From contig CALFUL010000005.1 of NCBI GenBank assembly GCA_937929935.1, positions 1 to 64,000 of the forward strand: DNA of 64,000 bases, written 5' to 3'. A program made the position numbers and the translations under genes. Source of the stretch: an uncultured Flavobacteriaceae bacterium. GTDB taxonomy: Bacteria; Bacteroidota; Bacteroidia; Flavobacteriales; Flavobacteriaceae. Shown here piece by piece: positions 1 to 64,000 of the stretch (position 1 is its first letter; each line of letters begins with the position of its first letter). The notes under the pieces are model-generated. The model was not told the origin of the DNA and ran no database searches. It worked only from the letters and a program-made list of their open reading frames with translations.

Positions 1-1
1 A

Positions 2-115
2 CCTCACGATAGTCTAGGTAAAATACCGCCAGTTAAATATGCAAAACTTAATTCTTCTGGGGCTAGCCCCAGAAGAATTAAAAACAATAACTTTATAGAA
101 GTTTTAGAAAACTAA
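2..115 (+). mobile_element. IS3-family transposase, C-terminal end (cut by window edge)
   Basis: The reading frame is open from the window edge and ends with TAA at 113-115. The peptide begins PHDSLGKIPPVKYA, which resembles the C-terminal end of IS3/IS150-type OrfB transposases (the usual RPHxSLG...TPxxY region). Only 37 residues are in the window; the DDE catalytic core would lie to the left. The element probably ends near 141: read from the other strand, the sequence there starts TGTAAGCTTCCCC, consistent with an IS3-type terminal repeat starting TG. The last residues are encoded by a perfect palindrome, listed separately. The family call rests on a short motif. Confidence 0.6.
48..81. repeat. 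Perfect 34-bp palindrome inside the transposase 3' end
   Basis: Positions 48-64 and 65-81 are exact reverse complements with no loop; the centre reads GGGGCT/AGCCCC. It lies within the last coding part of the IS3-type transposase. A perfect 17-bp arm is unlikely by chance. It may act as a terminator-like structure or be a palindrome fused to the transposase end. Confidence 0.9.
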
Positions 116-143
116 ACAGTTCTAATTAGGGGAAGCTTACAAT

Positions 144-338
144 TTTGTATATCCAATCTTAAAAGAGAAATCCGATAAAAAAGCTCTCATCTTAATACCC
201 AAACAATACCAAACTAAAAGCGAATCCAACTACGATAAAGTGATAGGCATAGTTGATTACCTCTCTGGAATGACGGACATCTATGCAACAGAATTATATA
301 GAAAAATTAAGGGGATTGAGATTGGTATGCGAAACTAA
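144..338 (+). pseudogene. dgt: dGTP triphosphohydrolase remnant, C-terminal end
   Basis: An open frame with no start codon runs directly from the presumed IS end to TAA at 336-338. It contains VDYLSGMTDIYATELYRK followed by IKGIEI, which matches the C-terminal SGMTD..A..LYRK.KG signature of bacterial dGTP triphosphohydrolases (HD superfamily). The catalytic HD domain is missing here and would lie beyond the IS element to the left. I infer that an IS3 insertion split the gene and that this 3' piece is not expressed as a functional enzyme. Confidence 0.7.
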
Positions 339-380
339 AAATGCACCTAGCACTTTAAAAAGAGCAGCCCTTCATTTTCC

Positions 381-1001
381 TTAAGCACTATGTAAAGAGG
401 TGAAATCAAACATAAAATGTTTTATAAGCAAATTATCTGGGTGTTCTGATTCGTAATATTTATCGTGTAAATCATAGGTTCGATGTTTTAAATATTCAGG
501 CTCCCTGCCGTCTTTCTTTAAAAGCTTGTTGACTCCGTCTACAGTTTTCTCCAAATCTCCATCGAGTACATATCCAAGTAGGCATCCATTCTGATATTTC
601 TTTGAAACAAAATTGTTAATTCCCGTATCAATATAACGTCGCTTTAAACCTGAATCTTTTTCCTTGAGATTTTTGGCTTCCATATTGTATTCATACTCTA
701 AAGATGAATTTATGGTTACCAATCTAAGGTCTATTCTGGACAGTTTAGCTGCAAAGCCTTTTTCTTTTTTGATTTTATCTTTTAGTAAGTGCTGCTCAAC
801 ATTCGTAACAATACTCCACTCTAATCTTAGTGGATTTTCCTTGATGTGTTCGTGTAACTCTGAGGTAATGTCATTTTCATCCCAGTTTAGTTTGATCACC
901 TTGGCTTCCCTGGCTGAAACATAAGATTCTGTTATCAGCTGAAAACATCTTTCTTCGAAGCCTCTTTTGAAGCCGGCAGTTATTACTTTGTTCAATCCCA
1001 T
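381..1001 (-). CDS. Small protein with PD-(D/E)XK-like motif, coupled to the methyltransferase
   Basis: This 206-residue protein is not recognised by family. Residues 90-110 contain IDLRL, then a gap, then MEAK, giving D91...E108-A-K110. That spacing fits the active site of PD-(D/E)XK nucleases. It has no signal peptide or membrane segment and is rich in charged residues. It starts only 3 bases after the stop of the upstream methyltransferase on the same strand, so the two are almost certainly co-transcribed. Position and motif suggest it could be the cognate restriction endonuclease or a nuclease subunit. The nuclease call is inference from one motif; a modification-accessory role is possible. 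Confidence 0.5.
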   Translation of the reverse strand: MGLNKVITAGFKRGFEERCFQLITESYVSAREAKVIKLNWDENDITSELHEHIKENPLRLEWSIVTNVEQHLLKDKIKKEKGFAAKLSRIDLRLVTINSSLEYEYNMEAKNLKEKDSGLKRRYIDTGINNFVSKKYQNGCLLGYVLDGDLEKTVDGVNKLLKKDGREPEYLKHRTYDLHDKYYESEHPDNLLIKHFMFDFTSLHSA

Positions 1002-1004
1002 TAC

Positions 1005-4000
1005 TTATACTTCATTGAGGATTTCTAGTATTAATTCTGAAGCATCTTCAATCGCCATCGATTGAGTCCAGAATCTCCTCTGATTGGGACGAACAATAAA
1101 AATTTCGTTGCCTGTTTTATAATTTAATTTTTTTCTGAAATAGATATTTGTGCTTTGTTTGGTCCATAAATGCTTGTCCAGCTTTTGTAATTCCTGTGTT
1201 ACATTCTCTTGAGATTTTAAAACTTCTTTTTCATTTTCTTCGAACGAAATTTTCATTAGCAATAAAGGCGAAAAATGATTTGTATCAAATACTGTAGCAT
1301 TCGCAAATAGGTTTTGCCCATTTAAAAACTGATTTAATCTTCCACTAATTTTCTTCGAATAGTCCTCAATACTGTGAACAGGATTCAGGGCTTTTGACTT
1401 AGCTTTTGAGTGAAACAAATCTAAGCTGTAGTCTAAAGCATCATTTAAAAGGTTAATTTCATCTTCATTCAATCCAAAACTTTTATTGATAATTCCCTCT
1501 ACAGTTTTACTGAAAGTAGTTATCAATTGATTTCGCTTTTCTTCAATATTCCAAAAATCCAAACCTTTAATTTTCTTGATAAACTTTTCGGATAACTTCA
1601 GAATTTTTGAAATCTCAGATTCCTTAAGATTAATGGGGATTGAAAGATATTCGTTCTTCATAATCTGTTCCCTTTCTATACCATATGAAGAAATGGTCAT
1701 AAATAAGAAATAACTACTTAGCTTGGAATTGAAATATGAATTTAGAACCTTAAGAATCGAATTATCATTACTACTTGAATAAAAACCGTAAACACCATCT
1801 CTAAAAGAACAATCTACATCGATTAAGGATGAGCAAACACTATTCTTTTCTAATCCTTTTTTGACAACGATATGGGTATTTACAAATGCTTGAATATCTC
1901 CAAGACGTCTGAAGTGGGAGAAATTTTCAATATCATCGATATCATCTACATTGTAAAACGTTTTGTAAAAGGATTTTGATTTTGGTGTTTTAACAGAATC
2001 TCTTATGCCTTTCAATCGTGAACTTTGCGTGTAGAACCTTTCTATTGAACTGGCATCTAAATAAGGTAGCTCGGACAATATCTCCGAATGTCTGGGTTCA
2101 TCTTTCTTTTGAGTTAGAAGTTGAAATCCAACACCCGATTCAATACTATGCTCTGTATTGAATTGCTCAATAGTTTGGTGAGATTTAGAATTTAATTTTT
2201 CTATAAGTCTAAAATCGGACAATCCGCCCCACATTGCAACTTTCCAAATTTTAGTTTCTTGCTTTTCGCATTCTTCGCGCGGTAAAAACTTTAAATCTGA
2301 ACTATCAATGCTTACACCTTCAATTACATTAGATTTAATAAAGGTTTTAGGCGCATAGTAAACAATAGTGCTCGATTTTTTCTTTGGTGCTTTTTTTTGA
2401 TAAAAAACAACACTTATTGGACCAGTAGCCGAACCGAACAATTGACCTCCAAAATTTTTAGGTGCATTCCTTAAAATTGAGAAGTTATATATCTTCTCCA
2501 CATAGCACTCATTGAAAAGCCACTTTCTAAAATTTTGATATGTTATATTGGTATTTGTAAGTATTTTGGTATTAAAAATCAAGGCAATTTCTCCATTTTC
2601 AGAGAATTTTGTGGCCTTATGCAGAAATGGAAGAACCATCTCCTTAGCGAAACCGTGTTTATCGCTGTAGTTCCGAATAGTTTGCGATAAATTTTTTGTG
2701 CCAAAAGGTGGGTTTCCTACCACCAAATCGAAATCGATTTGTTCTACTTCTGGATTCTCCTGAATGGTATCGTTACGAAACAGATTATTACCTTGTTCTA
2801 CTAGGCTATCGTCCGAAGGGTCGTTTATCAAATAGGGCAAACGATAGTCCTTATTCTGCCAAATCGTCTTAGGATTCAAGTTATCCACCAAGGCCAAGTA
2901 AAGACTAAATGCTGCCACCTTTATAGATTGAGGATGTATTTCTATCCCAAAAATATTATCTGTTAACAGCTTTTTCAACTCATTGAAGTCAGTAAGTTTT
3001 TTGGCTTTGGCATTTTCGTGACGCTTGACCAAGCGCTTGAAGCTTTCGACCAGAAATATACCAGAACCACAGGTTGGGTCTAATACTTTGACATTAAACT
3101 TCTTTTCTGTCCTAGATATTGGCAATTTCTCATTCAATATGAGCTCAACAAGAGAAGGTGGTGTGTAATACGTACCAGTATCTTGTTTTAATGTAGGGTT
3201 TATTTCCCCAAGAAAATTCTCGTAGATTTCACTTAATAATTCTATCTGAATTATACTGAAATCAAAAAGGCGCAAATCTTCAAAAAGATTCTGCTGTAGA
3301 GAATCATCATTACCGTTAATAAAACACTTTTTGATTATCTGTAGATGTTCTATCGAAATGGATTCGTTTTTATCAACAGTAAAAACATTACCATTGAAAT
3401 ATTCTTCCAGTTTTTGAAAAAGGGAAGTGGTTTTATCTGCATTATCTAGAATATCAAAATAGGATTGTGCTCCTTTTTTTATTTCTGAATAGAATTTTGC
3501 GTCTGTAGCACCTCTATCTTCTAAATATAAAAGAAATAAAGAACGCATTATTATTTTATGGATAAGGTTGATTTCTAATCCATCTTCTTGTAATTGCTTT
3601 GCGGTATGGGTAAGACTTTCTACGAGGTATTTGTCAACCCTTCGCTGAAGACTTATCTTCTTTCTAATCTCAAATGCTTCTTCCAACGTCCATATAATAC
3701 CCGTATCAATCGCGATGGTTGAAAAAAGATTTTGAAGCTGTTTGAGTTTGTTTTTATCCGAGAACTTGTAAGACTCAATTTCGAGTGTTTTAAGCTCCCT
3801 TTTATAATCAAAATCATCTGATTTTATCAAAAGAGGTTTTTCCGCACAATTGTAAATACGAATTTCCGTTTCCGAATAAACATATAGAAAAATTACTTTT
3901 TTGAAGTTCCAGATTTTTTTTTGAGCAATTGCAACTTGTCGAAGAGCCCGGTCATCAAACTTTTGAACCCTTTTTAAAAAAACCGCAGGATAACTGTTAT

Positions 4001-4154
4001 GATTTTCGTCAGTACTGAAATAAATTTCATCAATACCAAAGTCTTTTACTTGATTGATTACAACTAACTGGCTTTCAGAAATTTGATTAGATTCCGAAGT
4101 AACAGAGATGGCCTTATCTAAGCCTAGATTTTCTATTATACCAAAATCAATCAT
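1005..4154 (-). CDS. N6-adenine DNA methyltransferase, Eco57I/type II-IIG-like restriction-modification protein
   Basis: The protein has 1049 residues. Around residues 330-370 it shows YYTPPSLVELIL followed by VLDPTCGSGIFLVESF, the S-adenosylmethionine-binding motif I of gamma-class N6-adenine methyltransferases. NPPFG at 481-485 is the catalytic motif IV, and FGIEIHPQSIKVAAFSLYLA lies between them. The long C-terminal half probably holds target recognition. The first ~170 residues contain DEIYFSTDEN...YPAVFLK, which looks like a type IIG nuclease-type fold with the acidic residue of the E-x-K motif lost; this last point is speculative. It probably modifies a specific DNA site, with neighbouring genes supplying cleavage. 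Confidence 0.85.
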   Translation of the reverse strand: MIDFGIIENLGLDKAISVTSESNQISESQLVVINQVKDFGIDEIYFSTDENHNSYPAVFLKRVQKFDDRALRQVAIAQKKIWNFKKVIFLYVYSETEIRIYNCAEKPLLIKSDDFDYKRELKTLEIESYKFSDKNKLKQLQNLFSTIAIDTGIIWTLEEAFEIRKKISLQRRVDKYLVESLTHTAKQLQEDGLEINLIHKIIMRSLFLLYLEDRGATDAKFYSEIKKGAQSYFDILDNADKTTSLFQKLEEYFNGNVFTVDKNESISIEHLQIIKKCFINGNDDSLQQNLFEDLRLFDFSIIQIELLSEIYENFLGEINPTLKQDTGTYYTPPSLVELILNEKLPISRTEKKFNVKVLDPTCGSGIFLVESFKRLVKRHENAKAKKLTDFNELKKLLTDNIFGIEIHPQSIKVAAFSLYLALVDNLNPKTIWQNKDYRLPYLINDPSDDSLVEQGNNLFRNDTIQENPEVEQIDFDLVVGNPPFGTKNLSQTIRNYSDKHGFAKEMVLPFLHKATKFSENGEIALIFNTKILTNTNITYQNFRKWLFNECYVEKIYNFSILRNAPKNFGGQLFGSATGPISVVFYQKKAPKKKSSTIVYYAPKTFIKSNVIEGVSIDSSDLKFLPREECEKQETKIWKVAMWGGLSDFRLIEKLNSKSHQTIEQFNTEHSIESGVGFQLLTQKKDEPRHSEILSELPYLDASSIERFYTQSSRLKGIRDSVKTPKSKSFYKTFYNVDDIDDIENFSHFRRLGDIQAFVNTHIVVKKGLEKNSVCSSLIDVDCSFRDGVYGFYSSSNDNSILKVLNSYFNSKLSSYFLFMTISSYGIEREQIMKNEYLSIPINLKESEISKILKLSEKFIKKIKGLDFWNIEEKRNQLITTFSKTVEGIINKSFGLNEDEINLLNDALDYSLDLFHSKAKSKALNPVHSIEDYSKKISGRLNQFLNGQNLFANATVFDTNHFSPLLLMKISFEENEKEVLKSQENVTQELQKLDKHLWTKQSTNIYFRKKLNYKTGNEIFIVRPNQRRFWTQSMAIEDASELILEILNEV

Positions 4155-4267
4155 ATCGAAAGTTGTCCAAAATATCTGATAGTTAGTTACGTACTAAATT
4201 AATACTAAAGGTACAAATGATTTTGCAATTCTGGTAATCGATAATTTATTATAAATTGGAATATATC

Positions 4268-4299
4268 CAAATTTATGGATGAGTAGGAGGAGGTTACAA
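4268..4299 (-). promoter_or_regulatory. Putative Bacteroidota promoter for the methyltransferase gene
   Basis: Read on the minus strand, TAAATTTG (4268-4275) fits the -7 box TAnnTTTG, and ATTG ending the complement of 4297-4299 fits the -33 TTG with a 21-base spacer. It lies ~115 bases upstream of the methyltransferase start and suggests transcription separate from the upstream gene. Confidence 0.35.
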
Positions 4300-4327
4300 T
4301 AGAACCATTATTAACTGCAAATTCTAA

Positions 4328-5701
4328 TCATGGTGATGGCCTATCCCAATGATTCAGATCGTCTTCAGTATTTTCATCTTCGGGTACAATCATTAAACGT
4401 GTATGAAGAGGTGGCTTTGGCGAGAAATATGGTGATATTGTAGAAACAGTCTCATCAAAAACCCAATACTCATCAGGTTTTGAATATGCTTGAAAAAAGC
4501 TACAAAAAATCCACCTTAAATTAGTGTTTTGAGTGCTTATTTTTTCTATTGTTCTCTTAATCTTATCAAATCTTTTCCTTTCAACTTGCGGACCGTCAAA
4601 CGTCTCCATGCCGACATGAATTACGGCTTGATTTTCAGAATTGAATTGTTGCATTGCTTTATGCACCTGATTTTTAATGTCTCTGGCTTTAGCCCATAAG
4701 GCTTCTTTGGCATCACAGCTCCAATAAACACCAAAAGCCTTATTAATATCTGATATGTATAAGTTATTGACGTCACCCACTCCAATTCTAAAAAAATCAG
4801 CGGATATGCCACATGTAAACCCCCTGTTTTCTATTGGCTTTTTTCCTATTAAACTATGCAGCATAGGGGAACAATCTTTAACAGAATTATTTTCTAGATG
4901 CTCTTTTATTTTAGACATATCAACAAATGATAATTCTATATCCACTTTGGTGTTGGAAACAATTTTTCCAGTAACTGGCCTCTTTAGTTGTTCTTCTAAT
5001 AGGTTTTTCAAAAAAGTATCTGGTAAGTTCTCGAGCTCTACATGAAATTCTATATCCAATAAGATGTTTCTTTCTAAGAGTGTTTTACTGATATAAGAAA
5101 CCATCTTTTGTCTTTTCGTGTTTTCTCTGTAGGTATAGTCCGAAGTCTTTGACTGCCTTTTGCATTCGATACTCCAAGTTTCCCCATCTTTTTTAGCTAT
5201 TATGTCCGAAGTTTTACCAGCTTTTTTTTCATCAAGAAAAGCAACTTGATATCCATTTCTGGCCCAAAGAAGGGCTGTCATAATTTCAAAAAGAAAAGCA
5301 TCAGCTTCTGATTTTCTTTTACTTATCAAGTCTTTTATTTTCTTTTCAATTCCTTCAATGTTTTTCAATAAGTCTAAGTCTAGTCCAAAACGCTTAAAAA
5401 TTGGGACAATTCTTGATCCCTGAAAATATTCGTACTTATGTGGCTCATTGATTAGCATGTCCAAAAGATATAAATACCACCCAATTACATCGTCTTTTAC
5501 AACTAATAAAGTTCGTTCTAATAGGGGTTCTGAAAAAGGTTGAGTAGTTTTAAATTGGACGACTATCTTATTCTCAATATCAGCTTTTCTTTTTTGCCAA
5601 TCTTTTTCAGACACAAATGACATAAACCATTCCCATGACTGAATCACATGACCATCGTCATATTGCGGTATATTTATTTTTTCAACTGGTATCCTTAACA
5701 T
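4328..5701 (-). CDS. Putative PD-(D/E)XK restriction-like endonuclease of the methyltransferase locus
   Basis: This 457-residue protein is of unknown family. Residues 130-181 carry E139 in a helix, then GYQVAF, then TSDIIAKKDG with D166, and WSIECKRQ with E179-C180-K181. This is the classic E...D...E-x-K layout of restriction-endonuclease-like nucleases (Mrr/HsdR-like fold). The rest, including CGISADFFRIG and an IHVGMETFDG strand, is not assigned. It is the first gene of a three-gene minus-strand locus, separated by 173 bases from the methyltransferase. It is probably an antiviral nuclease or a restriction subunit. It faces away from the divergent GIY-YIG gene, with hairpin-type repeats in between. 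Confidence 0.55.
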   Translation of the reverse strand: MLRIPVEKINIPQYDDGHVIQSWEWFMSFVSEKDWQKRKADIENKIVVQFKTTQPFSEPLLERTLLVVKDDVIGWYLYLLDMLINEPHKYEYFQGSRIVPIFKRFGLDLDLLKNIEGIEKKIKDLISKRKSEADAFLFEIMTALLWARNGYQVAFLDEKKAGKTSDIIAKKDGETWSIECKRQSKTSDYTYRENTKRQKMVSYISKTLLERNILLDIEFHVELENLPDTFLKNLLEEQLKRPVTGKIVSNTKVDIELSFVDMSKIKEHLENNSVKDCSPMLHSLIGKKPIENRGFTCGISADFFRIGVGDVNNLYISDINKAFGVYWSCDAKEALWAKARDIKNQVHKAMQQFNSENQAVIHVGMETFDGPQVERKRFDKIKRTIEKISTQNTNLRWIFCSFFQAYSKPDEYWVFDETVSTISPYFSPKPPLHTRLMIVPEDENTEDDLNHWDRPSP

Positions 5702-5903
5702 AATATTTATTTTTGAATTTTACATAAATTCTATTTTCCATTTAATTGAACTTTGTGTATTAAAACCCAAGTTTTTGTAGATTTAGAACAACCCGATATA
5801 GTTTACTTCTGTAAGCTTTTAAATTGACTCTTTACATTATGCCTTATGGTAATGATTTAAAAATTGTGGATAAACTAGCTCAAATATACTTCGCGAAAGT
5901 GAT

Positions 5904-5935
5904 ACTCTTTACAAAATCCGCTTTTTGTAAAGAGT
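5904..5935. promoter_or_regulatory. Perfect 13-bp inverted repeat in a divergent intergenic region
   Basis: ACTCTTTACAAAA (5904-5916) and its exact complement (5923-5935) flank a 6-base loop. An additional GACTCTTTACA copy occurs at 5826-5836. The 292-base region between divergently transcribed genes holds no other gene that I can see. The repeats could be operator sites controlling the restriction-like locus, or a hairpin; there is no long T tract that would make it a clear terminator. Confidence 0.6.
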
Positions 5936-5993
5936 CTTTAGTTATTTGACCAAGTTGTCTTAAATAAAACTTGAAAATGTTTTAAATTGTAGA

Positions 5994-6398
5994 ATGCACC
6001 TTAATCAACTGAATTGGATGATGCCAACAACATTGTATGTATTTACCCACGATAAATTCGTGAAATTTGGTATTACCTCGAACTGGCAAAGAAGATTTAA
6101 ATTGTACGATAAAGAACTTGTTGGAGGATATGAAATTATCAAAAAAATTGAATTTGAAACAAGATGGAAAGCTGAATTAATTGAACAAATAGTAAAATGG
6201 AGGTTACGTAAATGGGCGGTTTATGGTACACATGAATGGATTGAACTGCGTGTTCAGCATGTTATAGATTGTATCCAAGAAAGTAAAAGAGAATTAGAAC
6301 CTGAGTTTGAAAAGCATAAATACATACATCAAAGAGGTAAAGACAGGTTTGCTTTTTATAAACAGATAGCAGCAACTTATTTCGATAAGAGTCAGTAA
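5994..6398 (+). CDS. T5orf172/GIY-YIG-like domain protein
   Basis: The protein has 134 residues. It contains TLYVFTHDKFVKFGITSNWQ then RRFKLYDK, the two-strand start of the GIY-YIG fold in its T5orf172/MUG113-like version (Y-V...VKIGIT...R). After the core it continues with a charged helical region. The start shown is the first ATG; ATGATG at residues 9-10 (from 6018) is an equally good start close to the domain. It is divergent from the nuclease gene at 5701 and is followed by a hairpin terminator and the tRNA-Leu cluster. It may act as a nuclease on nucleic acid, but the target is unknown. Confidence 0.6.
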   Translation: MHLNQLNWMMPTTLYVFTHDKFVKFGITSNWQRRFKLYDKELVGGYEIIKKIEFETRWKAELIEQIVKWRLRKWAVYGTHEWIELRVQHVIDCIQESKRELEPEFEKHKYIHQRGKDRFAFYKQIAATYFDKSQ

Positions 6399-6462
6399 CA
6401 AAACAATAAAATTTCCAATATTTTTTACTTTCTTGTTACCATACTGTTACTATGAAAAAAAT

Positions 6463-6499
6463 AAAACCCTGTTAATCAACTTATTAACAAGGTTTTTTT
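6463..6499. terminator. Bidirectional intrinsic terminator
   Basis: AAAACCCTGTTAAT (6463-6476) pairs with ATTAACAAGGTTTT (6483-6496) with one mismatch, followed by a T run to 6499. On the other strand the hairpin is followed by A/T-rich DNA. It sits between the plus-strand T5orf172-like gene and the minus-strand tRNA-Leu sequences. Confidence 0.7.
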
Positions 6500-6500
6500 G

Positions 6501-6593
6501 TACTCGAGGTGGCCCTATTTCGACTACGCTCAACACAGGCTCTGCTTCGGGGGAACCCACACTCCAAAGGAACTGGATTTTGAATCCAGCGCG
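6501..6593 (-). pseudogene. tRNA-Leu pseudogene, 3' part, broken by a palindromic repeat
   Basis: On the minus strand, AGCGCG back to GAACCCACAC (6552-6593) is identical to the anticodon/variable/T-arm part of the intact tRNA-Leu at 6649-6729, including the CAA anticodon loop. The acceptor end (TACTCGAGGTGG, 6501-6512) is separated from it by about 39 bases containing TTCGACTACGCTCAACACAGG, a palindromic repeat type seen elsewhere in the window. The sequence leaves the tRNA in the D-loop at 6593/6594. Its acceptor end matches the 5' piece at 7026-7048, suggesting one gene split in two. Confidence 0.7.
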
Positions 6594-6648
6594 CCTGTCA
6601 ACCTTCTTAAACCAAAAAAGCCCCACTCTTTTAAAGTGAAGCTTTTAG

Positions 6649-6729
6649 TACCTTGGGTGGGAATCGAACCCACACTCCAAAGGAACTGGATTTTGAATCC
6701 AGCGCGTCTACCAGTTCCGCCACCAAGGC
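6649..6729 (-). tRNA. tRNA-Leu (anticodon CAA)
   Basis: The minus strand begins GCCTTGGTGGCGGAACTGG, followed by a D-arm, an anticodon stem-loop CTGGATTCAAAATCCAG giving anticodon CAA (6693-6695), a variable arm and a T-arm with GGTTCGATTCC. It ends CCAAGGT plus discriminator A. The acceptor stem pairs fully with one G-U pair at position 1-72. CCA is not encoded. It is 11 bases downstream of the minus-strand GIY-YIG gene, so a transcript could cover both. It is the only complete member of the local tRNA-Leu cluster. Confidence 0.9.
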
Positions 6730-6740
6730 ATTTTTACTAA

Positions 6741-6989
6741 TTATTTTTCAAGTTTACGGAGATTTTCTTTGCCTACTCCTGATTTCCAATATTTTTCTCT
6801 TTTTCTACCTTCTAGTCTATTTTCACATTCCTCACTATAGATTAATTTAAATGGCGCATAAAAACGTGTCGTTTTTTCTCTCCCATTATTGTGCCTATTA
6901 ATTCTATTTTTTAAATTTTTAGTCATGCCAACATAAATGTAATTATGACTTAAGCTCGAAATTGCGTAAACAATAATCATTCTTATCAA
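6741..6989 (-). CDS. Small GIY-YIG nuclease family protein
   Basis: The protein has 82 residues and contains VYAISS and IYVGMTKNLKNRINRHNNG, the GIY-YIG nuclease core of the UvrC/UPF0213-like single-domain type. The conserved R after the YVG strand and E53-type acidic residues (YSEECENR) are present. M4 (6980) is a likely alternative start. It lies inside a tRNA-Leu cluster: an intact tRNA-Leu is 11 bases downstream and broken tRNA-Leu pieces flank both. The function of such proteins is not established; here the location suggests involvement in recombination at tRNA or palindrome sites, which is inference. Confidence 0.75.
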   Translation of the reverse strand: MIRMIIVYAISSLSHNYIYVGMTKNLKNRINRHNNGREKTTRFYAPFKLIYSEECENRLEGRKREKYWKSGVGKENLRKLEK

Positions 6990-6999
6990 AATTTCATTT

Positions 7000-7048
7000 A
7001 GCGCGCCTGCCTGTCGGCAGACAGGTCTACCAGTTCCGCCACTCGAGC
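7000..7048 (-). pseudogene. tRNA-Leu 5' piece with a 20-bp palindrome in the D-loop
   Basis: On the minus strand GCTCGAGTGGCGGAACTGG continues to GTAGA (7048 to 7026), which is the acceptor and D-arm of a tRNA-Leu. It is interrupted exactly where the intact gene continues with CGCGCT: 7006-7025 is a 20-bp palindromic insert (CCTGCCTGTCGGCAGACAGG), after which AGCGCG (7000-7005) resumes and the tRNA sequence ends. AGCGCG is also the last tRNA sequence of the 6501-6593 piece, so it looks like a short duplication at an insertion point. Confidence 0.7.
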
Positions 7049-7074
7049 ATTACTATGTTACACCTATTTTCTTG

Positions 7075-7115
7075 AGCGCAACTACCTCCCGACACTTCGG
7101 GGCCGCCACTCGAGC
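7075..7115 (-). pseudogene. Second tRNA-Leu 5' fragment with a palindrome insert
   Basis: On the minus strand GCTCGAGTGGCGG (from 7115) repeats the same tRNA-Leu start as at 7048. The D-arm is then replaced by CCCCGAAGTGTCGGGA (7087-7102), a small hairpin, before GGTAGTTGCGC resumes as a degenerate D-loop. No anticodon arm follows. It is a decayed tRNA copy. Confidence 0.55.
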
Positions 7116-7202
7116 ATTAAATAGTGTGCAAAACTAAAAAATAAATCCGTTTTGCAACTAAAAAATAAAAACATTTATCCTTTAGCAAGACAAATAAATT
7201 TT

Positions 7203-7210
7203 TAAATTTG
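7203..7210 (+). promoter_or_regulatory. Putative -7 box of prs
   Basis: TAAATTTG fits the Bacteroidota -7 consensus TAnnTTTG, 55 bases before the prs start. The -33 element is weak (TTTAG region near 7181). The 275-base region 6990-7264 otherwise holds only the tRNA-Leu fragments. Confidence 0.4.
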
Positions 7211-7264
7211 CACCTCCCTTAAAATCAAGGGTTTTAATTAATCTCTAAAGCATTTTAACAAACC

Positions 7265-8206
7265 ATGGCGTATCAAGTACCAGAGCCTAAAATTTTTGCC
7301 TGTACCAAGAGTGAAGTTTTAGCTGAAAAAATTGCTAAAGCCTATGGTACTGATTTAGGAAAAGTTCATATTTCTAGATACAGCGATGGTGAGTTTCAAC
7401 CTTCATTTGAAGAATCAGTTCGCGGTGCACGAATATTTATTATTGGTTCTACGCACCCTAGTTCAGAAAACTTAATGGAGATGTTGTTAATGTTAGATGC
7501 TGCTAAAAGAGCCTCGGCTCGCCATATCACAGCAGTGATGCCTTACTTTGGTTGGGCAAGACAAGACCGTAAAGACAAACCAAGAGTACCCATTGCGGCG
7601 AAATTGATTGCTAAAATGCTAGAGGCCGCTGGGGCAACTAGAATTATTACAATGGATCTACATGCAGATCAAATACAAGGCTTTTTTGAAAAACCTGTAG
7701 ATCATTTATTTGCTTCAACCTTATTTTTACCATATTTAAGAGAATTAAATTTAGACAACCTCACCATTGCTTCACCTGATATGGGTGGTTCAAAAAGAGC
7801 CTATGCGTATTCAAAAGCACTTGAATGCGATGTTGTTATCTGCTACAAACAAAGAGCGAAGGCTAATGTTATTTCACATATGGAACTTATTGGAGATGTT
7901 CAAGGAAAGAATGTGGTTCTTGTAGATGATATGGTAGATACCGCAGGCACCTTGGCAAAAGCAGCCGATTTGATGATGGAAAGAGGAGCTTTGAGCGTGA
8001 GAGCGATTACAACACACGGGCTGCTATCTGGAGAGGCTTATGAGAAAATACAGAAGTCTCAATTATTAGAGTTGATAATTACCGATTCAATTCCGTCTAA
8101 AAAAGATAGTGATAAAGTAAAAGTATTAAGTTGTGCTCCTTTGTTTGCAGATGTAATGCACAGAGTACATCATAACACATCAATTTCAGATAAATTTTTA
8201 ATGTAG
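7265..8206 (+). CDS. prs: Ribose-phosphate pyrophosphokinase
   Basis: This cytoplasmic enzyme makes 5-phosphoribosyl-1-pyrophosphate from ribose 5-phosphate and ATP for purine, pyrimidine, histidine, tryptophan and NAD synthesis. The 313-residue length is normal for class I enzymes. MDLHADQIQGFF is the metal/ribose-phosphate site, and VVLVDDMVDTAGTL around residues 217-230 is the PRPP-binding loop. PYFGWARQDRK is the ATP-binding flexible-loop region. It is followed after 102 bases by rplY, an order seen in many Flavobacteriia. A palindromic repeat half-site lies between them. Confidence 0.97.
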   Translation: MAYQVPEPKIFACTKSEVLAEKIAKAYGTDLGKVHISRYSDGEFQPSFEESVRGARIFIIGSTHPSSENLMEMLLMLDAAKRASARHITAVMPYFGWARQDRKDKPRVPIAAKLIAKMLEAAGATRIITMDLHADQIQGFFEKPVDHLFASTLFLPYLRELNLDNLTIASPDMGGSKRAYAYSKALECDVVICYKQRAKANVISHMELIGDVQGKNVVLVDDMVDTAGTLAKAADLMMERGALSVRAITTHGLLSGEAYEKIQKSQLLELIITDSIPSKKDSDKVKVLSCAPLFADVMHRVHHNTSISDKFLM

Positions 8207-8254
8207 CCATAGCTACCATTAAAAAAAAGTGTTGATTAAAGAATAGCATCCGAT

Positions 8255-8274
8255 GCCTGAGCGAAGTCGAAGGC
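8255..8274. repeat. Dispersed repeat half-site
   Basis: GCCTGAGCGAAGTCGAAGGC between prs and rplY contains CTGAGCGAAGTCGAAG, which matches 15 of 16 bases of the right arm of the repeat inserted in metG (45804-45819). It belongs to the same dispersed family of short palindromes. Confidence 0.5.
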
Positions 8275-8308
8275 AGAAAAATAGAATTATTAATTATTAA
8301 ACTATATA

Positions 8309-8956
8309 ATGAAGTCAATTACAATTAAAGGATCAGAAAGAGAAAGCGTGGGCAAAAAGGCAACTAAGGCCCTACGTAATGCTGGACAGGTTCCTTGCGT
8401 GGTATACGGAGGGGAAAAACCATTACACTTTTCAGCACCTGAATTAAGTTTCAGAGATTTAGTGTACACCGCCGCAGCGCATACCGTAAAGGTTGACTTA
8501 GGTGATGGACAGTTAGAAGCCATAATGCAAGACATCCAATTCCACCCGGTAACGGATAAAATTATGCATATTGATTTTTACCAAATCTTTGATGATATTG
8601 AAATTACAATGAACATACCTGTAAGACTACTTGGAACTTCTCCTGGTGTTCGAAACGGGGGTCGTTTATTATTTAGAAAAAGAAAATTGGTTATCAAAGC
8701 TTTACCAAGCAAATTACCTGATTTCTTTGATATTGACATTTCTACATTAAAAATCGGAGATAACATTACTGTTAATTCGCTTTTAAATGATGATTTTGCC
8801 ATCTTACACCCTGAAACACAAGTAGTAGTTCAAGTTAAAATGGCTCGTGCTGCTGTCGTTGTTGAAGAAGATGAAGAAGGAGAAGAAGGAGTTGAAGGAG
8901 CTGAAGGAGCCGCTGAAGGTGGTGCTGAAGCCCCAGCTGCTGAAGGTAACGCATAG
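8309..8956 (+). CDS. rplY: 50S ribosomal protein L25, general stress protein Ctc type
   Basis: This is the long (215-residue) Ctc form of bL25, which binds 5S rRNA. The N-terminal L25 domain (residues ~4-90) includes [19 protein letters not shown] and VVYGGEKP. The TL5/Ctc C-terminal beta domain follows (~95-180, [16 protein letters not shown]...). The tail from ~187 is low-complexity and acidic, made of Glu/Gly/Ala, as is common in this phylum. It is probably transcribed with prs and ends at a strong terminator at 8978-9007. Confidence 0.96.
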
Positions 8957-8977
8957 TACTTTTGTAGTATTTGATAA

Positions 8978-9007
8978 AAAAGCATCCGCCATTTAGCGGA
9001 TGCTTTT
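8978..9007 (+). terminator. Intrinsic terminator after rplY
   Basis: AAAAGCATCCGC (8978-8989) and GCGGATGCTTTT (8996-9007) form a perfect 12-bp stem with a 6-base loop, ending in T residues. It also means that an upstream start for pth at 8971 is unlikely. Confidence 0.85.
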
Positions 9008-9036
9008 GTACTTTTATAAGAGTTACAATTACTTGT

Positions 9037-9666
9037 ATGATTCATTTATTAAAATTCTTATTTGGCCGTAAAGAACAACTGCTCGAAGAAAAAGATAGTA
9101 TGAAAAAATTTTTAATTGTTGGTCTTGGTAATATTGGTTCTGAATATGAAAACACCAGACACAATATTGGTTTTAAAGTATTGAACGCCTTGGCTGAAAA
9201 AGAGGACCTAACTTTTGAAACCGTTCGATTGGGCGATACTTGTATCTATAAAATAAAAGGAAGAAGTGTCATTTGCCTTAAACCTTCAACCTATATGAAC
9301 CTGAGCGGAAAAGCGCTAAAGTTTTGGATGGATAAAGAAAAAATACCTTTAGAAAATATTTTAGTGATAACCGATGATATTAATTTAACCTTTGGCATAT
9401 TTCGCTTAAAAACAAAAGGAAGCGATGGTGGTCATAACGGCTTAAAAGATATTCAAAACGTTCTTCAAACTACAAAGTATAATCGCTTTAGATTTGGCGT
9501 GGGTTCAGACTTTGGCAAAGGCAGGCAGGTTGAATATGTTTTGGGTAAATGGTCTGAAGAAGAAAACAAACAACTTGAAAAACGCCTTTTAGAATCAGCA
9601 GAATTAATAAGGTCATTTGTATTAAGTGGTGTTAGCAATACTATGAATAAATTCAACGGTAGCTAG
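9037..9666 (+). CDS. pth: Peptidyl-tRNA hydrolase
   Basis: It releases tRNA from prematurely terminated peptidyl-tRNAs. It shows VGLGNIGSEYENTRHNIGF with the catalytic His after NTR, KPSTYMNLSG with the substrate Asn, ITDDINL and GSDGGHNGLKDI. The ATG at 9037 gives 209 residues with a 21-residue N-terminal extension (MIHLLKFLFG...), a form I recall from flavobacterial homologues. ATG 9100, just before KKFLIVGLGN, is the alternative and gives the standard ~188 residues. A longer frame from 8971 would begin inside the rplY terminator and is not used. Confidence 0.95.
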   Translation: MIHLLKFLFGRKEQLLEEKDSMKKFLIVGLGNIGSEYENTRHNIGFKVLNALAEKEDLTFETVRLGDTCIYKIKGRSVICLKPSTYMNLSGKALKFWMDKEKIPLENILVITDDINLTFGIFRLKTKGSDGGHNGLKDIQNVLQTTKYNRFRFGVGSDFGKGRQVEYVLGKWSEEENKQLEKRLLESAELIRSFVLSGVSNTMNKFNGS

Positions 9667-9672
9667 AATTAA

Positions 9673-10353
9673 TTATAAGCTTCTAAAATCAAAGACTCCA
9701 GAATCTGATTCATTACCTTCTTTATCTCTGGTAATAATTTTCCAATAATAAACGGTATTTGACGCAACATCAACATTCAATCTAGTTGTTGTTACGCTCA
9801 ATGTTTGTATAACAGCTGTTGGTGGGTTTGTAGTAGAAAAGTACAACTCATAGGCTAAAATATCATTATCAATATCTGCACCAGTCCAATCAAGGGCTAT
9901 TTGTCCAATGTTATTACTATTTACTGATGTTCCTGAAATAGGCGAATTAATTACAGCTGGAAAAGGTGCATACGTGGTTTGAAACCCTGCATTATAAAAT
10001 TGCCATTCTTCACTCAAAACAATTTCTTGAACATCATCATTTTTAGTGCTTACTTGCCAAGCATATAATGTTCCTTTATGCAAAGGTAATCTAGCTGATT
10101 GGGTTACTACCTCAATTCTTTGCGATGTGTTTGCCATAACGTCTGTAACACGCAATACATAGGTGTCTGTATTTTTAGCTTTCTGCCATCTGAACTCTAC
10201 CTCTGTAGTTGTACTATTTAAATCGGTTCCAATAGTACATTCAGAGCTTCGCTCTGGAAAAAGTAAAGACGTAGCATCTGGCGCTTGTGGCGGGTTATTT
10301 TTTTTACAGCCAAAGAATAGTATTAAGATAAAAAACAAGTTTATTAATCTCAT
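9673..10353 (-). CDS. Lipoprotein with fibronectin type III-like domains
   Basis: The 226-residue protein begins with a hydrophobic segment ending LFFGCKK, a lipobox-like signal with the lipidated Cys at about position 16. Two repeats of ~85 residues follow, each with the pattern F/L-x-W...Y-x-L...Y-x-W-x-I-x-T-K/R, typical of fibronectin type III or Ig-like surface domains. It overlaps the end of the upstream secreted protease gene by 4 bases, so the two are translationally coupled. It is probably an outer-membrane or surface partner of the protease; the specific role is unknown. Confidence 0.7.
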   Translation of the reverse strand: MRLINLFFILILFFGCKKNNPPQAPDATSLLFPERSSECTIGTDLNSTTTEVEFRWQKAKNTDTYVLRVTDVMANTSQRIEVVTQSARLPLHKGTLYAWQVSTKNDDVQEIVLSEEWQFYNAGFQTTYAPFPAVINSPISGTSVNSNNIGQIALDWTGADIDNDILAYELYFSTTNPPTAVIQTLSVTTTRLNVDVASNTVYYWKIITRDKEGNESDSGVFDFRSL

Positions 10354-13300
10354 AGCTTAATTATTTTAGAGCTTGCTTTTAATTTTTCTCCACTATATTG
10401 AATATGATACATACCTGTTGGTAAACCAGCTAAATTTACTTGTATCTCGCCACCATTGATGCTATAAAAGTCACTTTTTAGTAGTTTGCCTTCAATACTA
10501 AAAATGCGAACGGTAACATCGCCAACTTCTAACGGAAAGGCAATAGTTATTTGTTCTTGAAACGGATTAGGGTAAACCACAGGCTCTGCTGAAATGAAAA
10601 TTTGTTCTTCATAAACCCCTTGACATTCTAAACTTGTTGAAACCTTTAATACATTTAAGCCTTCTTTAAGACCCAGTACTATTGAATCATCAGTAGTTTG
10701 AGTAATCTCGTCATTTAAATCAATAGTATATACGCTACCGCCTGAAAGGTCTAATTCTAACAAATTAGCTGAAAGTGAAACACGCGAAGTAACCCCTAGC
10801 GCCTCAGGTTCTGAGATTAGTACTTCAAAACACCTTTGTTCATATATAGTAGTGCCATCAGTACCATCAATACAAACAGTGTAGGTGTCTGCCGCTAAAT
10901 TTGACAAACTGTAGTTGGTTGTAAAATTATCATTTATTGTTAAACCTCCCCCCACTATTTCAACACTATAATTCAAGTTTTCACGAGCTTCAATTGTCAA
11001 AAGACCATCATTATTAGTTCTACAGGTTTCGCTTTGTGCAGCAATAGAAAAATTATTTGCCGGAAAATTAAAAACTGGGCAACCTGTAACATCGACTGTA
11101 ACACCAATAGGTGTACCTAGACACAGGTCATCGCCATCATCAAAAACACCATCGTTGTCATCATCTGGTCTAAATTGACCTTCTACACATACTTCTAATG
11201 AAAAATTTTGAATGACCCCACCGTCATTATCGGCACCATCAAAAACGGTCAACACCCAATCGCCTTGCATTGATTCTCCATTAAAAGAACTTAAAAACCC
11301 TTCAGGCTGAACTACATCTCTTATTGCCGGTTGACCTATGCAAACAATAGTTGATAAAGCCTGATCATCAAAAACAGCATTTACATCTTCAGAACTACCG
11401 CATACGGCAGAAAATAAAGACACAACAGTACCTTGTGGTGATGTCAATGTGACGTTTAAGTCTGACAAAAATGTATGGTCAATAGCCAAAGTCACATTGA
11501 TGTCAGCTATTGATAAATCTTCTGAAAATGAAATGGTTGAACTCACCGTATTTGCATTGGTTGCTGAAATAACAACGGGTAAATTTGTTGCGGCTTTTGT
11601 AGTACAACTAAAATTAATTGTTGTAAAACTACTGACTTCACTAAAAGAACCCTCTTCGCAACTGTTTGCAGGTTTAACACGCCAAAAATAGGTAGTTTCA
11701 AATTCAAGGGTTGTGGGTACATAAGTAGTTGTAATCAATCCTATTACGCTTTCAACAATATTGGTAAAATTGACATCTGTGGCAATTTCAACGGTATAGT
11801 TTGCACCGGTTTCTTCTGACCATGTTAGGGTTTCAAATCTTGAAACATCACGAATATCATTCACTGGCGAATTCAAAGAAATCGCATTAAAGGTGCCATC
11901 AAAAATATTGACATTGAGCATTATCTCTTTTTGAAAATTTGCCGAAGTAGCTAAAACCGTTATCGGATAACTTCCTGCTGCAACATTTTGAGTATCTGAA
12001 AAAGACAATTGCACCGGGGTATTTGAAACGGTAACCGTTGCAGGTGAAAAATCAAAAGTTAATCCTACCGGTGGCGACGGAATACTAAAAGTCACTTCTT
12101 CGCTAAACCCGAGAAAAGCTTCATAGTTAAACGGAATGATAAGATTGTCTGGTTGGCAAATATCAAATTCAGTAGCCTCAAAATTTAGAACCACTTCAGA
12201 TGCTTCAATCGTAAATTGGGCGGCATTTACAGCAAAAAAAATGTTGTCACTCGCCTTAATCATGATGCGCCCTTGGGCAGTAGCATTTCCGGGTAATACA
12301 ACATTATGACTGCCGTCATTAGGCACTCCTTCTGCCAATAAAACAGAAAAATCAACACCCCCATTTAACGATAAATAAATATCTACATTGGCAGCATTTA
12401 TAGGAGCTAAATTTGTATTTGCTACGTCCCAAGTAATAGTTTCAACACTACCTGCAGTAGCTACAAAAGGTACTTGCTGAGAGGTCACCTTAAAAGGTCC
12501 GGCACTACCTTCAACAAAAACATTAACTAAATCAGCAGCAACCTGCCCGGCCCCTTGAACATTGTCTCTTACTGTTAAGGCAAAATTCATTTCTCTTTCA
12601 ATGTCAGAAACCGTTTCCCATGTAGAATTTATATTCGGATTCTGTTGCGTAAGCGAACCCTGAATGACACTTGATAATGCCGGAAAATACCGTTCTGGTC
12701 GAACAGAAGGTATTTGTGATCTAAAGTTACTTCCGATAGGGTTATTAGGGCCAAATATGTCAAAGGTTACAAGACCATTATCTATTTGCTCCCAAGCATA
12801 TGTCAAAACATCATTTGAATCAAGGTCAGAGGCTAATCCTGTTAAAACAAAAGCAGTTGATTTAGGAATGGTAAAAGATCCTGTTGGTACAATTACCGGC
12901 GGATTGTTAACCAAACTAATAATTTCGGCACAACTAGTTGTATCTAAATAATCTGTTATTTGTACAATACTACTGTAATGAAAATAATCATCACTATTAC
13001 TCGCCACGTTATTATTTCCAGTAATTCCGGCATACCCCATAATGGTACTTCCACTGCCCGGCTCAACTTGAACTCCCGTACCCTCAGCTTCAAAAGACCA
13101 GGTATGATTTGCGCCAAATTGATGCCCAATTTCGTGTGCCACAAAGTCAATATCAAAAATATCGCCTTCTGGTATGGGTGCAGAAGCAAAAGAACTTCCT
13201 TTTATATTATTGCTACACACACTTCCTATTCTACCAGCATTACCATTCGAACTTTCTGAAACTCCGAATAAAATACCCACATCATAATTTTCTTCTCCAA

Positions 13301-14126
13301 TAGTAGCTGTAAATGCTGATTGTGCTTGAGATGTGCTAACCCCCTGAAAAGGGTCAGTTTCTGCATCTACATAAATAACCTGATCTGTAGTTGCGATTAC
13401 TTCAAGTCGCACCCCTAAATCATTTTCAAACAAACCATTAATTCGTGTAATGGTAGCGTTTATTGCAGCTAATGCATCAGCTACTGTACCCCCATGATAT
13501 TGGGTATACTCACCTGTAGCAGCTACTGCTATTCTATATTTTCGTAATTCTTGATTATCAACAGGTCTTAAGGTTGTTAAAGAATTAAAACTCGCATCAA
13601 AATCTTGAGTAGCACATATAAATTCTTTAGCAAGATTGGTTTGAGTATTTCTTGAATAAACCACATAGGTACCTTCTTGAGATTTTTGCAAATAGGTAAT
13701 AGGGCTGCCATTAGTATGCATCACTAGCCCTTGAATACCTTTGTGTGAAACACTAAGGCGAAGTTTATCACCGCTTTTGTTAAGAGCGCGACCTGTGTAT
13801 GATTTTATTTCAGGGTATTTAGCTGATAATTTATCAGACAAAACCGAAGTTTCAGTAATTTCAAAAGCCACAATAGCACCAGTTTCATCAGGTATTTGCA
13901 CTACCTCTTTGAAATCAGATTTTAAACTATTGCCTTTTAAATTTTGCGTAAATTGTTCTTCGTCAATGTTGTAGACTTGTCCACTTTTAACATCAAAGCG
14001 TTTTGAAAAATCTGAGGTACTTAGATAACTAGAATTATCACGACTCCAAAAAGTATCTTGCGCTTTTCCGTAAAAGGAAAAAAATACTATGGTAATTGCA
14101 AAAACAAGACGTAGTTTTGTAACCAT
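10350..14126 (-). CDS. Secreted reprolysin-like zinc metalloprotease with T9SS sorting domain
   Basis: The signal peptide ends near FYGKA-QD. The metzincin zinc site HEIGHQFGANHTW lies near residues 331-343 (numbered from this start), with a preceding propeptide-like region. Beta-sandwich modules follow, including fibronectin type III-like segments. A proprotein convertase P-like domain sits at about 850-970, then an Asp-rich calcium-binding repeat (DDDNDGVFDDGDD). A ~75-residue C-terminal domain starting YPNPFQEQ and ending in KIIKL is the type A T9SS sorting signal. ATG 14126 is chosen because the promoter TATATTTG lies at 14148-14155; the ATG at 14150 would lie at or before the transcription start. 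Confidence 0.88.
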   Translation of the reverse strand: MVTKLRLVFAITIVFFSFYGKAQDTFWSRDNSSYLSTSDFSKRFDVKSGQVYNIDEEQFTQNLKGNSLKSDFKEVVQIPDETGAIVAFEITETSVLSDKLSAKYPEIKSYTGRALNKSGDKLRLSVSHKGIQGLVMHTNGSPITYLQKSQEGTYVVYSRNTQTNLAKEFICATQDFDASFNSLTTLRPVDNQELRKYRIAVAATGEYTQYHGGTVADALAAINATITRINGLFENDLGVRLEVIATTDQVIYVDAETDPFQGVSTSQAQSAFTATIGEENYDVGILFGVSESSNGNAGRIGSVCSNNIKGSSFASAPIPEGDIFDIDFVAHEIGHQFGANHTWSFEAEGTGVQVEPGSGSTIMGYAGITGNNNVASNSDDYFHYSSIVQITDYLDTTSCAEIISLVNNPPVIVPTGSFTIPKSTAFVLTGLASDLDSNDVLTYAWEQIDNGLVTFDIFGPNNPIGSNFRSQIPSVRPERYFPALSSVIQGSLTQQNPNINSTWETVSDIEREMNFALTVRDNVQGAGQVAADLVNVFVEGSAGPFKVTSQQVPFVATAGSVETITWDVANTNLAPINAANVDIYLSLNGGVDFSVLLAEGVPNDGSHNVVLPGNATAQGRIMIKASDNIFFAVNAAQFTIEASEVVLNFEATEFDICQPDNLIIPFNYEAFLGFSEEVTFSIPSPPVGLTFDFSPATVTVSNTPVQLSFSDTQNVAAGSYPITVLATSANFQKEIMLNVNIFDGTFNAISLNSPVNDIRDVSRFETLTWSEETGANYTVEIATDVNFTNIVESVIGLITTTYVPTTLEFETTYFWRVKPANSCEEGSFSEVSSFTTINFSCTTKAATNLPVVISATNANTVSSTISFSEDLSIADINVTLAIDHTFLSDLNVTLTSPQGTVVSLFSAVCGSSEDVNAVFDDQALSTIVCIGQPAIRDVVQPEGFLSSFNGESMQGDWVLTVFDGADNDGGVIQNFSLEVCVEGQFRPDDDNDGVFDDGDDLCLGTPIGVTVDVTGCPVFNFPANNFSIAAQSETCRTNNDGLLTIEARENLNYSVEIVGGGLTINDNFTTNYSLSNLAADTYTVCIDGTDGTTIYEQRCFEVLISEPEALGVTSRVSLSANLLELDLSGGSVYTIDLNDEITQTTDDSIVLGLKEGLNVLKVSTSLECQGVYEEQIFISAEPVVYPNPFQEQITIAFPLEVGDVTVRIFSIEGKLLKSDFYSINGGEIQVNLAGLPTGMYHIQYSGEKLKASSKIIKL

Positions 14127-14147
14127 AAGCGGGGGTTTAACCAACTT

Positions 14148-14176
14148 CAAATATAAGTTTTTATCTTTTATTACAA
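14148..14176 (-). promoter_or_regulatory. Promoter of the T9SS protease, overlapping the ribF start
   Basis: On the minus strand TTG (14174-14176), an 18-base spacer and TATATTTG (14148-14155) match the -33/-7 consensus of Bacteroidota. The -33 element abuts the GTG start of the divergent ribF. Confidence 0.65.
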
Positions 14177-15106
14177 GTGATTACAGTTAAAGGCATTTCT
14201 GAATATAACCAAGAATTTAATACCGCAATCACTATAGGTACTTTTGATGGTGTTCATATTGGTCATCAAAAAATTATAGAACGGCTCATTAAAAAAGCCC
14301 ATAAACTCAATTTAAAATCAACTGTACTTACTTTTTTTCCGCACCCAAGAATGATTTTACAACAAGAATCAGATGTGAAATTATTGAATACTATTTATGA
14401 AAAAACCAAAATACTTCAAAAATCGGGCCTAGATGTACTTATAGTACATCCGTTTACCAAAGAATTTTCTAGACTCTCAGCCACTGAATTTGTTCGCGAT
14501 TTACTGGTTAACAGTTTACAAGCGAAACAAATCATCATAGGCTATGATCACCGATTTGGTCGAAATCGAGATGCGAACATTACTGACTTAATCTCTTTTG
14601 GCAATACCTTTGATTTTGAGGTTGAAGAAATTTCAGCGCAAGAAATAGATGACGTTTCAGTAAGTTCTACCAAAATAAGACGTGCCCTTGAAAACGGAGC
14701 TATCAAAACAGCAAACAAATATCTTGGCTATAAATATATGCTCACTGGAGTTGTTTCTAAAGGGAAAGGTTTGGGCAGAACAATTGATTATCCAACGGCA
14801 AATATAAAAATCAAAGAAGATTATAAATTAATACCCATGAATGGGGTTTATTTGGTGCAAAGCAGCATTGACAACATGACTATTTATGGCATGATGAATA
14901 TTGGTTTTAACCCTACTGTTGACGGCTCAGAAAAGAGTATCGAAGTCCATTTTTTTGATTTCAATAAAAACCTTTATGATAAAACCCTTCAAATTGACAT
15001 CATTGACAGGCTACGTGATGAAAAAAAATTCAATTCGCTTGATGAACTCAAAGAGCAACTCAAGAAGGATCAATTGAATTCACTACGTATAATCAATACC
15101 CTATAA
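14177..15106 (+). CDS. ribF: Bifunctional riboflavin kinase/FAD synthetase
   Basis: It converts riboflavin to FMN and FMN to FAD. The N-terminal adenylyltransferase domain has GTFDGVHIGHQKII, and IIGYDHRFGRNRD holds the second nucleotide motif. The C-terminal flavokinase domain has GKGLGRTIDYPTANI, MNGVYLV and a KSIEVHFFDFN strand. The length (309 residues) is standard. The start is GTG at 14177; no ATG is suitably placed. It is followed after 3 bases by the HTTM gene and is divergent from the protease, with only 50 bases between their start codons. Confidence 0.96.
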   Translation: MITVKGISEYNQEFNTAITIGTFDGVHIGHQKIIERLIKKAHKLNLKSTVLTFFPHPRMILQQESDVKLLNTIYEKTKILQKSGLDVLIVHPFTKEFSRLSATEFVRDLLVNSLQAKQIIIGYDHRFGRNRDANITDLISFGNTFDFEVEEISAQEIDDVSVSSTKIRRALENGAIKTANKYLGYKYMLTGVVSKGKGLGRTIDYPTANIKIKEDYKLIPMNGVYLVQSSIDNMTIYGMMNIGFNPTVDGSEKSIEVHFFDFNKNLYDKTLQIDIIDRLRDEKKFNSLDELKEQLKKDQLNSLRIINTL

Positions 15107-15109
15107 AAC

Positions 15110-16447
15110 ATGCTGAATCGATTTGTTTTTAAAAAAATTGATAACTCAGCCCTTATTGTTTTCAGAATTTTATTCGGACTATTAATTGCTTGTGAGTGCT
15201 ACGGAGCGATTATAACTGGTTGGATTAAAAACACCCTCATCAATCCGAAATTTACGTTCAATTTCATTGGTTTTGACTGGCTTCAACCCTTGCCAGGTTA
15301 CGGGATGTATTTCTATTTCTTTATTATGGGAACCTGCGGTATTTGTATTGCTCTCGGGTATCGCTATCGTTTTAGCATCATTAGTTTTACATTACTTTGG
15401 ACGGGGGTTTACCTCATGCAAAAAACATCATATAACAATCATTATTATTTACTGATTTTGATTTCTTGTTTTATGTGTTTTTTTCCGGCCAATACCGCCT
15501 ACTCTTTTGATGCAAAAAATAATCCATCTATAAAAGCTAATGGTATGTATAACGGCATTAAATGGCTGGTAATACTGCAATTATTTATAGTGTATACCTA
15601 CGCCTCAATAGCAAAGATCTATGGCGATTGGCTTGATTTGAGTATCATTAAAATCTTAATGAGTAACAAAAAAGAGTATTTTATCATTGGCAACCTTTTG
15701 CAAAATGATTTAGCGCATCATATCATTGCTTACTTTGGTATCGCTTTCGATCTATTAGTGGTGCCTGCACTACTCTATAAACCCACAAGAAAAATTGCTT
15801 TTGTCTTATCTATCTTTTTTCATCTATTCAATTCTGTTGTTTTTCAAATTGGCATTTTCCCATTTCTATCATTGGCTTTCATTGTATTTTTCTTTGAGCC
15901 AGAAACCATACGGAATCTGTTTTTTAAACAAAAAGAAGCTTTTCAACCAACAGTTTTGAAAATTCCGTCATACCATAAAATTGCACTTTCAGTAGGCTTA
16001 ATTTACATAAGTATTCAACTCGTTTTACCTATTCGTCATTATTTTTTTAAAGATGATGTACTATGGACTGAAGAAGGGCACAGAATGAGTTGGCGCATGA
16101 TGCTTAGAAGTAGATCCGGCACGGTTCAATTTAAGGTCGTTGACAAAGCAACCAAAATTGAAACGCTCATAAAACCAGAGGCTTATCTCAGTCAAAAACA
16201 AAGCCGTAGAATTGCTACATACCCCGATTTTATATGGCAATTTGCGCAGCGGTTAAAGAAAGATTATGCCTCAAATGGTCAAGATGTTGCTGTGTTTGCT
16301 ACTAATTCAAAAGTGAGTGTTAACGGTAAACCTGCCATAGCGTTTATAAATCCTAAAACGGATTTAGCCAATGAAAAATGGAGTCATTTTAAACACCATG
16401 AATGGATTTTACCTTCTGAAGGGTTAAAAAAGACCACATCCGAATAA
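15110..16447 (+). CDS. HTTM-domain (gamma-carboxylase-like) membrane protein
   Basis: This 445-residue integral membrane protein has about eight hydrophobic segments in its first 330 residues. It belongs to the HTTM family (horizontally transferred transmembrane domain, related to vitamin K-dependent gamma-carboxylase). Typical features are the N-terminal SALIVFRILFGLLIACE helix, YLMQKTSYNNHYYLL, and a soluble C-terminal domain containing W-T-E-E-G-H-R-M-S-W-R-M-M. The function in bacteria is not known. It is co-directional with ribF, 3 bases downstream, and precedes serS. Confidence 0.8.
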   Translation: MLNRFVFKKIDNSALIVFRILFGLLIACECYGAIITGWIKNTLINPKFTFNFIGFDWLQPLPGYGMYFYFFIMGTCGICIALGYRYRFSIISFTLLWTGVYLMQKTSYNNHYYLLILISCFMCFFPANTAYSFDAKNNPSIKANGMYNGIKWLVILQLFIVYTYASIAKIYGDWLDLSIIKILMSNKKEYFIIGNLLQNDLAHHIIAYFGIAFDLLVVPALLYKPTRKIAFVLSIFFHLFNSVVFQIGIFPFLSLAFIVFFFEPETIRNLFFKQKEAFQPTVLKIPSYHKIALSVGLIYISIQLVLPIRHYFFKDDVLWTEEGHRMSWRMMLRSRSGTVQFKVVDKATKIETLIKPEAYLSQKQSRRIATYPDFIWQFAQRLKKDYASNGQDVAVFATNSKVSVNGKPAIAFINPKTDLANEKWSHFKHHEWILPSEGLKKTTSE

Positions 16448-16474
16448 ATCAACAAATTAATCACAAGATTAGTT

Positions 16475-16482
16475 TAAATTTG
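16475..16482 (+). promoter_or_regulatory. Putative -7 box of serS
   Basis: TAAATTTG matches TAnnTTTG and lies 20 bases before the serS start codon. No clear -33 TTG is seen at the right distance. Confidence 0.4.
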
Positions 16483-16502
16483 TAAGCTTAAAATCATATC
16501 AA

Positions 16503-17774
16503 ATGCTTCAATTACAAGTCATACGAGAAAATAAAGATGCCATCATTAATGCGTTGAAAAAGCGCAACTTTGATGCAAAACCTGTTCTTGAAAAAGTACT
16601 TGATTGTGATGAAAAAAGAAGAAGCCTTCAAACAAAATTAGATTCAGTTTTAGCTGAGTCAAATAAGCTTAGTAAAGATATTGGTTTTCTTTTTAAATCA
16701 GGTAAAGCTGATGAAGCCAACGTCTTAAAAGCGAAAACCACAAGCCTTAAAGAAGATTCTAAAAAGTTAAGTGACGAACTAAATCAGGCGGCTAATCAAT
16801 TGAATGATTTGTTATATCAAATACCTAACGTGCCCAATGAAACAGTACCTGCGGGTTCAACTGATGAAGATAATGAGGAGGTTTTTAGAGAAGGTGTTAT
16901 TCCTGAATTAGCCTCAAATGCGCTACCTCATTGGGAATTGGCTAAAAAATATGACATCATTGATTTTGAACTTGGTGTTAAAATTACAGGCGCTGGTTTT
17001 CCGGTATACAAAGGTAAAGGGGCGCGATTACAACGTGCTTTAATCTCATATTTTTTAGATAAAAATGTTGAAGCCGGCTATACTGAAATGCAGGTGCCAC
17101 ATTTGGTAAACGAAACTTCTGGTTTTGGCACGGGTCAATTACCTGATAAAGAAGGGCAGATGTATCATATTGGTGAAGACAACTTATATTTGATTCCTAC
17201 TGCAGAAGTACCAATCACTAATCTTTTCAGAAATGAAATTATCAGTGCTAAAGACTTTCCGATATGCTATACAGGCTATACACCTTGTTTTAGACGAGAG
17301 GCTGGTAGCTATGGCGCGCATGTAAGAGGCTTGAATCGTTTGCATCAATTTGATAAGGTTGAAATTGTGCGTGTTGAGCATCCTGAAAATTCATATGATG
17401 CACTAAATCAAATGGTTGAACACATTAAAAACATACTACGCGAATTAAAATTACCATATCGAATCTTACGCTTATGTGGTGGCGATTTAGGGTTTACATC
17501 TGCTTTAACTTTTGATTTTGAAGTATTTTCTACCGCACAAGATAGATGGCTTGAAATTAGCTCTGTTTCAAATTTTGAAACCTATCAGGCAAACAGATTA
17601 AAGTTTCGATTTAAAGACGAAAATGGTAAAAAACACTTGGTTCATACCTTAAACGGAAGTGCTTTAGCATTGCCACGAGTACTTGCGGGTATTTTAGAAA
17701 ACTACCAAACCGAAAACGGTATAGAAATTCCGGAAGTATTACAACCCTATTGCGGTTTTGAACGTATTGATTAA
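16503..17774 (+). CDS. serS: Seryl-tRNA synthetase
   Basis: This class II aminoacyl-tRNA synthetase charges tRNA-Ser. The N-terminal ~110 residues form the tRNA-binding coiled-coil arm (Lys/Leu-rich, e.g. LQTKLDSVLAESNKLSKD). Motif 2 is CFRREAGSYGAHVRGLNRLH followed by QFDKVE. Motif 3 is LNGSALALPRVLAGILENYQ. TAEVP for serine binding is present. The 423-residue length is normal. It probably has its own promoter (16475-16482) and is followed by a TPR gene with a separate promoter. Confidence 0.97.
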   Translation: MLQLQVIRENKDAIINALKKRNFDAKPVLEKVLDCDEKRRSLQTKLDSVLAESNKLSKDIGFLFKSGKADEANVLKAKTTSLKEDSKKLSDELNQAANQLNDLLYQIPNVPNETVPAGSTDEDNEEVFREGVIPELASNALPHWELAKKYDIIDFELGVKITGAGFPVYKGKGARLQRALISYFLDKNVEAGYTEMQVPHLVNETSGFGTGQLPDKEGQMYHIGEDNLYLIPTAEVPITNLFRNEIISAKDFPICYTGYTPCFRREAGSYGAHVRGLNRLHQFDKVEIVRVEHPENSYDALNQMVEHIKNILRELKLPYRILRLCGGDLGFTSALTFDFEVFSTAQDRWLEISSVSNFETYQANRLKFRFKDENGKKHLVHTLNGSALALPRVLAGILENYQTENGIEIPEVLQPYCGFERID

Positions 17775-17789
17775 GTCTTTCAGGTTTAA

Positions 17790-17816
17790 TTGCCTACCGT
17801 AATCTACTTATCTTTG
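17790..17816 (+). promoter_or_regulatory. Promoter of the TPR gene
   Basis: TTG at 17790-17792 and TATCTTTG at 17809-17816 with a 16-base spacer approximate the -33/-7 pattern of Bacteroidota. The -7 box ends 5 bases before the ATG, so transcription would begin at or near the start codon. Confidence 0.45.
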
Positions 17817-17821
17817 TGTTC

Positions 17822-19606
17822 ATGCGTTTACTGATTGTTATTTTGAGCTTGATACTTACTAGCGCTTCTTTTGCGCAAGAAGATTTTAATGCTAAACAGT
17901 ATTTCAGCAATGGCGATTTTGAAAAGGCGGTTGTCTTTTATGAAAAATTAGTTGAGAAAAACCCCAGAAGAACAGATTATAGTGTCGCTCTTGTTGCTTG
18001 TTACCAGCAACTTGAACGTTATGAAGATGCTCAAAACTTATTAGAAAAAAAATTGAGTTCAAGACGCCTAGTACCTACCTTGTTTGTTGAACTTGGGTAC
18101 AACTACACCTTGCAAAATCAAAATGAAAAGGCTGAACAACAGTATAACAAAGCCTTGAAAGCAATTGAAGAAAGTGCAAACTACGGGTATTCAATAGGCT
18201 TTCGATTTGAAAAATATGCCCTTCTTGATTATGCGATTAAAGCCTATCAAAAAGCCATGGAAAAAAATCCTGCCCAAGATTTTAATTTTCAGTTAGCGCG
18301 AATTTATGGTGAGCAAAATGACATAGATAAAATGTTTCGTGCGTATACTTCATTGATAATCGAAGAAAAATCTTCGATGCAAAAAGTGCTTCGTAATGTA
18401 GAAGCTTTTATAACTGAAGACCCTGAAAACAAAAACAATGTACTACTCAAAACCATCTTACTAGAAGGTGTACAAAAGAATCCAAACTTGAAATGGAATG
18501 AATTGCTGAGCTGGCTATTTATTCAGCAAAAACAATACAATAGTGCGTTCAGGCAAGAAAAGGCAATTTATAAACGTCAAAGACAAAATCATGCCTTAGG
18601 CCGTTTAGAAAATCTTGCAGCTATTGCTTTAGAAGAAGACACAGAGGTTGTTAAAGAAATTTTAGAATACATCATTGAAAATACTGATGATGAAGTGGTT
18701 CAACTAAAAGCAAAACTTGACCTTTTAGAAATTCAATTAAAAGATCCTTCTGAAAAAACCCTTGATGCGGTTCAAAAAGAATATGAGAAACTTATAGCAT
18801 ATCACGGGTACCAAACCAGAACGCTAGCACTTCAAGTAGCTTTTGCTGATTTTTTAACGTTCAAAAAAGGCACACCCAAACAAGGAATTGACATTCTAAA
18901 AAATAGCCTAGAATTACCTTTAAACAATAGAGGAAAAGCATTTATTAAATTAGCCTTAGGCGATATTCTGGTTTTTGACAGAAAATTTAATGAAGCCCTC
19001 ATTTATTTTTCGCAAGTACAAAAAAGTCTAAAAAATGATATTCTTGGTCAAGACGCCCGTTTTAAAGTAGCACAAACCAGTTTTTATAAAGGCGATTTTG
19101 ATTGGGCACTTACCCAATTAAAGGTGCTTAGAAGTTCAACCTCGCAACTCATTGCTAATGATGCCATGCAGCTTAGTTTATTGATTTCTGATAATGTTTT
19201 AGAAGATTCGACGCAAACAGCCTTGAAAAAATACGCACGGGCTGACCTTTTGGCTTTCCAAAATAAACCTCAAGAAGCGGTATCAGAATTAGATGCGATA
19301 CTAAAAGATCACAAAGGCGAAAAAATTGAAGACGAAGCCCTATTAAAACAAGGTAAACTTCTTGAAGGCTTGAAAGATTATGAAGCTGCTGAATTTAATT
19401 ACATCAAAATAATTGAATTTTATGGCGCTGGCATTCTTGCTGACGATGCCCATTTTGCACTCGCTGAATTATACCGCAATGTTTTGAACAAACCTGAAAA
19501 GGCCAAAGCACAATACGAGCAAATTATTTATAATTACCAAGACAGTTATTTCTTTCCGAAGGCAAGACAAAACTTTAGAAAATTGCGGGGAGATTTCATT
19601 AACTAA
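17822..19606 (+). CDS. Secreted tetratricopeptide repeat protein
   Basis: The 594-residue protein has a signal peptide (MRLLIVILSLILTSASFAQ) and then helical repeats of TPR type through most of its length, for example QYFSNGDFEKAVVFYEKLVE near the start and DDAHFALAELYRNVLNKPEK near the end. ATG 17822 is preferred over GTG 17816, because the signal peptide then starts with Met-Arg. A TATCTTTG promoter box (17809-17816) lies directly upstream, implying a very short or absent leader. It may be a periplasmic scaffold protein; the partner is unknown. Confidence 0.8.
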   Translation: MRLLIVILSLILTSASFAQEDFNAKQYFSNGDFEKAVVFYEKLVEKNPRRTDYSVALVACYQQLERYEDAQNLLEKKLSSRRLVPTLFVELGYNYTLQNQNEKAEQQYNKALKAIEESANYGYSIGFRFEKYALLDYAIKAYQKAMEKNPAQDFNFQLARIYGEQNDIDKMFRAYTSLIIEEKSSMQKVLRNVEAFITEDPENKNNVLLKTILLEGVQKNPNLKWNELLSWLFIQQKQYNSAFRQEKAIYKRQRQNHALGRLENLAAIALEEDTEVVKEILEYIIENTDDEVVQLKAKLDLLEIQLKDPSEKTLDAVQKEYEKLIAYHGYQTRTLALQVAFADFLTFKKGTPKQGIDILKNSLELPLNNRGKAFIKLALGDILVFDRKFNEALIYFSQVQKSLKNDILGQDARFKVAQTSFYKGDFDWALTQLKVLRSSTSQLIANDAMQLSLLISDNVLEDSTQTALKKYARADLLAFQNKPQEAVSELDAILKDHKGEKIEDEALLKQGKLLEGLKDYEAAEFNYIKIIEFYGAGILADDAHFALAELYRNVLNKPEKAKAQYEQIIYNYQDSYFFPKARQNFRKLRGDFIN

Positions 19607-19643
19607 GTTCAAGCGCAAGTCTCAAATTCAAACTCAAAAAAAT

Positions 19644-19675
19644 GAACTTGATACTTGAACTTGATACTTGAACTT
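19644..19675 (+). repeat. 13-bp tandem repeat
   Basis: GAACTTGATACTT is repeated about 2.4 times between the TPR gene and the DUF4286 gene. Related AACTCAA/TTCAAGC words lie just before it. It is probably slippage-derived; no function is visible. Confidence 0.6.
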
Positions 19676-19683
19676 TTTAGAAA

Positions 19684-19995
19684 ATGTACATATACAACGT
19701 TACAATTAATATTGAAGAATCAGTTCATCACAAATGGTTGCTATGGATGAAAGAAACCCATATACCCGATGTATTGGCTACAGGCAAGTTTACAAAGGCA
19801 AAAATGTGCAAAGTATTGGTTGAAGAAGAAATGGGTGGCGTCACGTATTCTATTCAATACACAAGCCCAGATAAAGAGACCTTAAAGCGTTATTACAGTG
19901 AAAATGCTGAAGCTTTACGTCAAGATGCCGCCAACCTTTTTGCCGGAAAATTTGTAGCCTTCAGAACTGAATTAGAAGTCATTAGTGAACATTAA
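19684..19995 (+). CDS. DUF4286 family protein
   Basis: This 103-residue cytoplasmic protein has the pattern [22 protein letters not shown]...[21 protein letters not shown]. It matches the DUF4286 family of Bacteroidota, which has a ferredoxin-like alpha/beta dimeric-barrel appearance. No catalytic residue can be assigned. It ends 2 bases before rsmA on the same strand, so it is probably co-transcribed with rsmA and mgtE. Confidence 0.8.
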
Positions 19996-19997
19996 AA

Positions 19998-20861
19998 ATG
20001 GGCAAGCACAAGAAAAAATCTTTTCACAATTGGAAAGACGATAAAAATTTTAACCAAAGCCCCGTAAAGGCCAAAAAACATTTGGGGCAACATTTCTTGA
20101 AAGATGAAGCTATTGCTCAACAAATTGCTGAAACCCTTACGTATAAAAACTATTCAAATGTCATTGAAATTGGTCCTGGTACTGGCGTTTTGACCAAATA
20201 TTTATTGAAACATCCTATTGATTTGGTTGCGATGGATCTTGATGCAGAATCAATCATTTATTTAAATCAAAATTTTCAGTTAGAACACCCAAATTTGATG
20301 ACCGGCGAGGGGTCTTTTAAAGTACTAGAAGCTGACTTTTTAAAATTTGATCTCACTACTCTTTTTGGGCCTGAACAGTTCGCTATTACGGGTAACTTTC
20401 CGTATAACATTTCAACTCAAATTGTTTTTAAAATGTTAGAATGGAAAGAAAAAGTACCTGAATTTACAGGCATGTTTCAAAAAGAAGTGGCTCAACGAAT
20501 TTGTCAAAAAGAAGGAAGCAAAACTTATGGTATTTTATCAGTGCTTGTACAAGCATACTATGATGCTGAGTATTTATTTACCGTAGATCCACAAGTATTT
20601 GATCCGCCACCAAAAGTACAATCAGGCGTTTTACGGTTAACACGTAAAAATGAGTATAAGATTGAGTGCGATGAAAAACTACTCTTCAAGGTGGTCAAAA
20701 CAGCATTTAATCAACGAAGAAAGACTATGCGTAATAGTTTAAAAATCTTTGGTTTATCTGATAATCTCAAAGAAGATGCTATATTTGACCAACGCCCAGA
20801 ACAATTATCTGTAGCTGAATTTATAGCGTTGACGAAGAAGATAAACAATGACACCTTTTAA
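19998..20861 (+). CDS. rsmA: 16S rRNA dimethyladenosine transferase
   Basis: RsmA (KsgA) dimethylates two adjacent adenines in the 3'-terminal helix of 16S rRNA during 30S assembly. It shows [19 protein letters not shown], the SAM motif [19 protein letters not shown] for ribose binding, and the catalytic NFPYNIS. The C-terminal helical domain includes [13 protein letters not shown]. The 287-residue length is slightly longer than usual owing to a basic N-terminus ([13 protein letters not shown]). The end overlaps the start of mgtE by 14 bases. Confidence 0.97.
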
Positions 20862-22203
20862 ACTCACAGCCGAACTTTTAACCGAAATTGAACAACTTAT
20901 TGAGGTTAAAAAAAATGATGACCTAAAATCTCTTTTAGGAACCATGCACTATGCTGATATGGCTGAAATTGTCAATGAGCTAAATGAAAATGAGGCAACT
21001 TATCTTATAAAACTTCTCGATAGCGATACTACTTCTGATGTGCTTACTGAATTAGATGATGACATCAGAGAAGCCATCCTTGGTAATCTTTCAACCAAAG
21101 AAATTGCTGAAGAAATTGAAGAACTTGATACTGATGATGCCGCTGATATAATTGCTGAACTTCCTGAAGATATTGTCAGAGAGGTTATCTCAGAAATTGA
21201 AGACAAAGAGCACGCAAAAGACATTGTTGATTTGCTGCGCTATGATGAATATTCTGCTGGGGGTTTGATGGCAAAAGAATTAGTGAAAGTCAATTATAAT
21301 TGGAATGTGATGACCTGCGTGAAAGAAATGCGGGCGCAGGCCAAAAACGTAACACGCGTACACTCTATTTATGTAGTTGATGATGATGAAAAATTAATTG
21401 GTAGGTTATCATTAAAAGATTTACTTACCGCAGCTACCACCGTTCCTATTCGTGAGGTATATACTGCTAAAAAGGTTGATTCTGTTAAGGTTAATGAAAA
21501 GCCTGAAGAAGTAGCCAAAATAATGTCAAAATATGACTTAGAGGCAATCCCTGTAATTGATGAAATAGGTCGTTTAGTAGGTAGAATTACTATTGATGAC
21601 ATTGTTGATGTTATTAAAGAAGAAGCAGAAAAAGATTATCAATTAGCTGCGGGTATCTCACAAGATGTTGAAGCTGATGATAGCATTTGGGAACTCACTC
21701 GTGCCCGCTTGCCTTGGTTAATTCTTGGCCTTTTTGGCGGCCTCGGTGCCGCAGCCATTATGGTTAACTTTGAAGAAATGATTGCTGAACACGCCATTCT
21801 TTTCTTTTTTACGCCTTTAATAGCAGCAATGGCAGGTAATGTTGGGGTGCAATCAAGTGCGATAATTGTGCAGGGTTTGGCAAATGATGATTTAAAAGGA
21901 AGTATTGGTAACCGACTCATAAAAGAAATTCTGCTGGCGCTTTTAAACGGACTCATTTTAGCCGCTATTTTATTACTAGCAATTTGGTTCTGGAAAGATG
22001 ATTTTTTAATTGCCCTAGCCATTTCTCTATCGCTTATTGCTGTTATTGTTGTCGCTGGTTTCATTGGCACCTTTACTCCATTATTTCTTGACAAAAGAGG
22101 TATTGACCCAGCCATAGCAACAGGACCTTTTATCACTACAAGCAACGATATTTTTGGCATTATAATTTACTTCTTGATTGCCAAACTAATTTTAGGCATC
22201 TAA
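20848..22203 (+). CDS. mgtE: Magnesium transporter MgtE
   Basis: This 451-residue inner-membrane Mg2+ channel/transporter has an N-terminal superhelical MgtE_N domain (residues ~10-125, rich in acidic residues, e.g. [17 protein letters not shown]). Two CBS domains follow (~130-255, with [20 protein letters not shown] and [19 protein letters not shown]). Five membrane helices occupy ~285-451, including [14 protein letters not shown] and [15 protein letters not shown]. The gene overlaps the rsmA 3' end by 14 bases, so translation is probably coupled. Intracellular Mg2+ is expected to gate the protein through the N and CBS domains. Confidence 0.95.
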
Positions 22204-22218
22204 CCAAATAGTTTTTTT

Positions 22219-22584
22219 ATGAAACCCATTAACCTAAAAGAAAAACATAGGCTGTTTTCCAAACAATGGCATCCGCATCAAGTTGCAACAGTTGATGATA
22301 TGCAGGTCATTTTAGCAAAAGTTCAGGGCGAGTTTGTTTGGCATGCTCATGAGCACGAAGATGAACTATTTCAAGTTTTAAAAGGCACACTTTATATGAA
22401 ATTTAGAGACCGTACTGAAGTGGTTAATGAAGGCGAAATCATTGTAGTGCCAAAAGGAGTTGAACATTGCCCTTCAACTAAAAATGATGAAGAAGTTCAT
22501 CTCTTACTTTTTGAGAAACAAAACACCGCACACACGGGTAATGTAGATCATGAAATGACCCAAACACATTATCCTAAAATTTAA
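22219..22584 (+). CDS. Small cupin-domain protein
   Basis: This 121-residue single cupin barrel has the first metal motif WHAHEHEDELFQVLKG (His, His, Glu) and a second motif around EGEIIVVPKGVEHCPS (His). It could bind a divalent metal; the substrate is unknown. It lies 15 bases after mgtE and 7 bases before a 2-hydroxyacid dehydrogenase on the same strand, so it is likely part of the same transcription unit. Confidence 0.85.
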   Translation: MKPINLKEKHRLFSKQWHPHQVATVDDMQVILAKVQGEFVWHAHEHEDELFQVLKGTLYMKFRDRTEVVNEGEIIVVPKGVEHCPSTKNDEEVHLLLFEKQNTAHTGNVDHEMTQTHYPKI

Positions 22585-22591
22585 AAATTTC

Positions 22592-23560
22592 ATGATGAAG
22601 GTTTTACATGTAGACAAAAATCATCCGTACATACTAGAAGAATTTGAAGCATTGGGTATTCACAATGATGAAGATTACACCTCAACTAAAGAAGTCATAA
22701 TGCAAAAAATTCATGACTATGATGGCATTATCATTCGTAGTCGGTTTTCTTTGGATGCTGCCTTTATCGAGAAAGCATCCCAATTAAAATTTATAGGTCG
22801 CTTGGGCGCCGGACTTGAAAATATTGATCTTGAATATGCAAAATTAAAGGGTGTTTTTTTAGCCGCAGCAGCAGAAGGAAATAGAAATGCCGTAGGCGAA
22901 CATGCGATTGGTATGATACTTTCACTTTTTAATCATTTGAATAAAGCTGATAAAGAAGTAAAAGCAGGTGCCTGGGATCGTGAAGGCAATAGAGGCCATG
23001 AATTAGAAGGCAAAACGGTGGGTATCATTGGTTACGGAAATATGGGTAAATCTTTTGCTCAAAAATTAATGGGTTTTAATGTTTCTGAGGTAATTTGCTA
23101 TGATATTAAAGGTGGCGTAGGTGATGATAATGCACGTCAAGTTGGTATTCTTGAACTGCAACAACGCAGTGATATTATCAGTTTACATGTACCACAAACT
23201 GAATTAACCACAGGCATGATAAATGAAGAATTTATTCAAGGCTTTGATAAAGCTTTTTGGTTAATCAATACAGCACGTGGCACATGCGTAGTAACCCAAG
23301 ATATAGTCGCTGCGCTGAAATCAGGAAAAATTTTGGGGGCTGGCCTTGATGTGCTTGAATATGAAAAATCTTCTTTTGAGAATATGTTCACTTCAGATTC
23401 GCGCGATAACAAAAAAGAAATGCCTGAAGCGTTTCAATATTTGATACAATCAGAAAAGGTGCTACTCTCGCCCCATGTTGCAGGTTGGACCGTTGAAAGT
23501 AAATTCAAACTTGCAGAAACAGTTGTCAATAAAATAAAGACCAAGTTTTTTGACAATTAG
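22592..23560 (+). CDS. D-isomer-specific 2-hydroxyacid dehydrogenase
   Basis: This 322-residue NAD-dependent dehydrogenase has an N-terminal substrate domain, with the Rossmann nucleotide motif VGIIGYGNMGKSFAQKL at about residues 143-159. The catalytic Arg is in NTARGTC, and a Glu follows in LDVLEYE. The catalytic His is in LSPHVAGWT. It belongs to the SerA/phosphoglycerate dehydrogenase-like superfamily, but lacks any C-terminal ACT domain. The physiological substrate cannot be fixed from sequence; 3-phosphoglycerate or another 2-oxoacid is possible. Confidence 0.9.
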   Translation: MMKVLHVDKNHPYILEEFEALGIHNDEDYTSTKEVIMQKIHDYDGIIIRSRFSLDAAFIEKASQLKFIGRLGAGLENIDLEYAKLKGVFLAAAAEGNRNAVGEHAIGMILSLFNHLNKADKEVKAGAWDREGNRGHELEGKTVGIIGYGNMGKSFAQKLMGFNVSEVICYDIKGGVGDDNARQVGILELQQRSDIISLHVPQTELTTGMINEEFIQGFDKAFWLINTARGTCVVTQDIVAALKSGKILGAGLDVLEYEKSSFENMFTSDSRDNKKEMPEAFQYLIQSEKVLLSPHVAGWTVESKFKLAETVVNKIKTKFFDN

Positions 23561-23657
23561 GATTTGAAAAGCCCAATAAAAACATTTTTGTATTTTAGAG
23601 ATAGCCTTAACCTCTTTCGCTTGGTGGTTTTTAAGCAAAAAATTAAAATCAACCACT

Positions 23658-24110
23658 ATGAAAAATACAGTTTTAAAATACGGCGCTTATAGTTTTCTTG
23701 TTGCAGTTAGCGTTTTCTTACTCGGTCTTGTTTTTGATATTACTACCAATGTTTTCATTGGTTACGCTACAATTTTACTCTCATTGAGCTTTGTTTTTTT
23801 CGGAATCAAATATTTTCGAGATGCTGTAAATAATGGACATATAACCTTAAAAAAAGCAATTGTCATAGGCCTTTTAATTTCACTTTTTTCAGCCGTAGGT
23901 ATTGCCCTGGCAGATTATATCTACACAGCTTATGTGAATCCTGATTTCTTTACTGATTTTGCAAAAACGCAGAGAATTGAAAATCCGGATCAAAAAATAC
24001 AAGAAATGACCAGTGGTGGTGCTGCCTTATTTATGTTCGGCGCTGTTATGACATTAGGTTTATTAGTTTCAATGCTATCTGCGTTGCAACTTCGCTCTAA
24101 AAACAGCTAA
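23658..24110 (+). CDS. DUF4199 family membrane protein
   Basis: The 150-residue protein has four hydrophobic segments: VLKYGAYSFLVAVSVFLLGL, the FIGYATILLSLSFVFFGIKY stretch, one around AIVIGLLISLFSAVGIA, and one near the C-terminus (MFGAVMTLGLLVSML). This is the layout of DUF4199 proteins of Bacteroidota, which have the YFRD-type motif after helix two. The function is unknown. It is followed after 1 base by the DUF1801 gene. Confidence 0.75.
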   Translation: MKNTVLKYGAYSFLVAVSVFLLGLVFDITTNVFIGYATILLSLSFVFFGIKYFRDAVNNGHITLKKAIVIGLLISLFSAVGIALADYIYTAYVNPDFFTDFAKTQRIENPDQKIQEMTSGGAALFMFGAVMTLGLLVSMLSALQLRSKNS

Positions 24111-24111
24111 A

Positions 24112-24579
24112 ATGAATTATAAAGCTAGCAACCCAGAAGATTACATTAGCCAATTGCCAGAAGAACGGCAAGCTGTTGTTTCTAAATTAAGAGCTATTAT
24201 TTCTAAAAATTTGCCCAAAGGTTTTAAAGAACAAATGAGTTACGGCATGATGGGTTGGGTAGTGCCGCACTCAACTTACCCTGACGGATACCACTGTTCT
24301 CCTGAATTACCTTTACCCTTCATTAATGTGGCTTCACAAAAGAATTTTATTGCCCTTTATCATTCAGGCATTTATGCTGACAAAAAACTCTATGATTGGT
24401 TTGTAGGCGAATACCCTAAATATGTGAAAACAAAATTAGATATGGGTAAAAGTTGTGTCCGTTTTAAAAAAATGGATACTGTACCCTATCAACTAATTGA
24501 AGAACTGTGTACTAAAATGACTGTTGAACAGTGGGTGGCGCTTTATGAAAAGAATGTGAAGAAGAAGAAGAAGAAGTAA
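24112..24579 (+). CDS. DUF1801 (YdhG-like) protein
   Basis: This 155-residue cytoplasmic protein resembles the DUF1801/YdhG alpha+beta fold, with YISQLPEERQAVVSKLRAII near the N-terminus, QMSYGMMGW, VASQKNFIALYHSGIY and GKSCVRFKKMDTVP. The C-terminus is a lysine run (VKKKKKK). It starts 1 base after the DUF4199 stop. The function is unknown. The following 94 bases carry a short repeat with CTGAA...TTCAG. Confidence 0.8.
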   Translation: MNYKASNPEDYISQLPEERQAVVSKLRAIISKNLPKGFKEQMSYGMMGWVVPHSTYPDGYHCSPELPLPFINVASQKNFIALYHSGIYADKKLYDWFVGEYPKYVKTKLDMGKSCVRFKKMDTVPYQLIEELCTKMTVEQWVALYEKNVKKKKKK

Positions 24580-24625
24580 TTGGAGATGCTAGATGCTAGA
24601 TGAATAAAAGTTGATTCCTGCCTAT

Positions 24626-24648
24626 ACTGAAATGAATTCAGCACAAGC
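24626..24648 (+). repeat. Single copy of a CTGAA-n5-TTCAG repeat
   Basis: ACTGAAATGAATTCAGCACAA resembles the 23-bp tandem units at 52060-52147 (CTGAA, five bases, TTCAGCA). It lies between the DUF1801 and VOC genes. Confidence 0.45.
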
Positions 24649-24673
24649 GCAGAAATGACAATAAATATTAATT

Positions 24674-25057
24674 ATGAAAAGAGTAACGGGACTTGGTGGG
24701 TTTTTCTTTAAATGCGAAGATCCTGATCAAGTTAAAGATTGGTATAAGAAACATTTAGGAATTCCAACAGATCAATATGGATGGACATTTTGGTGGAAAG
24801 ATAAAAAGGGTAATGATTGTTCAACCCAGTGGAGCCCCATGAATCAAGACACTAAATACTTTAAGCCCAGTCAAAAGCAATTCATGATGAATTTTCGGGT
24901 TGAAAATTTAGTTGAATTATTGTCCATACTAAAAAAAGAGGGCGTTACCGTGGTAGGCGAAATTGAAGAATATGAATACGGAAAATTTGGTTGGATATTA
25001 GACCCAGAGGGAAATAAGTTAGAACTCTGGGAACCAATTGATAAAGCCTTTTTATGA
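24674..25057 (+). CDS. VOC-superfamily (glyoxalase/bleomycin-resistance-like) protein
   Basis: The 127-residue protein carries the paired beta-alpha-beta-beta-beta units of the vicinal oxygen chelate fold. The first has GGFFFKCEDPDQVKDWYKKH and LGIPTDQYGWTFWW; the second has FRVENLVELLSILKKEGV followed by GKFGWILDPEGNKLELWEP with the C-terminal metal-ligand Glu. The substrate is unknown. The typical family role is metal-dependent isomerisation, ring cleavage or antibiotic binding, so it should be treated as an unassigned VOC protein. Confidence 0.85.
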   Translation: MKRVTGLGGFFFKCEDPDQVKDWYKKHLGIPTDQYGWTFWWKDKKGNDCSTQWSPMNQDTKYFKPSQKQFMMNFRVENLVELLSILKKEGVTVVGEIEEYEYGKFGWILDPEGNKLELWEPIDKAFL

Positions 25058-25108
25058 TTCATAAATATTTGGTACATTACACACTTATAACCACCAAAAT
25101 TATACACG

Positions 25109-25597
25109 ATGTCAGAAAATAGTAAAGATTTAGGCGACAAAGCTGGTGAAGCTTTTGATTCAGCCAAAGAAAAAGCCAGTGAACTAGGCGGCAAAGCCGG
25201 CGAAAAGTTTGATGATGCTAAAGAAGCAGCTAGCGAATTTGCTGAAGACGCTAAAGAGGCAGCAAGTGATTTTGCAGATGATGCTAAGAAAACTGCGAAC
25301 GAATTTACAGAAAATGCGAAAGAAGCATTTGACGACCTAGGCGGCGAAAACAAAAAAATGCTAGCAGGTATTCTAGCTATAATTTTAGGCTCTTTAGGTA
25401 TTCATAAATTTGTTCTAGGATATCAAAAAGAAGGGATCATTATGTTAGTAGTCACTTTAGTTCTAGGTGTATTTACATGCGGAGCTGGAGCTTCTCTTAT
25501 GGGACTTATAGGCTTAATTGAAGGTATTATTTATTTGACTAAATCTGATGAAGAATTTAAGTCTACATACCAAACAGGAAGAAAACCTTGGTTCTAA
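25109..25597 (+). CDS. TM2-domain protein with LEA-like repeats
   Basis: The 162-residue protein has two parts. Residues 1-80 are made of about seven 11-residue repeats (A-K-E-A-A-S-E-F-A-E-D-type), an amphipathic helical pattern like late-embryogenesis-abundant or apolipoprotein repeats. Residues 87-150 form a TM2 domain with KKMLAGILAIILGSLGIHKF (helix and the G-x-H-xF turn) and a second membrane helix. The C-terminus is soluble. The function is unknown; the repeat region might interact with membranes or other proteins. A terminator follows. Confidence 0.85.
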   Translation: MSENSKDLGDKAGEAFDSAKEKASELGGKAGEKFDDAKEAASEFAEDAKEAASDFADDAKKTANEFTENAKEAFDDLGGENKKMLAGILAIILGSLGIHKFVLGYQKEGIIMLVVTLVLGVFTCGAGASLMGLIGLIEGIIYLTKSDEEFKSTYQTGRKPWF

Positions 25598-25606
25598 ATA
25601 AATTAA

Positions 25607-25641
25607 CTAAAAGTCAGATTTTTTTAAGTTTGGCTTTTTTT
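25607..25641 (+). terminator. Probable intrinsic terminator after the TM2 gene
   Basis: AAAAGTCAGA pairs, with G-U pairs, with TTTGGCTTTT around a 14-base loop and is followed by a T run. It separates the TM2 gene from the arsenic-type operon. Confidence 0.5.
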
Positions 25642-25660
25642 TATTCAAATTATCATCGTA

Positions 25661-25672
25661 ATATTGCAATAT
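25661..25672. promoter_or_regulatory. Possible ArsR operator
   Basis: ATATTGCAATAT is a perfect 12-bp palindrome, 12 bases before the ArsR start codon at 25684. ArsR-family repressors commonly autoregulate by binding such imperfect or perfect palindromes next to the promoter. Confidence 0.4.
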
Positions 25673-25683
25673 ATAGATATGAT

Positions 25684-26007
25684 ATGGGTGTAACCAAAAC
25701 ACAGATTTTTAATAGCAAGCAAAATGAGTTAGCTATTATTTTCAAGGTATTAGCCAACCCCGCTCGTATTGCCATTTTGCAATACATAAGTGGTCAAAAG
25801 GCCTGTATCTGCAATGATATTGTTGATGAAATTGGTTTGGCTCAGCCTACTATTTCGCAGCACTTAAAAGAATTAAAAAGTATTGATTTAATAAAAGGTG
25901 AGATTGATGGTAAAAAAGTTTGCTATTGTATCAATCTTAAAAAATGGAAAGAGATTCAAGATCTCTTGAACTCTTTCTTTGATAAAACTAAATTTAATTG
26001 TTGTTAA
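25684..26007 (+). CDS. arsR: ArsR/SmtB-family repressor
   Basis: The ATG at 25684 gives a 107-residue winged-helix regulator; the longer frame from 25588 reads through the terminator and is rejected. It has KVLANPARIAILQYI, then KACICND with a C-x-C pair typical of the As(III)-binding helix, and the recognition helix IGLAQPTISQHLKELKS. The C-terminus is KTKFNCC. It probably represses the operon 25684-28235 and is released by trivalent arsenic or a related metalloid. Its terminal Cys-Cys is shared with the next proteins. Confidence 0.9.
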   Translation: MGVTKTQIFNSKQNELAIIFKVLANPARIAILQYISGQKACICNDIVDEIGLAQPTISQHLKELKSIDLIKGEIDGKKVCYCINLKKWKEIQDLLNSFFDKTKFNCC

Positions 26008-26017
26008 AATAAACGTT

Positions 26018-26506
26018 ATGAAAACAAACGAATTCTTGAATTTACTAAAAGAAAATACAGCAAAAACACTCTTGTTTGAATACAAGCCAAACAACTTTGT
26101 TCGCGCTAATTATCATATTACAGAGATTAAAAATATTACGATCGATTCTGTCGATTGTGGAGCTAAAACTGATTTTTGGAAAGAAACTATTATACAACTT
26201 TGGGAAGACCCCACTGAAATAGATGGCGAAGGCACCATGACAGCTTTTAAAGCACTGGCTATCTTAAATAAAGTAGACGCCATTAAGCCAATTGACAGAG
26301 AGGTAGAAGTTAAATTTGAATACAGCAATACAAACTTTCACATGGCTCAATTATTTGTCAATGATTTTGAAGTTTCACAAGATAGAATCATTATAAAATT
26401 AGGGATCGAACAAACTGACTGTAAGGCTAAAGACACCTGTGGTGCGCCTGCTACTGTTGCTGAATCTCAAAATTCATGTGCCCCTGAAAGCGGGTGTTGT
26501 AATTAG
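26018..26506 (+). CDS. DUF6428 family protein of the arsenic-type operon
   Basis: The ATG at 26018 gives 162 residues, starting MKTNEFLNLLKEN. It matches DUF6428, a family found beside ArsR in Bacteroidota. Features include FEYKPNNFVRANYHITEIKN and a C-terminal ~40-residue Cys-rich tail (C-K-A-K-D-T-C and C-A-P-E-S-G-C-C-N). The cysteines suggest metal or metalloid binding, which is inference. It lies 10 bases downstream of arsR and 23 bases before a membrane-protein gene. Confidence 0.75.
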   Translation: MKTNEFLNLLKENTAKTLLFEYKPNNFVRANYHITEIKNITIDSVDCGAKTDFWKETIIQLWEDPTEIDGEGTMTAFKALAILNKVDAIKPIDREVEVKFEYSNTNFHMAQLFVNDFEVSQDRIIIKLGIEQTDCKAKDTCGAPATVAESQNSCAPESGCCN

Positions 26507-26529
26507 TGAACTTATAAAAATCATCTGTT

Positions 26530-27102
26530 ATGGATATCCTATTTTATTTAGCATCAGCAAGCATTGTTCTTTTCATGATACTAGCGACATATGATGGTTT
26601 TTATCTGCATTTATGGAAATATCGCTTATTTGACAGAGAAGAAAGTCTTTTTGAACATAAAACGCATACCGCTAGAGCAATTATGTTTCCGCTTATTGTT
26701 TGGCTTCTCTTTATTAACGAAACTAGTTTTTTACTATTCTTAACGGGAATTGCATTTGTTGTCTTAGACATTGTAGTTTTGGCAATTGACGCATATTCAG
26801 AAAAAGAAAGCAGAAGTTTCATGGGCGGTTTACCCACTTGGGAATATATTGCTCATCTCTTTGCAAATGCTTTTCATTTTTCAGCAATTATTCTAGTTTT
26901 AGCATTACGCTTAGAAATTTCAGATGGAACCTTAGTTTTTGTAGAAACGCAATCTGTTTCTGCAGCATTTGAATTATTCCAATTTGTTGCAGTAAATACT
27001 ATACCAGGAGCCATACTTTTAGGGTTGTTACACGTAGTTCTAATGATTCAAAAACCAAAAAATATTTGGATGACGTATCGCTCAAAAGTAACTTGTTGTT
27101 AA
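26530..27102 (+). CDS. Unrecognised membrane protein ending in Cys-Cys
   Basis: The 190-residue protein has five or six hydrophobic segments (LFYLASASIVLFMILATY, IMFPLIVWLLFI, FLLFLTGIAFVVLDIVVLAI, the IAHLFANAFHFSAIILVLAL stretch, TIPGAILLGLLHVVLMI). It ends SKVTCC. It contains several buried His/Asp/Glu residues (e.g. EHKTHTAR, HLFANAFH). It is not an ArsB or Acr3 pump: it is much too short and lacks their pattern. Its location in an arsenic-type operon, 23 bases after DUF6428 and 1 base before ArsN1, makes a metalloid-related role likely but unproven. Confidence 0.6.
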   Translation: MDILFYLASASIVLFMILATYDGFYLHLWKYRLFDREESLFEHKTHTARAIMFPLIVWLLFINETSFLLFLTGIAFVVLDIVVLAIDAYSEKESRSFMGGLPTWEYIAHLFANAFHFSAIILVLALRLEISDGTLVFVETQSVSAAFELFQFVAVNTIPGAILLGLLHVVLMIQKPKNIWMTYRSKVTCC

Positions 27103-27103
27103 T

Positions 27104-27598
27104 ATGACCATACAAATTGAGAAAATGGATGCTTCTCATTGGGAAGCTGTTTCAAAAATTTATCTAGAAGGCATTGAGACCGGCTTTGCCACTTTTGAAA
27201 CTACAGCACCCGCCTATGAGGCCTGGAATGAAGCACATATGAGCACTTGCAGACTTGTAGCCATTGAAAATGATCAAATACTCGGCTGGGCAGCATTATC
27301 TCCTGTATCTAGCAGATGCGTTTATGGTGGCGTAGCAGAAGTTAGTGTGTATGTTGGCAAAGATAGTCGTGGTAAAGGCGTTGGGAAAAGCTTGATGGAA
27401 AACTTAATTCACGAAAGTGAAAATGATGGAATTTGGACGCTTCAATCAGGAATTTTTCCTGAAAATGAAGGAAGCGTTGAACTACATAAAAAGGTAGGTT
27501 TTAGATATATAGGAAAGCGAGAAAGAGTAGGTAAATTGGCTGGAGAATGGAAAGATAATTTACTCTTTGAACGTAGAAGTAAAACTGTAGGTATTTAA
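27104..27598 (+). CDS. arsN1: ArsN1-like GNAT N-acetyltransferase
   Basis: The 164-residue GNAT enzyme follows the phosphinothricin/arsinothricin acetyltransferase pattern: GFATFETTAP, SPVSSRCVYGGVAEVSVYV, the acetyl-CoA loop DSRGKGVGKSLM, and IWTLQSGIFPENEGS with LHKKVGFRYIG. Such enzymes acetylate phosphinothricin or the arsenic antibiotic arsinothricin. The arsenic-operon context favours the ArsN1 type, although substrate choice cannot be settled from sequence. Its neighbours are the membrane protein 1 base upstream and the phosphatase 7 bases downstream. Confidence 0.8.
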   Translation: MTIQIEKMDASHWEAVSKIYLEGIETGFATFETTAPAYEAWNEAHMSTCRLVAIENDQILGWAALSPVSSRCVYGGVAEVSVYVGKDSRGKGVGKSLMENLIHESENDGIWTLQSGIFPENEGSVELHKKVGFRYIGKRERVGKLAGEWKDNLLFERRSKTVGI

Positions 27599-27605
27599 AT
27601 TTAGC

Positions 27606-28235
27606 ATGAAAGAACAAGTAATTTTTGAAAAAATTAAGCAAACCATCGCAAGTTTAGATATAAAAAGTATCACTGATGAGAGAAAGGCACTATTGCTGCC
27701 GCTCATAAATTATATCAAGAAAAAAAATAAAAACAATGAATTCATTGCGCTGAATTTTATTTGCACCCATAATTCAAGAAGAAGTCATTTGTCTCAGGTT
27801 TGGGCGCAAACCTTAGCGCATTATGTCGGTATTAAAAATGTCTTCTGTTATTCTGGTGGTACAGAGGCAACTGCTCTTTTTCCTGTTGCCGCTGAAACAC
27901 TAAAAAACATGGGATTTAAGATTGAAAAACTATCAGAAGCAAACAATCCTGTATACAGCATTAAATATGCACTGAATAGCCACCCGATCATCGGATTTTC
28001 GAAAAAATTTGATGATGATTTTAATCCTAAAAATAAATTTGCTGCTATTATGACCTGCTCATCAGCTGATCAAGGCTGCCCTATTGTACTTGGTTCAGAT
28101 GGGCGTTTCCCAATTACATTTGAAGACCCTAAAGCTTTTGATGACACCCCTTTTCAAAAAGAAAAATACCACGAGCGTAGCCTTCAAATAGCAACTGAAA
28201 TGCTGTATGTGATGCAGAAAATTAAATCGACTTAA
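27606..28235 (+). CDS. ArsC-like low-molecular-weight phosphatase-family protein
   Basis: The 209-residue protein has the phosphatase loop CTHNSRRS at 53-60 (C53-x5-R59-S60). A C-terminal aspartate-type general-acid region follows (FEDPKAFDDTP), with a Cys pair in TCSSADQGCP. This is the architecture of thioredoxin-coupled arsenate reductases and tyrosine-phosphatase-like proteins of Bacteroidota. In this operon it probably reduces As(V) to As(III). The resulting arsenite would normally be exported by ArsB or Acr3, but neither gene is nearby. It is the last gene of the operon. Confidence 0.8.
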   Translation: MKEQVIFEKIKQTIASLDIKSITDERKALLLPLINYIKKKNKNNEFIALNFICTHNSRRSHLSQVWAQTLAHYVGIKNVFCYSGGTEATALFPVAAETLKNMGFKIEKLSEANNPVYSIKYALNSHPIIGFSKKFDDDFNPKNKFAAIMTCSSADQGCPIVLGSDGRFPITFEDPKAFDDTPFQKEKYHERSLQIATEMLYVMQKIKST

Positions 28236-28261
28236 CACTATTTTGAAAAATTCACCTAAAA

Positions 28262-28317
28262 TGTCACTTCGAGTGATTTTTGTTGCACGCAGTAAAACGA
28301 AAATTGTATCGAGAAGT
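28262..28317 (+). repeat. ~57-bp palindrome-type repeat, copy 1 (direct)
   Basis: It starts TGTCACTTCGAGTG and ends ATTGTATCGAGAAGT, with an AT-rich middle. It lies 35 bases upstream of the GIY-YIG gene at 28353 and is an inverted match to the copies at 28648, 28818 and 28888. Confidence 0.7.
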
Positions 28318-28352
28318 CTTGATGGTAATACTTTAAGTAATAATTTAAATGT

Positions 28353-28646
28353 ATGAAAACATACTATGTCTACATTTTAAAATGTGCAGATAAGACTTTT
28401 TATACAGGAATTACCTCCGACTTGACTAAACGAATTGAATCTCATCAAGCTGGAACCTTTAAGGGCAGTTATACGAGTACTAGAAGACCTGTAAAATTAT
28501 CTTTCTATTGTGAATTTACAGACCCAAATATGGCTATCGAAACAGAAAAACAAATAAAAAAGTGGTCACAAGCTAAAAAGAAAGCCTTGATTAATGGGCA
28601 ATATGATGAATTACCAAATCTTGCAATGAAAAAGTTTAAGAAATAA
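28353..28646 (+). CDS. Small GIY-YIG nuclease family protein (UPF0213-like)
   Basis: The 97-residue protein contains YYVYILKCADKTFYTGIT then SDLTKRIESHQAG, and a conserved Arg and Glu (FYCEFTDPNMAIETEKQIKK), forming a complete single-domain GIY-YIG fold. The Lys-rich C-terminus is usual. The gene is bounded by inverted copies of a ~57-bp repeat: copy 1 lies 35 bases upstream and copy 2 begins right after the stop codon. Its cellular role is unknown; the arrangement suggests it could be part of a small mobile unit or act on the repeats. Confidence 0.85.
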   Translation: MKTYYVYILKCADKTFYTGITSDLTKRIESHQAGTFKGSYTSTRRPVKLSFYCEFTDPNMAIETEKQIKKWSQAKKKALINGQYDELPNLAMKKFKK

Positions 28647-28647
28647 G

Positions 28648-28704
28648 GTTCTCGGCACTATTTTCTTCTCTGTTTCACTTCAAATAAAATCACTCGAACT
28701 GACA
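28648..28704 (-). repeat. ~57-bp repeat, copy 2 (inverted)
   Basis: It starts one base after the stop codon of the GIY-YIG gene and ends TCACTCGAACTGACA, the complement of the start of copy 1. Together with copy 1 it brackets the gene as inverted repeats ~330 bases apart. Confidence 0.65.
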
Positions 28705-28729
28705 TAATATTTAAATTTCAGAACTCAAC

Positions 28730-28785
28730 TGTCACTTCGAGTGGTTTTTGTGGAATGAAATGACACAAAAATTGTATCGAGAAGC
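28730..28785 (+). repeat. ~57-bp repeat, copy 3 (direct)
   Basis: It starts TGTCACTTCGAGTGG and ends TTGTATCGAGAAGC. With copy 4 (28818-28878) it forms a large imperfect hairpin in the space between the GIY-YIG gene and olsF. Confidence 0.7.
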
Positions 28786-28817
28786 ACTCCAGAAAATAAG
28801 AAGCTAAGATCAATTAG

Positions 28818-28878
28818 GGTTCTCGATACAATTTTTCTTTTTCGTTGTACTCCAAAGTAAAATCACTCGAACTGACAA
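28818..28878 (-). repeat. ~57-bp repeat, copy 4 (inverted)
   Basis: It starts GGTTCTCGATACAATTTTT and ends TCACTCGAACTGACA. It is inverted relative to copy 3 and can pair with it across a 32-base gap. Confidence 0.7.
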
Positions 28879-28887
28879 ACCAACTCT

Positions 28888-28940
28888 ATAAAATTTTTCT
28901 TTTCCGTTTCACTACAAAACAAAATCACTCGAACTGACAG
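28888..28940 (-). repeat. ~57-bp repeat, copy 5 (inverted, truncated)
   Basis: It shares TTTTTCTTTTCCGTTTCACTA...AATCACTCGAACTGACA with copy 4 but lacks the TCTCGATAC start. The 310-base region 28647-28956 is made almost entirely of copies 2-5 and holds no other feature that I see. Confidence 0.6.
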
Positions 28941-28956
28941 GGTTTTGATAATTCAA

Positions 28957-30774
28957 CTAGGCATGGCCATTTTGATAAGCCTCAGCAAACTTTCGCTCTA
29001 ACTCTGCTTGAAATTCTTCCATAACAGGTTTTACTGTGCTTTCGGGCAAATCAGAAATCTTGATATACATTAAACCATCAACTGAATTATTGAAAAGAGG
29101 ATCAACATTGAAGGCTATTACTTTTGCATTTTGCTTGATATATTTCTTAATCAAAACTGGCAAACGAAGATTGCCTGGTTCTACCTCATCAATCAGTCTA
29201 TCGAACTTATTTAGATCGGCCTGGGTTTCATCAAAAACAAATTCTTTATCCGCATCATTGAGTTTAACTTTAAATTCTTTTTTAGGCCTGATGTATTGCG
29301 CAACATATGGATCCCAATAATGTGACTTCATAAACTCTATCATCAAAGATTTTGAAAAATTTGAAAATTGATTACTGATACTTACTCCACCAATTAAATA
29401 TTTATGTTCCGGATGCCTTAGTGTAGTATGCACAATGCCTTTCCAAAGTAAAAATAAAGGCATTGGCTTTTGTTGATATTCTTTAATGATATAGGCTCTA
29501 CCCATTTCAATTGATTGGCTCATCATACTAAATAATTCAGGCTCAAACCTGAATAAATCTTGAAGATAAAAACCATCAATGCCGTACTTCTTAAAAATTT
29601 CAGCTCCCAAGCCCATTCTATAGGCACCGGCTATTGTTTTCGCATTTTGATCCCATAAAAACATATGATGATAATATTCGTCAAAACGGTCAATATCAAT
29701 TGAATTGTTGGTACCCTCGCCTATGGCTCTAAAAGTAATTTCACGTTGTCTACCAATCTCTTTTAAGGTAAAAGGCATCTCATTGGCTGGGGCCAGAAAA
29801 ACTTCATAGTTCTTACTTTTTAATAAGCGCCTACCCTTTTCAGTTAGTTTTTCTATTTCGCCCTCAATTACTTCAGTTCTAACAGCAGTAACAATTTTTC
29901 GTGGCTGTTTAGGTAGTTTCAATGTACTCGGAATTTGATCTCTTAACCGCCCTTTTTCATAAGCATTAGCAAGAATATATGTTTTCTTGCGTAATAAATC
30001 GCGATACTCTTCAAAGCTACTTTGCTCTTTTTGTGTTTTTACAGAAATGGGTTGACCTATACGCACTTTAATAGGTCTATTTCTTTGCGATAATACTTCA
30101 GACGGAATTTTAGCCGTTCTGAAAATAGGATTGATTTTAGCCAGACGATAAAAGAGCTTGCTATTACGGGCATGAAAGTAGATAGGAATTACTGGAACAT
30201 TTGCTTTACGAATAAGTTTTAAAGCAGCATCTTCCCATGGTTTATCAACCATTAATTGCCCTTCTTTTTGGGTTGACACTTCACCGGCTGGAAAAATACC
30301 TAACGGATGGCCATCTTTTAAATGTTGTAAAGCACTTTTGAAACCAGCAAGACTACTTCTCACATCTTTATGATTCTCAAACGGATTTACAGGAATAATA
30401 CTGGGCTCAATAGGCGCCATTCGCTGAAGTAAAAAGTTGGCCATTATTTTATAATCAGACCTTTGACCATGTAGAAGTTTGAATAGCAAAATACCATCAA
30501 TAGCGCCTAACGGATGATTTGAAACCGTAACATACGCCCCATCTTTTGGCAAACGTTTAAAGTCTTCTTCAGGAATTTCAAATTCAATTTCATAATACTT
30601 TAAAATAGCCTCTGCATAGGCATCTGGCCCCAAGTGCTTAATAGTATTATAATATCTGTTAAGGCTTGATAAACGGGTTATTTTTAACAAAAGCCATCCT
30701 AATGAAGTGCCTAAGAAACCATATTTGTCAAGGTTAATTGCTTTGGCCAGTTCTTTTGCGGTTACTAAACCCAT
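28957..30774 (-). CDS. olsF: Bifunctional acyltransferase of aminolipid synthesis (OlsF-like)
   Basis: The 605-residue protein has two parts. The N-terminal half is a PlsC-type acyltransferase with SNHPLGAIDG (H87-x5-D93, one residue longer than the canonical HX4D) and FPAGEVST. The C-terminal half, from about residue 310, is an OlsB/GNAT-like N-acyltransferase (EIGRQREITFRAIGEGTNNS, then YRMGLG). This N-O fusion is characterised as OlsF in Flavobacterium, where it makes ornithine lipids. Related Bacteroides enzymes (GlsA/GlsB) acylate glycine, so the amino acid cannot be fixed here. It is probably membrane-associated. Confidence 0.85.
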   Translation of the reverse strand: MGLVTAKELAKAINLDKYGFLGTSLGWLLLKITRLSSLNRYYNTIKHLGPDAYAEAILKYYEIEFEIPEEDFKRLPKDGAYVTVSNHPLGAIDGILLFKLLHGQRSDYKIMANFLLQRMAPIEPSIIPVNPFENHKDVRSSLAGFKSALQHLKDGHPLGIFPAGEVSTQKEGQLMVDKPWEDAALKLIRKANVPVIPIYFHARNSKLFYRLAKINPIFRTAKIPSEVLSQRNRPIKVRIGQPISVKTQKEQSSFEEYRDLLRKKTYILANAYEKGRLRDQIPSTLKLPKQPRKIVTAVRTEVIEGEIEKLTEKGRRLLKSKNYEVFLAPANEMPFTLKEIGRQREITFRAIGEGTNNSIDIDRFDEYYHHMFLWDQNAKTIAGAYRMGLGAEIFKKYGIDGFYLQDLFRFEPELFSMMSQSIEMGRAYIIKEYQQKPMPLFLLWKGIVHTTLRHPEHKYLIGGVSISNQFSNFSKSLMIEFMKSHYWDPYVAQYIRPKKEFKVKLNDADKEFVFDETQADLNKFDRLIDEVEPGNLRLPVLIKKYIKQNAKVIAFNVDPLFNNSVDGLMYIKISDLPESTVKPVMEEFQAELERKFAEAYQNGHA

Positions 30775-30885
30775 CCATATAAATTTTATGAATCGCTAAA
30801 TATAGCGAAATACCCCTTGAACTTTTCTTTTTTAACATATGCAATAACCATACATAATTAGAAGAAAAAAATGAAATAGATACCT

Positions 30886-32136
30886 TTATTTAACAACGAG
30901 TTGCAGGGTTTCTTTACCTCTTTGCTCAAGTAGAATCTCATAGCCGTTGAGCACAGTTTCAATGGCTTTTTCATCAAAATGACGTATGGTAAATAAAGAT
31001 ACATTATCATGACAAACCACTTTAAACCTACTTTTTAGTAAGTTTAACAGCTCATCTAAGCGGCCAAATTTATTGTCGACACAAACTGAAAAACTAATGG
31101 CTGAATTTTGAATCAAATCAACCTTTATTTTATACTCATGAAAGAGTTTAAAAAGCTCGCTAATACTATTCTCTACGATAAATGAAAAGTCAAGAGAAGA
31201 AAGTTTAATGAGCACTTGATTCTTTTTTACGATGTAACAGGGTACAAAAGGCTCAATGCCAATTCCTTTTTCGACCGTTGTTCCTTTATCTTTAGGATTT
31301 AAAAATGATTTAACATGTAACGGAATTTCTTTTCCTTGCAAGGGTTGAAGCGTTTTAGGATGAATTACAGAAGCCCCGTAAAAAGCCAATTCAATTGCCT
31401 CTCTGTATGATATTTTGTGCAGTAATTGGGTTTCTTTGAAATGTCTTGGATCTGCATTAAGAACGCCAGGTACATCTTTCCAAATAGTCACAGAATCAGC
31501 ATTCAAACAATACGCAAAAATAGCTGCGGTATAATCAGACCCTTCTCTGCCTAAGGTAGTGGTAAAATTGTTATCATCACTTCCTAAAAAACCTTGGGTA
31601 ATATGTAAAATACTTTGGTCAATTGAGTTTGAAATATTTTGTTGGGTTTTCTCCCAATTAACTGATGTATCGCGATAACTATTATTGGTTTTTATAAATT
31701 TTCTGACATCTAACCAATTGTTCTTCATGCCCATTTCAGTAAGATAAGCACTTACAATTTTTGTTGAAATCAATTCGCCATAACCTACCACCTGATCATA
31801 AACAAAATTATAGTTGGGTGATTTATTCCAGGCTAAAAATCCTTGAACTTCATTAAACAACAACTTAACCGTACTAAAAATAGGGTGTTGGTTCGTTTCA
31901 AAAAGTTCTTTTAAAATGTTCTCATGATATTCAATGACTGATTGTATGGCACTTGAAAGTGAGTTATCATCTTCAAAATAAACATCAACAACAGCCTCCA
32001 TAGCGTTGGTTGTTTTACCCATGGCCGATATGACCACCAAGGTATTCTCATAGCCCACTTCTTTCAAAACATTGACTACATTTTTAACGCCTTGGGCATC
32101 TTTAACTGATGCACCTCCAAATTTAAAAACCTTCAT
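30886..32136 (-). CDS. lysC: Aspartate kinase, monofunctional
   Basis: It phosphorylates aspartate as the first step towards lysine, threonine, methionine and diaminopimelate. It shows KFGGASVKDAQGVKNV at the N-terminus, LGREGSDYTAAIFAYCL, and DVPGVLNADPR for ATP/aspartate binding. At 416 residues it has a regulatory C-terminal region (~300-416) that is more divergent than a classical paired-ACT module. It is downstream of a GNAT gene on the same strand (15-base gap), and both are divergent from fbp. Confidence 0.93.
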   Translation of the reverse strand: MKVFKFGGASVKDAQGVKNVVNVLKEVGYENTLVVISAMGKTTNAMEAVVDVYFEDDNSLSSAIQSVIEYHENILKELFETNQHPIFSTVKLLFNEVQGFLAWNKSPNYNFVYDQVVGYGELISTKIVSAYLTEMGMKNNWLDVRKFIKTNNSYRDTSVNWEKTQQNISNSIDQSILHITQGFLGSDDNNFTTTLGREGSDYTAAIFAYCLNADSVTIWKDVPGVLNADPRHFKETQLLHKISYREAIELAFYGASVIHPKTLQPLQGKEIPLHVKSFLNPKDKGTTVEKGIGIEPFVPCYIVKKNQVLIKLSSLDFSFIVENSISELFKLFHEYKIKVDLIQNSAISFSVCVDNKFGRLDELLNLLKSRFKVVCHDNVSLFTIRHFDEKAIETVLNGYEILLEQRGKETLQLVVK

Positions 32137-32151
32137 TATGATATCAATTCA

Positions 32152-32634
32152 CTAATTATGTTTGTCTAAGTAATTTTTGATTCCTTCTTGATTTAACTGA
32201 ACAACATCCCAATCACGCATTACTTTTGCACCTTTGCTTTCGTAAAACTTTATGGCTCCTTCATTCCAATCAATAACCTCCCATGAAATACGTTTAACGC
32301 CTAATTGATGCCCATATTGAACAACAACAGTCAATAATTGTGTGCCAATACCTGCACTGCGGTATTTATCAGTAACAATAAGATCTTCAAGATGTAAAAC
32401 AGCACCTTTCCAAGTTGAGTATCGAGGGTAAACCAACGCCATACCAACAATGGAATTCTCTACTTCTGCCACAAAACATTGAAACAATTTGTCAGAAGAA
32501 AATCCGTCTTCTACTAATTTCTTTGCATCAATTTCAACCGCGTTAGGCTCCTTTTCAAAAGAGGCCAATTCATTGATTAGTCGAATCACATCGACCATAT
32601 CACTTTCAAGTGCTTTTCTTATTAAGACTTTCAT
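32152..32634 (-). CDS. GNAT family N-acetyltransferase (diamine-acetyltransferase-like)
   Basis: The ATG at 32634 gives 160 residues, starting KVLIRKALESDM. The longer frame from 32673 adds an unlikely hydrophobic peptide. It has LINELASFEKEPNAV, DLIVTDKYRSAGIGTQLL for acetyl-CoA binding, and WNEGAIKFYESKGAKVM. The pattern resembles spermidine/diamine N1-acetyltransferases, but the substrate is not assigned. It is upstream of, and likely co-transcribed with, lysC. Confidence 0.85.
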   Translation of the reverse strand: MKVLIRKALESDMVDVIRLINELASFEKEPNAVEIDAKKLVEDGFSSDKLFQCFVAEVENSIVGMALVYPRYSTWKGAVLHLEDLIVTDKYRSAGIGTQLLTVVVQYGHQLGVKRISWEVIDWNEGAIKFYESKGAKVMRDWDVVQLNQEGIKNYLDKHN

Positions 32635-32741
32635 GCGATTACAAATAAAATACAAAGTTGTTATACCACACAATGTATAGCCATTAAAAACGTTCTTCTT
32701 AACAAAATAGCCTCGCTTTGTACTTTAATTAAACAGCCAAA

Positions 32742-33752
32742 ATGCAAACTAAAAAAAACAAAACTCTTGGTGAATTCATTATTGAAAACCAAGGTTCTTT
32801 TCAGTATTCATCAGGAGAACTTTCTAAACTTATCAATGCTATAAGACTGGCCGCTAAGGTGGTTAATCACGAAGTGAACAAAGCTGGTTTAGTTGATATT
32901 TTGGGTACAGCGGGCGATGTTAACATTCAGGGTGAAAATCAACAAAAACTTGATGTTCTTGCCAATGATAAGTTCATTCAAACCTTGAAAAATAGAGAAA
33001 TAGTTTGCGGTATAGCCTCTGAAGAAGAAGATGATTTTATCAAAATTAACAGTCATGATGAAAGACATCAAAACAAATATGTAGTTTTAATTGATCCCCT
33101 TGATGGGTCTTCAAACATTGATGTAAACGTGTCAGTGGGCACTATTTTTTCAATTTATAGAAGAGTAACCCCTGTAGGCACACCTGTTACCCTTGAAGAT
33201 TTTCTTCAACCAGGCAATAACCAAGTTGCTGCTGGCTATATTGTTTATGGTACATCAACTATGTTAGTTTATACTACAGGTGACGGTGTAAATGGCTTTA
33301 CATTAAACCCTGCAATAGGCACTTTTTATCTTTCACACCCCAATATGCAATTTCCTGAAACTGGTAAAATTTACTCAGTTAATGAAGGTAATTATGTGCA
33401 TTTTTCACAAGGTGTAAAAGATTACATTAAATATTGTCAAGAAGAAGGTAAGGGTAGACCCTACACTTCGCGATATATAGGTTCATTGGTTTCTGATTTT
33501 CATCGAAATATGATAAAAGGAGGAATTTATATGTACCCGAAAAGCAGCAAAGCTTCAGACGGAAAATTGCGTTTGCTTTATGAATGTAACCCAATGGCTT
33601 TTATTGCTGAACAAGCGAACGGAAAAGCTTCTAACGGAACAAAACCTATTCTAGAAATTATTCCTACTGAACTTCATCAAAGGGTTCCTTTTTTCTGCGG
33701 AAGTAAAAAAATGGTCGAGAAAGTTGAAACCTTTATAAATGAAAAAAAGTAG
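32742..33752 (+). CDS. fbp: Class I fructose-1,6-bisphosphatase
   Basis: This gluconeogenic enzyme hydrolyses fructose 1,6-bisphosphate. It has [10 protein letters not shown] for metal binding, [20 protein letters not shown] (the family signature) and [13 protein letters not shown], with [20 protein letters not shown] near the active site. The 336-residue length is normal. Its last codons form the left arm of a perfect 21-bp inverted repeat that acts as the terminator (33732-33779). Confidence 0.97.
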
Positions 33753-33779
33753 CCTAAACTACTTTTTTTCATTTATAAA
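33732..33779. terminator. Perfect 21-bp inverted repeat, terminator between fbp and terB
   Basis: The arms 33732-33752 and 33759-33779 are exact complements with a 6-base loop. The left arm includes the last six codons and stop of fbp. Both ends carry A/T tracts, so the hairpin can end transcription from both sides; the convergent terB gene ends at 33792. Confidence 0.9.
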
Positions 33780-33791
33780 TTTCTTTTAATC

Positions 33792-34223
33792 TTAGCGATT
33801 CATGTTTTTGATTTCGTCAATAAAATTATCCTCGTCAACACCGGCATGAACTAATTTTAATGCTTTATCAACTACATAATTTACGTTTGCTGTAGAAAAC
33901 CCTAAGCCAACGCATAGCCTTTCTAACATAATTGTTTGACGGCCACCTAGTTCATGGTCAGCATAAACCATTCGAGCCAAATCATATAATCGTTCTAAAC
34001 GGCGATCATAACTTGATGGTGGGTTAATGGCATGAGATTGATAATCTTTCAAAATTGCCTTATAATCAATCTCTGAAATATCTAATTTACGAGCAAGTCG
34101 ATCTAAAAATGCTTGTTCATCTTCAGTAATAATACCATCACTCATTGCTACTCTAACGATTGCTGCGAAATGGTCTTGATTTCTTTTTTGAAATCCACTA
34201 TCAAAAAAATCTGCAATTGACAT
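33792..34223 (-). CDS. TerB-like family protein
   Basis: This 143-residue all-helical protein shows AIVRVAMSDGIITEDEQAFLDRL and DLARMVYADHELGGRQTIML, the paired acidic helical motifs of TerB/TerB-like proteins that may bind metal ions. There are no other ter genes nearby, so tellurite resistance should not be inferred from the name. It converges on fbp and is divergent from mfd. Confidence 0.8.
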   Translation of the reverse strand: MSIADFFDSGFQKRNQDHFAAIVRVAMSDGIITEDEQAFLDRLARKLDISEIDYKAILKDYQSHAINPPSSYDRRLERLYDLARMVYADHELGGRQTIMLERLCVGLGFSTANVNYVVDKALKLVHAGVDEDNFIDEIKNMNR

Positions 34224-34413
34224 ATATCTAATTTTACAGGGGCAAATATAAATTTTTTAAGTGTCAAAATGAATTTGTATTTGCTTATTCTTTGCAAGTA
34301 TCATATTGAATATTTGAAAAAAGAAATTACTTAAAAGAGGCTATAAAAAATTAAGTCGCCTTTTGGCGTATCATCTTTATTGATGGTATCTTTACAACTT
34401 TAATATTAAAGGC

Positions 34414-37400
34414 TTGACCCAAACAGCCATTCAAGAAGTTTTTGAACAGTCTCCTCAAATCAGGAAACTGCTAAATTCTATTGCCCAAAATGAACCTGAA
34501 ATAAGGCTCAACGGCCTCGTTGGTTCATCACTTTCATTTGCGTTACAAAGCGTATTTAACAACACAAAGGCTCCCCTACTTCTCATTTTTAATGATAAAG
34601 AAGAGGCAGCTTATCATTTAAATGACCTAGAACTACTTGTTGGTGAAAAAGATGTGCTTTTTTACCCAGGTAGTTATCGCAGACCATATCAAATTGAAGA
34701 AACTAACAATGCTAATGTATTACTCAGAGCTGAAGTACTAAACCGTATAAATTCTCGAAAGAAACCTGCGGTTATTGTAACCTACCCTGATGCTCTTTTT
34801 GAAAAAGTAGTCACGCGAAAAGAACTTGAAAAAAGTACCTTAAAAATTAAAACTGATGATTCTCTTTCTTTAGATTTTCTAAATGAGGTGCTCTTTGAAT
34901 ATCAGTTTAAAAGAGTTGATTTTGTTACAGAACCTGGCGAATTTTCAGTGCGTGGCGGTATTGTTGATGTTTTCTCTTTTTCACATGATGAACCGTACCG
35001 AATTGAATTTTTTGGCGATGACGTTGACAGCATCAGAACTTTTGATGTTGAAACCCAATTATCAACTGAAAAGGTTACCAAAATAAGCATCATACCTAAT
35101 GTAGCTAATAAGTTTTTAAACGAAAAACGTGAAAGTTTTTTCAAATATATTTCACCAAATACCATCGTTTTTGCTAACAATATTGACCAATTATACAATC
35201 GTCTTGATACTTTTTTTGAAAAGGCAAATGATGCTTTTTCAGAATTATCAAAAGAAATAAAGCACATTGAGCCTAGCGAACTTTTCTTGAACGCTTCGCA
35301 GCTACAAAGTCAATTAGCTAATTTAAAATTGATTAGTACAAAAAAGAATAGTAATAAAAATGAATCAGATAAAGAAGCGGTAATTTTTAACACCCAACCG
35401 CAACCGTCATTCAACAAAAAATTTGACCTTTTAATTACTGATCTTAATGAAAATCATGCAAATGGTTTTACTAACTATATTTTTTGCGCCACCAAACAAC
35501 AGGCGCAGCGCTTTCATGATATTTTTAGTGAGATGGATGATGAGGTTCATTATAAAACCATCATTTTGCCATTGTACCAAGGTTTTGTAGCAAATACGCT
35601 ACAAATTACTTGTTATACTGACCATCAAATTTTTGAACGCTATCATAAGTTTAGTTTAAAAAACGGATACTCTAAAAAGCAGGCAATTAGCCTGAAAGAA
35701 CTAAATAAATTAGAAATGGGCGACTATGTTACCCACATTGATCATGGTATTGGAAAGTTTGGCGGACTCAAAAAAATAGATGTTGAAGGTAAAAAACAAG
35801 AAGCCATAAAATTACTATATGGTGAACGTGATATCTTATATGTAAGCATTCATTCGCTTCATAAAATTTCAAAATTTAACGGCAAAGATGGGTCGACACC
35901 CAAAATCTACAAATTAGGTTCTGCTGCCTGGAAAAAAATTAAACAAAAAACAAAATCAAGGGTTAAAAAAATAGCTTTTGATTTGATAAAGGTATATGCA
36001 AAACGACGCTTAAGAAAAGGGTATCAATATGAACCTGATGGGTATTTACAGCATGAATTAGAGGCTTCTTTTATTTATGAGGATACCCCAGATCAAAGCA
36101 AAGCAACTGAAGACATAAAGCGTGATATGGAAAGTGAACGTCCTATGGATCGTTTAATTTGCGGCGATGTAGGATTTGGCAAAACTGAAGTCGCCATAAG
36201 AGCTGCTTTCAAAGCAGTGGCAAATGGTAAACAAGTGGCCATTTTAGTACCCACAACCATATTAGCATTTCAGCACAACAAAACATTTAAAAATCGCTTA
36301 AAAGAATTTCCTGTTACCGTTGACTATTTAAATAGATTTCGTACCACAAAAGAGCGGCGTGAAACTTTAGAAAAACTCGAAGCCGGTAAGGTTGATATTA
36401 TTATTGGCACCCATCAACTAGTTAATAAAAAAGTTAAGTTCAAAGACCTAGGCTTACTGATTGTTGATGAAGAACAAAAATTTGGGGTTTCAGTAAAAGA
36501 CAAGTTGAAGAGTATTAAAGAAAATGTTGATGTACTAACCTTAACGGCTACGCCTATACCCAGAACACTTCAATTTAGTTTGATGGCGGCAAGAGATTTA
36601 TCAGTCATTAATACAGCACCACCTAATAGGTATCCTATTGAGAGTAGTGTTATTAGATTCTCTGAAGAAACTATAAGAGATGCTGTCAGCTATGAAATTC
36701 AAAGAGGGGGGCAAGTATTTTTTATTCATAATAGAATAGAAAATATAAAAGAGGTTGCAGGTATGATTCAAAGGCTCGTACCCGATGCGAAAATTGGTAT
36801 CGGACACGGGCAATTAGATGGTAAAAAACTTGAAAGCTTAATGCTCTCATTTATGAATAATGAGTTTGATGTTCTAGTTTCGACAACCATAGTTGAAAGC
36901 GGACTTGATGTAACCAATGCCAATACCATATTCATCAACAATGCAAACAATTTTGGTTTAAGTGACTTACATCAAATGAGAGGGCGTGTTGGTAGAAGCA
37001 ACAAAAAGGCATTCTGCTTTTTTATCACCCCGCCTTATGATGCTATGACTGCTGATGCACGAAAAAGAATTCAAGCTTTAGAGCAGTTTACTGAATTAGG
37101 TAGCGGTTTTAATATTGCCATGAAAGATTTAGAAATAAGAGGCGCAGGTGATCTTTTAGGCGGTGAACAAAGCGGCTTTATCAATGAAATTGGCTTTGAT
37201 GCTTATCAAAAAATACTGTCAGAAGCTATTGACGAACTTAAAGAAAATGAATTTAAAGAATTGTATCAAGAGGTAGAAGGTGCTAAAGAAAAGGTCTTTG
37301 TAAAAGAAACACAAATTGATACTGATTTTGAAATACTATATCCTGATGACTATATAAATAATGTAGCCGAAAGATTGAATTTATATACAGAACTTAATCA

Positions 37401-37776
37401 GGTTGAAGATGAAGGTTCTTTGAAAAAGTATGAAGAACAATTGGTTGACCGTTTTGGACCACTACCAACTGAGGCACATGATCTTTTAAACTCTGTACGC
37501 ATAAAGTGGATTGCCAAAAGTATTGGGTTACAAAAAGTGATTTTGAAAAAAAATAAATTTATCGGTTACTTTATTGCTAATCAAGAGTCTGAATTTTACC
37601 AAAGTACAGATTTTACAAAAATTCTTACCCTAGTTCAACAAAACCATAAGGTTTGTACAATGAAAGAAAAACAAACGCGAAACGGACTACGTTTGTTACT
37701 AGTTTTTGAAAATATTACTTCAATTGATACAGCTCTTAACAACCTAGCCATTTTTAAATTTTTACAAAAAACTTAG
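34414..37776 (+). CDS. mfd: Transcription-repair coupling factor
   Basis: Mfd displaces stalled RNA polymerase at lesions and recruits UvrA. The 1120 residues include the N-terminal UvrB-homology region (ETNNANVLLRAEVL...), the RNA polymerase-interacting CarD-like domain (~430-500, MGDYVTHIDHGIGKFGGLKK), and the helicase with Walker A GDVGFGKTEVAIRAAF. The DEEQ box follows in LLIVDEEQKFGV, then motifs LTATPIPRT and QMRGRVGRSNKKA. The start is TTG at 34414; no ATG is available before the conserved N-terminus. Confidence 0.97.
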   Translation: MTQTAIQEVFEQSPQIRKLLNSIAQNEPEIRLNGLVGSSLSFALQSVFNNTKAPLLLIFNDKEEAAYHLNDLELLVGEKDVLFYPGSYRRPYQIEETNNANVLLRAEVLNRINSRKKPAVIVTYPDALFEKVVTRKELEKSTLKIKTDDSLSLDFLNEVLFEYQFKRVDFVTEPGEFSVRGGIVDVFSFSHDEPYRIEFFGDDVDSIRTFDVETQLSTEKVTKISIIPNVANKFLNEKRESFFKYISPNTIVFANNIDQLYNRLDTFFEKANDAFSELSKEIKHIEPSELFLNASQLQSQLANLKLISTKKNSNKNESDKEAVIFNTQPQPSFNKKFDLLITDLNENHANGFTNYIFCATKQQAQRFHDIFSEMDDEVHYKTIILPLYQGFVANTLQITCYTDHQIFERYHKFSLKNGYSKKQAISLKELNKLEMGDYVTHIDHGIGKFGGLKKIDVEGKKQEAIKLLYGERDILYVSIHSLHKISKFNGKDGSTPKIYKLGSAAWKKIKQKTKSRVKKIAFDLIKVYAKRRLRKGYQYEPDGYLQHELEASFIYEDTPDQSKATEDIKRDMESERPMDRLICGDVGFGKTEVAIRAAFKAVANGKQVAILVPTTILAFQHNKTFKNRLKEFPVTVDYLNRFRTTKERRETLEKLEAGKVDIIIGTHQLVNKKVKFKDLGLLIVDEEQKFGVSVKDKLKSIKENVDVLTLTATPIPRTLQFSLMAARDLSVINTAPPNRYPIESSVIRFSEETIRDAVSYEIQRGGQVFFIHNRIENIKEVAGMIQRLVPDAKIGIGHGQLDGKKLESLMLSFMNNEFDVLVSTTIVESGLDVTNANTIFINNANNFGLSDLHQMRGRVGRSNKKAFCFFITPPYDAMTADARKRIQALEQFTELGSGFNIAMKDLEIRGAGDLLGGEQSGFINEIGFDAYQKILSEAIDELKENEFKELYQEVEGAKEKVFVKETQIDTDFEILYPDDYINNVAERLNLYTELNQVEDEGSLKKYEEQLVDRFGPLPTEAHDLLNSVRIKWIAKSIGLQKVILKKNKFIGYFIANQESEFYQSTDFTKILTLVQQNHKVCTMKEKQTRNGLRLLLVFENITSIDTALNNLAIFKFLQKT

Positions 37777-37843
37777 TAAAAACTTAATTTTGTTTGTGAT
37801 TTTTCTTACTTTTAAATCTCCCCTGTTTAACTCACAAACCTAA

Positions 37844-38161
37844 TTGATGAATTATAGTCACGGAGAAAGACTCGCACTTACTAAAACAATTGAAGATCTT
37901 ATCACAGATGAGAGTGAATTGTTCCTATTAGAGAATATTAGGAAAATACTTGATGTAGATGATGTTTTTCTTATTAAAGCAAGAGATTTGAATGATGAAT
38001 TGCGGTTAGCTATTATTGATAATATGACCGTGGCGAAGAAAAAATCATTCTTCGATTTAATTGTAAACGGATTTTGTGATTCGAATGTCATTCAATCAAG
38101 CGAGACTATAACATTTAAAAGGCTATTAAAATCGCTGGCAATAGAAACAGAAAAAGTATAA
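37844..38161 (+). CDS. Small acidic hypothetical protein
   Basis: This 105-residue, mainly helical protein starts MMNYSHGERLALTKTIEDL and is not recognised. It contains many acidic residues and a conserved-looking ELFLLENIRKILDVDD stretch. It has no signal peptide and no membrane segment. It lies 67 bases after mfd and could be co-transcribed with it. Codon use looks normal, so it is probably a real gene. Confidence 0.55.
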   Translation: MMNYSHGERLALTKTIEDLITDESELFLLENIRKILDVDDVFLIKARDLNDELRLAIIDNMTVAKKKSFFDLIVNGFCDSNVIQSSETITFKRLLKSLAIETEKV

Positions 38162-38277
38162 TAAGCAGCGCTATCCTTAGCAAATTCTTTGCCCGGTTTC
38201 AAAATCAGTTTTAATACTTAAATTTACCTTTTGAGTCTAAAAGTTAATTTGGCTCGAATTTTGAATTCTAAGTTATT

Positions 38278-39606
38278 ATGAATAAATCATTAGCAATACT
38301 TTTAATTTTTCTTTGTTTTTCATTAGAGGCTCAAAAAACAATCTCTGGTACCTTTTCACCTTCTGAACAGTATACCTGGATTATTGCATACCGGTTAAAG
38401 CCTGGCACTCAGGTGTATGTTACTGATACTGCTATTAAAGATGGAGCTTTTTCAATGAAAATGCCAGAAAATGCAGAACCAGGCACGTATAGATTGGTTT
38501 ATGCAGTGCCACAAGAGGAATACAATTTTGATATCATTTACAGTGGTAAAGAAGATATTGTTCTTTCATTCGATCAAGAAACTGGTGTTTCAATAACAAA
38601 CTCAGAAGAAAATAAATTATTAACTGATTATTTCAATCAAAGTAAAAACATACAAGAAAATATCATTTCATTTTATACGCAAGGAAATTCTGATGCCAAA
38701 AAATTCAATACTTTAATTGATGAACAAAAAGCAATTCAGAAATCTTTTTCAGAAAAGTCAAAAGACTTGGTAGCCCATAATTTTATTGTTGCCAACAAAC
38801 CCTACATACCATCAAATTTCGAATCAATTCAAGATTATGTAGCAAACACCAAGGCAAATTATTTTAACCATATTGACTTTACTAACCCCGCGCTTCAAGC
38901 ATCAGGTTTTTTTACTGATAAGATTACTAATTTTGTTTTTACAGCTTTACCATTAAATGAGATGACAAAGCTTGAAACAGAAATAGCTATGCAAGGCAAT
39001 GTTAAGGTCATTGATGACAAACTAACTTCTGTTTCAGAAACCTACAAATTTCATATCTATTATACGCTTTGGACACAGGCGGCGGCCAGTAGTTTTAATG
39101 AGCTATCAGATTTTATCTACTCAGAATATCTAGTATCATTGGCCAACATTACCAATAACCAAACTATCATTGAAGAAATTGAGACGCACAATCGCTTAAG
39201 AATTGGGGCCAAGGCTCCGAATATCATTTGGAAAAAAGACAACAAAGCTATGACACTTTATGACTTAGACAAAGCCAGTCATTATATTTTAGTGTTCTGG
39301 AGTAGTACATGCGGCCATTGCCTAAAAGAGCTTCCGGTATTACATAAAAGTCTTGAAAATAATACCAATGTAAAGGTGATAGCAGTTGGTTTAGAAGATG
39401 ATAATTTAAGTTGGAAAACTGAATCAGATAAACTCAACAACTTTGAACATGTTATTTCATTAGGCAAATGGCAAAGTGATTATGCACAGCTCTATGCTAT
39501 AACTCAAACCCCAAGTTATTTTATACTCGATAAAGAGAAAAAAATAATTAAAAAACCAGAAGATCAAATTTCGGTTCTTGAGTACCTCAATTCAAAAGAC
39601 AAATAG
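38278..39606 (+). CDS. Secreted thioredoxin-like (TlpA-family) protein
   Basis: The 442-residue protein has a signal peptide (LAILLIFLCFSLEAQ). A beta-rich N-terminal domain like the DUF4369 modules of Bacteroidota follows (~20-115), then a helical middle region. A thioredoxin fold near the C-terminus (~305-440) has VFWSSTCGHCLKELPVLHKS, where C-G-H-C is the redox site, and TQTPSYFILDKEKK with the cis-Pro. It probably acts in periplasmic disulfide exchange or cytochrome maturation. Confidence 0.85.
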   Translation: MNKSLAILLIFLCFSLEAQKTISGTFSPSEQYTWIIAYRLKPGTQVYVTDTAIKDGAFSMKMPENAEPGTYRLVYAVPQEEYNFDIIYSGKEDIVLSFDQETGVSITNSEENKLLTDYFNQSKNIQENIISFYTQGNSDAKKFNTLIDEQKAIQKSFSEKSKDLVAHNFIVANKPYIPSNFESIQDYVANTKANYFNHIDFTNPALQASGFFTDKITNFVFTALPLNEMTKLETEIAMQGNVKVIDDKLTSVSETYKFHIYYTLWTQAAASSFNELSDFIYSEYLVSLANITNNQTIIEEIETHNRLRIGAKAPNIIWKKDNKAMTLYDLDKASHYILVFWSSTCGHCLKELPVLHKSLENNTNVKVIAVGLEDDNLSWKTESDKLNNFEHVISLGKWQSDYAQLYAITQTPSYFILDKEKKIIKKPEDQISVLEYLNSKDK

Positions 39607-40266
39607 TTACAGCTCTTTTAAATCTTTAATGGTTTTAAAGGCAATATCAACCTGATTATCATCAACTAAAATGGTAAACTCATTGGTTGTTGAAATAACT
39701 TCGTATAAGACAATTCCTTCCCAAGCTAAACGCTGAAAAATGAAGTAATAGATACCCGGTACAGAAACATTTTCTGCAGGTAATTTTACCGTTATTGAAG
39801 AAAGATTTTCTGCTTTCTGAGTACATTTTTCTGCACTAAACAAACCTTCTACTACGGTATCCATCACATTGCTAATCACAATATTAATCTCGTTTACCCC
39901 TCTTGAAGAAGTATAAAAAACATCTTGATTGAGATTAATTTCTTCTAGTAATTTCGCTTGCTGTGATAAAATAGTATTAGACGCTAAAAAGGTATAATCC
40001 GTTAAAGAAGACCGCACTGTAATCTCACCAATATTTTTTAAAACCTTAATTATTTTATGGGTTGCTCTAAATTCAAGGTCATCAGATAAACGCTTCAATG
40101 CCATTACAATAGCCCCATTGCGAATTTCTTTACCTAGCTTTTCTTCAATTTCACTTTTGATAATTCTAGACAAAGACGTAAGGTTGATTATACCTTGCGC
40201 TAAGGCACTCTGCAAGAATGGCTTTTTCTTGATATAGTGTTCTACTACAGATGAAATTGTTTTCAT
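39607..40266 (-). CDS. ACT-domain-like regulatory protein with N-terminal helical domain
   Basis: The 219-residue protein begins with a helical domain (residues ~1-75) that looks like a winged helix (SALAQGIINLTSLSRIIKSE). Its C-terminal region has two beta-alpha-beta units (ITVRSSLTDYTF and NLSSITVKLPAENVSVPGIY) resembling ACT domains of aspartate kinase. Such proteins occur in flavobacteria and are sometimes annotated as aspartate kinase, but no kinase motif is present. A regulatory, amino-acid-binding role is inferred. Its stop lies directly after the thioredoxin gene's stop codon, in convergent orientation. Confidence 0.5.
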   Translation of the reverse strand: MKTISSVVEHYIKKKPFLQSALAQGIINLTSLSRIIKSEIEEKLGKEIRNGAIVMALKRLSDDLEFRATHKIIKVLKNIGEITVRSSLTDYTFLASNTILSQQAKLLEEINLNQDVFYTSSRGVNEINIVISNVMDTVVEGLFSAEKCTQKAENLSSITVKLPAENVSVPGIYYFIFQRLAWEGIVLYEVISTTNEFTILVDDNQVDIAFKTIKDLKEL

Positions 40267-40317
40267 TTTGAATGATTTTGTACAAAAATAACATATTGTT
40301 ACAAATAAAACAAATTG

Positions 40318-40677
40318 TCAGAAATGAAAGAAAGCATCCTCGAGATGCTCAATTTTAAAAATCTTTTTATTTTTCAAAATGGTAATGATATCAAAGCGTA
40401 CTTCAACATCAAGATCGTTGGAAATCACATAGTGATCCGCAGCCATTACCAAAAGTTTAATTTTTTTTGGAGTAATAGTTTGGGCAATGGGTATAATTTG
40501 GTCATTGGCTCGTGCCCTAACCTCAACAATGGCCAGCACATTATCTTTTGAGGCAACAATGTCAATTTCAGCTTTTAAATAGCGATAATTTTTAGATTCA
40601 ATTACATAGCCTTTAGCAACCAAAAAATCAGTTGCTATTTTTTCTCCTTCTTTTCCAAATTCGTTATGCTTACCCAT
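40318..40677 (-). CDS. yraN: YraN family (UPF0102) nuclease-fold protein
   Basis: The 119-residue protein has the YraN pattern: GKEGEKIATDFLVAKGY, then EIDIVASKDNVLAIVEVRAR, which is a D-x(n)-E-V-K/R-type PD-(D/E)XK active site with R in the Lys position, and then ITPKKIKLL. It is a small cytoplasmic protein of unconfirmed function, often called a putative endonuclease distantly related to archaeal Holliday junction resolvases. Confidence 0.93.
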   Translation of the reverse strand: MGKHNEFGKEGEKIATDFLVAKGYVIESKNYRYLKAEIDIVASKDNVLAIVEVRARANDQIIPIAQTITPKKIKLLVMAADHYVISNDLDVEVRFDIITILKNKKIFKIEHLEDAFFHF

Positions 40678-40872
40678 CTAAAATTAAGAATTTTCATCAA
40701 AAACGTGCATTTCATCGAAAATATCTGTCTTTGAACGTCTATCGAGCCACTAAAATCGTAAATTTTTATGTAGTACACCGAAAATATAATTTTTCAGATA
40801 CTAGTTTGCTCTTAAGCATCGTTAATAGTAGCCCCAAGCACTTTGAACGAACTCACTAACGCCTCTTTGCCT

Positions 40873-42363
40873 ATGGAATTACTTATTAATTGCAATACTT
40901 CCTCTTTGGCGCCCCTTGCAACCCCGCTAACTCAACAACAGGTAGCACATCTTTATAGAAGATTAGGTTTTAGCGCTTCAGTAGAAACCATTCAAACAAA
41001 TACTGGGCAACCTGCCGGTCAATTAATTGATTCTTTAATCAATGAAGCAATTAACCAAGCACCTATTCCTGCACCAGCTTGGGCAACATGGAATAGTAGC
41101 AATTACCCAGCAGATAGTGATGCAGCAAGAGACTTGAGAAATCAGCAACGCGAAGAATTGAGTATAACATATGCCAATTCATTTTTAACCAATAACCTTA
41201 GAGATCGGCTTAGTTTTTTCTGGAGCAATCATTTAGTTACTGAAATAGATGTGTATGAATGTAATGCCTTCTTGTATGAGTACTTGAACTGTCTTCAAAG
41301 AAATGCTATTGGCAATTTTAAAACTTTTGTCAGTGAAATAGGGCTTACCAGTGCCATGCTTTATTACTTAGATGGCGCTTACAACAACGGCAACAACCCT
41401 AATGAAAATTATGCGCGTGAGCTTTATGAACTTTTTACCTTAGGCGAAGGAAACAACTATACCGAAGTAGATGTTACTGAAACGGCAAGAGCCTTAACAG
41501 GTTATGTTCTAAGAGGCGAATTGGGATGTGAAAAAGTGGGTTTCAGAGCAGATCGCTTTGATGCAGAAAGTAAAACCATTTTTGGTCAATCAGGTAATTG
41601 GGGTTATGATGATGTAATCAACATCCTATTTGCTGAAAGACAAAATGAAATAGCTGAATTCATCTGTAGAAAATTATATGAATTCTTTGTGCATCCTGAT
41701 TCAAAAGAAACTTTTATTTCCGAAAATATTATCCCAGAAATGGCAGCAACTTTTGTTGCTAATAATTTTGACATTGCGCCTGTACTTTCTCAATTATTTA
41801 AAAGTCAACACTTTTTTGATACCCAAGCAATTGGCGTAATTATTAAGAGTCCGTTTGATTTTTACTTCAATATTTTCAAAGAAGCCAGTTTTAGCTACAA
41901 CGATACCACGGTTGCAACCTTAATTAATTATGCCGGACTTTTAAGTCAACGCATGTTCGATCCTTTTGATGTAGCAGGGTGGCAACGTGACCGCTCTTGG
42001 ATCAATACAAATTTTATGATAGGCAGATGGTTGACCATTAAATCATTGTTAGAAGACCTGTACGTTGAAGATGAAGAACAGTTTCGGGCCTTTGCCATGA
42101 GCGTTGTTGGTGATGATGGTCTAACTAATAACAACCCTGATGAAATCGCCAGACCCATTATTGATTTCATCTTACCGAAAGGCTTATTGAATGAATCAGA
42201 GTATTCAAAGGCTTTTTCAATTTTCAGATTTGACATTGATGAGACTTATTATGAAGGTGGCGAAACCGCTTCATGGACCCTGGCCATTTGGCCTCAAGCA
42301 ACGCAACAAGTGCAATTGTTGATGCAGTATTTAGTAAAACAACCAGAATTTCAATTAAAATAA
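40873..42363 (+). CDS. DUF1800 family protein
   Basis: The ATG at 40873 gives a 496-residue protein; the TTG at 40843 would add only ten residues. It contains LTQQQVAHLYRRLGFSAS near the N-terminus, FFWSNHLVTE, NENYARELYELFTLGEGN and QSGNWGYDDVINILFAER, all matching DUF1800. The function is unknown. It is 10 bases upstream of the DUF1501 gene; the two families form a conserved pair in many bacteria. No clear signal peptide is seen. Confidence 0.88.
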   Translation: MELLINCNTSSLAPLATPLTQQQVAHLYRRLGFSASVETIQTNTGQPAGQLIDSLINEAINQAPIPAPAWATWNSSNYPADSDAARDLRNQQREELSITYANSFLTNNLRDRLSFFWSNHLVTEIDVYECNAFLYEYLNCLQRNAIGNFKTFVSEIGLTSAMLYYLDGAYNNGNNPNENYARELYELFTLGEGNNYTEVDVTETARALTGYVLRGELGCEKVGFRADRFDAESKTIFGQSGNWGYDDVINILFAERQNEIAEFICRKLYEFFVHPDSKETFISENIIPEMAATFVANNFDIAPVLSQLFKSQHFFDTQAIGVIIKSPFDFYFNIFKEASFSYNDTTVATLINYAGLLSQRMFDPFDVAGWQRDRSWINTNFMIGRWLTIKSLLEDLYVEDEEQFRAFAMSVVGDDGLTNNNPDEIARPIIDFILPKGLLNESEYSKAFSIFRFDIDETYYEGGETASWTLAIWPQATQQVQLLMQYLVKQPEFQLK

Positions 42364-42373
42364 ACCTACTATT

Positions 42374-44074
42374 ATGTGCGATACTCACGATACTACCCCC
42401 CATAAAGGCATTGAACATGATGGCCACGATCAAGAGCATACATCTTGGAGCCGAAGATCATTTCTTCAAGCATTAGGCATAGCAGGTTCTGGATCAATGA
42501 TGATGGGCAGTAATTTTTTATCAGCCTCTGCTCCCTCGCCTTTAACAGCGGCAATTGCAAATGCTGAAACTGATAAAATTTTAATCTTAATACGTTTATC
42601 AGGTGGTAATGATGGTTTGAGCACTGTCATACCCATTGAACAATATGATACTTACGCGAATGCAAGACCAAATATCTATATACCAGAAAGTAAAGTATTG
42701 AAGTTAACTGATGAATTTGGAGTACCCTCATACATGAAGGCATTACAACCTATGTGGAATGAAGGTCAATTCAAAGCCGTGCATGGTGTTGGTTATGAAG
42801 GTCAAAGTTTATCGCATTTTACAGGTTCTGATATTTTTGCAAATACTGACTTAGAAACCACAGGATTTAGCGGATTGAATACAGGTTGGATGGGAAGATA
42901 TTTTGAAAATACATATTCTGATTATTTAATTAATCCGCCAGCTTCGCCAGCAGCTATTCAAGTAGGTCAATTTGGCAATCTTGTTTTTCAAGGTGATGAA
43001 ACCAACTATGCTTTTGTTACTTCAAATATTGACCAATTAGCCGAAATAGCTGATTCTGGTTTAGTGTATGGGTTAGATGATAATCTTTTTGATAATTGTA
43101 TGTACGGCGACCAACTTAAATTTTTAAGAGGCGTTGCAAACACTACTTATGAATATTCAGAAGTCATTCATGCTGCGCATGAAAATGGAAAAAATGATAT
43201 AGAATATCAAGATAACAATATTGCAAAGCAGCTTGCTCTTTTAGCAAGATTGATAAAAGGCAACTTGGGCACTAAAGTATATATGATTTCATTAGGTGGT
43301 TTTGATACGCATGGTAATCAACCATTAAGACATGAGCGCTTAATGACTGACCTTTCAATTGCAATTGATAATTTTTATGATGATTTAGCAGTTGCAGAGC
43401 AAGATGATAAGGTATTAAGCATGACTTTTTCTGAATTCGGAAGACGTGTTTTTGAAAATGGTTCAAATGGTACCGATCACGGTAAAGCTGCACCTACTTT
43501 ATTCTTTGGTTCAGGACTCAATGGTAGTGCTTTTGTAGGCGAACATCCAACGTTAGAAGGTCAAGACAATTTAGATTACACTACTGATTTCAGAGATCTA
43601 TACGCTACTGTTCTGGCAGAATGGCTATGTGTAGATATTCCTTTAGTAGAACAGCATATTTATTTAGATCAAAAAAGATACAACCCAATAAATTTAGGGT
43701 TTAATTGTAGTGGCTTTGATTTTCCTGACATTGCCTATAGCGATGGCGAAGCAACTGTACCTAACACCTCTGAACCTGAAGAACCTACCCCGTATGAACC
43801 GTCACTTTTAGACAGTATTGTACATAGGCCTTTTTATCCTATTGATGAGAATCCGCATATCTATCTAGAAATGCCTTTTAGTGCGCATGTTGATATTAAG
43901 TTATTTAATATTCTTGGGCAGCAAGTAGGCACCGTATATAATGAAATGATGCTAGAAGGTTCAGTTGAAATTAATATTCGTGAACGCATGCCACAGCACT
44001 TATCAGCAGGTAAATATATTTATCGCATTAATGTTCAAAATAAAAAAATGGCCAAATCAGTAATGGTTGGCTGA
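42374..44074 (+). CDS. DUF1501 protein with Tat signal and T9SS-like C-terminal domain
   Basis: This 566-residue protein belongs to DUF1501, a sulfatase-fold-related family. A twin-arginine motif SRRSFLQALGIAG at about residues 26-38 indicates Tat export. The core has RLSGGNDGLSTVIP, SLSHFTGSDIF, the SLGGFDTHGNQ metal-type motif and FSEFGRRVFENGSNGTDHG. The last ~80 residues (starting near HRPFYPIDENPHIYL) look like a T9SS type A sorting domain, with KLFNILGQQV and SAGKYIYRI. It pairs with DUF1800. The enzymatic role is unknown. Confidence 0.85.
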   Translation: MCDTHDTTPHKGIEHDGHDQEHTSWSRRSFLQALGIAGSGSMMMGSNFLSASAPSPLTAAIANAETDKILILIRLSGGNDGLSTVIPIEQYDTYANARPNIYIPESKVLKLTDEFGVPSYMKALQPMWNEGQFKAVHGVGYEGQSLSHFTGSDIFANTDLETTGFSGLNTGWMGRYFENTYSDYLINPPASPAAIQVGQFGNLVFQGDETNYAFVTSNIDQLAEIADSGLVYGLDDNLFDNCMYGDQLKFLRGVANTTYEYSEVIHAAHENGKNDIEYQDNNIAKQLALLARLIKGNLGTKVYMISLGGFDTHGNQPLRHERLMTDLSIAIDNFYDDLAVAEQDDKVLSMTFSEFGRRVFENGSNGTDHGKAAPTLFFGSGLNGSAFVGEHPTLEGQDNLDYTTDFRDLYATVLAEWLCVDIPLVEQHIYLDQKRYNPINLGFNCSGFDFPDIAYSDGEATVPNTSEPEEPTPYEPSLLDSIVHRPFYPIDENPHIYLEMPFSAHVDIKLFNILGQQVGTVYNEMMLEGSVEINIRERMPQHLSAGKYIYRINVQNKKMAKSVMVG

Positions 44075-44109
44075 TGAAAAAATCAGAACACATACCCCAC
44101 TAATTTTTG

Positions 44110-44158
44110 AAAAGCCTTCGCACTTTAGCCCCAATAAGCAAGCGAAGGCTTTCTTTTT
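44110..44158 (+). terminator. Intrinsic terminator after the DUF1501 gene
   Basis: AAAGCCTTCGC (44111-44121) pairs with GCGAAGGCTTT (44142-44152) around a 20-base loop, followed by T residues. Confidence 0.8.
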
Positions 44159-44191
44159 TATCTATTTCAAGTACCACCCCATAAAAATCTT

Positions 44192-44199
44192 TATTTTTG
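44192..44199 (+). promoter_or_regulatory. Putative -7 box of metG
   Basis: TATTTTTG fits TAnnTTTG, 17 bases before the metG start codon; no strong -33 TTG is visible. Confidence 0.35.
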
Positions 44200-44215
44200 A
44201 GGCTTAAATTAAGTC

Positions 44216-46327
44216 ATGTCTCAGAACAAAAAAATTCCAAAAAGATATACCATCACAGCGGCCTTGCCGTATACCAATGGCCCCATACATATTGGGCATT
44301 TAGCTGGTGTTTATGTGCCTGCTGATATCTATGCTAGATATTTAAGAGGTATTGGCAAAGACGTCGCTTTTATTTGTGGCAGTGATGAACATGGGGTTGC
44401 TATTTCAATGAAAGCCAAAAAAGAAGGTATCACTCCTAAAGAAGTAATCGATAAATATGATGGTATTATTCGTCAGTCGTTTCAAGACTTCGGAATTACC
44501 TTTGACAATTATTCACGTACATCTCGCGAAATACATCATAAAACTGCTGGAAATTTTTTCAAAAAATTGCATAAACAAGGCGATTTTATAGAGGAGACAA
44601 AGGAACAATTATATGATGCGGAAGCAGATCAGTTTTTGGCTGACCGTTATGTGATTGGTACCTGCCCTAAATGTCAACATGAAGAGGCTTATGGCGATCA
44701 ATGTGAAAATTGTGGCTCTACTTTAAATGCTACGGATTTAATTAATCCGAAATCAACAGTTTCAGGTGCAGTACCCACAATGAAAGAAACCAAACACTGG
44801 TTTTTACCTTTAGATCGCTATGAAGATTTTCTTCGAAAATGGATTTTAGAGGGACATAAATCAGATTGGAAACCAAATGTATATGGTCAATGTAAATCAT
44901 GGATCGATGGTGGCTTGGCCCCTCGTGCGGTAACACGTGATTTAGACTGGGGAATTCCTGTGCCCGTAGAAGGTGGCGAAGGCAAAGTACTATATGTTTG
45001 GTTTGATGCCCCAATAGGATACATTTCATCAACTAAAGAATGGGCAGAACGTGAAGGAAAAGATTGGGAGCCGTATTGGAAATCTGAAGACACCAAGCTA
45101 GTGCATTTTATTGGCAAGGATAATATTGTTTTTCACTGTATTATTTTCCCTGCCATACTCAAAGCACATGGTGACTATATTTTACCAGATAATGTACCTG
45201 CCAATGAATTCCTGAATTTAGAAGGCAACAAATTATCTACCTCTAAAAATTGGGCAGTTTGGTTGCATGAGTATTTACAGGAATTTCCTGATATGCAAGA
45301 TTCGCTCAGATATGCACTTACGGCAAACGCACCTGAAACAAAAGACAATGATTTTACTTGGAAAGATTTTCAAGCGAGAAATAATAATGAACTTGTTGCC
45401 ATCTTTGGCAACTTCATCAACCGCGTGGTGGTGTTGACCAATAAATATTACGAAGGTCAGGTGCCAGCAGCAAATGCTTTCTCTAAAGTTGATGAAGAAA
45501 CTTTAGCAGCTTTAAAAGAATTTCCGGCAACAATTGAAAGTTCTTTAAAGCGCTACCGTTTTAGAGAAGCTGGGCAAGAATTAATGAACCTTGCACGCCT
45601 AGGAAACAAATACTTGGCTGATGAAGAACCCTGGAAAGTTATCAAAGAAGATGAAGCTCGTGTGCAGACCATCATGTTTGTTGCATTGCAAATCGCAACA
45701 GCACTTGCAGTTTTAAGTGAGCCCTTTTTGCCGTTTACAAGTACAAAACTTAAAAATATACTGAATGTCACTTCGGCTACGCTCAGTGACCAAAATTCGG
45801 AGGCTGAGCGGAGTCGAAGCCACCGCTGGAGTGATGTTGCAACAGAAGAAACTTTGCTTCCCGCAGGTCACCAAATCAACAAAGCCGAACTCCTATTTAG
45901 AAAAATAGAAGACAAAGAAATACAAGCACAACTCGACAAATTAGAAGCAACTAAAAAAGCAAACGAAAACGCTAACAAAGAACTTATGCCACAAAAAAAC
46001 ACCATTAACTTTGATGATTTTACAAAAATAGACATGCGTGTTGGTACTATTGTCGAAGCTGAAAAAATGGCCAAGACTAAGAAATTAATGATCCTGAAAG
46101 TAGATACTGGTTTAGACACCAGAACTATTGTTTCAGGTATTGCTGAGAGTTTTACCCCTGAAGAAATTCTGGGTAAAAAAGTTACGGTACTTATCAACCT
46201 TGCGCCGAGAGCATTACGTGGCGTTGATAGTGAGGGTATGATCCTGATGACGGAAAATGCCGAGGGTAAATTAGTTTTTGTCAACCCTGATGAGGAAGGT
46301 GTTGGTAATGGGGAAGGAATAAGTTAA
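44216..46327 (+). CDS. metG: Methionyl-tRNA synthetase
   Basis: This class I synthetase charges tRNA-Met. It shows [16 protein letters not shown] (HIGH site), a zinc knuckle [33 protein letters not shown], and [11 protein letters not shown] (KMSKS-type loop). A C-terminal tRNA-binding domain (~residues 600-703, [20 protein letters not shown]) follows. At 703 residues it is slightly long. Residues ~518-537 are encoded by a short palindromic repeat inserted in frame (45767-45826), between the anticodon-binding domain and the C-terminal domain. Confidence 0.95.
45767..45826. repeat. Palindromic repeat inserted in frame within metG
   Basis: CTTCGGCTACGCTCAG (45771-45786) and CTGAGCGGAGTCGAAG (45804-45819) are complementary at 14 of 16 positions. 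GTCACT/AGTGAC at the left forms a further small stem. It encodes about 20 polar residues ([20 protein letters not shown]) that interrupt the expected ILN-to-WSDV junction. Confidence 0.75.
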
Positions 46328-46338
46328 ATAATTTGTCT

Positions 46339-46372
46339 AGTCGAGACCTATTTGTATCAAGAGGTCTCGACT
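46339..46372. repeat. Perfect 11-bp hairpin repeat downstream of metG
   Basis: AGTCGAGACCT (46339-46349) and AGGTCTCGACT (46362-46372) are exact complements. It carries the TCGAG core of the other dispersed repeats and may also serve as a terminator-like structure for metG. Confidence 0.65.
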
Positions 46373-46455
46373 GCGCTCGACCAGAAAAGTGTGTCAAGAA
46401 CCCAAATTTGAAAAAATATTGAATCCTATTCAAAGCTTCTCGATACAAATTTTCT

Positions 46456-46498
46456 CCTTTTTCGAAACTCAGATTGGATTCAAAAACCCATAATCATC
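46456..46498 (-). repeat. Degenerate copy of the ~57-bp repeat
   Basis: CTTCTCGATACAAATTTTCTCC followed by TTTTTCGAAACTCAGATTGGA resembles the inverted repeat copies at 28818 and 28888. It lies in the 253-base gap between metG and the next gene, which otherwise holds only the hairpin at 46339-46372. Confidence 0.5.
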
Positions 46499-46580
46499 AT
46501 ATGAATTTTAATTTCTACATTAAAGCTTGTAAACATCAACCTAGTTTATAGGCGTACAGGCAATCCTAAAAAGGTAATAT

Positions 46581-48062
46581 ATGATTCAAAAAACTTTTCT
46601 ACTTCTTATAACAGTTTTTACAGTTTTGGCTTCTTCTGTTACACATGCGCAACCCGTTTTGAATGCAACAAAAACTAATTTTCATGCTGGAGAATTTACT
46701 GAAACTTTTTCAATGACTGACCATGAAAATAACATTCATATTTTTTTAACAAGCAGCAACAAAATTGGTCATTTGATGTATGATTCATCATTTAATCTTC
46801 TAAAAGAAAATCGATATGAAGTAACTTTAGGAGAAGTTAATCTTGTGCAAGGGTATTATTTTAATCAAGACAAAATCAATATTTATTTTTCAAATAATAA
46901 ACTCAATAAATTTCATCTCTTTACCCTCGAGCATGATGAAAAATTTGAATTATCAAACTTTGAATTTGAAAAAGGAAAAGAGGTTGTCATTCAAAAAATC
47001 AATGCTCATAATAATTTTTACATTCTAACAAGTGTTAAAAAATCATCTATTCTGAAAATATATAATTTCAAGAATTCTGGCTACGATACCTTTTTTCATG
47101 ATTTCTCAGAAGAAACTTTTCTCTCTCAAAAAAACGAAAAAACAACATTATGGAATATTCTGAAAAGGAAATCTATTGAAGTTTTTGAAGATGACATTCC
47201 AACCTCTATTGTACTTAGTGCTGAACCTATTAAAATTTATCCAGGATTAGATGAAGTGACCATTACGCTAAACCACAGAAAAAACCTGACAAGAATCATC
47301 ACTTTAAACCTAACTAGTCAAAAAAACGAAATTGATTATCTATTAATTCCTGAGCATAGAATAGAAAATAAAGAATATCACAAATCAAATTCTTTTATCT
47401 ACAATAATGTTATCTATCAAATACTCTGTGATAACCACCAGCTAATTATTCAATTTTTTGATAGAAAAGAAAAAAAGCTAATCAATGAATTTCATTTAGA
47501 TGAAAATGATAATTTATACTCTCAAAATACTCCAATATTTGAAGGTACTGCGGTTGTATCAGTTGATAATGAAGTGATTCACGACACAAAAACCTTTTTA
47601 AAAAAATTGTCTAGTACAAAAGTAGCCATTGCCGCACTAGAAAAGAATGGTAGCATTATAACAACGGTTGGTGCTAACGGAATAAGAACAAATAATTTTA
47701 CTGGTGTACCAATGAAGGATAAACCCTTTTTTGAAATGAAGGGTGATCCCTTATTTGAAGAAACAATAGGTGGAATCCCAATCGCAACTTTTGGTCCCAT
47801 TAACATTTCTATTACTCCAATAATTGGCTCATTTTACTCCTACTCAAAATCTAAATCAGTGTACACGCGATATCTTTTTAACCCCACCAATTTTGAGCAT
47901 AAAAAAGGCTATGCAGTAATAAATGTTTTTGATTTAATAGCTGTGTATAAGGGTCGAGAAATAAAAGACATTGCCCCTTCTTACGAAAACATCTTTAAAT
48001 ATAATGACCATTTTATTTATGGTTATTTAACTGATCAAGAGTATCGATTAGTTAAGTTCTAA
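46581..48062 (+). CDS. Secreted hypothetical protein
   Basis: The 493-residue protein has a signal peptide ending SSVTHAQ. The mature part is beta-rich with many Asn, Lys and aromatic residues. No family or catalytic motif is recognised. Near residue 380 it has NGIRTNNFTGVPMKDKPFFE. It may be a periplasmic or surface protein. The gene sits between the repeat-rich metG 3' region and tex, 25 bases upstream of tex. Confidence 0.6.
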   Translation: MIQKTFLLLITVFTVLASSVTHAQPVLNATKTNFHAGEFTETFSMTDHENNIHIFLTSSNKIGHLMYDSSFNLLKENRYEVTLGEVNLVQGYYFNQDKINIYFSNNKLNKFHLFTLEHDEKFELSNFEFEKGKEVVIQKINAHNNFYILTSVKKSSILKIYNFKNSGYDTFFHDFSEETFLSQKNEKTTLWNILKRKSIEVFEDDIPTSIVLSAEPIKIYPGLDEVTITLNHRKNLTRIITLNLTSQKNEIDYLLIPEHRIENKEYHKSNSFIYNNVIYQILCDNHQLIIQFFDRKEKKLINEFHLDENDNLYSQNTPIFEGTAVVSVDNEVIHDTKTFLKKLSSTKVAIAALEKNGSIITTVGANGIRTNNFTGVPMKDKPFFEMKGDPLFEETIGGIPIATFGPINISITPIIGSFYSYSKSKSVYTRYLFNPTNFEHKKGYAVINVFDLIAVYKGREIKDIAPSYENIFKYNDHFIYGYLTDQEYRLVKF

Positions 48063-48087
48063 TATAGTTACCCTCAAGTTTTTCCTA

Positions 48088-50217
48088 ATGAACCTCAGCG
48101 CCTATTTAATAAAACACACTCAATTACCAGAAAAAGGAATTCAAAATACGGTTGAACTTCTTAACCAAGACTGCACGATTCCTTTTATATCACGTTACAG
48201 AAAAGAGAAAACAGGTAACTTAGACGAAGTACAAATTGGTGCAATTGTTCAATTCAAAACTCAATTTGAAGCTTTAGAAAAGAGAAAAAAAGCCATTATA
48301 AAAGCAATTGAAGAGCAAGATACGTTAACCGATGAATTACGTAACAAAGTGAATCAAGCTGAAGATTTGATTACACTTGAAGATATCTATCTCCCCTTTA
48401 AGAAAAAGCGAAAAACAAAAGCTGAGACCGCACGTAAAAACGGCTTAGAACCGCTTGCTAAAATTATCATGGCGCAAAACCATGATGAAATTGATTACAT
48501 AGCTTCTCAATATTTAAATGACCAGGTTCAAAACGAAGATGAAGCTTTAGAAGGCGCACGTCACATTATTGCTGAATGGTTAAATGAGCGTATCTCAATA
48601 AGAAATCAAATTCGAAATCAACTTGAGCGTTCTGCCATGCTTATTACTAAGGTGGTTAAGACTAAAAAAGAAGAAGAAAAAGCGCAAAAATTTAGAGACT
48701 ATTTTGATTGGAGCGAAGCCTTAAAACGCTGCCCATCACACCGCTTTTTAGCTATTTTAAGAGCAGAAAACGAAGGTTTTATTCGAGTCAAAATTGAATT
48801 AGATAATGACTACATCCTATCAAAAATAGCAGATAGAATTATCAAATCTAATAGTTCGTGTACACCCCATGTTCAATTAGCTTTAGAAGATGCGTACAAA
48901 CGATTACTCTTTCCATCTTTATCAAATGAAATTCTAAAACTAGCGAAAGAAAAAGCAGATGATGAAGCCATCAAAGTTTTTGCGAAAAATTTAAAGCAAC
49001 TTTTATTAGGGGCACCTTTGGGCGAAAAACGTATTCTTGCCCTAGACCCCGGCTTTAGAACAGGGTGTAAGGTAGTTTGCTTGAATGCACAAGGTGAATT
49101 GAAACATAATGAAACAATTTACCCACATGCACCTCAAAATAAAAGTACTGAGGCCATAAAAAAAATTAGTTCTTTAGTTGATGCCTATAAAATTGAGGCT
49201 ATTGCCATTGGCAATGGTACTGCTTCACGTGAGACTGAACACTTAATTAAACGCATTGCTTTTAAAAATCCGCCAGAGGTTTTTGTGGTGAGTGAAGCTG
49301 GTGCGTCAATCTATTCGGCTTCTAAAATTGCGCGTGATGAATTTCCTAATTATGATGTGACCGTTCGAGGCTCCGTTTCTATTGGTCGACGCTTAGCCGA
49401 CCCTTTAGCTGAATTGGTTAAAATTGACGCCAAATCAATTGGCGTTGGGCAATATCAACATGATGTAGACCAGAGTAAATTGCAAACCTCTCTTGATGCC
49501 GTGGTAGAAAGTTGTGTAAACTCTGTAGGCGTCAATATCAATACCGCCAGTGTTTCTTTGCTGAGTTATGTGTCAGGCATTGGCCCTAAATTGGCTGAAA
49601 ACATAGTTAATTATCGAAATGAAAATGGTCCTTTTTTAGACCGAAAAACAATAAAAAATGTTCCGAGGTTAGGCGGAAAAGCCTATGAACAAGGCGTCGC
49701 TTTTCTTCGGATAAAAGAAGCGAAGAATCCTCTAGATGATTCTGCAGTACACCCAGAAAGTTATAGCGTGGTTCAAAAAATGGCTAAGGACAAAAAAACA
49801 CCTATCTCAGTATTAATAGGAAACAAAACTGAACTTCAAAACATTGATTTAAATCTGTATTGTACAGATTCAATTGGTTTACCCACCCTTCAAGACATTA
49901 TAGAAGAGCTTGAAAAACCAGCTCTAGACCGTCGCGAAAAGGCTAAGGTATTTACCTTTGACCAGAATGTGCGTAGCATGGCCGATTTACGAGAAGGACA
50001 ACTGTTGCCAGGTATTGTAAACAACATTACCAACTTTGGTTGTTTTGTAGATATTGGCATTAAAGAAAGTGGATTAATACATGTGTCAAATCTATCTGAT
50101 ACTTTTGTAAAAGATGTGAATGCTCATGTGAGTTTACAAGAGCAAATTATTGTTAAGGTTTTATCTGTAGATATACCTAGAAAGCGAATTCAGCTGGGGT
50201 TGCATAAAAAAACATAA
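48088..50217 (+). CDS. tex: Transcription accessory protein Tex
   Basis: Tex is an RNA-binding protein that acts with RNA polymerase and ribonucleases. The 709 residues include an N-terminal helical region, a YqgF-like ribonuclease-H fold around 320-440 (RILALDPGFRTGCKVVCL), a helix-hairpin-helix (~485-560, LLSYVSGIGPKLAENIVNYR), and a C-terminal S1 domain (LPGIVNNITNFGCFVDIGI, then ESGLIHVSNL). The length is close to the family norm. It is likely to stand alone or be transcribed with the preceding gene. Confidence 0.96.
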   Translation: MNLSAYLIKHTQLPEKGIQNTVELLNQDCTIPFISRYRKEKTGNLDEVQIGAIVQFKTQFEALEKRKKAIIKAIEEQDTLTDELRNKVNQAEDLITLEDIYLPFKKKRKTKAETARKNGLEPLAKIIMAQNHDEIDYIASQYLNDQVQNEDEALEGARHIIAEWLNERISIRNQIRNQLERSAMLITKVVKTKKEEEKAQKFRDYFDWSEALKRCPSHRFLAILRAENEGFIRVKIELDNDYILSKIADRIIKSNSSCTPHVQLALEDAYKRLLFPSLSNEILKLAKEKADDEAIKVFAKNLKQLLLGAPLGEKRILALDPGFRTGCKVVCLNAQGELKHNETIYPHAPQNKSTEAIKKISSLVDAYKIEAIAIGNGTASRETEHLIKRIAFKNPPEVFVVSEAGASIYSASKIARDEFPNYDVTVRGSVSIGRRLADPLAELVKIDAKSIGVGQYQHDVDQSKLQTSLDAVVESCVNSVGVNINTASVSLLSYVSGIGPKLAENIVNYRNENGPFLDRKTIKNVPRLGGKAYEQGVAFLRIKEAKNPLDDSAVHPESYSVVQKMAKDKKTPISVLIGNKTELQNIDLNLYCTDSIGLPTLQDIIEELEKPALDRREKAKVFTFDQNVRSMADLREGQLLPGIVNNITNFGCFVDIGIKESGLIHVSNLSDTFVKDVNAHVSLQEQIIVKVLSVDIPRKRIQLGLHKKT

Positions 50218-50244
50218 GCGCCTTACTGAATAAGCATGCCGAGT

Positions 50245-50805
50245 TTACGAATTATCAATTTTCTTTATCACTCTACATGGGTTTCCTACTGCCAAAACAT
50301 TTTCAGGAATATCTTTAGTGACCACACTGCCTGATCCGATAACAGAATTTTTACCGATGGTAACACCAGGGTTGATGATGGCTCCGCCACCAATCCAAAC
50401 ATTATCACATATGGTTATGGGTTTGGCGAGTTCTATTCCTGAATTTCTAGCTTTAGCCTCAAGCGGATGTGTTGCTGTTAAAATTTGTACTGATGGGGCT
50501 AGCATTACATTTTTGCCAATACGCACAGGTGCAGAATCTAAAATCACACAGCCAAAATTGGCATACGCATTTTCACCCCATGAAATATTGTACCCATAAT
50601 CACAAATAAACGGACTCTCAATTAAAAAGCGTTTTCCTGTTTCTCTAAAAAGTTCTCTAAAAACATGTTTGCGTTGCCGCTCTTTATCATCAGGTATTTC
50701 ATTCAGCCTTCGAATTAAACCCCTGGCTTTTTTTCTATCTTGATCTAATTCTTTATCGCTAGGATCGTAAAATAATCCTTGAATCATTTTCTCTTTTTCT
50801 GTCAT
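50245..50805 (-). CDS. Hexapeptide-repeat sugar O-acetyltransferase
   Basis: The 186-residue protein is a left-handed beta-helix acetyltransferase of the LacA/Maa (maltose/galactoside O-acetyltransferase) type. It has an N-terminal helical segment (MIQGLFYDPSDKELDQDR), hexapeptide repeats (ICDNVWIGGGAIINPGVTIG), and the catalytic His in LTATHPLEAKAR. The C-terminal VGNPCRVIKKI is characteristic. It probably acetylates a mono- or disaccharide with acetyl-CoA. It converges on tex. Confidence 0.9.
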   Translation of the reverse strand: MTEKEKMIQGLFYDPSDKELDQDRKKARGLIRRLNEIPDDKERQRKHVFRELFRETGKRFLIESPFICDYGYNISWGENAYANFGCVILDSAPVRIGKNVMLAPSVQILTATHPLEAKARNSGIELAKPITICDNVWIGGGAIINPGVTIGKNSVIGSGSVVTKDIPENVLAVGNPCRVIKKIDNS

Positions 50806-50990
50806 TTGAGTGCAATTAGAAGTGATGAAAAGTATAAAAAATTAATGGTAATATACAGTATGTCTAGAAAGCGATAATCACATTCTAAATGATTTCAATT
50901 AATCTATGTAGCCCAATTCTTCATAAAAAACTTAAAAAAGAATGACAAATGTCAAGCTTTTTTCTATTTTCACCCTCTCAAATACGCCCT

Positions 50991-51593
50991 ATGAAAAGCT
51001 TAACTATTTCTTTAATTCTAATATTATCTTTTGGCATTTTAAATGCCCAAAAGTTTGAAGTACTTACAGGCGATTTAATTACCGTTAGCGATGCTAAAAA
51101 ATTCAATGTTGAATTTGAATATGCATCTGATTTAAAAGTCAACAATAAAAGTGAAGAAACGTATATTAAGCAACGAGCTGATAAAAAGGAGAAAATAGAA
51201 AAAGGTTCAGGGGTTGAATTCATACAACTTTGGTATAAGAATAGAACAGGCCAATATGAACCTACTTTAATTCAGCAATTCAATAGTTTTAATTTAGATG
51301 ATTCTCAGGTAACCACTTCTAGAAATTTTGCTTCAGCAAAATACACCATGCTTGTTAAAACCAATGATATCAATCCGGGTTATGCCAACATCTTTTATGT
51401 TCAGGCTGGTAAGATAGAATTTGATGTTCTTTTTTATGAGACTGCTAAACCAGAAATAATTCTTTGTAGAGTAAAAACCAAAATTCGAGGCGGTGCAGTT
51501 GCAGATGAACTAGAGAGAATACGTTCAGTATATGGTAATTTAGGACTTGCCCTTTCAAAACGCATAAACCGTAAATCTTTGGCAGTAAAATAA
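50991..51593 (+). CDS. Secreted hypothetical protein
   Basis: The ATG at 50991 gives 200 residues with a clear signal peptide (SLTISLILILSFGILNAQ). The upstream ATG at 50949 would place 14 residues in front of this signal and is less likely. The mature part has acidic and basic residues (TYIKQRADKKEKIEKGSG), with a C-terminal basic end (SKRINRKSLAVK). No family is recognised. The gene converges with ssb and both share the terminator region 51601-51636. Confidence 0.6.
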   Translation: MKSLTISLILILSFGILNAQKFEVLTGDLITVSDAKKFNVEFEYASDLKVNNKSEETYIKQRADKKEKIEKGSGVEFIQLWYKNRTGQYEPTLIQQFNSFNLDDSQVTTSRNFASAKYTMLVKTNDINPGYANIFYVQAGKIEFDVLFYETAKPEIILCRVKTKIRGGAVADELERIRSVYGNLGLALSKRINRKSLAVK

Positions 51594-51600
51594 TAGCGCC

Positions 51601-51636
51601 AAAAAAAAATTGGAGAAACCAATCAGCTCCTCCAAT
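51601..51636 (-). terminator. Intrinsic terminator of ssb
   Basis: On the minus strand ATTGGAG (51636-51630) pairs with CTCCAAT (51615-51609) around a 14-base loop, followed by a run of eight Ts (51608-51601). In the plus direction the same stem precedes a short T run. Confidence 0.75.
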
Positions 51637-51656
51637 CTCCTTTTTAAATCAAACTA

Positions 51657-51989
51657 CTACTTACCCAACATCAAAAGCTCGTTGCATTTGATCTCAGTGA
51701 TATATCTTTTCTCGCCTTCTTTATTTTCATAAGAGCGATGTGTTAATTTACCTTCAACAGCGACTTGTTTTCCTTTCGCCAAATAGTTTTCTACAATTTC
51801 AGCCGTTTTACCCCAAGCAACTATATTGTGCCATTGGGTGTCTTCTACTTTTTCGCCTTTAGCATTCTTATAACTATCGCTAGTTGCTAAAGAAAATTTT
51901 GCCAGCTTGCTGCCGCTTTCTAAGTTTACAATTTCTGGATCTTGTCCTAAATGGCCAATCAACTGTACTGAATTTTTAAGTGCGTTCAT
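51657..51989 (-). CDS. ssb: Single-stranded DNA-binding protein (short)
   Basis: The ATG at 51989 gives a 110-residue OB-fold SSB, starting MNALKNSVQLIGHLGQDPE; the ATG at 52013 adds eight residues. It has WHNIVAWGKTAEIVENYLAKG and VAVEGKLTHRSYE. It ends right after the OB fold (NELLMLGK) with no acidic DDDIPF-type C-terminal tail, so it cannot recruit partners in the standard way. It may be a secondary SSB, with a full-length paralogue expected elsewhere in the genome. Confidence 0.9.
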   Translation of the reverse strand: MNALKNSVQLIGHLGQDPEIVNLESGSKLAKFSLATSDSYKNAKGEKVEDTQWHNIVAWGKTAEIVENYLAKGKQVAVEGKLTHRSYENKEGEKRYITEIKCNELLMLGK

Positions 51990-52059
51990 AATTTTAATTT
52001 TTGCATCTGCCATAGTATGCAGACAGGTTTAATAATTTGTTTTGTCGAGTTCTTATGTT

Positions 52060-52147
52060 ACTGAATCAAGTTCAGCATAAATACTGAAACAAGTCTAGCA
52101 TGAATACTGAATCAAGTTCAGCATAAATACTGAAAACAAATCAGTAG
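52060..52147 (+). repeat. 23-bp tandem repeat array
   Basis: Three full units (52060-52082, 52083-52105, 52106-52128) and a partial fourth share ACTGAATCAAGTTCAGCATAA. Each holds the small palindrome CTGAA-n5-TTCAG (with one diverged unit). They lie in the ~425-base region 51990-52415 between ssb and the plug-domain gene, in which I see no gene. There is no sign of CRISPR spacing, because the units are contiguous. Confidence 0.85.
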
Positions 52148-52415
52148 TACTTCGACACTGCAAACATAGAACCGCACTTCACTTTGATTCGGTTGAGAAA
52201 TAATTACTTTCGTTTACAAACGTTTAAAAATAGATATATTATTGATTATTAAAATTTTATAAAATTTTAATTTAACACAAATTAAGTGTTTGTTCGAGAA
52301 TTTTTAATAATACTAAAATGATATTTTTATTTTTTTTCTTACGAAGAATACTTAAATTATGTGATACAAACCGTAGTATAATTAATATACTTATCATAAG
52401 AAATTATTGTCTTTA

Positions 52416-53948
52416 ATGAAAAAAGATGTATTCATACTTCTATTAATTATTTATCCTTCGCTTCTATTAAGCCAAGAAATCAGAGGAAAAGTTTTTTATG
52501 AGAATAGACCTCTCGAGGGAGTCAATATTATTAACGCGGCTACTCTTTCAGGAACATCTTCCAATAGTAGAGGTAAATTCAAACTTCCTGTTACTTTAGG
52601 AGATTCTATTATTGTTTCGTTTGTAGGAATGAAAACCATTAAAAGAAAAATAATTAATTATGAAGAACTAATTATAAATATGGAATCCGATTATAATGCT
52701 CTTGATGGCGCGACAGTTGTGGGTTCAAAAAAGCCTTCTAAGTATAGCAGGGAAAAAGTAAAGACTTTTGAAAATAGTTTCGGAGAAGTAGATATTAAGA
52801 AATCGGGGTATTCAATAAATCAAGTTCTAGGCAAAGATATCGTTAATTCTGTTGGTCGTGATAGAGGATTAATTCCTGCAATTGTCTTCGCATTAGAGGG
52901 TAAAGTCTCTTCATATCAAGTAGGTTTGGGCGGTGTTGTGCTTCGTGGCTCGGGATCTATTAATACCACGTCATATGCGTTATGGGAAATTGATGGTCAA
53001 ACATTTGATGGCTTCCCTCCTCATGTTGATTTAAATACCGTAGAATATGTGAATGTTGTTAAAGGTTTGGGGGGAACTGCCTTGTATGGCACCAGAGGTC
53101 GTGGAGGGGTAATTGTAGTTAAAACAACACTAGGAAAAAGATTGAATTCGAAAGTAAAAAACTCCAGCAATGATGAATTGGGTCAAAAGGGAATTTCATA
53201 CTCACAAACAAGTAAAAAACATAAATTCGATAATCTAAGGAATGAGAAACAAATTATTGAAACAGCAAAATATTTAAGCCAAGATTTTAATGGTCTTAGG
53301 GGTCTTGCGTATTACTCTCAATCAATAGGAGAACAACTAGCAGCTGCCAAAATTTATAGGATGATACTTTCAAATTCTGAGGATAAAATTAATTCTATGA
53401 GGGATTTAGCGCATACCTGGGCAATAAGTGGACGCACCCAAAAAGCATGGAATAGTTACATGATTGCTTTAAAGGAAAATAATGGTGAATTCCAGGAAGC
53501 AAATATTTATAAAATTATCTTCAATGAAATGGAACGTTTATATGTTACGGAAAACCTAGAGAATAAGGTAAATGATAAATTTGAAATTAAGTCCGATTTT
53601 TCTAACTCTCAAAAAAACACCACTAGAATTGTAATTGAGTGGTGCAATCCTGGACATAACTTATCTATCGAGGTACTGAATCCTAATCTACAATCGTATA
53701 CTGAAAATTTTGGGAGTGCTTTCCAAAAAAATGATAGAATACAGGAATTTTTTCTAGATGACACCCTAAAAGGTGAATGGGTTTTTAATTTGACCCAAGA
53801 ATTTGATAATCAGAATGACTTAAAGCTAAAAGTCACGATTTATAGAAATTGGTTTTCTTATTCAAAAACTGTGGCACAAATAAAATATTTTGAATTAGAA
53901 AAAGGTGATAACAGAACTTATTATTTATTCAATCTTAATATGCTTTAA
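52416..53948 (+). CDS. Secreted carboxypeptidase-regulatory and TonB-plug-like protein without a beta barrel
   Basis: The ATG at 52416 gives 510 residues (TTG 52407 would add three). It has a signal peptide (LLLIIYPSLLLSQ), a CarboxypepD-regulatory-like domain (~20-95), and a TonB-receptor plug-like segment (~125-240, with LRGSGSINTTSYALWEIDG and GTRGRGGVIVVKT). It then has a helical TPR-like region (~280-385) and a C-terminal beta domain. No outer-membrane beta barrel follows, so it is not a normal TonB-dependent receptor. A role as a periplasmic or surface accessory is possible. Confidence 0.7.
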   Translation: MKKDVFILLLIIYPSLLLSQEIRGKVFYENRPLEGVNIINAATLSGTSSNSRGKFKLPVTLGDSIIVSFVGMKTIKRKIINYEELIINMESDYNALDGATVVGSKKPSKYSREKVKTFENSFGEVDIKKSGYSINQVLGKDIVNSVGRDRGLIPAIVFALEGKVSSYQVGLGGVVLRGSGSINTTSYALWEIDGQTFDGFPPHVDLNTVEYVNVVKGLGGTALYGTRGRGGVIVVKTTLGKRLNSKVKNSSNDELGQKGISYSQTSKKHKFDNLRNEKQIIETAKYLSQDFNGLRGLAYYSQSIGEQLAAAKIYRMILSNSEDKINSMRDLAHTWAISGRTQKAWNSYMIALKENNGEFQEANIYKIIFNEMERLYVTENLENKVNDKFEIKSDFSNSQKNTTRIVIEWCNPGHNLSIEVLNPNLQSYTENFGSAFQKNDRIQEFFLDDTLKGEWVFNLTQEFDNQNDLKLKVTIYRNWFSYSKTVAQIKYFELEKGDNRTYYLFNLNML

Positions 53949-54147
53949 AGCATCGGCATCTATATACAATGTGGGCGAGAAGTTTTAACTGAAATTTAAC
54001 GCAGTTTGTCGAAACTTTTCTTAAATTCTAACGACTATTATGTATATTGAAAAAATATTATTATTTAATAGATTTTTATTATACTTAAGTGCATTTAACA
54101 TAATTAATATCTATTGTTAATAGTTACAATGTTATTAACAATACAAT

Positions 54148-54155
54148 TACATTTG
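54148..54155 (+). promoter_or_regulatory. Putative -7 box for the two-gene unit
   Basis: TACATTTG fits TAnnTTTG and lies 35 bases before the GTG start at 54190. The preceding 200 bases (53949-54147) are very AT-rich and show no gene. Confidence 0.4.
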
Positions 54156-54189
54156 CACCGTTAAATAAATAACGCAAACAACAACAATT

Positions 54190-54348
54190 GTGGGGAATTT
54201 TATAAAGACTAAAAAGCATTCTAAGAAAACTAGTAGCAAAACTGCCAGTGTTTCTAAGAAATCCATTATTGTTCACAAGGCAAAAGTACTTTCTTCAGAT
54301 GATGTTAAGGCTAACAGAAGTCAAGCATATTCATTTTTAGCTCTTTAA
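54190..54348 (+). CDS. Small basic 52-residue protein
   Basis: An open frame from GTG 54190 to TAA 54346 encodes 52 residues rich in Lys and Ser, ending SQAYSFLAL. No family is recognised. It stops 11 bases before the TTG start of the next gene, so they may form an operon, and a TAnnTTTG box lies upstream. It is too short for certainty; its possible role with the next gene is unknown. Confidence 0.35.
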   Translation: MGNFIKTKKHSKKTSSKTASVSKKSIIVHKAKVLSSDDVKANRSQAYSFLAL

Positions 54349-54359
54349 AATAAATAACC

Positions 54360-54935
54360 TTGACCGGAATAATTTTGCCTTATAGATCTGTAGGCAAAGA
54401 TAGAAATTCCATAGTCAAAACAGACTTATATAGTTTCAAGTGCACTTTTAATGTTTCCTATATACTGGAAGTTGAACATCATGATTTTGATATATTCATA
54501 ATCAAGTTTTTTCAAAAAAACCACAGAGACTCTAAAAAAAGATACACACTTTTAAACACCTCTAAGTTTTTAAAACAACGTAACAGTAATGGAACTAAGA
54601 ATTTCCTAATAATATTAAACACTATAATTGATATTATCATTAACATATACTCGGTTAATAAAAATTCCTCTTTCGGCTTTATTGGAGCACCAACTAAAGC
54701 TGAATTAAACAAAAGCGTCAACCTAGCTAATATAAATCCTGATGGCACTGTTGCAAACACTAAACGGTTTAATACTTATGGAATCTATGTAAGTCGTTAT
54801 TTCTCTCCAGAACAATTTCAACATATACAATTAGAAACATCAAGTGGATACCTTATTAAAAGTAAATTGAACACAAAACTTACTTTAAACAGGGTAGAAT
54901 CCTTTTTTAAAGACTATATAGAAAATTATTGTTAA
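54360..54935 (+). CDS. Unrecognised protein, possible partner of the upstream small ORF
   Basis: The 191-residue protein starts at TTG 54360; a stop lies three codons upstream and no ATG is in the frame. It contains SSFGFIGAPTKAEL, NTKRFNTYGIYVSRYFSPEQF and SSGYLIKSKLNTKL. I recall similar SFGFIGA...NTKRF...FS...F-H motifs in unnamed proteins of Bacteroidota, but no function. It is basic and hydrophobic in the middle (ILNTIIDIIINIYS). It overlaps the end of a decayed transposase ORF on the other strand by 51 bases. It could be an accessory or toxin-type protein; this is not established. Confidence 0.5.
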   Translation: MTGIILPYRSVGKDRNSIVKTDLYSFKCTFNVSYILEVEHHDFDIFIIKFFQKNHRDSKKRYTLLNTSKFLKQRNSNGTKNFLIILNTIIDIIINIYSVNKNSSFGFIGAPTKAELNKSVNLANINPDGTVANTKRFNTYGIYVSRYFSPEQFQHIQLETSSGYLIKSKLNTKLTLNRVESFFKDYIENYC

Positions 54936-55220
54936 TTTTTTACAATAAGCGATTTTGCCTAATAAACTCTCCGACCCCTCTGAAAACTGATTAAAACGCT
55001 CATTAGAAGTTAAGCTGCGATTATTAAACCTAGCTGCATACTCGTCCAAATAACGGCTTAAATGCTTTTCAGTTACTTGATGGTAAACACCATATAAACC
55101 ACGCTTTAAAACACTCCAAAAGTTCTCTATAGTGTTGGTGTGTACTTGACCCTCAACATAGATATTAAGTGAGTGCTTAACGTTATCATGCTTATACGTT
55201 TTCTTGGCATCCATATACAA
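54885..55220 (-). pseudogene. IS1595-family transposase remnant
   Basis: The frame shows VHTNTIENFWSVLKRGLYGVYHQVTEKH followed by RYLDEYAARFNNR, read in two adjacent stretches. This is the C-terminal part of IS1595/ISXO2-like DDE transposases, with the catalytic Glu in T-I-E-N-F-W. The N-terminal two thirds, with the first catalytic Asp residues, are missing and the upstream sequence is not transposase-like, so it is a truncated, non-functional copy. The final ~25 residues overlap the neighbouring plus-strand gene. Confidence 0.8.
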
Positions 55221-55349
55221 TTGCGAGACCAGAATCAGCCCTATTTACTTAAATATCAAGCTCCTAATCTGTTAATTACAATCGCAAAACTGTTAAACAC
55301 ATTGTTTTTTTCAGTAAATTGATGACTATTAACCAATTAAACTTTAAAA

Positions 55350-56045
55350 ATGAAAAAATTAGTAGCAGAATTTATTGGAACACTCTGGTTAGTACTTGGA
55401 GGTTGCGGTAGTGCAGTCTTAGCTGCAGGGTTTCCTGAACTAGGAATAGGTTTCGTAGGAGTTTCACTCGCCTTTGGCCTTACAGTAGTTACCATGGCTT
55501 ATGCCATAGGTCACATTTCTGGTTGTCATCTGAATCCGGCAGTTTCCATCGGTTTATGGATGGGTGGTCGTTTTGATGCCAAAGATTTACCCGGCTATAT
55601 TGTAGCCCAAGTTTTGGGTGGTATAGTTGGTGCGGGTATTTTATACCTTATAGTATCTGGTAAAGCAGACTTCACTGGTGTTGGTGGTTTCGCTGCCAAT
55701 GGTTTTGGTGAACACTCGCCAGGCGGTTTTAATATGACGGCAGCCTTGATTACTGAAATTGTAATGACCTTTATTTTCCTTTTTGTGATTTTGGGCACAA
55801 CGCATTCAAAAGCACCTAAATATTTAGCAGGTTTGGCAATTGGTCTTTGTTTGACTTTAATACACCTAATTAGTATTCCGGTTACCAACACTTCTGTTAA
55901 CCCAGCAAGAAGTACAAGTCAAGCTATTTTCGCTGAAGGTGGTTGGGCTATGGGTCAACTTTGGTTGTTTTGGGTGGCCCCAATTGTAGGTGCTATAATC
56001 GCTGGTTTAGTTTATAAAAACTTATCGCCAGAAACAAACGATTAA
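55350..56045 (+). CDS. aqpZ: Aquaporin Z
   Basis: This 231-residue six-helix water channel has both pore motifs: [11 protein letters not shown] (first NPA) and [13 protein letters not shown] (second NPA). The start is [20 protein letters not shown], and R in NPAR completes the selectivity filter. The aqpZ assignment over a glycerol facilitator is favoured by the R and H filter-type residues (H174-type in TLIHLI) and by the short length. It has its own terminator downstream. Confidence 0.95.
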
Positions 56046-56063
56046 GTTTATAAAGAATTTTTG

Positions 56064-56098
56064 AAAATGCACGCTAGCTTCTGTTAGCGTGCATTTTT
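56064..56098 (+). terminator. Intrinsic terminator after aqpZ
   Basis: AAAATGCACGCTA (56064-56076) and TAGCGTGCATTTT (56085-56097) form a perfect 13-bp stem with an 8-base loop and trailing Ts. Confidence 0.9.
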
Positions 56099-56137
56099 TA
56101 TTTGCTATATTTAAACCATACTCTTCAAAACCAACCT

Positions 56138-57454
56138 ATGCCAATTGTTATTGTTACTATCGGAATTTTAATTTTACTTCTTCTTATTGCAAGATTTAAA
56201 CTCAACGCTTTTATCGCTTTTATTCTTGTATCGCTATTTGTGGGTATCGCTCAAGGTATGGATCCCGTCGCAGTTGTTAAATCAATACAGCTTGGAATAG
56301 GAAATATTCTAGGCTTCTTAGTACTCATTTTAGGTTTAGGTGCAATGTTAGGCAAACTAGTAGCTGATAGTGGTGCAGCACAACGAATAACAACTAAGCT
56401 CGTTGAAAAATTTGGAAAAAAGAACATTCAATGGGCGGTAGTACTCACAGGTTTTATTGTAGGTATACCCATGTTTTATTCTGTTGGTTTTGTAATTCTA
56501 ATTCCTTTGGTTTTTACTATTGGTGCAGCCACTGGGTTACCTCTAATTTATATTGGGTTACCTATGCTAGCCTCTTTATCTGTTACACATGGTTATTTAC
56601 CACCCCACCCGGCACCAACGGCGATTGCTGCCACATTTAATGCTGATATTGGTAAGACGCTTTTTTATGGTATCATAGTAGCCATACCCGCCATTATTGT
56701 TGCGGGGCCACTTTTGTCTAGAACAATGAAAGGTATAAAAGCAACACCTATTGAAGGGTTTGTAAATACTAAGGTTTTAAGTGATGAAGAAATGCCAAGT
56801 ACTGCTATCAGCATTTTAACTGCTTTATCTCCAGTGATATTAATGGGTATTGCTGCTTTGGCTGAGCTCTTAATTTCTGGCGATTCTATGCTAAAAAAGA
56901 CACTGGTGTTTATGGGTAATCCGGTTATGGCAATGCTCATATCAGTGTTGGTTGCCATCTATACTTTGGGTCTAGCCAGAGGTAAAAAAATGATTGAAAT
57001 ATCAGAAACAATTAAAAGTGCAGTAACAGGCATCACTATGGTTCTTCTAATAATTGCAGGATCTGGGGCGTTAAAACAAGTGATGATTGATAGTGGTGTA
57101 AGTGGCTTTACTGGCGATTTACTTCAAGGCTCTTCAATTTCACCTTTGATACTAGCTTGGTTAATTGCAACGGTAATTCGAGTTTGTGTTGGCTCAGCAA
57201 CAGTAGCAGGTTTAACCGCTGCGGGCATTGTACTGCCTTTAGTATCAGGTGCTGATGTGAGTCCAGAATTAATGGTACTTGCCATTGGCTCAGGTAGTTT
57301 AATGTTATCGCATGTAAATGACACCGGTTTCTGGCTTTATAAAGAGTATTTTAATCTCTCAATTAAAGACACCCTAAAATCATGGACTGTCATGGAAACC
57401 ACGGTTGGTGTTATGGGCTTATTAGGCGTTTTGGTTTTAGACCTATTTGTTTAA
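56138..57454 (+). CDS. GntP-family permease (gluconate/D-serine type)
   Basis: The ATG at 56138 gives 438 residues; the TTG at 56102 is a weaker upstream start. It has about 12 hydrophobic helices and the GntP/DsdX pattern: DPVAVVKSIQLGIGNILGFL, GIPMFYSVGFVILIPL, SVTHGYLPPHPAPTAIA and the C-terminal SHVNDTGFWLYKEYF. The family imports gluconate or D-serine with protons. The following RidA, D-amino-acid enzyme and dipeptidase genes favour a D-amino-acid (DsdX-like) substrate over gluconate, as an inference from context. Confidence 0.85.
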   Translation: MPIVIVTIGILILLLLIARFKLNAFIAFILVSLFVGIAQGMDPVAVVKSIQLGIGNILGFLVLILGLGAMLGKLVADSGAAQRITTKLVEKFGKKNIQWAVVLTGFIVGIPMFYSVGFVILIPLVFTIGAATGLPLIYIGLPMLASLSVTHGYLPPHPAPTAIAATFNADIGKTLFYGIIVAIPAIIVAGPLLSRTMKGIKATPIEGFVNTKVLSDEEMPSTAISILTALSPVILMGIAALAELLISGDSMLKKTLVFMGNPVMAMLISVLVAIYTLGLARGKKMIEISETIKSAVTGITMVLLIIAGSGALKQVMIDSGVSGFTGDLLQGSSISPLILAWLIATVIRVCVGSATVAGLTAAGIVLPLVSGADVSPELMVLAIGSGSLMLSHVNDTGFWLYKEYFNLSIKDTLKSWTVMETTVGVMGLLGVLVLDLFV

Positions 57455-57491
57455 AACTCAAACACAATAAACAAACACAAATTCAAGAACT

Positions 57492-57956
57492 ATGAGTACA
57501 GCTTCAAAAAGAATAAAAGAACTAGGTTTGGTTTTACCTCCTGCCCCGCCTCCTGCAGGTGTATACAAACCCATTTTAGTGATTGATAATTTTCTATACG
57601 TTTCAGGGCAAGGTTGCATGCGTACTGATGGTACGCTTATAAAAGGTCGTTTAGGCTACGATTTAAGTTTAGAAGAAGGTAAGGCTGCAGCTCGACAAAC
57701 AGCGCTAACCATGTTATCAACTATTACCACTCATTTTGGCGATATAGATCGTATAAAAAGACTCGTAAAAACTTTAGGCATGGTCAACAGTGCTCCTGAT
57801 TTTGGAGACCAACCCTTGGTCATCAATGGGTATAGTGAATTAATGTCAGAAGTTTTTGGGCCAGATCATGGCGTAGGTGTTCGCAGTGCAGTAGGTATGG
57901 TGCTTCCTGGCGGCATTGCGGTTGAAATAGAAGCTATGTTTGAACTTCATAAATAA
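57492..57956 (+). CDS. RidA/YjgF family enamine deaminase
   Basis: The 154-residue protein belongs to the RidA superfamily (YjgF/YER057c/UK114). It has YVSGQGCMRTDGT and IKRLVKTLGMVNSAPDFGDQ, ending VRSAVGMVLPGGIAVEIEA with the position of the conserved Arg in V-R-S-A-V. RidA proteins hydrolyse reactive enamine/imine intermediates such as 2-aminoacrylate from serine or threonine dehydratases. That fits the D-amino-acid enzyme two genes on. The 154-residue length is somewhat longer than typical RidA, as in the YjgF-like subgroup. Confidence 0.9.
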   Translation: MSTASKRIKELGLVLPPAPPPAGVYKPILVIDNFLYVSGQGCMRTDGTLIKGRLGYDLSLEEGKAAARQTALTMLSTITTHFGDIDRIKRLVKTLGMVNSAPDFGDQPLVINGYSELMSEVFGPDHGVGVRSAVGMVLPGGIAVEIEAMFELHK

Positions 57957-57969
57957 TCTTCTATTTCTT

Positions 57970-58042
57970 CTGTCACATCAAGCGGAGTCGAGATGCATTC
58001 AGTCATTATGCCAATAGTTCTCGACTCTGATCGAACTGACAG
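57970..58042. repeat. Palindromic repeat inside the D-amino-acid operon
   Basis: CTGTCACATCAAGCGGAGTC and GAGA (57970-57993) are an imperfect complement (about 17 of 24) of TCTCGACTCTGATCGAACTG and ACAG (58019-58042). It shares the TGTCA...TCGAG core of the other dispersed repeats and lies between ridA and the aldolase-like gene. Confidence 0.65.
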
Positions 58043-58077
58043 CGTAAAAGATTTAAACTTTATCAAATGAAAATCCC

Positions 58078-59190
58078 ATGAAAAAAGACTTTTGGTACAA
58101 AGTTGCAGATACTTCAAATCTAAATTCCCCTTCATTATTGGTGTATCCTGAACGGATAGAGGAGAATATTCGAACCATGGTTTCTATTGCTGGTAGTGTT
58201 TCAAATTTGCGTCCGCATATCAAGACACATAAAATGGTTGAGATTGTTCAGATGCAACAACGCCACGGAATTCAAAAATTTAAATGCGCCACCATCGCCG
58301 AAGCAGAATTGCTTGGTCAATGCGGCGCCCAAGATATTCTATTGGCAATACAACCTGTTGGGGCTAATATCAAGCGGTTTTTTAACCTAACGGATACTTT
58401 TCCGAATTCTCATTTTTCAACCTTAGTAGATAATCAAACTACCCTTTCGCAAATAGCAGAAATAGCTATTGAAAAAAACACGGTGGCGTCACTTTATTTA
58501 GATCTAAATTCAGGTATGAATCGCACCGGATGTATTCCTGATGAAAAAGCTGTTGCTTTATATAGAGCTATGGAAAACAATCAAAATATTGCTGCACGTG
58601 GCTTTCATGCCTATGACGGACATATCCATACCTCAGATCTTAAAGAACGTACGGAAGCGTGTGATTCAGCGTTTCAAAAGGTACTGAATTTAAAAGGCGC
58701 TATTAAAAAGGAAGGGATTACAGTTCCTGATATAATTGCAGGTGGCTCTCCGTCTTTTCCGATACATGCAAAAAGAAAGAGCGTTGATACAAGCCCAGGC
58801 ACCACCTTACTTTGGGATGCCCGTTACTCAAAACTTTTCCCAGATATGCCATTTCTACATGCTGCCGTTTTGTTTATTCGTATTATTAGTAAGCCTGCAG
58901 AAAATATCATCTGTTTTGATTTGGGTCATAAATCAGTAGCACCTGAAATGAGTTTTCCAAGAGTTCAAATTTTTGGATTAGAAGATTCTGAACAAATTGG
59001 TCAGAGCGAAGAACATCTAGTGGTAAAAACCCAGCGTGCTAATGAATTTAATGTGGGCGATGGTTTTTATGCACTACCCATTCACATATGCCCAACCGTT
59101 GCCAAGTATGAAGAGGTATTAACCGTTTCTGACCAAGCCATAACTGGTTCATGGCGCGTTGCCGCTAGAAATCAAAAAATAACAATTTAA
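58078..59190 (+). CDS. D-threonine aldolase/D-serine dehydratase-like PLP enzyme
   Basis: The 370-residue protein has the fold-type III alanine-racemase N-terminal barrel. RPHIKTHK (45-52) carries the PLP-binding lysine, probably K49. LDLNSGMNRTG follows, then AYDGHIHTSD with a metal/base His and IAGGSPSFPIH. A C-terminal HICP at ~336-339 carries the paired His and Cys that bind zinc in DSD1/D-threonine aldolases. The family cleaves D-threonine to glycine and acetaldehyde or dehydrates D-serine. RidA in the operon favours the dehydratase-type activity. Confidence 0.88.
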   Translation: MKKDFWYKVADTSNLNSPSLLVYPERIEENIRTMVSIAGSVSNLRPHIKTHKMVEIVQMQQRHGIQKFKCATIAEAELLGQCGAQDILLAIQPVGANIKRFFNLTDTFPNSHFSTLVDNQTTLSQIAEIAIEKNTVASLYLDLNSGMNRTGCIPDEKAVALYRAMENNQNIAARGFHAYDGHIHTSDLKERTEACDSAFQKVLNLKGAIKKEGITVPDIIAGGSPSFPIHAKRKSVDTSPGTTLLWDARYSKLFPDMPFLHAAVLFIRIISKPAENIICFDLGHKSVAPEMSFPRVQIFGLEDSEQIGQSEEHLVVKTQRANEFNVGDGFYALPIHICPTVAKYEEVLTVSDQAITGSWRVAARNQKITI

Positions 59191-59192
59191 TC

Positions 59193-60263
59193 ATGTTCAT
59201 TTTCGACGCACATCTTGACCTTTCTATGAATGCTATGGAATGGAATCGCGATTTATCATGGTCTATTAAAGACATCCGCGAAAGCGAAAAAGACATGACT
59301 GATAAACCTGACCGAGGCCTGAATACGGTTTCTTTTGAGGCAATGCGAAAAGGAAATATTGGCCTTTGTATGGCAACGCAAATTGCGCGTTACGTGCATA
59401 AAAACAGTACCCTGCCAGGATGGAATTCGCCACAACAGGCATGGGCGCAAACCCAAGCACAATTGGCATGGTATAAAACCATGGAAGAGGCGGGTGAACT
59501 AAAACAAATCAGTACCAAAAAAGAACTTAATGCTCATTTAGAATTCTGGAAAACATCCGAAGAAAAAAAGGCTATTGGTTATGTTTTGAGTTTAGAAGGC
59601 GCAGATTCAATAGTTTCTATTGAGTATTTAGCAAGAAGTTATGAGCAAGGTTTACGAGCCATTGGCCCAGCGCATTATGGCCCAGGTACCTATGCACATG
59701 GCACCAATTCAATTGGCGGTATTGGTGCAAAAGGAAAAGCACTTCTCAAAGAAATTGAACGCCTAGGTCTCATTTTAGATGCAACTCATTTATGCGATCA
59801 AAGTTTTTGGGAAACTATGGGTAGTTATAACGGTTCAGTTTGGGCAAGTCACAATAATTGTAGAGCACTAGTAGACCACAATCGTCAATTTTCAGATGAA
59901 CAAATCAAAGAATTGATTTCGAGAAAAGCCGTAATTGGTATGGCATTAGATGCTTGGATGATGGTGCCAAATTGGGTGCGCGGTAAATCTACACCTAAAA
60001 GCATGGGGGTCACTTTACAACATATGGCTGATAACATTGACCATATTTGTCAAATGGCCGGCAACTCTTTTCATGTTGGTATTGGCACTGATTTAGATGG
60101 CGGGTTTGGTAAAGAACAATGCCCGGCTGACATTGATACTATTGCTGATTTACAAAAAGTGCCTGATATATTAAAAAGCAGAGGGTATTCGCAAAAAGAT
60201 ATAGAAAATATTATGCATGTTAATTTCATTGAATTTCTTCGAAAAAATCTTCCTGAAAGATGA
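59193..60263 (+). CDS. M19-family membrane dipeptidase
   Basis: The 356-residue zinc dipeptidase of the renal-dipeptidase family (M19) shows FDAHLDLSMNA for the first zinc-site His and Asp, LSLEGADSIVS with the bridging Glu, LILDATHLCDQSFWE, SHNNCRALVDHNRQ and GIGTDLDGGFG. It can hydrolyse dipeptides, including those with a D-residue at the C-terminal side. It starts 2 bases after the D-aldolase-like gene. In this operon it probably releases D-amino acids for the upstream enzyme. There is no signal peptide, so the protein is likely cytoplasmic. Confidence 0.92.
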   Translation: MFIFDAHLDLSMNAMEWNRDLSWSIKDIRESEKDMTDKPDRGLNTVSFEAMRKGNIGLCMATQIARYVHKNSTLPGWNSPQQAWAQTQAQLAWYKTMEEAGELKQISTKKELNAHLEFWKTSEEKKAIGYVLSLEGADSIVSIEYLARSYEQGLRAIGPAHYGPGTYAHGTNSIGGIGAKGKALLKEIERLGLILDATHLCDQSFWETMGSYNGSVWASHNNCRALVDHNRQFSDEQIKELISRKAVIGMALDAWMMVPNWVRGKSTPKSMGVTLQHMADNIDHICQMAGNSFHVGIGTDLDGGFGKEQCPADIDTIADLQKVPDILKSRGYSQKDIENIMHVNFIEFLRKNLPER

Positions 60264-60357
60264 GAGTAGCGTCATTTAGTCGAATTTAACCCCCTTTTAA
60301 GAAGAGATGGCAGGGTATTTGTTACTTTTAGGGTTATAAGACAACTACCCTTTTACT

Positions 60358-61002
60358 ATGAAAACAACTATTATTTTTATTCTTTTTGTTCTACTCTCTT
60401 TTACAGGGTGGTCACAAGGAGATGTACCTACTTCAAAACCCTTAAAAATTGAGGTAGCAAATAAGGTTGATGAATCTGGTAAAAAAGAAACAGGTACGGC
60501 TTTAAAAATTCCTTCGGTAATAAAAGAGCAGCCTGAAATTAACATGAAAGATTCGCGTGCGCCTGTAAAAATGTTACCAGACAAAAAGTTGGTACAAGCA
60601 GGACACAATATGAAAATTGATCCTAAAATAAAAACCAGAAACGCTAAAGAAGGTTCAAAAGATTTTTTTCCGAATCAAAATCTAGGAGAAATTAAAAGCA
60701 ACGGAAAATTTGTTGGTGTTGTTTGTCGTGATCATGAATATGTTGATGGCGATCGTGTAAAAATCTTCTTAAATAATGAAGTAGCTGATCCTAACATACT
60801 TTTAACAGGTGCATTTAAAGGGGTTAATTTAGACCTTAAAAAAGGATTTAATCAAATTGATTTTGTGGCTTTAAACGAAGGTTCATCTTCACCAAATACA
60901 GCTCAAATAGATGTTTATGATGACCAAGGTCAATTGATATATTCTAATAAATGGTTGCTTTCAACTGGTTCTAAAGCTACTTTGGTTATTACCAAAGAGT
61001 AA
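60358..61002 (+). CDS. Secreted protein with a C-terminal beta domain
   Basis: The 214-residue protein has a signal peptide (IIFILFVLLSFTGWSQ). A low-complexity linker rich in Lys, Glu and Pro follows (~20-110), then a C-terminal beta domain (~115-214) with VGVVCRDHEYVDGDRVKIFL and NTAQIDVYDDQGQLIYSNKW. No family is recognised by name, but the C-terminal region resembles secreted beta-sandwich modules. The gene is 94 bases after the dipeptidase; whether it shares its transcription is unclear. Confidence 0.6.
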   Translation: MKTTIIFILFVLLSFTGWSQGDVPTSKPLKIEVANKVDESGKKETGTALKIPSVIKEQPEINMKDSRAPVKMLPDKKLVQAGHNMKIDPKIKTRNAKEGSKDFFPNQNLGEIKSNGKFVGVVCRDHEYVDGDRVKIFLNNEVADPNILLTGAFKGVNLDLKKGFNQIDFVALNEGSSSPNTAQIDVYDDQGQLIYSNKWLLSTGSKATLVITKE

Positions 61003-61119
61003 TTTAAAGGTTCTTATTTTATAAACCGGTTGTACAGTAATGACTAAGATATAGTTCGTGAAATGGCATTAACACTACAGTAAGTTATCGCGCAGTTACC
61101 GAGTGCAGAAAAATTAAGG

Positions 61120-63312
61120 CTAATTATTAGCTCTTTCTCCTGGGCTGTAAGTTTCTTTCGCCCGCTTCAAAACATCGGCCTTATAAAACGGCACATCTTT
61201 CCATTTTACATCAGCATAGTGCTGTATTTGATCATCAAAATGAGGAGAATTTAAATCGCCACTTTGCCCACCTGCAAGAATACTTTTTGCTTTCACTTTC
61301 TCTCCAAACTCTACGGCTGCTACAAAACTATTACCTCTTGTTCCATATATTTTCTTGGCGTTTTCTGAGGTATATCTTGCTCCGTATGCTGCCAATGCAC
61401 CCCAACGGCCAGATGCAAAACCAATAGGAATACTGGGTTTACGGTCATCAAAATCTTGACGTACACCACCATTCAAACGTTGGTAACGGTTTACTTCTCC
61501 CCAAGGCATACGCCATGTTCCAAAATCAGCGGTTAATTGGTCAATTATTTTTTCAAAAATTCTCAATTTTTCTTGGTCCGGAGATTTGCTTCCCCAAAAT
61601 TTTACGCGTTCCATAGGAATCATTCCTTCGGGGTATTTGCCTTCTTTGTAATATTGAGTACCATAGAAATGAGCAAGGGTCATCGCTACAGCTTCTTTAG
61701 AGGTTTTAAAATTCCAATTTCGTAATACTTCAATAGGCGCACCCATCGCTTTTTTTCTATCTACTTTATCATACGCTTCTATCAAACCAGGAATCAAGGC
61801 TTCAAAAGCAGGCAAATAAGAGTCGTGCGCCAATTCAATCAATCCATCCAAATTATAGCCTTTCTTATCAGATAATAAGCTAATAGCATGAACACCCCGA
61901 AAATTCTCTCTATCGATAGACATGTAGTTTGGATAATTTTCTTTCTTAGGACTAAATTCTAATGCCGAAGTAAACGGAGTAGAATTACAATTCTGTAACC
62001 ATCCATTATCTGGGTTCAGCAATTGAATATTTTCATCTTGCAGATGAAGGCCTTGCCAATCTGTTTTCGGGTTACTACCATCTACTGGTTTTTTATAATC
62101 GAAAGACACATCTCTCTTAGGAACGTAATTACCATGAAAATAAGCGATATTACCTTCGGCATCTGCGTAAACCGTATTATTAGAGGAATTAGCACGAATA
62201 TCCATCATCTCTCGAAAACCTTTGTAACCTTCTTTTTTAGTTCGTGTAAAAGATTGCTCTAAAGCATCTACTGGCTCCCACATCATAGCAGATGCCGTCC
62301 AGGCACCATCTACCATATGGGTAATTGGGCCGTGATGAGTTCGATACATTGAAAAAGTCTTTTCTTTCATTCCAGTTTCACTCTTATATTTCAGTGTAAC
62401 TTCTTTGGTAATTACTGGTCGTAATTCCTCTCCGTATTGATATAATAATATTCCCTCTGTATTTACCACATTTTCTTTGAATTCGTCAATTACATCAGTA
62501 TCTCCTGAGGTATGCATCCAGCCTGTTTTTTCATTGAAACCTTGATAGACAAAAAACTGTCCCCAAGTAACGGCACCGTATGCATTTAGTCCTTCTTCAG
62601 AAACCACATGCACTTCACCTCTAAAATAAAATGATGTATGCGGGTTTATCAAAAGCATTGCATTACCAGATTCGGTCAACTTACCAGAAATAGCTATTCC
62701 GTTAGAACCTTGAGGTTCGGCCATTTCTTCCTTCTTTTTATATTCTAAATCTTTCATTACTGGCACTTCCATATTTCCCTCATAAAAAGCTTTTATTTTA
62801 CTGGTTCTGATTCGTTCGATATCTCCGCCAATAGACCCTTCGCTGAAATACATAGGCATCCAAGGTTCAAAATGAGTGAGCAATTTTGGCTTTACCTGAG
62901 GATGAGTTTCTAAATAGTAATTGATTCCATCAGCAAATGCATCACAAAGCGCTTTCAACCAATCAGGACTCTTTTCATAATTCGCCTTTGCCTCATCTTC
63001 TGTCATAAAAAGTTTCGCTCTTAAATCACTATATATAGCTTCTTCTCCTTCAACTTCTGCTAAACGGCCAGTAGCCCAAATATAATTTTGCTCTACGCGA
63101 TTAAAATCATCTTCGCACTGCGCGTAGAGTAATCCGAATACAGCGTCAGCATCTGTTTTTCCATAGATATGCGGCACCCCGAAATCATCACGAATAATGG
63201 TTACTCTTTCCGCCTTTTCAAAAAGGCTTAGCTTATCGTAGTTTATATCAGAAATAGCATCTGTTTTACAAGAAGAAATAACTAGAAGTAAAGCAAGAAA
63301 TAGAATTCTCAT
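61120..63312 (-). CDS. Penicillin acylase family lipoprotein
   Basis: The 730-residue Ntn-hydrolase has a lipoprotein signal (LALLLVISSC, C15). After an alpha-chain region (FGVPHIYGKTDADAVFGLLYAQ) comes GSNGIAISG, where S203 is the expected autocatalytic N-terminal nucleophile of the beta chain. The region TSGDTDVIDEF and the conserved NSSNNTVYADAEGNIAYFHG follow. The family hydrolyses amide bonds in beta-lactams, N-acyl homoserine lactones or other acylated amines; the substrate is unknown. It is surface or periplasmic. It is separated from the secreted protein at 61002 by a 117-base convergent gap. Confidence 0.9.
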   Translation of the reverse strand: MRILFLALLLVISSCKTDAISDINYDKLSLFEKAERVTIIRDDFGVPHIYGKTDADAVFGLLYAQCEDDFNRVEQNYIWATGRLAEVEGEEAIYSDLRAKLFMTEDEAKANYEKSPDWLKALCDAFADGINYYLETHPQVKPKLLTHFEPWMPMYFSEGSIGGDIERIRTSKIKAFYEGNMEVPVMKDLEYKKKEEMAEPQGSNGIAISGKLTESGNAMLLINPHTSFYFRGEVHVVSEEGLNAYGAVTWGQFFVYQGFNEKTGWMHTSGDTDVIDEFKENVVNTEGILLYQYGEELRPVITKEVTLKYKSETGMKEKTFSMYRTHHGPITHMVDGAWTASAMMWEPVDALEQSFTRTKKEGYKGFREMMDIRANSSNNTVYADAEGNIAYFHGNYVPKRDVSFDYKKPVDGSNPKTDWQGLHLQDENIQLLNPDNGWLQNCNSTPFTSALEFSPKKENYPNYMSIDRENFRGVHAISLLSDKKGYNLDGLIELAHDSYLPAFEALIPGLIEAYDKVDRKKAMGAPIEVLRNWNFKTSKEAVAMTLAHFYGTQYYKEGKYPEGMIPMERVKFWGSKSPDQEKLRIFEKIIDQLTADFGTWRMPWGEVNRYQRLNGGVRQDFDDRKPSIPIGFASGRWGALAAYGARYTSENAKKIYGTRGNSFVAAVEFGEKVKAKSILAGGQSGDLNSPHFDDQIQHYADVKWKDVPFYKADVLKRAKETYSPGERANN

Positions 63313-63444
63313 GGGTATATCATTTAGTGTTTGTTAAATTAATAGACTTGGGCTGAAAATGCTAATTTATAAACCAAAAAACATTGAATGCCTTACAGCA
63401 AATGGGTAACTTGCATCAAGTTGTCTTATTCTAAAAATTAAACC

Positions 63445-64000
63445 ATGGCTGAAAAAAAAGTCACTATTCTCTCCGCATTTAAGAGCATTATTTGGCCCAG
63501 ACGAAAACTCGTTTTTATTGGCTTAATTCTTATAGCAATAAGTAAGGCCGCTAGTTTTGTAACTCCTATCGCTACTAAATATCTTATTGATGATGCCTTT
63601 GCAAATAATGATTTGCCTTTGCTTCAAAAAATTGTGGGTATTATAATGATAGCCATTACCGTACAAGCTGCAACCTCTTTCTTGTTAACTTATATTTTGA
63701 GTGTTCAGGCTCAATTTTTGATTTCAGAACTGCGAGCTCAGGTTCAAAAAAAGGTCTTATCACTACCCATAAGTTTTTTTGATAATACAAAATCAGGCGC
63801 TTTGGTTAGCAGAATTATGAGTGATGTTGAAGGGGTTCGAAATCTTATCGGCACCGGTCTTGTTCAATTGGTTGGAGGCACAGTAACGGCCATTGTATCT
63901 TTTGTTTTATTGATTGATATCAGCTGGACAATGACTTTGTTTACACTTGCTCCGCTCTTAGTTTTCGCATTTATTGCCTTAAAAGCATTTAAAGTAATAC
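63445..64000 (+). CDS. ABC-type exporter, N-terminal part (truncated by window)
   Basis: The frame from ATG 63445 continues past the window end. The visible ~185 residues form a type I ABC exporter membrane domain: FKSIIWPRRKLVFIGLILIA, ASFVTPIATKYLIDDAF, LRAQVQKKVLSLPISFFDN and SRIMSDVEGVRNLIG. The ATP-binding domain lies outside. It is probably a homodimeric multidrug/lipid exporter of the MsbA type, but the substrate is unknown. The gene is divergent from the penicillin-acylase gene with 132 bases between. Confidence 0.85.
   Translation, partial: MAEKKVTILSAFKSIIWPRRKLVFIGLILIAISKAASFVTPIATKYLIDDAFANNDLPLLQKIVGIIMIAITVQAATSFLLTYILSVQAQFLISELRAQVQKKVLSLPISFFDNTKSGALVSRIMSDVEGVRNLIGTGLVQLVGGTVTAIVSFVLLIDISWTMTLFTLAPLLVFAFIALKAFKVI

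Follow-up and report, generated by a model that had tools for sequence, protein, structure and literature searches.

A GIY-YIG nuclease unit in a broken tRNA-Leu gene points to a widespread, apparently undescribed kind of mobile element in Bacteroidota

Organization of the unit adjoining prs

The window, that is the whole stretch of 64,000 nucleotides analysed here from an uncultured Flavobacteriaceae bacterium, carries a compact unit on the minus strand (6463-7136) which adjoins prs. Read in the direction of the unit, the locus is composed of the following features:

7265..8206, plus strand: prs (ribose-phosphate pyrophosphokinase; Pfam Pribosyltran_N, E 4.9e-46), the conserved neighbour which anchors the locus in relatives
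7129..7136, minus strand: promoter-like motif TAGTTTTG, starting 21 nt before the first 5' fragment
7103..7119, minus strand: fragment A, TAAT followed by GCTCGAGTGGCGG, a tRNA-Leu 5' end and an exact 17-base repeat of 7036-7052
about 7087-7102, minus strand: hairpin after fragment A (sequence reading)
7026..7052, minus strand: fragment B, 5' piece of the resident tRNA-Leu (acceptor GCTCGAG, D-arm to GGTAGA; blastn-short E 2e-9)
7006..7025, minus strand: 20-bp palindrome CCTGTCTGCCGACAGGCAGG at the D-loop/3' D-stem boundary of the 5' piece (0 expected by chance in the window)
7000..7005, minus strand: CGCGCT, final bases of the 5' piece before the nuclease unit (sequence reading)
6741..6989, minus strand: GIY-YIG nuclease gene, single domain, UPF0213/Slx1-like (PF01541, E 5.5e-18)
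6648..6729, minus strand: intact tRNA-Leu(CAA), acceptor GCCTTGG/CCAAGG (ARAGORN; Rfam 59.6 bits)
6616..6646, minus strand: terminator-like hairpin directly 3' of the intact tRNA (14 pairs; fold -14.7 kcal/mol)
6503..6597, minus strand: 3' piece of the resident tRNA-Leu (blastn-short E 3e-19; 98% to 6666-6709)
6463..6496, minus strand: second terminator-like hairpin, at the same spot as the hairpin after tRNA-Leu in congeners

We take TAGTTTTG to be a promoter motif of the Bacteroidota type, TAnnTTTG. The nuclease ORF encodes 82 aa from a TTG at 6989 or 79 aa from an ATG at 6980. In the 3' piece, positions 6553-6596 correspond to the anticodon arm up to the T-stem. The T-arm is broken up by an insert of about 40 bases which forms a hairpin (about 6513-6552); CCACCTCGAG comes next, and the piece terminates in CTCGAG at 6503-6508.

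A preliminary description had read this locus as a tRNA-Leu gene broken by a unit carrying an intact tRNA-Leu and a GIY-YIG gene. The window sequence, ARAGORN, Rfam and PF01541 all agree with this reading, and the complete tRNA-Leu(CAA) does lie 11 bases downstream of the nuclease stop codon, as had been noted. Other details had to be revised. The two pieces, described as making together one tRNA-Leu, do share the CTCGAG stem but cannot simply be joined, given the palindrome at 7006-7025 and the insert in the T-arm. The one 5' piece reported (7026-7048) extends over 7026-7052, and another 5' fragment, with a hairpin of its own behind it, was found at 7103-7119. The break had been placed in the D-loop; the D-loop instead contains the palindrome, and the junction lies just past CGCGCT, at the first anticodon-stem bases in a cloverleaf reading. 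Finally, the repeat AGCGCG plus CCTG, described 'as if duplicated', exists: AGCGCGCCTG is present at 6588-6597 and 7000-7009. However, we read it as a stretch of tRNA plus palindrome which was retained in both pieces, and not as a classical target-site duplication or the mark of a transposase.

This bears on whether the locus could be what is left of an insertion into a tRNA gene, of integrase type or by a transposon. Integrase elements typically leave a displaced piece on the far side of the tRNA that they restore, and AGCGCGCCTG does resemble a target duplication. But with the repeat accounted for, with the GIY-YIG gene as the sole assignable ORF between the pieces and with the same compact unit recurring in other genomes (see below), we regard such an origin as extremely improbable. 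No site-specific recombinase was detected in the interval between the pieces by ORF list and Pfam, and the other ORFs of at least 60 aa located there run through tRNA sequence. A group I intron was likewise rejected, since Rfam at the gathering threshold over the whole window gave one match, the tRNA.

Uninterrupted alleles in the genus and a foreign acceptor stem

The genus was sampled with 14 genomes including that of the window; prs was found in 12, that is in 11 congeners. All 11 carry a single uninterrupted tRNA-Leu(CAA) just upstream of prs, and no match to the nuclease was detected in these 11 loci. Element-free alleles at the same site are a mark of free-standing homing endonuclease genes, and this is what the relatives display (11/11). 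The preliminary description had suggested this comparison with nuclease-free relatives, and had named a plain tandem array of tRNA-Leu genes as the finding that would speak against an insertion; no such array was seen in any of the 11 prs-bearing congeners. Within the genus, the nuclease is patchily distributed (7 of 14 genomes with a match).

The acceptor stems distinguish the pieces from the intact copy. GCTCGAG, the stem of the window pieces, is also that of 10 of the 11 congeners, the remaining one having GCCGAAG, whereas the CCTTGG stem of the intact copy was found in none of them (0/11). Compared with five congeners, the intact tRNA of the window shows 8 substitutions, all in the acceptor stem, and is otherwise identical. 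CCTTGG copies are common across the family, occurring in 62 of 299 genomes when that of the window is counted; of the copies fetched, the nearest ones, in Euzebyella saccharophila (L126) and in L055, differ by 1 base. Because the pieces match the CTCGAG stem of the congeners and the intact copy has CCTTGG, the resident tRNA-Leu, judged from these alignments, is the broken one and the presumed working copy has a foreign acceptor stem.

The assembly contains a single further tRNA-Leu(CAA), which lies on contig C39 next to an hscB-like gene. This neighbour has no match in any of the 13 congeners, so contig C39 may be mis-binned and not part of this genome, and we doubt that its tRNA-Leu(CAA) is a back-up copy. 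Two of the 11 congeners (L022 and L028) carry an additional 3' tRNA fragment with a palindrome and no nuclease, which may be an old scar.

Units at other tRNA genes in the family and the phylum

A search with the window protein alone gave 40 matches in 17 of 39 genomes, 4 of which were dropped as parts of long proteins. Among the 36 relatives left, 16 have a tRNA or tmRNA gene within 1.2 kb and 14 a tRNA piece, mostly the best-scoring ones. Beyond tRNA-Leu, the better matches adjoin Arg(TCG), Arg(ACG), Met, initiator-like Met (assignment by reading), Asp and Val tRNAs, each with pieces of the same tRNA; a further relative, at the end of a contig, has an Arg(TCT) piece as its neighbour.

We then used an alignment of 16 nuclease genes which had been chosen for adjoining tRNA genes or pieces, so that its best matches lean to the tRNA-linked group. 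With this alignment, matches were obtained in 285 of 397 family genomes (E up to 1e-8). The clusters of the best listed matches, which are not all matches, define 119 loci (L267-L385, L267 being the window; L336 has no intact nuclease frame) holding 160 GIY-YIG genes. An ARAGORN tRNA was found within 1 kb of 137 of the 160, and the nuclease gene has the orientation of the nearby tRNA in 137/137. A tRNA gene is present in 107 of the 119 loci. A piece of the same tRNA is present in 74, on the far side of the nuclease in 71, and 45 loci have no piece at the threshold used. In controls, pieces were observed in 3 of 30 tRNA loci of one congener (a single genome, the loci partly overlapping) and in 0/108 with a reversed background. 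The difference between 74/119 and 3/30 is significant (Fisher p 1.4e-7), and chance matches as the source of the pieces are ruled out by these controls together with the E values of the window pieces (3e-19 and 2e-9).

Ten tRNA species are involved: Arg(TCG) (39), Leu(CAA) (32), Arg(ACG), Met and Ala(GGC) (15 each), and less often Ser(TGA) (8), Asp (7), Asn (4), Pro (1) and Val (1). At least two nuclease genes occur in 24 of the 119 loci, often as piece-GIY-piece-GIY-tRNA and in one example as piece-GIY-piece-GIY-piece-GIY-tRNA; 20 of 147 nuclease genes have no tRNA within 1.5 kb. Across the phylum, matches were obtained in 157 of 296 genomes (E up to 1e-12). Inspection of 27 loci taken from the best-scoring matches, which include two family loci seen before (L404 and L419), revealed a tRNA in 26 and a piece in 22, and added species such as Leu(CAG), Leu(GAG), Leu(TAA), Cys and Arg(CCT). 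A search for further GIY-YIG genes next to tRNA genes, as had been proposed, thus shows them to be common and flanked by pieces of the same tRNA. This recurrence and the uninterrupted sites in all 11 prs-bearing congeners support the notion, put forward in the preliminary description, of a unit that breaks a tRNA gene while supplying a replacement.

The same data bear on the alternative that tRNA-Leu copies were simply duplicated in tandem and then decayed, the GIY-YIG gene close by having nothing to do with them. Tandem units do exist, 3 of the 30 tRNA genes picked regardless of the nuclease have a nearby piece, and L022 and L028 have their extra 3' fragment without a nuclease. Against this stand the single intact copy in each of the 11 congeners, by which duplication is already largely refuted, the foreign acceptor stem on the intact copy, the position of the nuclease, which separates the piece from the intact tRNA at 71 of 119 loci, and its one orientation in 137/137; moreover, nuclease-free scars may be units after nuclease loss. 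We consider duplication and decay very unlikely.

Spread on plasmids or phages is not indicated, as the window protein matched no plasmid and gave a single weak match to a phage. Among 8 viral contigs with relatives, 2 carry an intact tRNA and 3 others tRNA pieces.

Units at tRNA-Leu(CAA) in other genera

In seven loci, a tRNA-Leu(CAA) beside prs has a nuclease relative of 57-81% identity as its neighbour. These loci come from Winogradskyella, Allomuricauda, Salinimicrobium, two unclassified assemblies and two further genomes; the nuclease lies between prs and the tRNA in 5 of the 7. All Leu(CAA) units checked adjoin prs (28/28).

Among 35 nuclease-bearing tRNA-Leu loci, including the window, a 5' piece was found with the pattern used in 27 and not in 8. 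Each of these 27 pieces carries an insert between GGTAGA and CGCG, which is exactly CCTGTCTGCCGACAGGCAGG in 16, and the tRNA-Leu 5' pieces diverge soon past CGCGC. Where the 5' piece is readable, the stems of piece and intact tRNA clearly belong to different types at 5 of the 27 loci, window included, and are 1-2 bases apart at two more. The logic of the window is found in another order in L151, where resident-type pieces are outermost and the nuclease and the other stem type lie inside.

The nuclease and its phylogeny

The window nuclease is a bare GIY-YIG domain (AlphaFold mean pLDDT 95.7). The nearest folds are UPF0213 and the structure-specific nuclease Slx1, then I-TevI (Foldseek probabilities 0.69-1.00, with weak E values, best 1.2e-3). 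No separate DNA-binding domain was found in the alignment (GIY-YIG fold only, 79-94 aa) or in the AlphaFold model, and the NCBIfam group I intron endonuclease model gave weak matches in 4 of 16 members, that of the window not among them. The catalytic motif is intact: Tyr5, Tyr16, Gly18, Arg26 and Glu62 are each present in at least 146 of 147 sequences. Tandem copies display amino-acid constraint, as judged by a summed pN of 3.1 against a pS of 11.1 over 66 within-locus pairs. Within-locus pairs alone were used, since between-locus dN/dS (388 pairs, median 0.58) is unreliable, being distorted by the outlier L319.

Nuclease clades track tRNA identity. When each of 140 sequences in a tree was labelled with its nearest tRNA, the labels required 26 changes, compared with a mean of 92.7 after shuffling; the tree rests on few columns and has many unresolved forks, and 'none' was counted as a label. 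The Leu(CAA) nucleases form one clade of 32 (SH-aLRT 94) and those of Asn one of 4 (98), while the remaining tRNA species need 3 to 12 changes.

To the extent that trees can be compared at one locus, those of nuclease and prs disagree: for 33 tRNA-Leu loci, 4 of the 5 supported nuclease splits conflict with supported prs splits, 0/30 splits are shared and distances correlate weakly (Mantel r 0.21; 21 of 999 permutations as high). This conflict and the weak correlation favour lateral movement at this locus with some vertical signal left. Some vertical descent of Leu(CAA) units is likely, given that 28/28 adjoin prs and that the distance correlation is above chance.

Promoter motifs and a probable shared transcript

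The 60 nt preceding the 5' piece contain the promoter motif at 37 of 75 loci, those preceding the intact tRNA at 8 of 75 (shuffled 5.1%); for comparison, 17 of 30 ordinary tRNA genes in one congener have it. In 58 of 94 cases, the stop codon of the nuclease and the tRNA gene overlap, the median gap being -10. From the motif kept at the 5' piece and rare at the tRNA, and from the overlap, nuclease and tRNA are most likely on one shared transcript, a prediction drawn from motif and gene positions; where the two overlap, tRNA processing would cut off the end of the message.

These features could also be expected of a domesticated host function, in which the nuclease, transcribed together with the tRNA, has a role in tRNA supply, in RNA processing or in defence, with the pieces as leader elements. 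The retention of the motif before the 5' piece, the overlap (replaced in the window by the 11-base gap) and the striking uniformity of the hairpin-bearing 5' pieces would all suit such a role. Nevertheless, the patchy presence in the genus, the many tRNA genes concerned, the tandem arrays and the conflict with the neighbour-gene tree argue against it, and we hold a host function to be unlikely.

Palindromic inserts lie mostly at helix boundaries

A scan of the pieces detected 97 palindromic inserts interrupting tRNA sequence, or 94 once places fetched twice were excluded, as in all final insertion and carrier/non-carrier counts. Most lie at position 22/23, between D-loop and 3' D-stem (63), or at 8/9, before the D-stem (16); others are at 32, between anticodon stem and loop (6), and at 64 of Leu(CAG), between T-stem and loop (3), with positions 26 (1), 10 (3) and 11 (2) used rarely. 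By our own definition, 89 of the 94 inserts are at helix boundaries against 17.0 expected, and so are 16 of 18 distinct combinations of tRNA and site against 3.3 expected; none of 20000 random placements was as good as the observed bias.

Palindrome sequences vary between tRNA species, and those of the CCTG type occur away from tRNA pieces too. Of 19 such sites read elsewhere than in the window's unit, 1 is directly next to a tRNA piece, and an intact tRNA lies near 2. Exact copies are found at 5 places in genome G000 (one on contig C39) and at many in G003, and 7 of the 14 genomes have none. Exclusivity of the palindromes to the element is therefore unsupported. The hairpins could protect the pieces from the nuclease, keep the leader from being processed like a tRNA, or represent break points of a structure-specific nuclease.

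The last option belongs to an explanation by which the Slx1-like nuclease recognises tRNA-gene DNA folded into hairpins or cruciforms, and not a sequence, the palindromes marking break points or being co-mobilised. We entertain it as a tentative possibility. It is in keeping with UPF0213 and the structure-specific Slx1 being the closest solved relatives and with the 89 of 94 insertions at helix boundaries. Yet palindromes of the same type lie elsewhere, as the 1 of 19 sites abutting a tRNA piece illustrates; they differ by tRNA species and so may be separate repeats; helix boundaries may merely tolerate such insertions; and clades following tRNA identity fit sequence recognition too.

A probable homing-type element that supplies a tRNA

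Taken together, these comparisons of sequences point to a widespread, apparently undescribed kind of mobile element. It is probable that this is a homing-type element which targets tRNA genes and supplies a working copy of the tRNA or the needed part of it. In such a scheme, a small GIY-YIG nuclease gene would travel with the working copy, or the needed part, of the tRNA invaded. The nuclease would make a break in a tRNA gene, which would be repaired from an element-bearing donor through recombination in tRNA sequence, the outer tRNA pieces serving as putative homology arms, and the working tRNA would arrive in the same step. The resident gene would be left as pieces on the outer sides, its promoter would drive the nuclease gene, and the intact tRNA beside the nuclease gene would keep the cell alive. 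Tandem arrays could be produced by the same route. In the window, resident-type pieces lie on either side of a foreign-type tRNA, which fits an entry by crossing over within the 5' piece and within a 3' piece; 3' pieces of the kind needed are also possessed by L076 and L151.

A more far-reaching version joins this homing scheme with the structural one. It would make of these units a large, undescribed class in Bacteroidota chromosomes, in which an Slx1-like nuclease attacks tRNA genes by their foldable shape, breaks cloverleaf loops or arms, brings in a working tRNA and leaves pieces that hairpins close off at helix boundaries, which would keep the remains from being recut or processed as tRNA. 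We regard this combined version as doubtful.

The main difficulty for homing is self-cutting. A sequence change inside the intact tRNA that would give immunity was looked for and not found: the anticodon arm form CTGGATTCAAAATCCAG is found in 30 of 41 carrier and 106 of 131 non-carrier distinct places (tRNA-Leu), and as the arm is mostly the same with and without the element, no carrier-sparing change is apparent within the tRNA. The stems GCCTTGG and GCTCGAG are shared by carriers and non-carriers alike. GCTCAAG, GCCTCGG, GCCAAAG and two others occur only in carriers, in a sample whose acceptor frequencies are biased, many nuclease-free tRNA-Leu loci and most non-carriers having been fetched through the CCTTGG pattern. 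Acceptor stem, flanks or structure could be the recognition feature which resolves self-cutting.

Relation to known systems and implications

Integrase-borne genomic islands restore their tRNA target and leave a displaced fragment. The units described here share with them the tRNA gene as target, the restored function and the displaced fragment left behind, but no integrase was found in them, a nuclease gene of ~0.25 kb is the sole assigned gene, and the pieces may lie on one side, on the other or on both. Insertion into tRNA genes along with a homing nuclease is also known from group I introns; there, function is preserved by splicing, here by a spare tRNA copy, and Rfam detected no intron in the window. 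SegB, a nuclease of phages, is larger than the 79-95 aa nuclease of these units and combines a nuclease domain with its own DNA-binding region, which the bare GIY-YIG domain here does not possess.

SegB and the fungal mitochondrial mORF elements are the systems that come closest to these units. As reported in the accessible part of PMC13096335, SegB of T4/T6 phages is a free-standing homing endonuclease near tRNA genes of many isotypes; it drives amplification of tRNA-nuclease segments, for which recombination between short homologies was proposed. Both systems have a nuclease gene adjoining tRNA genes of many isotypes. SegB is phage-borne, whereas the present units are in bacterial chromosomes, and that part of PMC13096335 describes no broken resident tRNA with a replacement copy. 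A second parallel is provided by mORF elements, in which, according to the portion of PMC3630166 available, an endonuclease gene in an essential gene brings a foreign replacement end and the native end is displaced downstream. The cases there are Allomyces atp6 and Glomus atp6, atp9, cox2 and nad3; the atp9 mORF has a GIY-YIG nuclease and three of the four Glomus mORFs have LAGLIDADG ones. Here too, a native part is displaced, a foreign part is in use (as judged by the intactness of the tRNA) and the nuclease lies between or beside them. In the same portion of that source, mORFs concern mitochondrial protein genes and displace 3' ends only, in contrast to bacterial tRNA genes of which the 5' part is often displaced and, in the window, a whole tRNA supplied. 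The units thus act like SegB and mORFs combined, yet we set them apart as a variant and not as members of either, because a separate DNA-binding region is absent and no change that would give immunity was seen in the anticodon arm of the target.

By sequence and fold, the nearest relatives of the window nuclease are UPF0213 and Slx1; these are cellular proteins, and only part of the 36 small relatives examined here are tRNA-linked. In the accessible part of a 2006 survey of GIY-YIG nucleases, stand-alone Slx1-like domains are a minimal form and no linkage to tRNA genes is shown (PMC1564403). Among the matches listed in a search of open-licence full texts, preprints excluded, there was no description of GIY-YIG units in bacterial tRNA genes.

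Should these units indeed home, selfish DNA would be breaking and replacing essential tRNA genes time and again in one of the major phyla of bacteria. The variation in acceptor stems and the presence of scattered tRNA fragments might in part be due to this. A nuclease domain of ~80 residues with a tRNA is also a minimal natural system for asking how a nuclease can target tRNA genes and yet spare its host. In one listed congener, many tRNA genes are single-copy.

Apparent amplification, possible remnants and annotation of tRNA pieces

At a locus from the phylum-wide sample (L398, genome G643), the nuclease is present in five copies that score equally and are spaced by exactly 450 bases, and each is followed by pieces of tRNA-Leu(CAG). 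We interpret this five-copy array as a recent-looking tandem amplification. At two other loci, L022 and L028, which lack a nuclease gene, an intact tRNA-Leu is adjoined by 3′ tRNA fragments whose T-loop holds a palindrome. These 3′ fragments are possibly scars of lost units.

A fragment was also found within coding sequence. One GIY-YIG copy contains, in its reading frame, an antisense tRNA-Arg(TCG) fragment (L208, 2926-2955; the same place as in L002), and the frame is unbroken. Separately, within a tRNA cluster of genome G001, a 3′ piece of tRNA-Thr(GGT) lying downstream of the intact gene is directly abutted by a CCTG-type palindrome (L262, about 1545-1587).

At L009 and L195, a tRNA-SeC call made by ARAGORN overlaps a 3′ piece of tRNA-Val adjoining a GIY-YIG gene, and false tRNA annotations can arise from such pieces. 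In L005, a tmRNA is followed 0.4-0.8 kb downstream by two GIY-YIG genes without tRNA pieces, an arrangement suggesting that tmRNA may also be targeted.

Second tRNA-Leu(CAA) and reading frames near the unit

Another contig of the same assembly (C39; loci L250 and L386) carries a second tRNA-Leu(CAA), with the acceptor GCCCGAG and a palindrome about 30 bases upstream. This contig may be mis-binned, since the hscB-like neighbour of its tRNA-Leu(CAA) had no match in the 13 genomes of the genus searched.

Three reading frames of the window lie near the unit:

1005-4154 (-), large Eco57I-like N6 adenine methylase protein (Pfam search)
4328-5701 (-), 457-aa protein, no match in the Pfam search
5994-6398 (+), 134-aa ORF, weak match to MUG113 (E 0.0006, under the Pfam cut-off)

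The 134-aa ORF is located about 100 bases from the 3′ tRNA-Leu piece and on the opposite strand; MUG113 is a family akin to GIY-YIG. The methylase and the 457-aa protein, which adjoin the unit, possibly constitute a restriction or defence locus.
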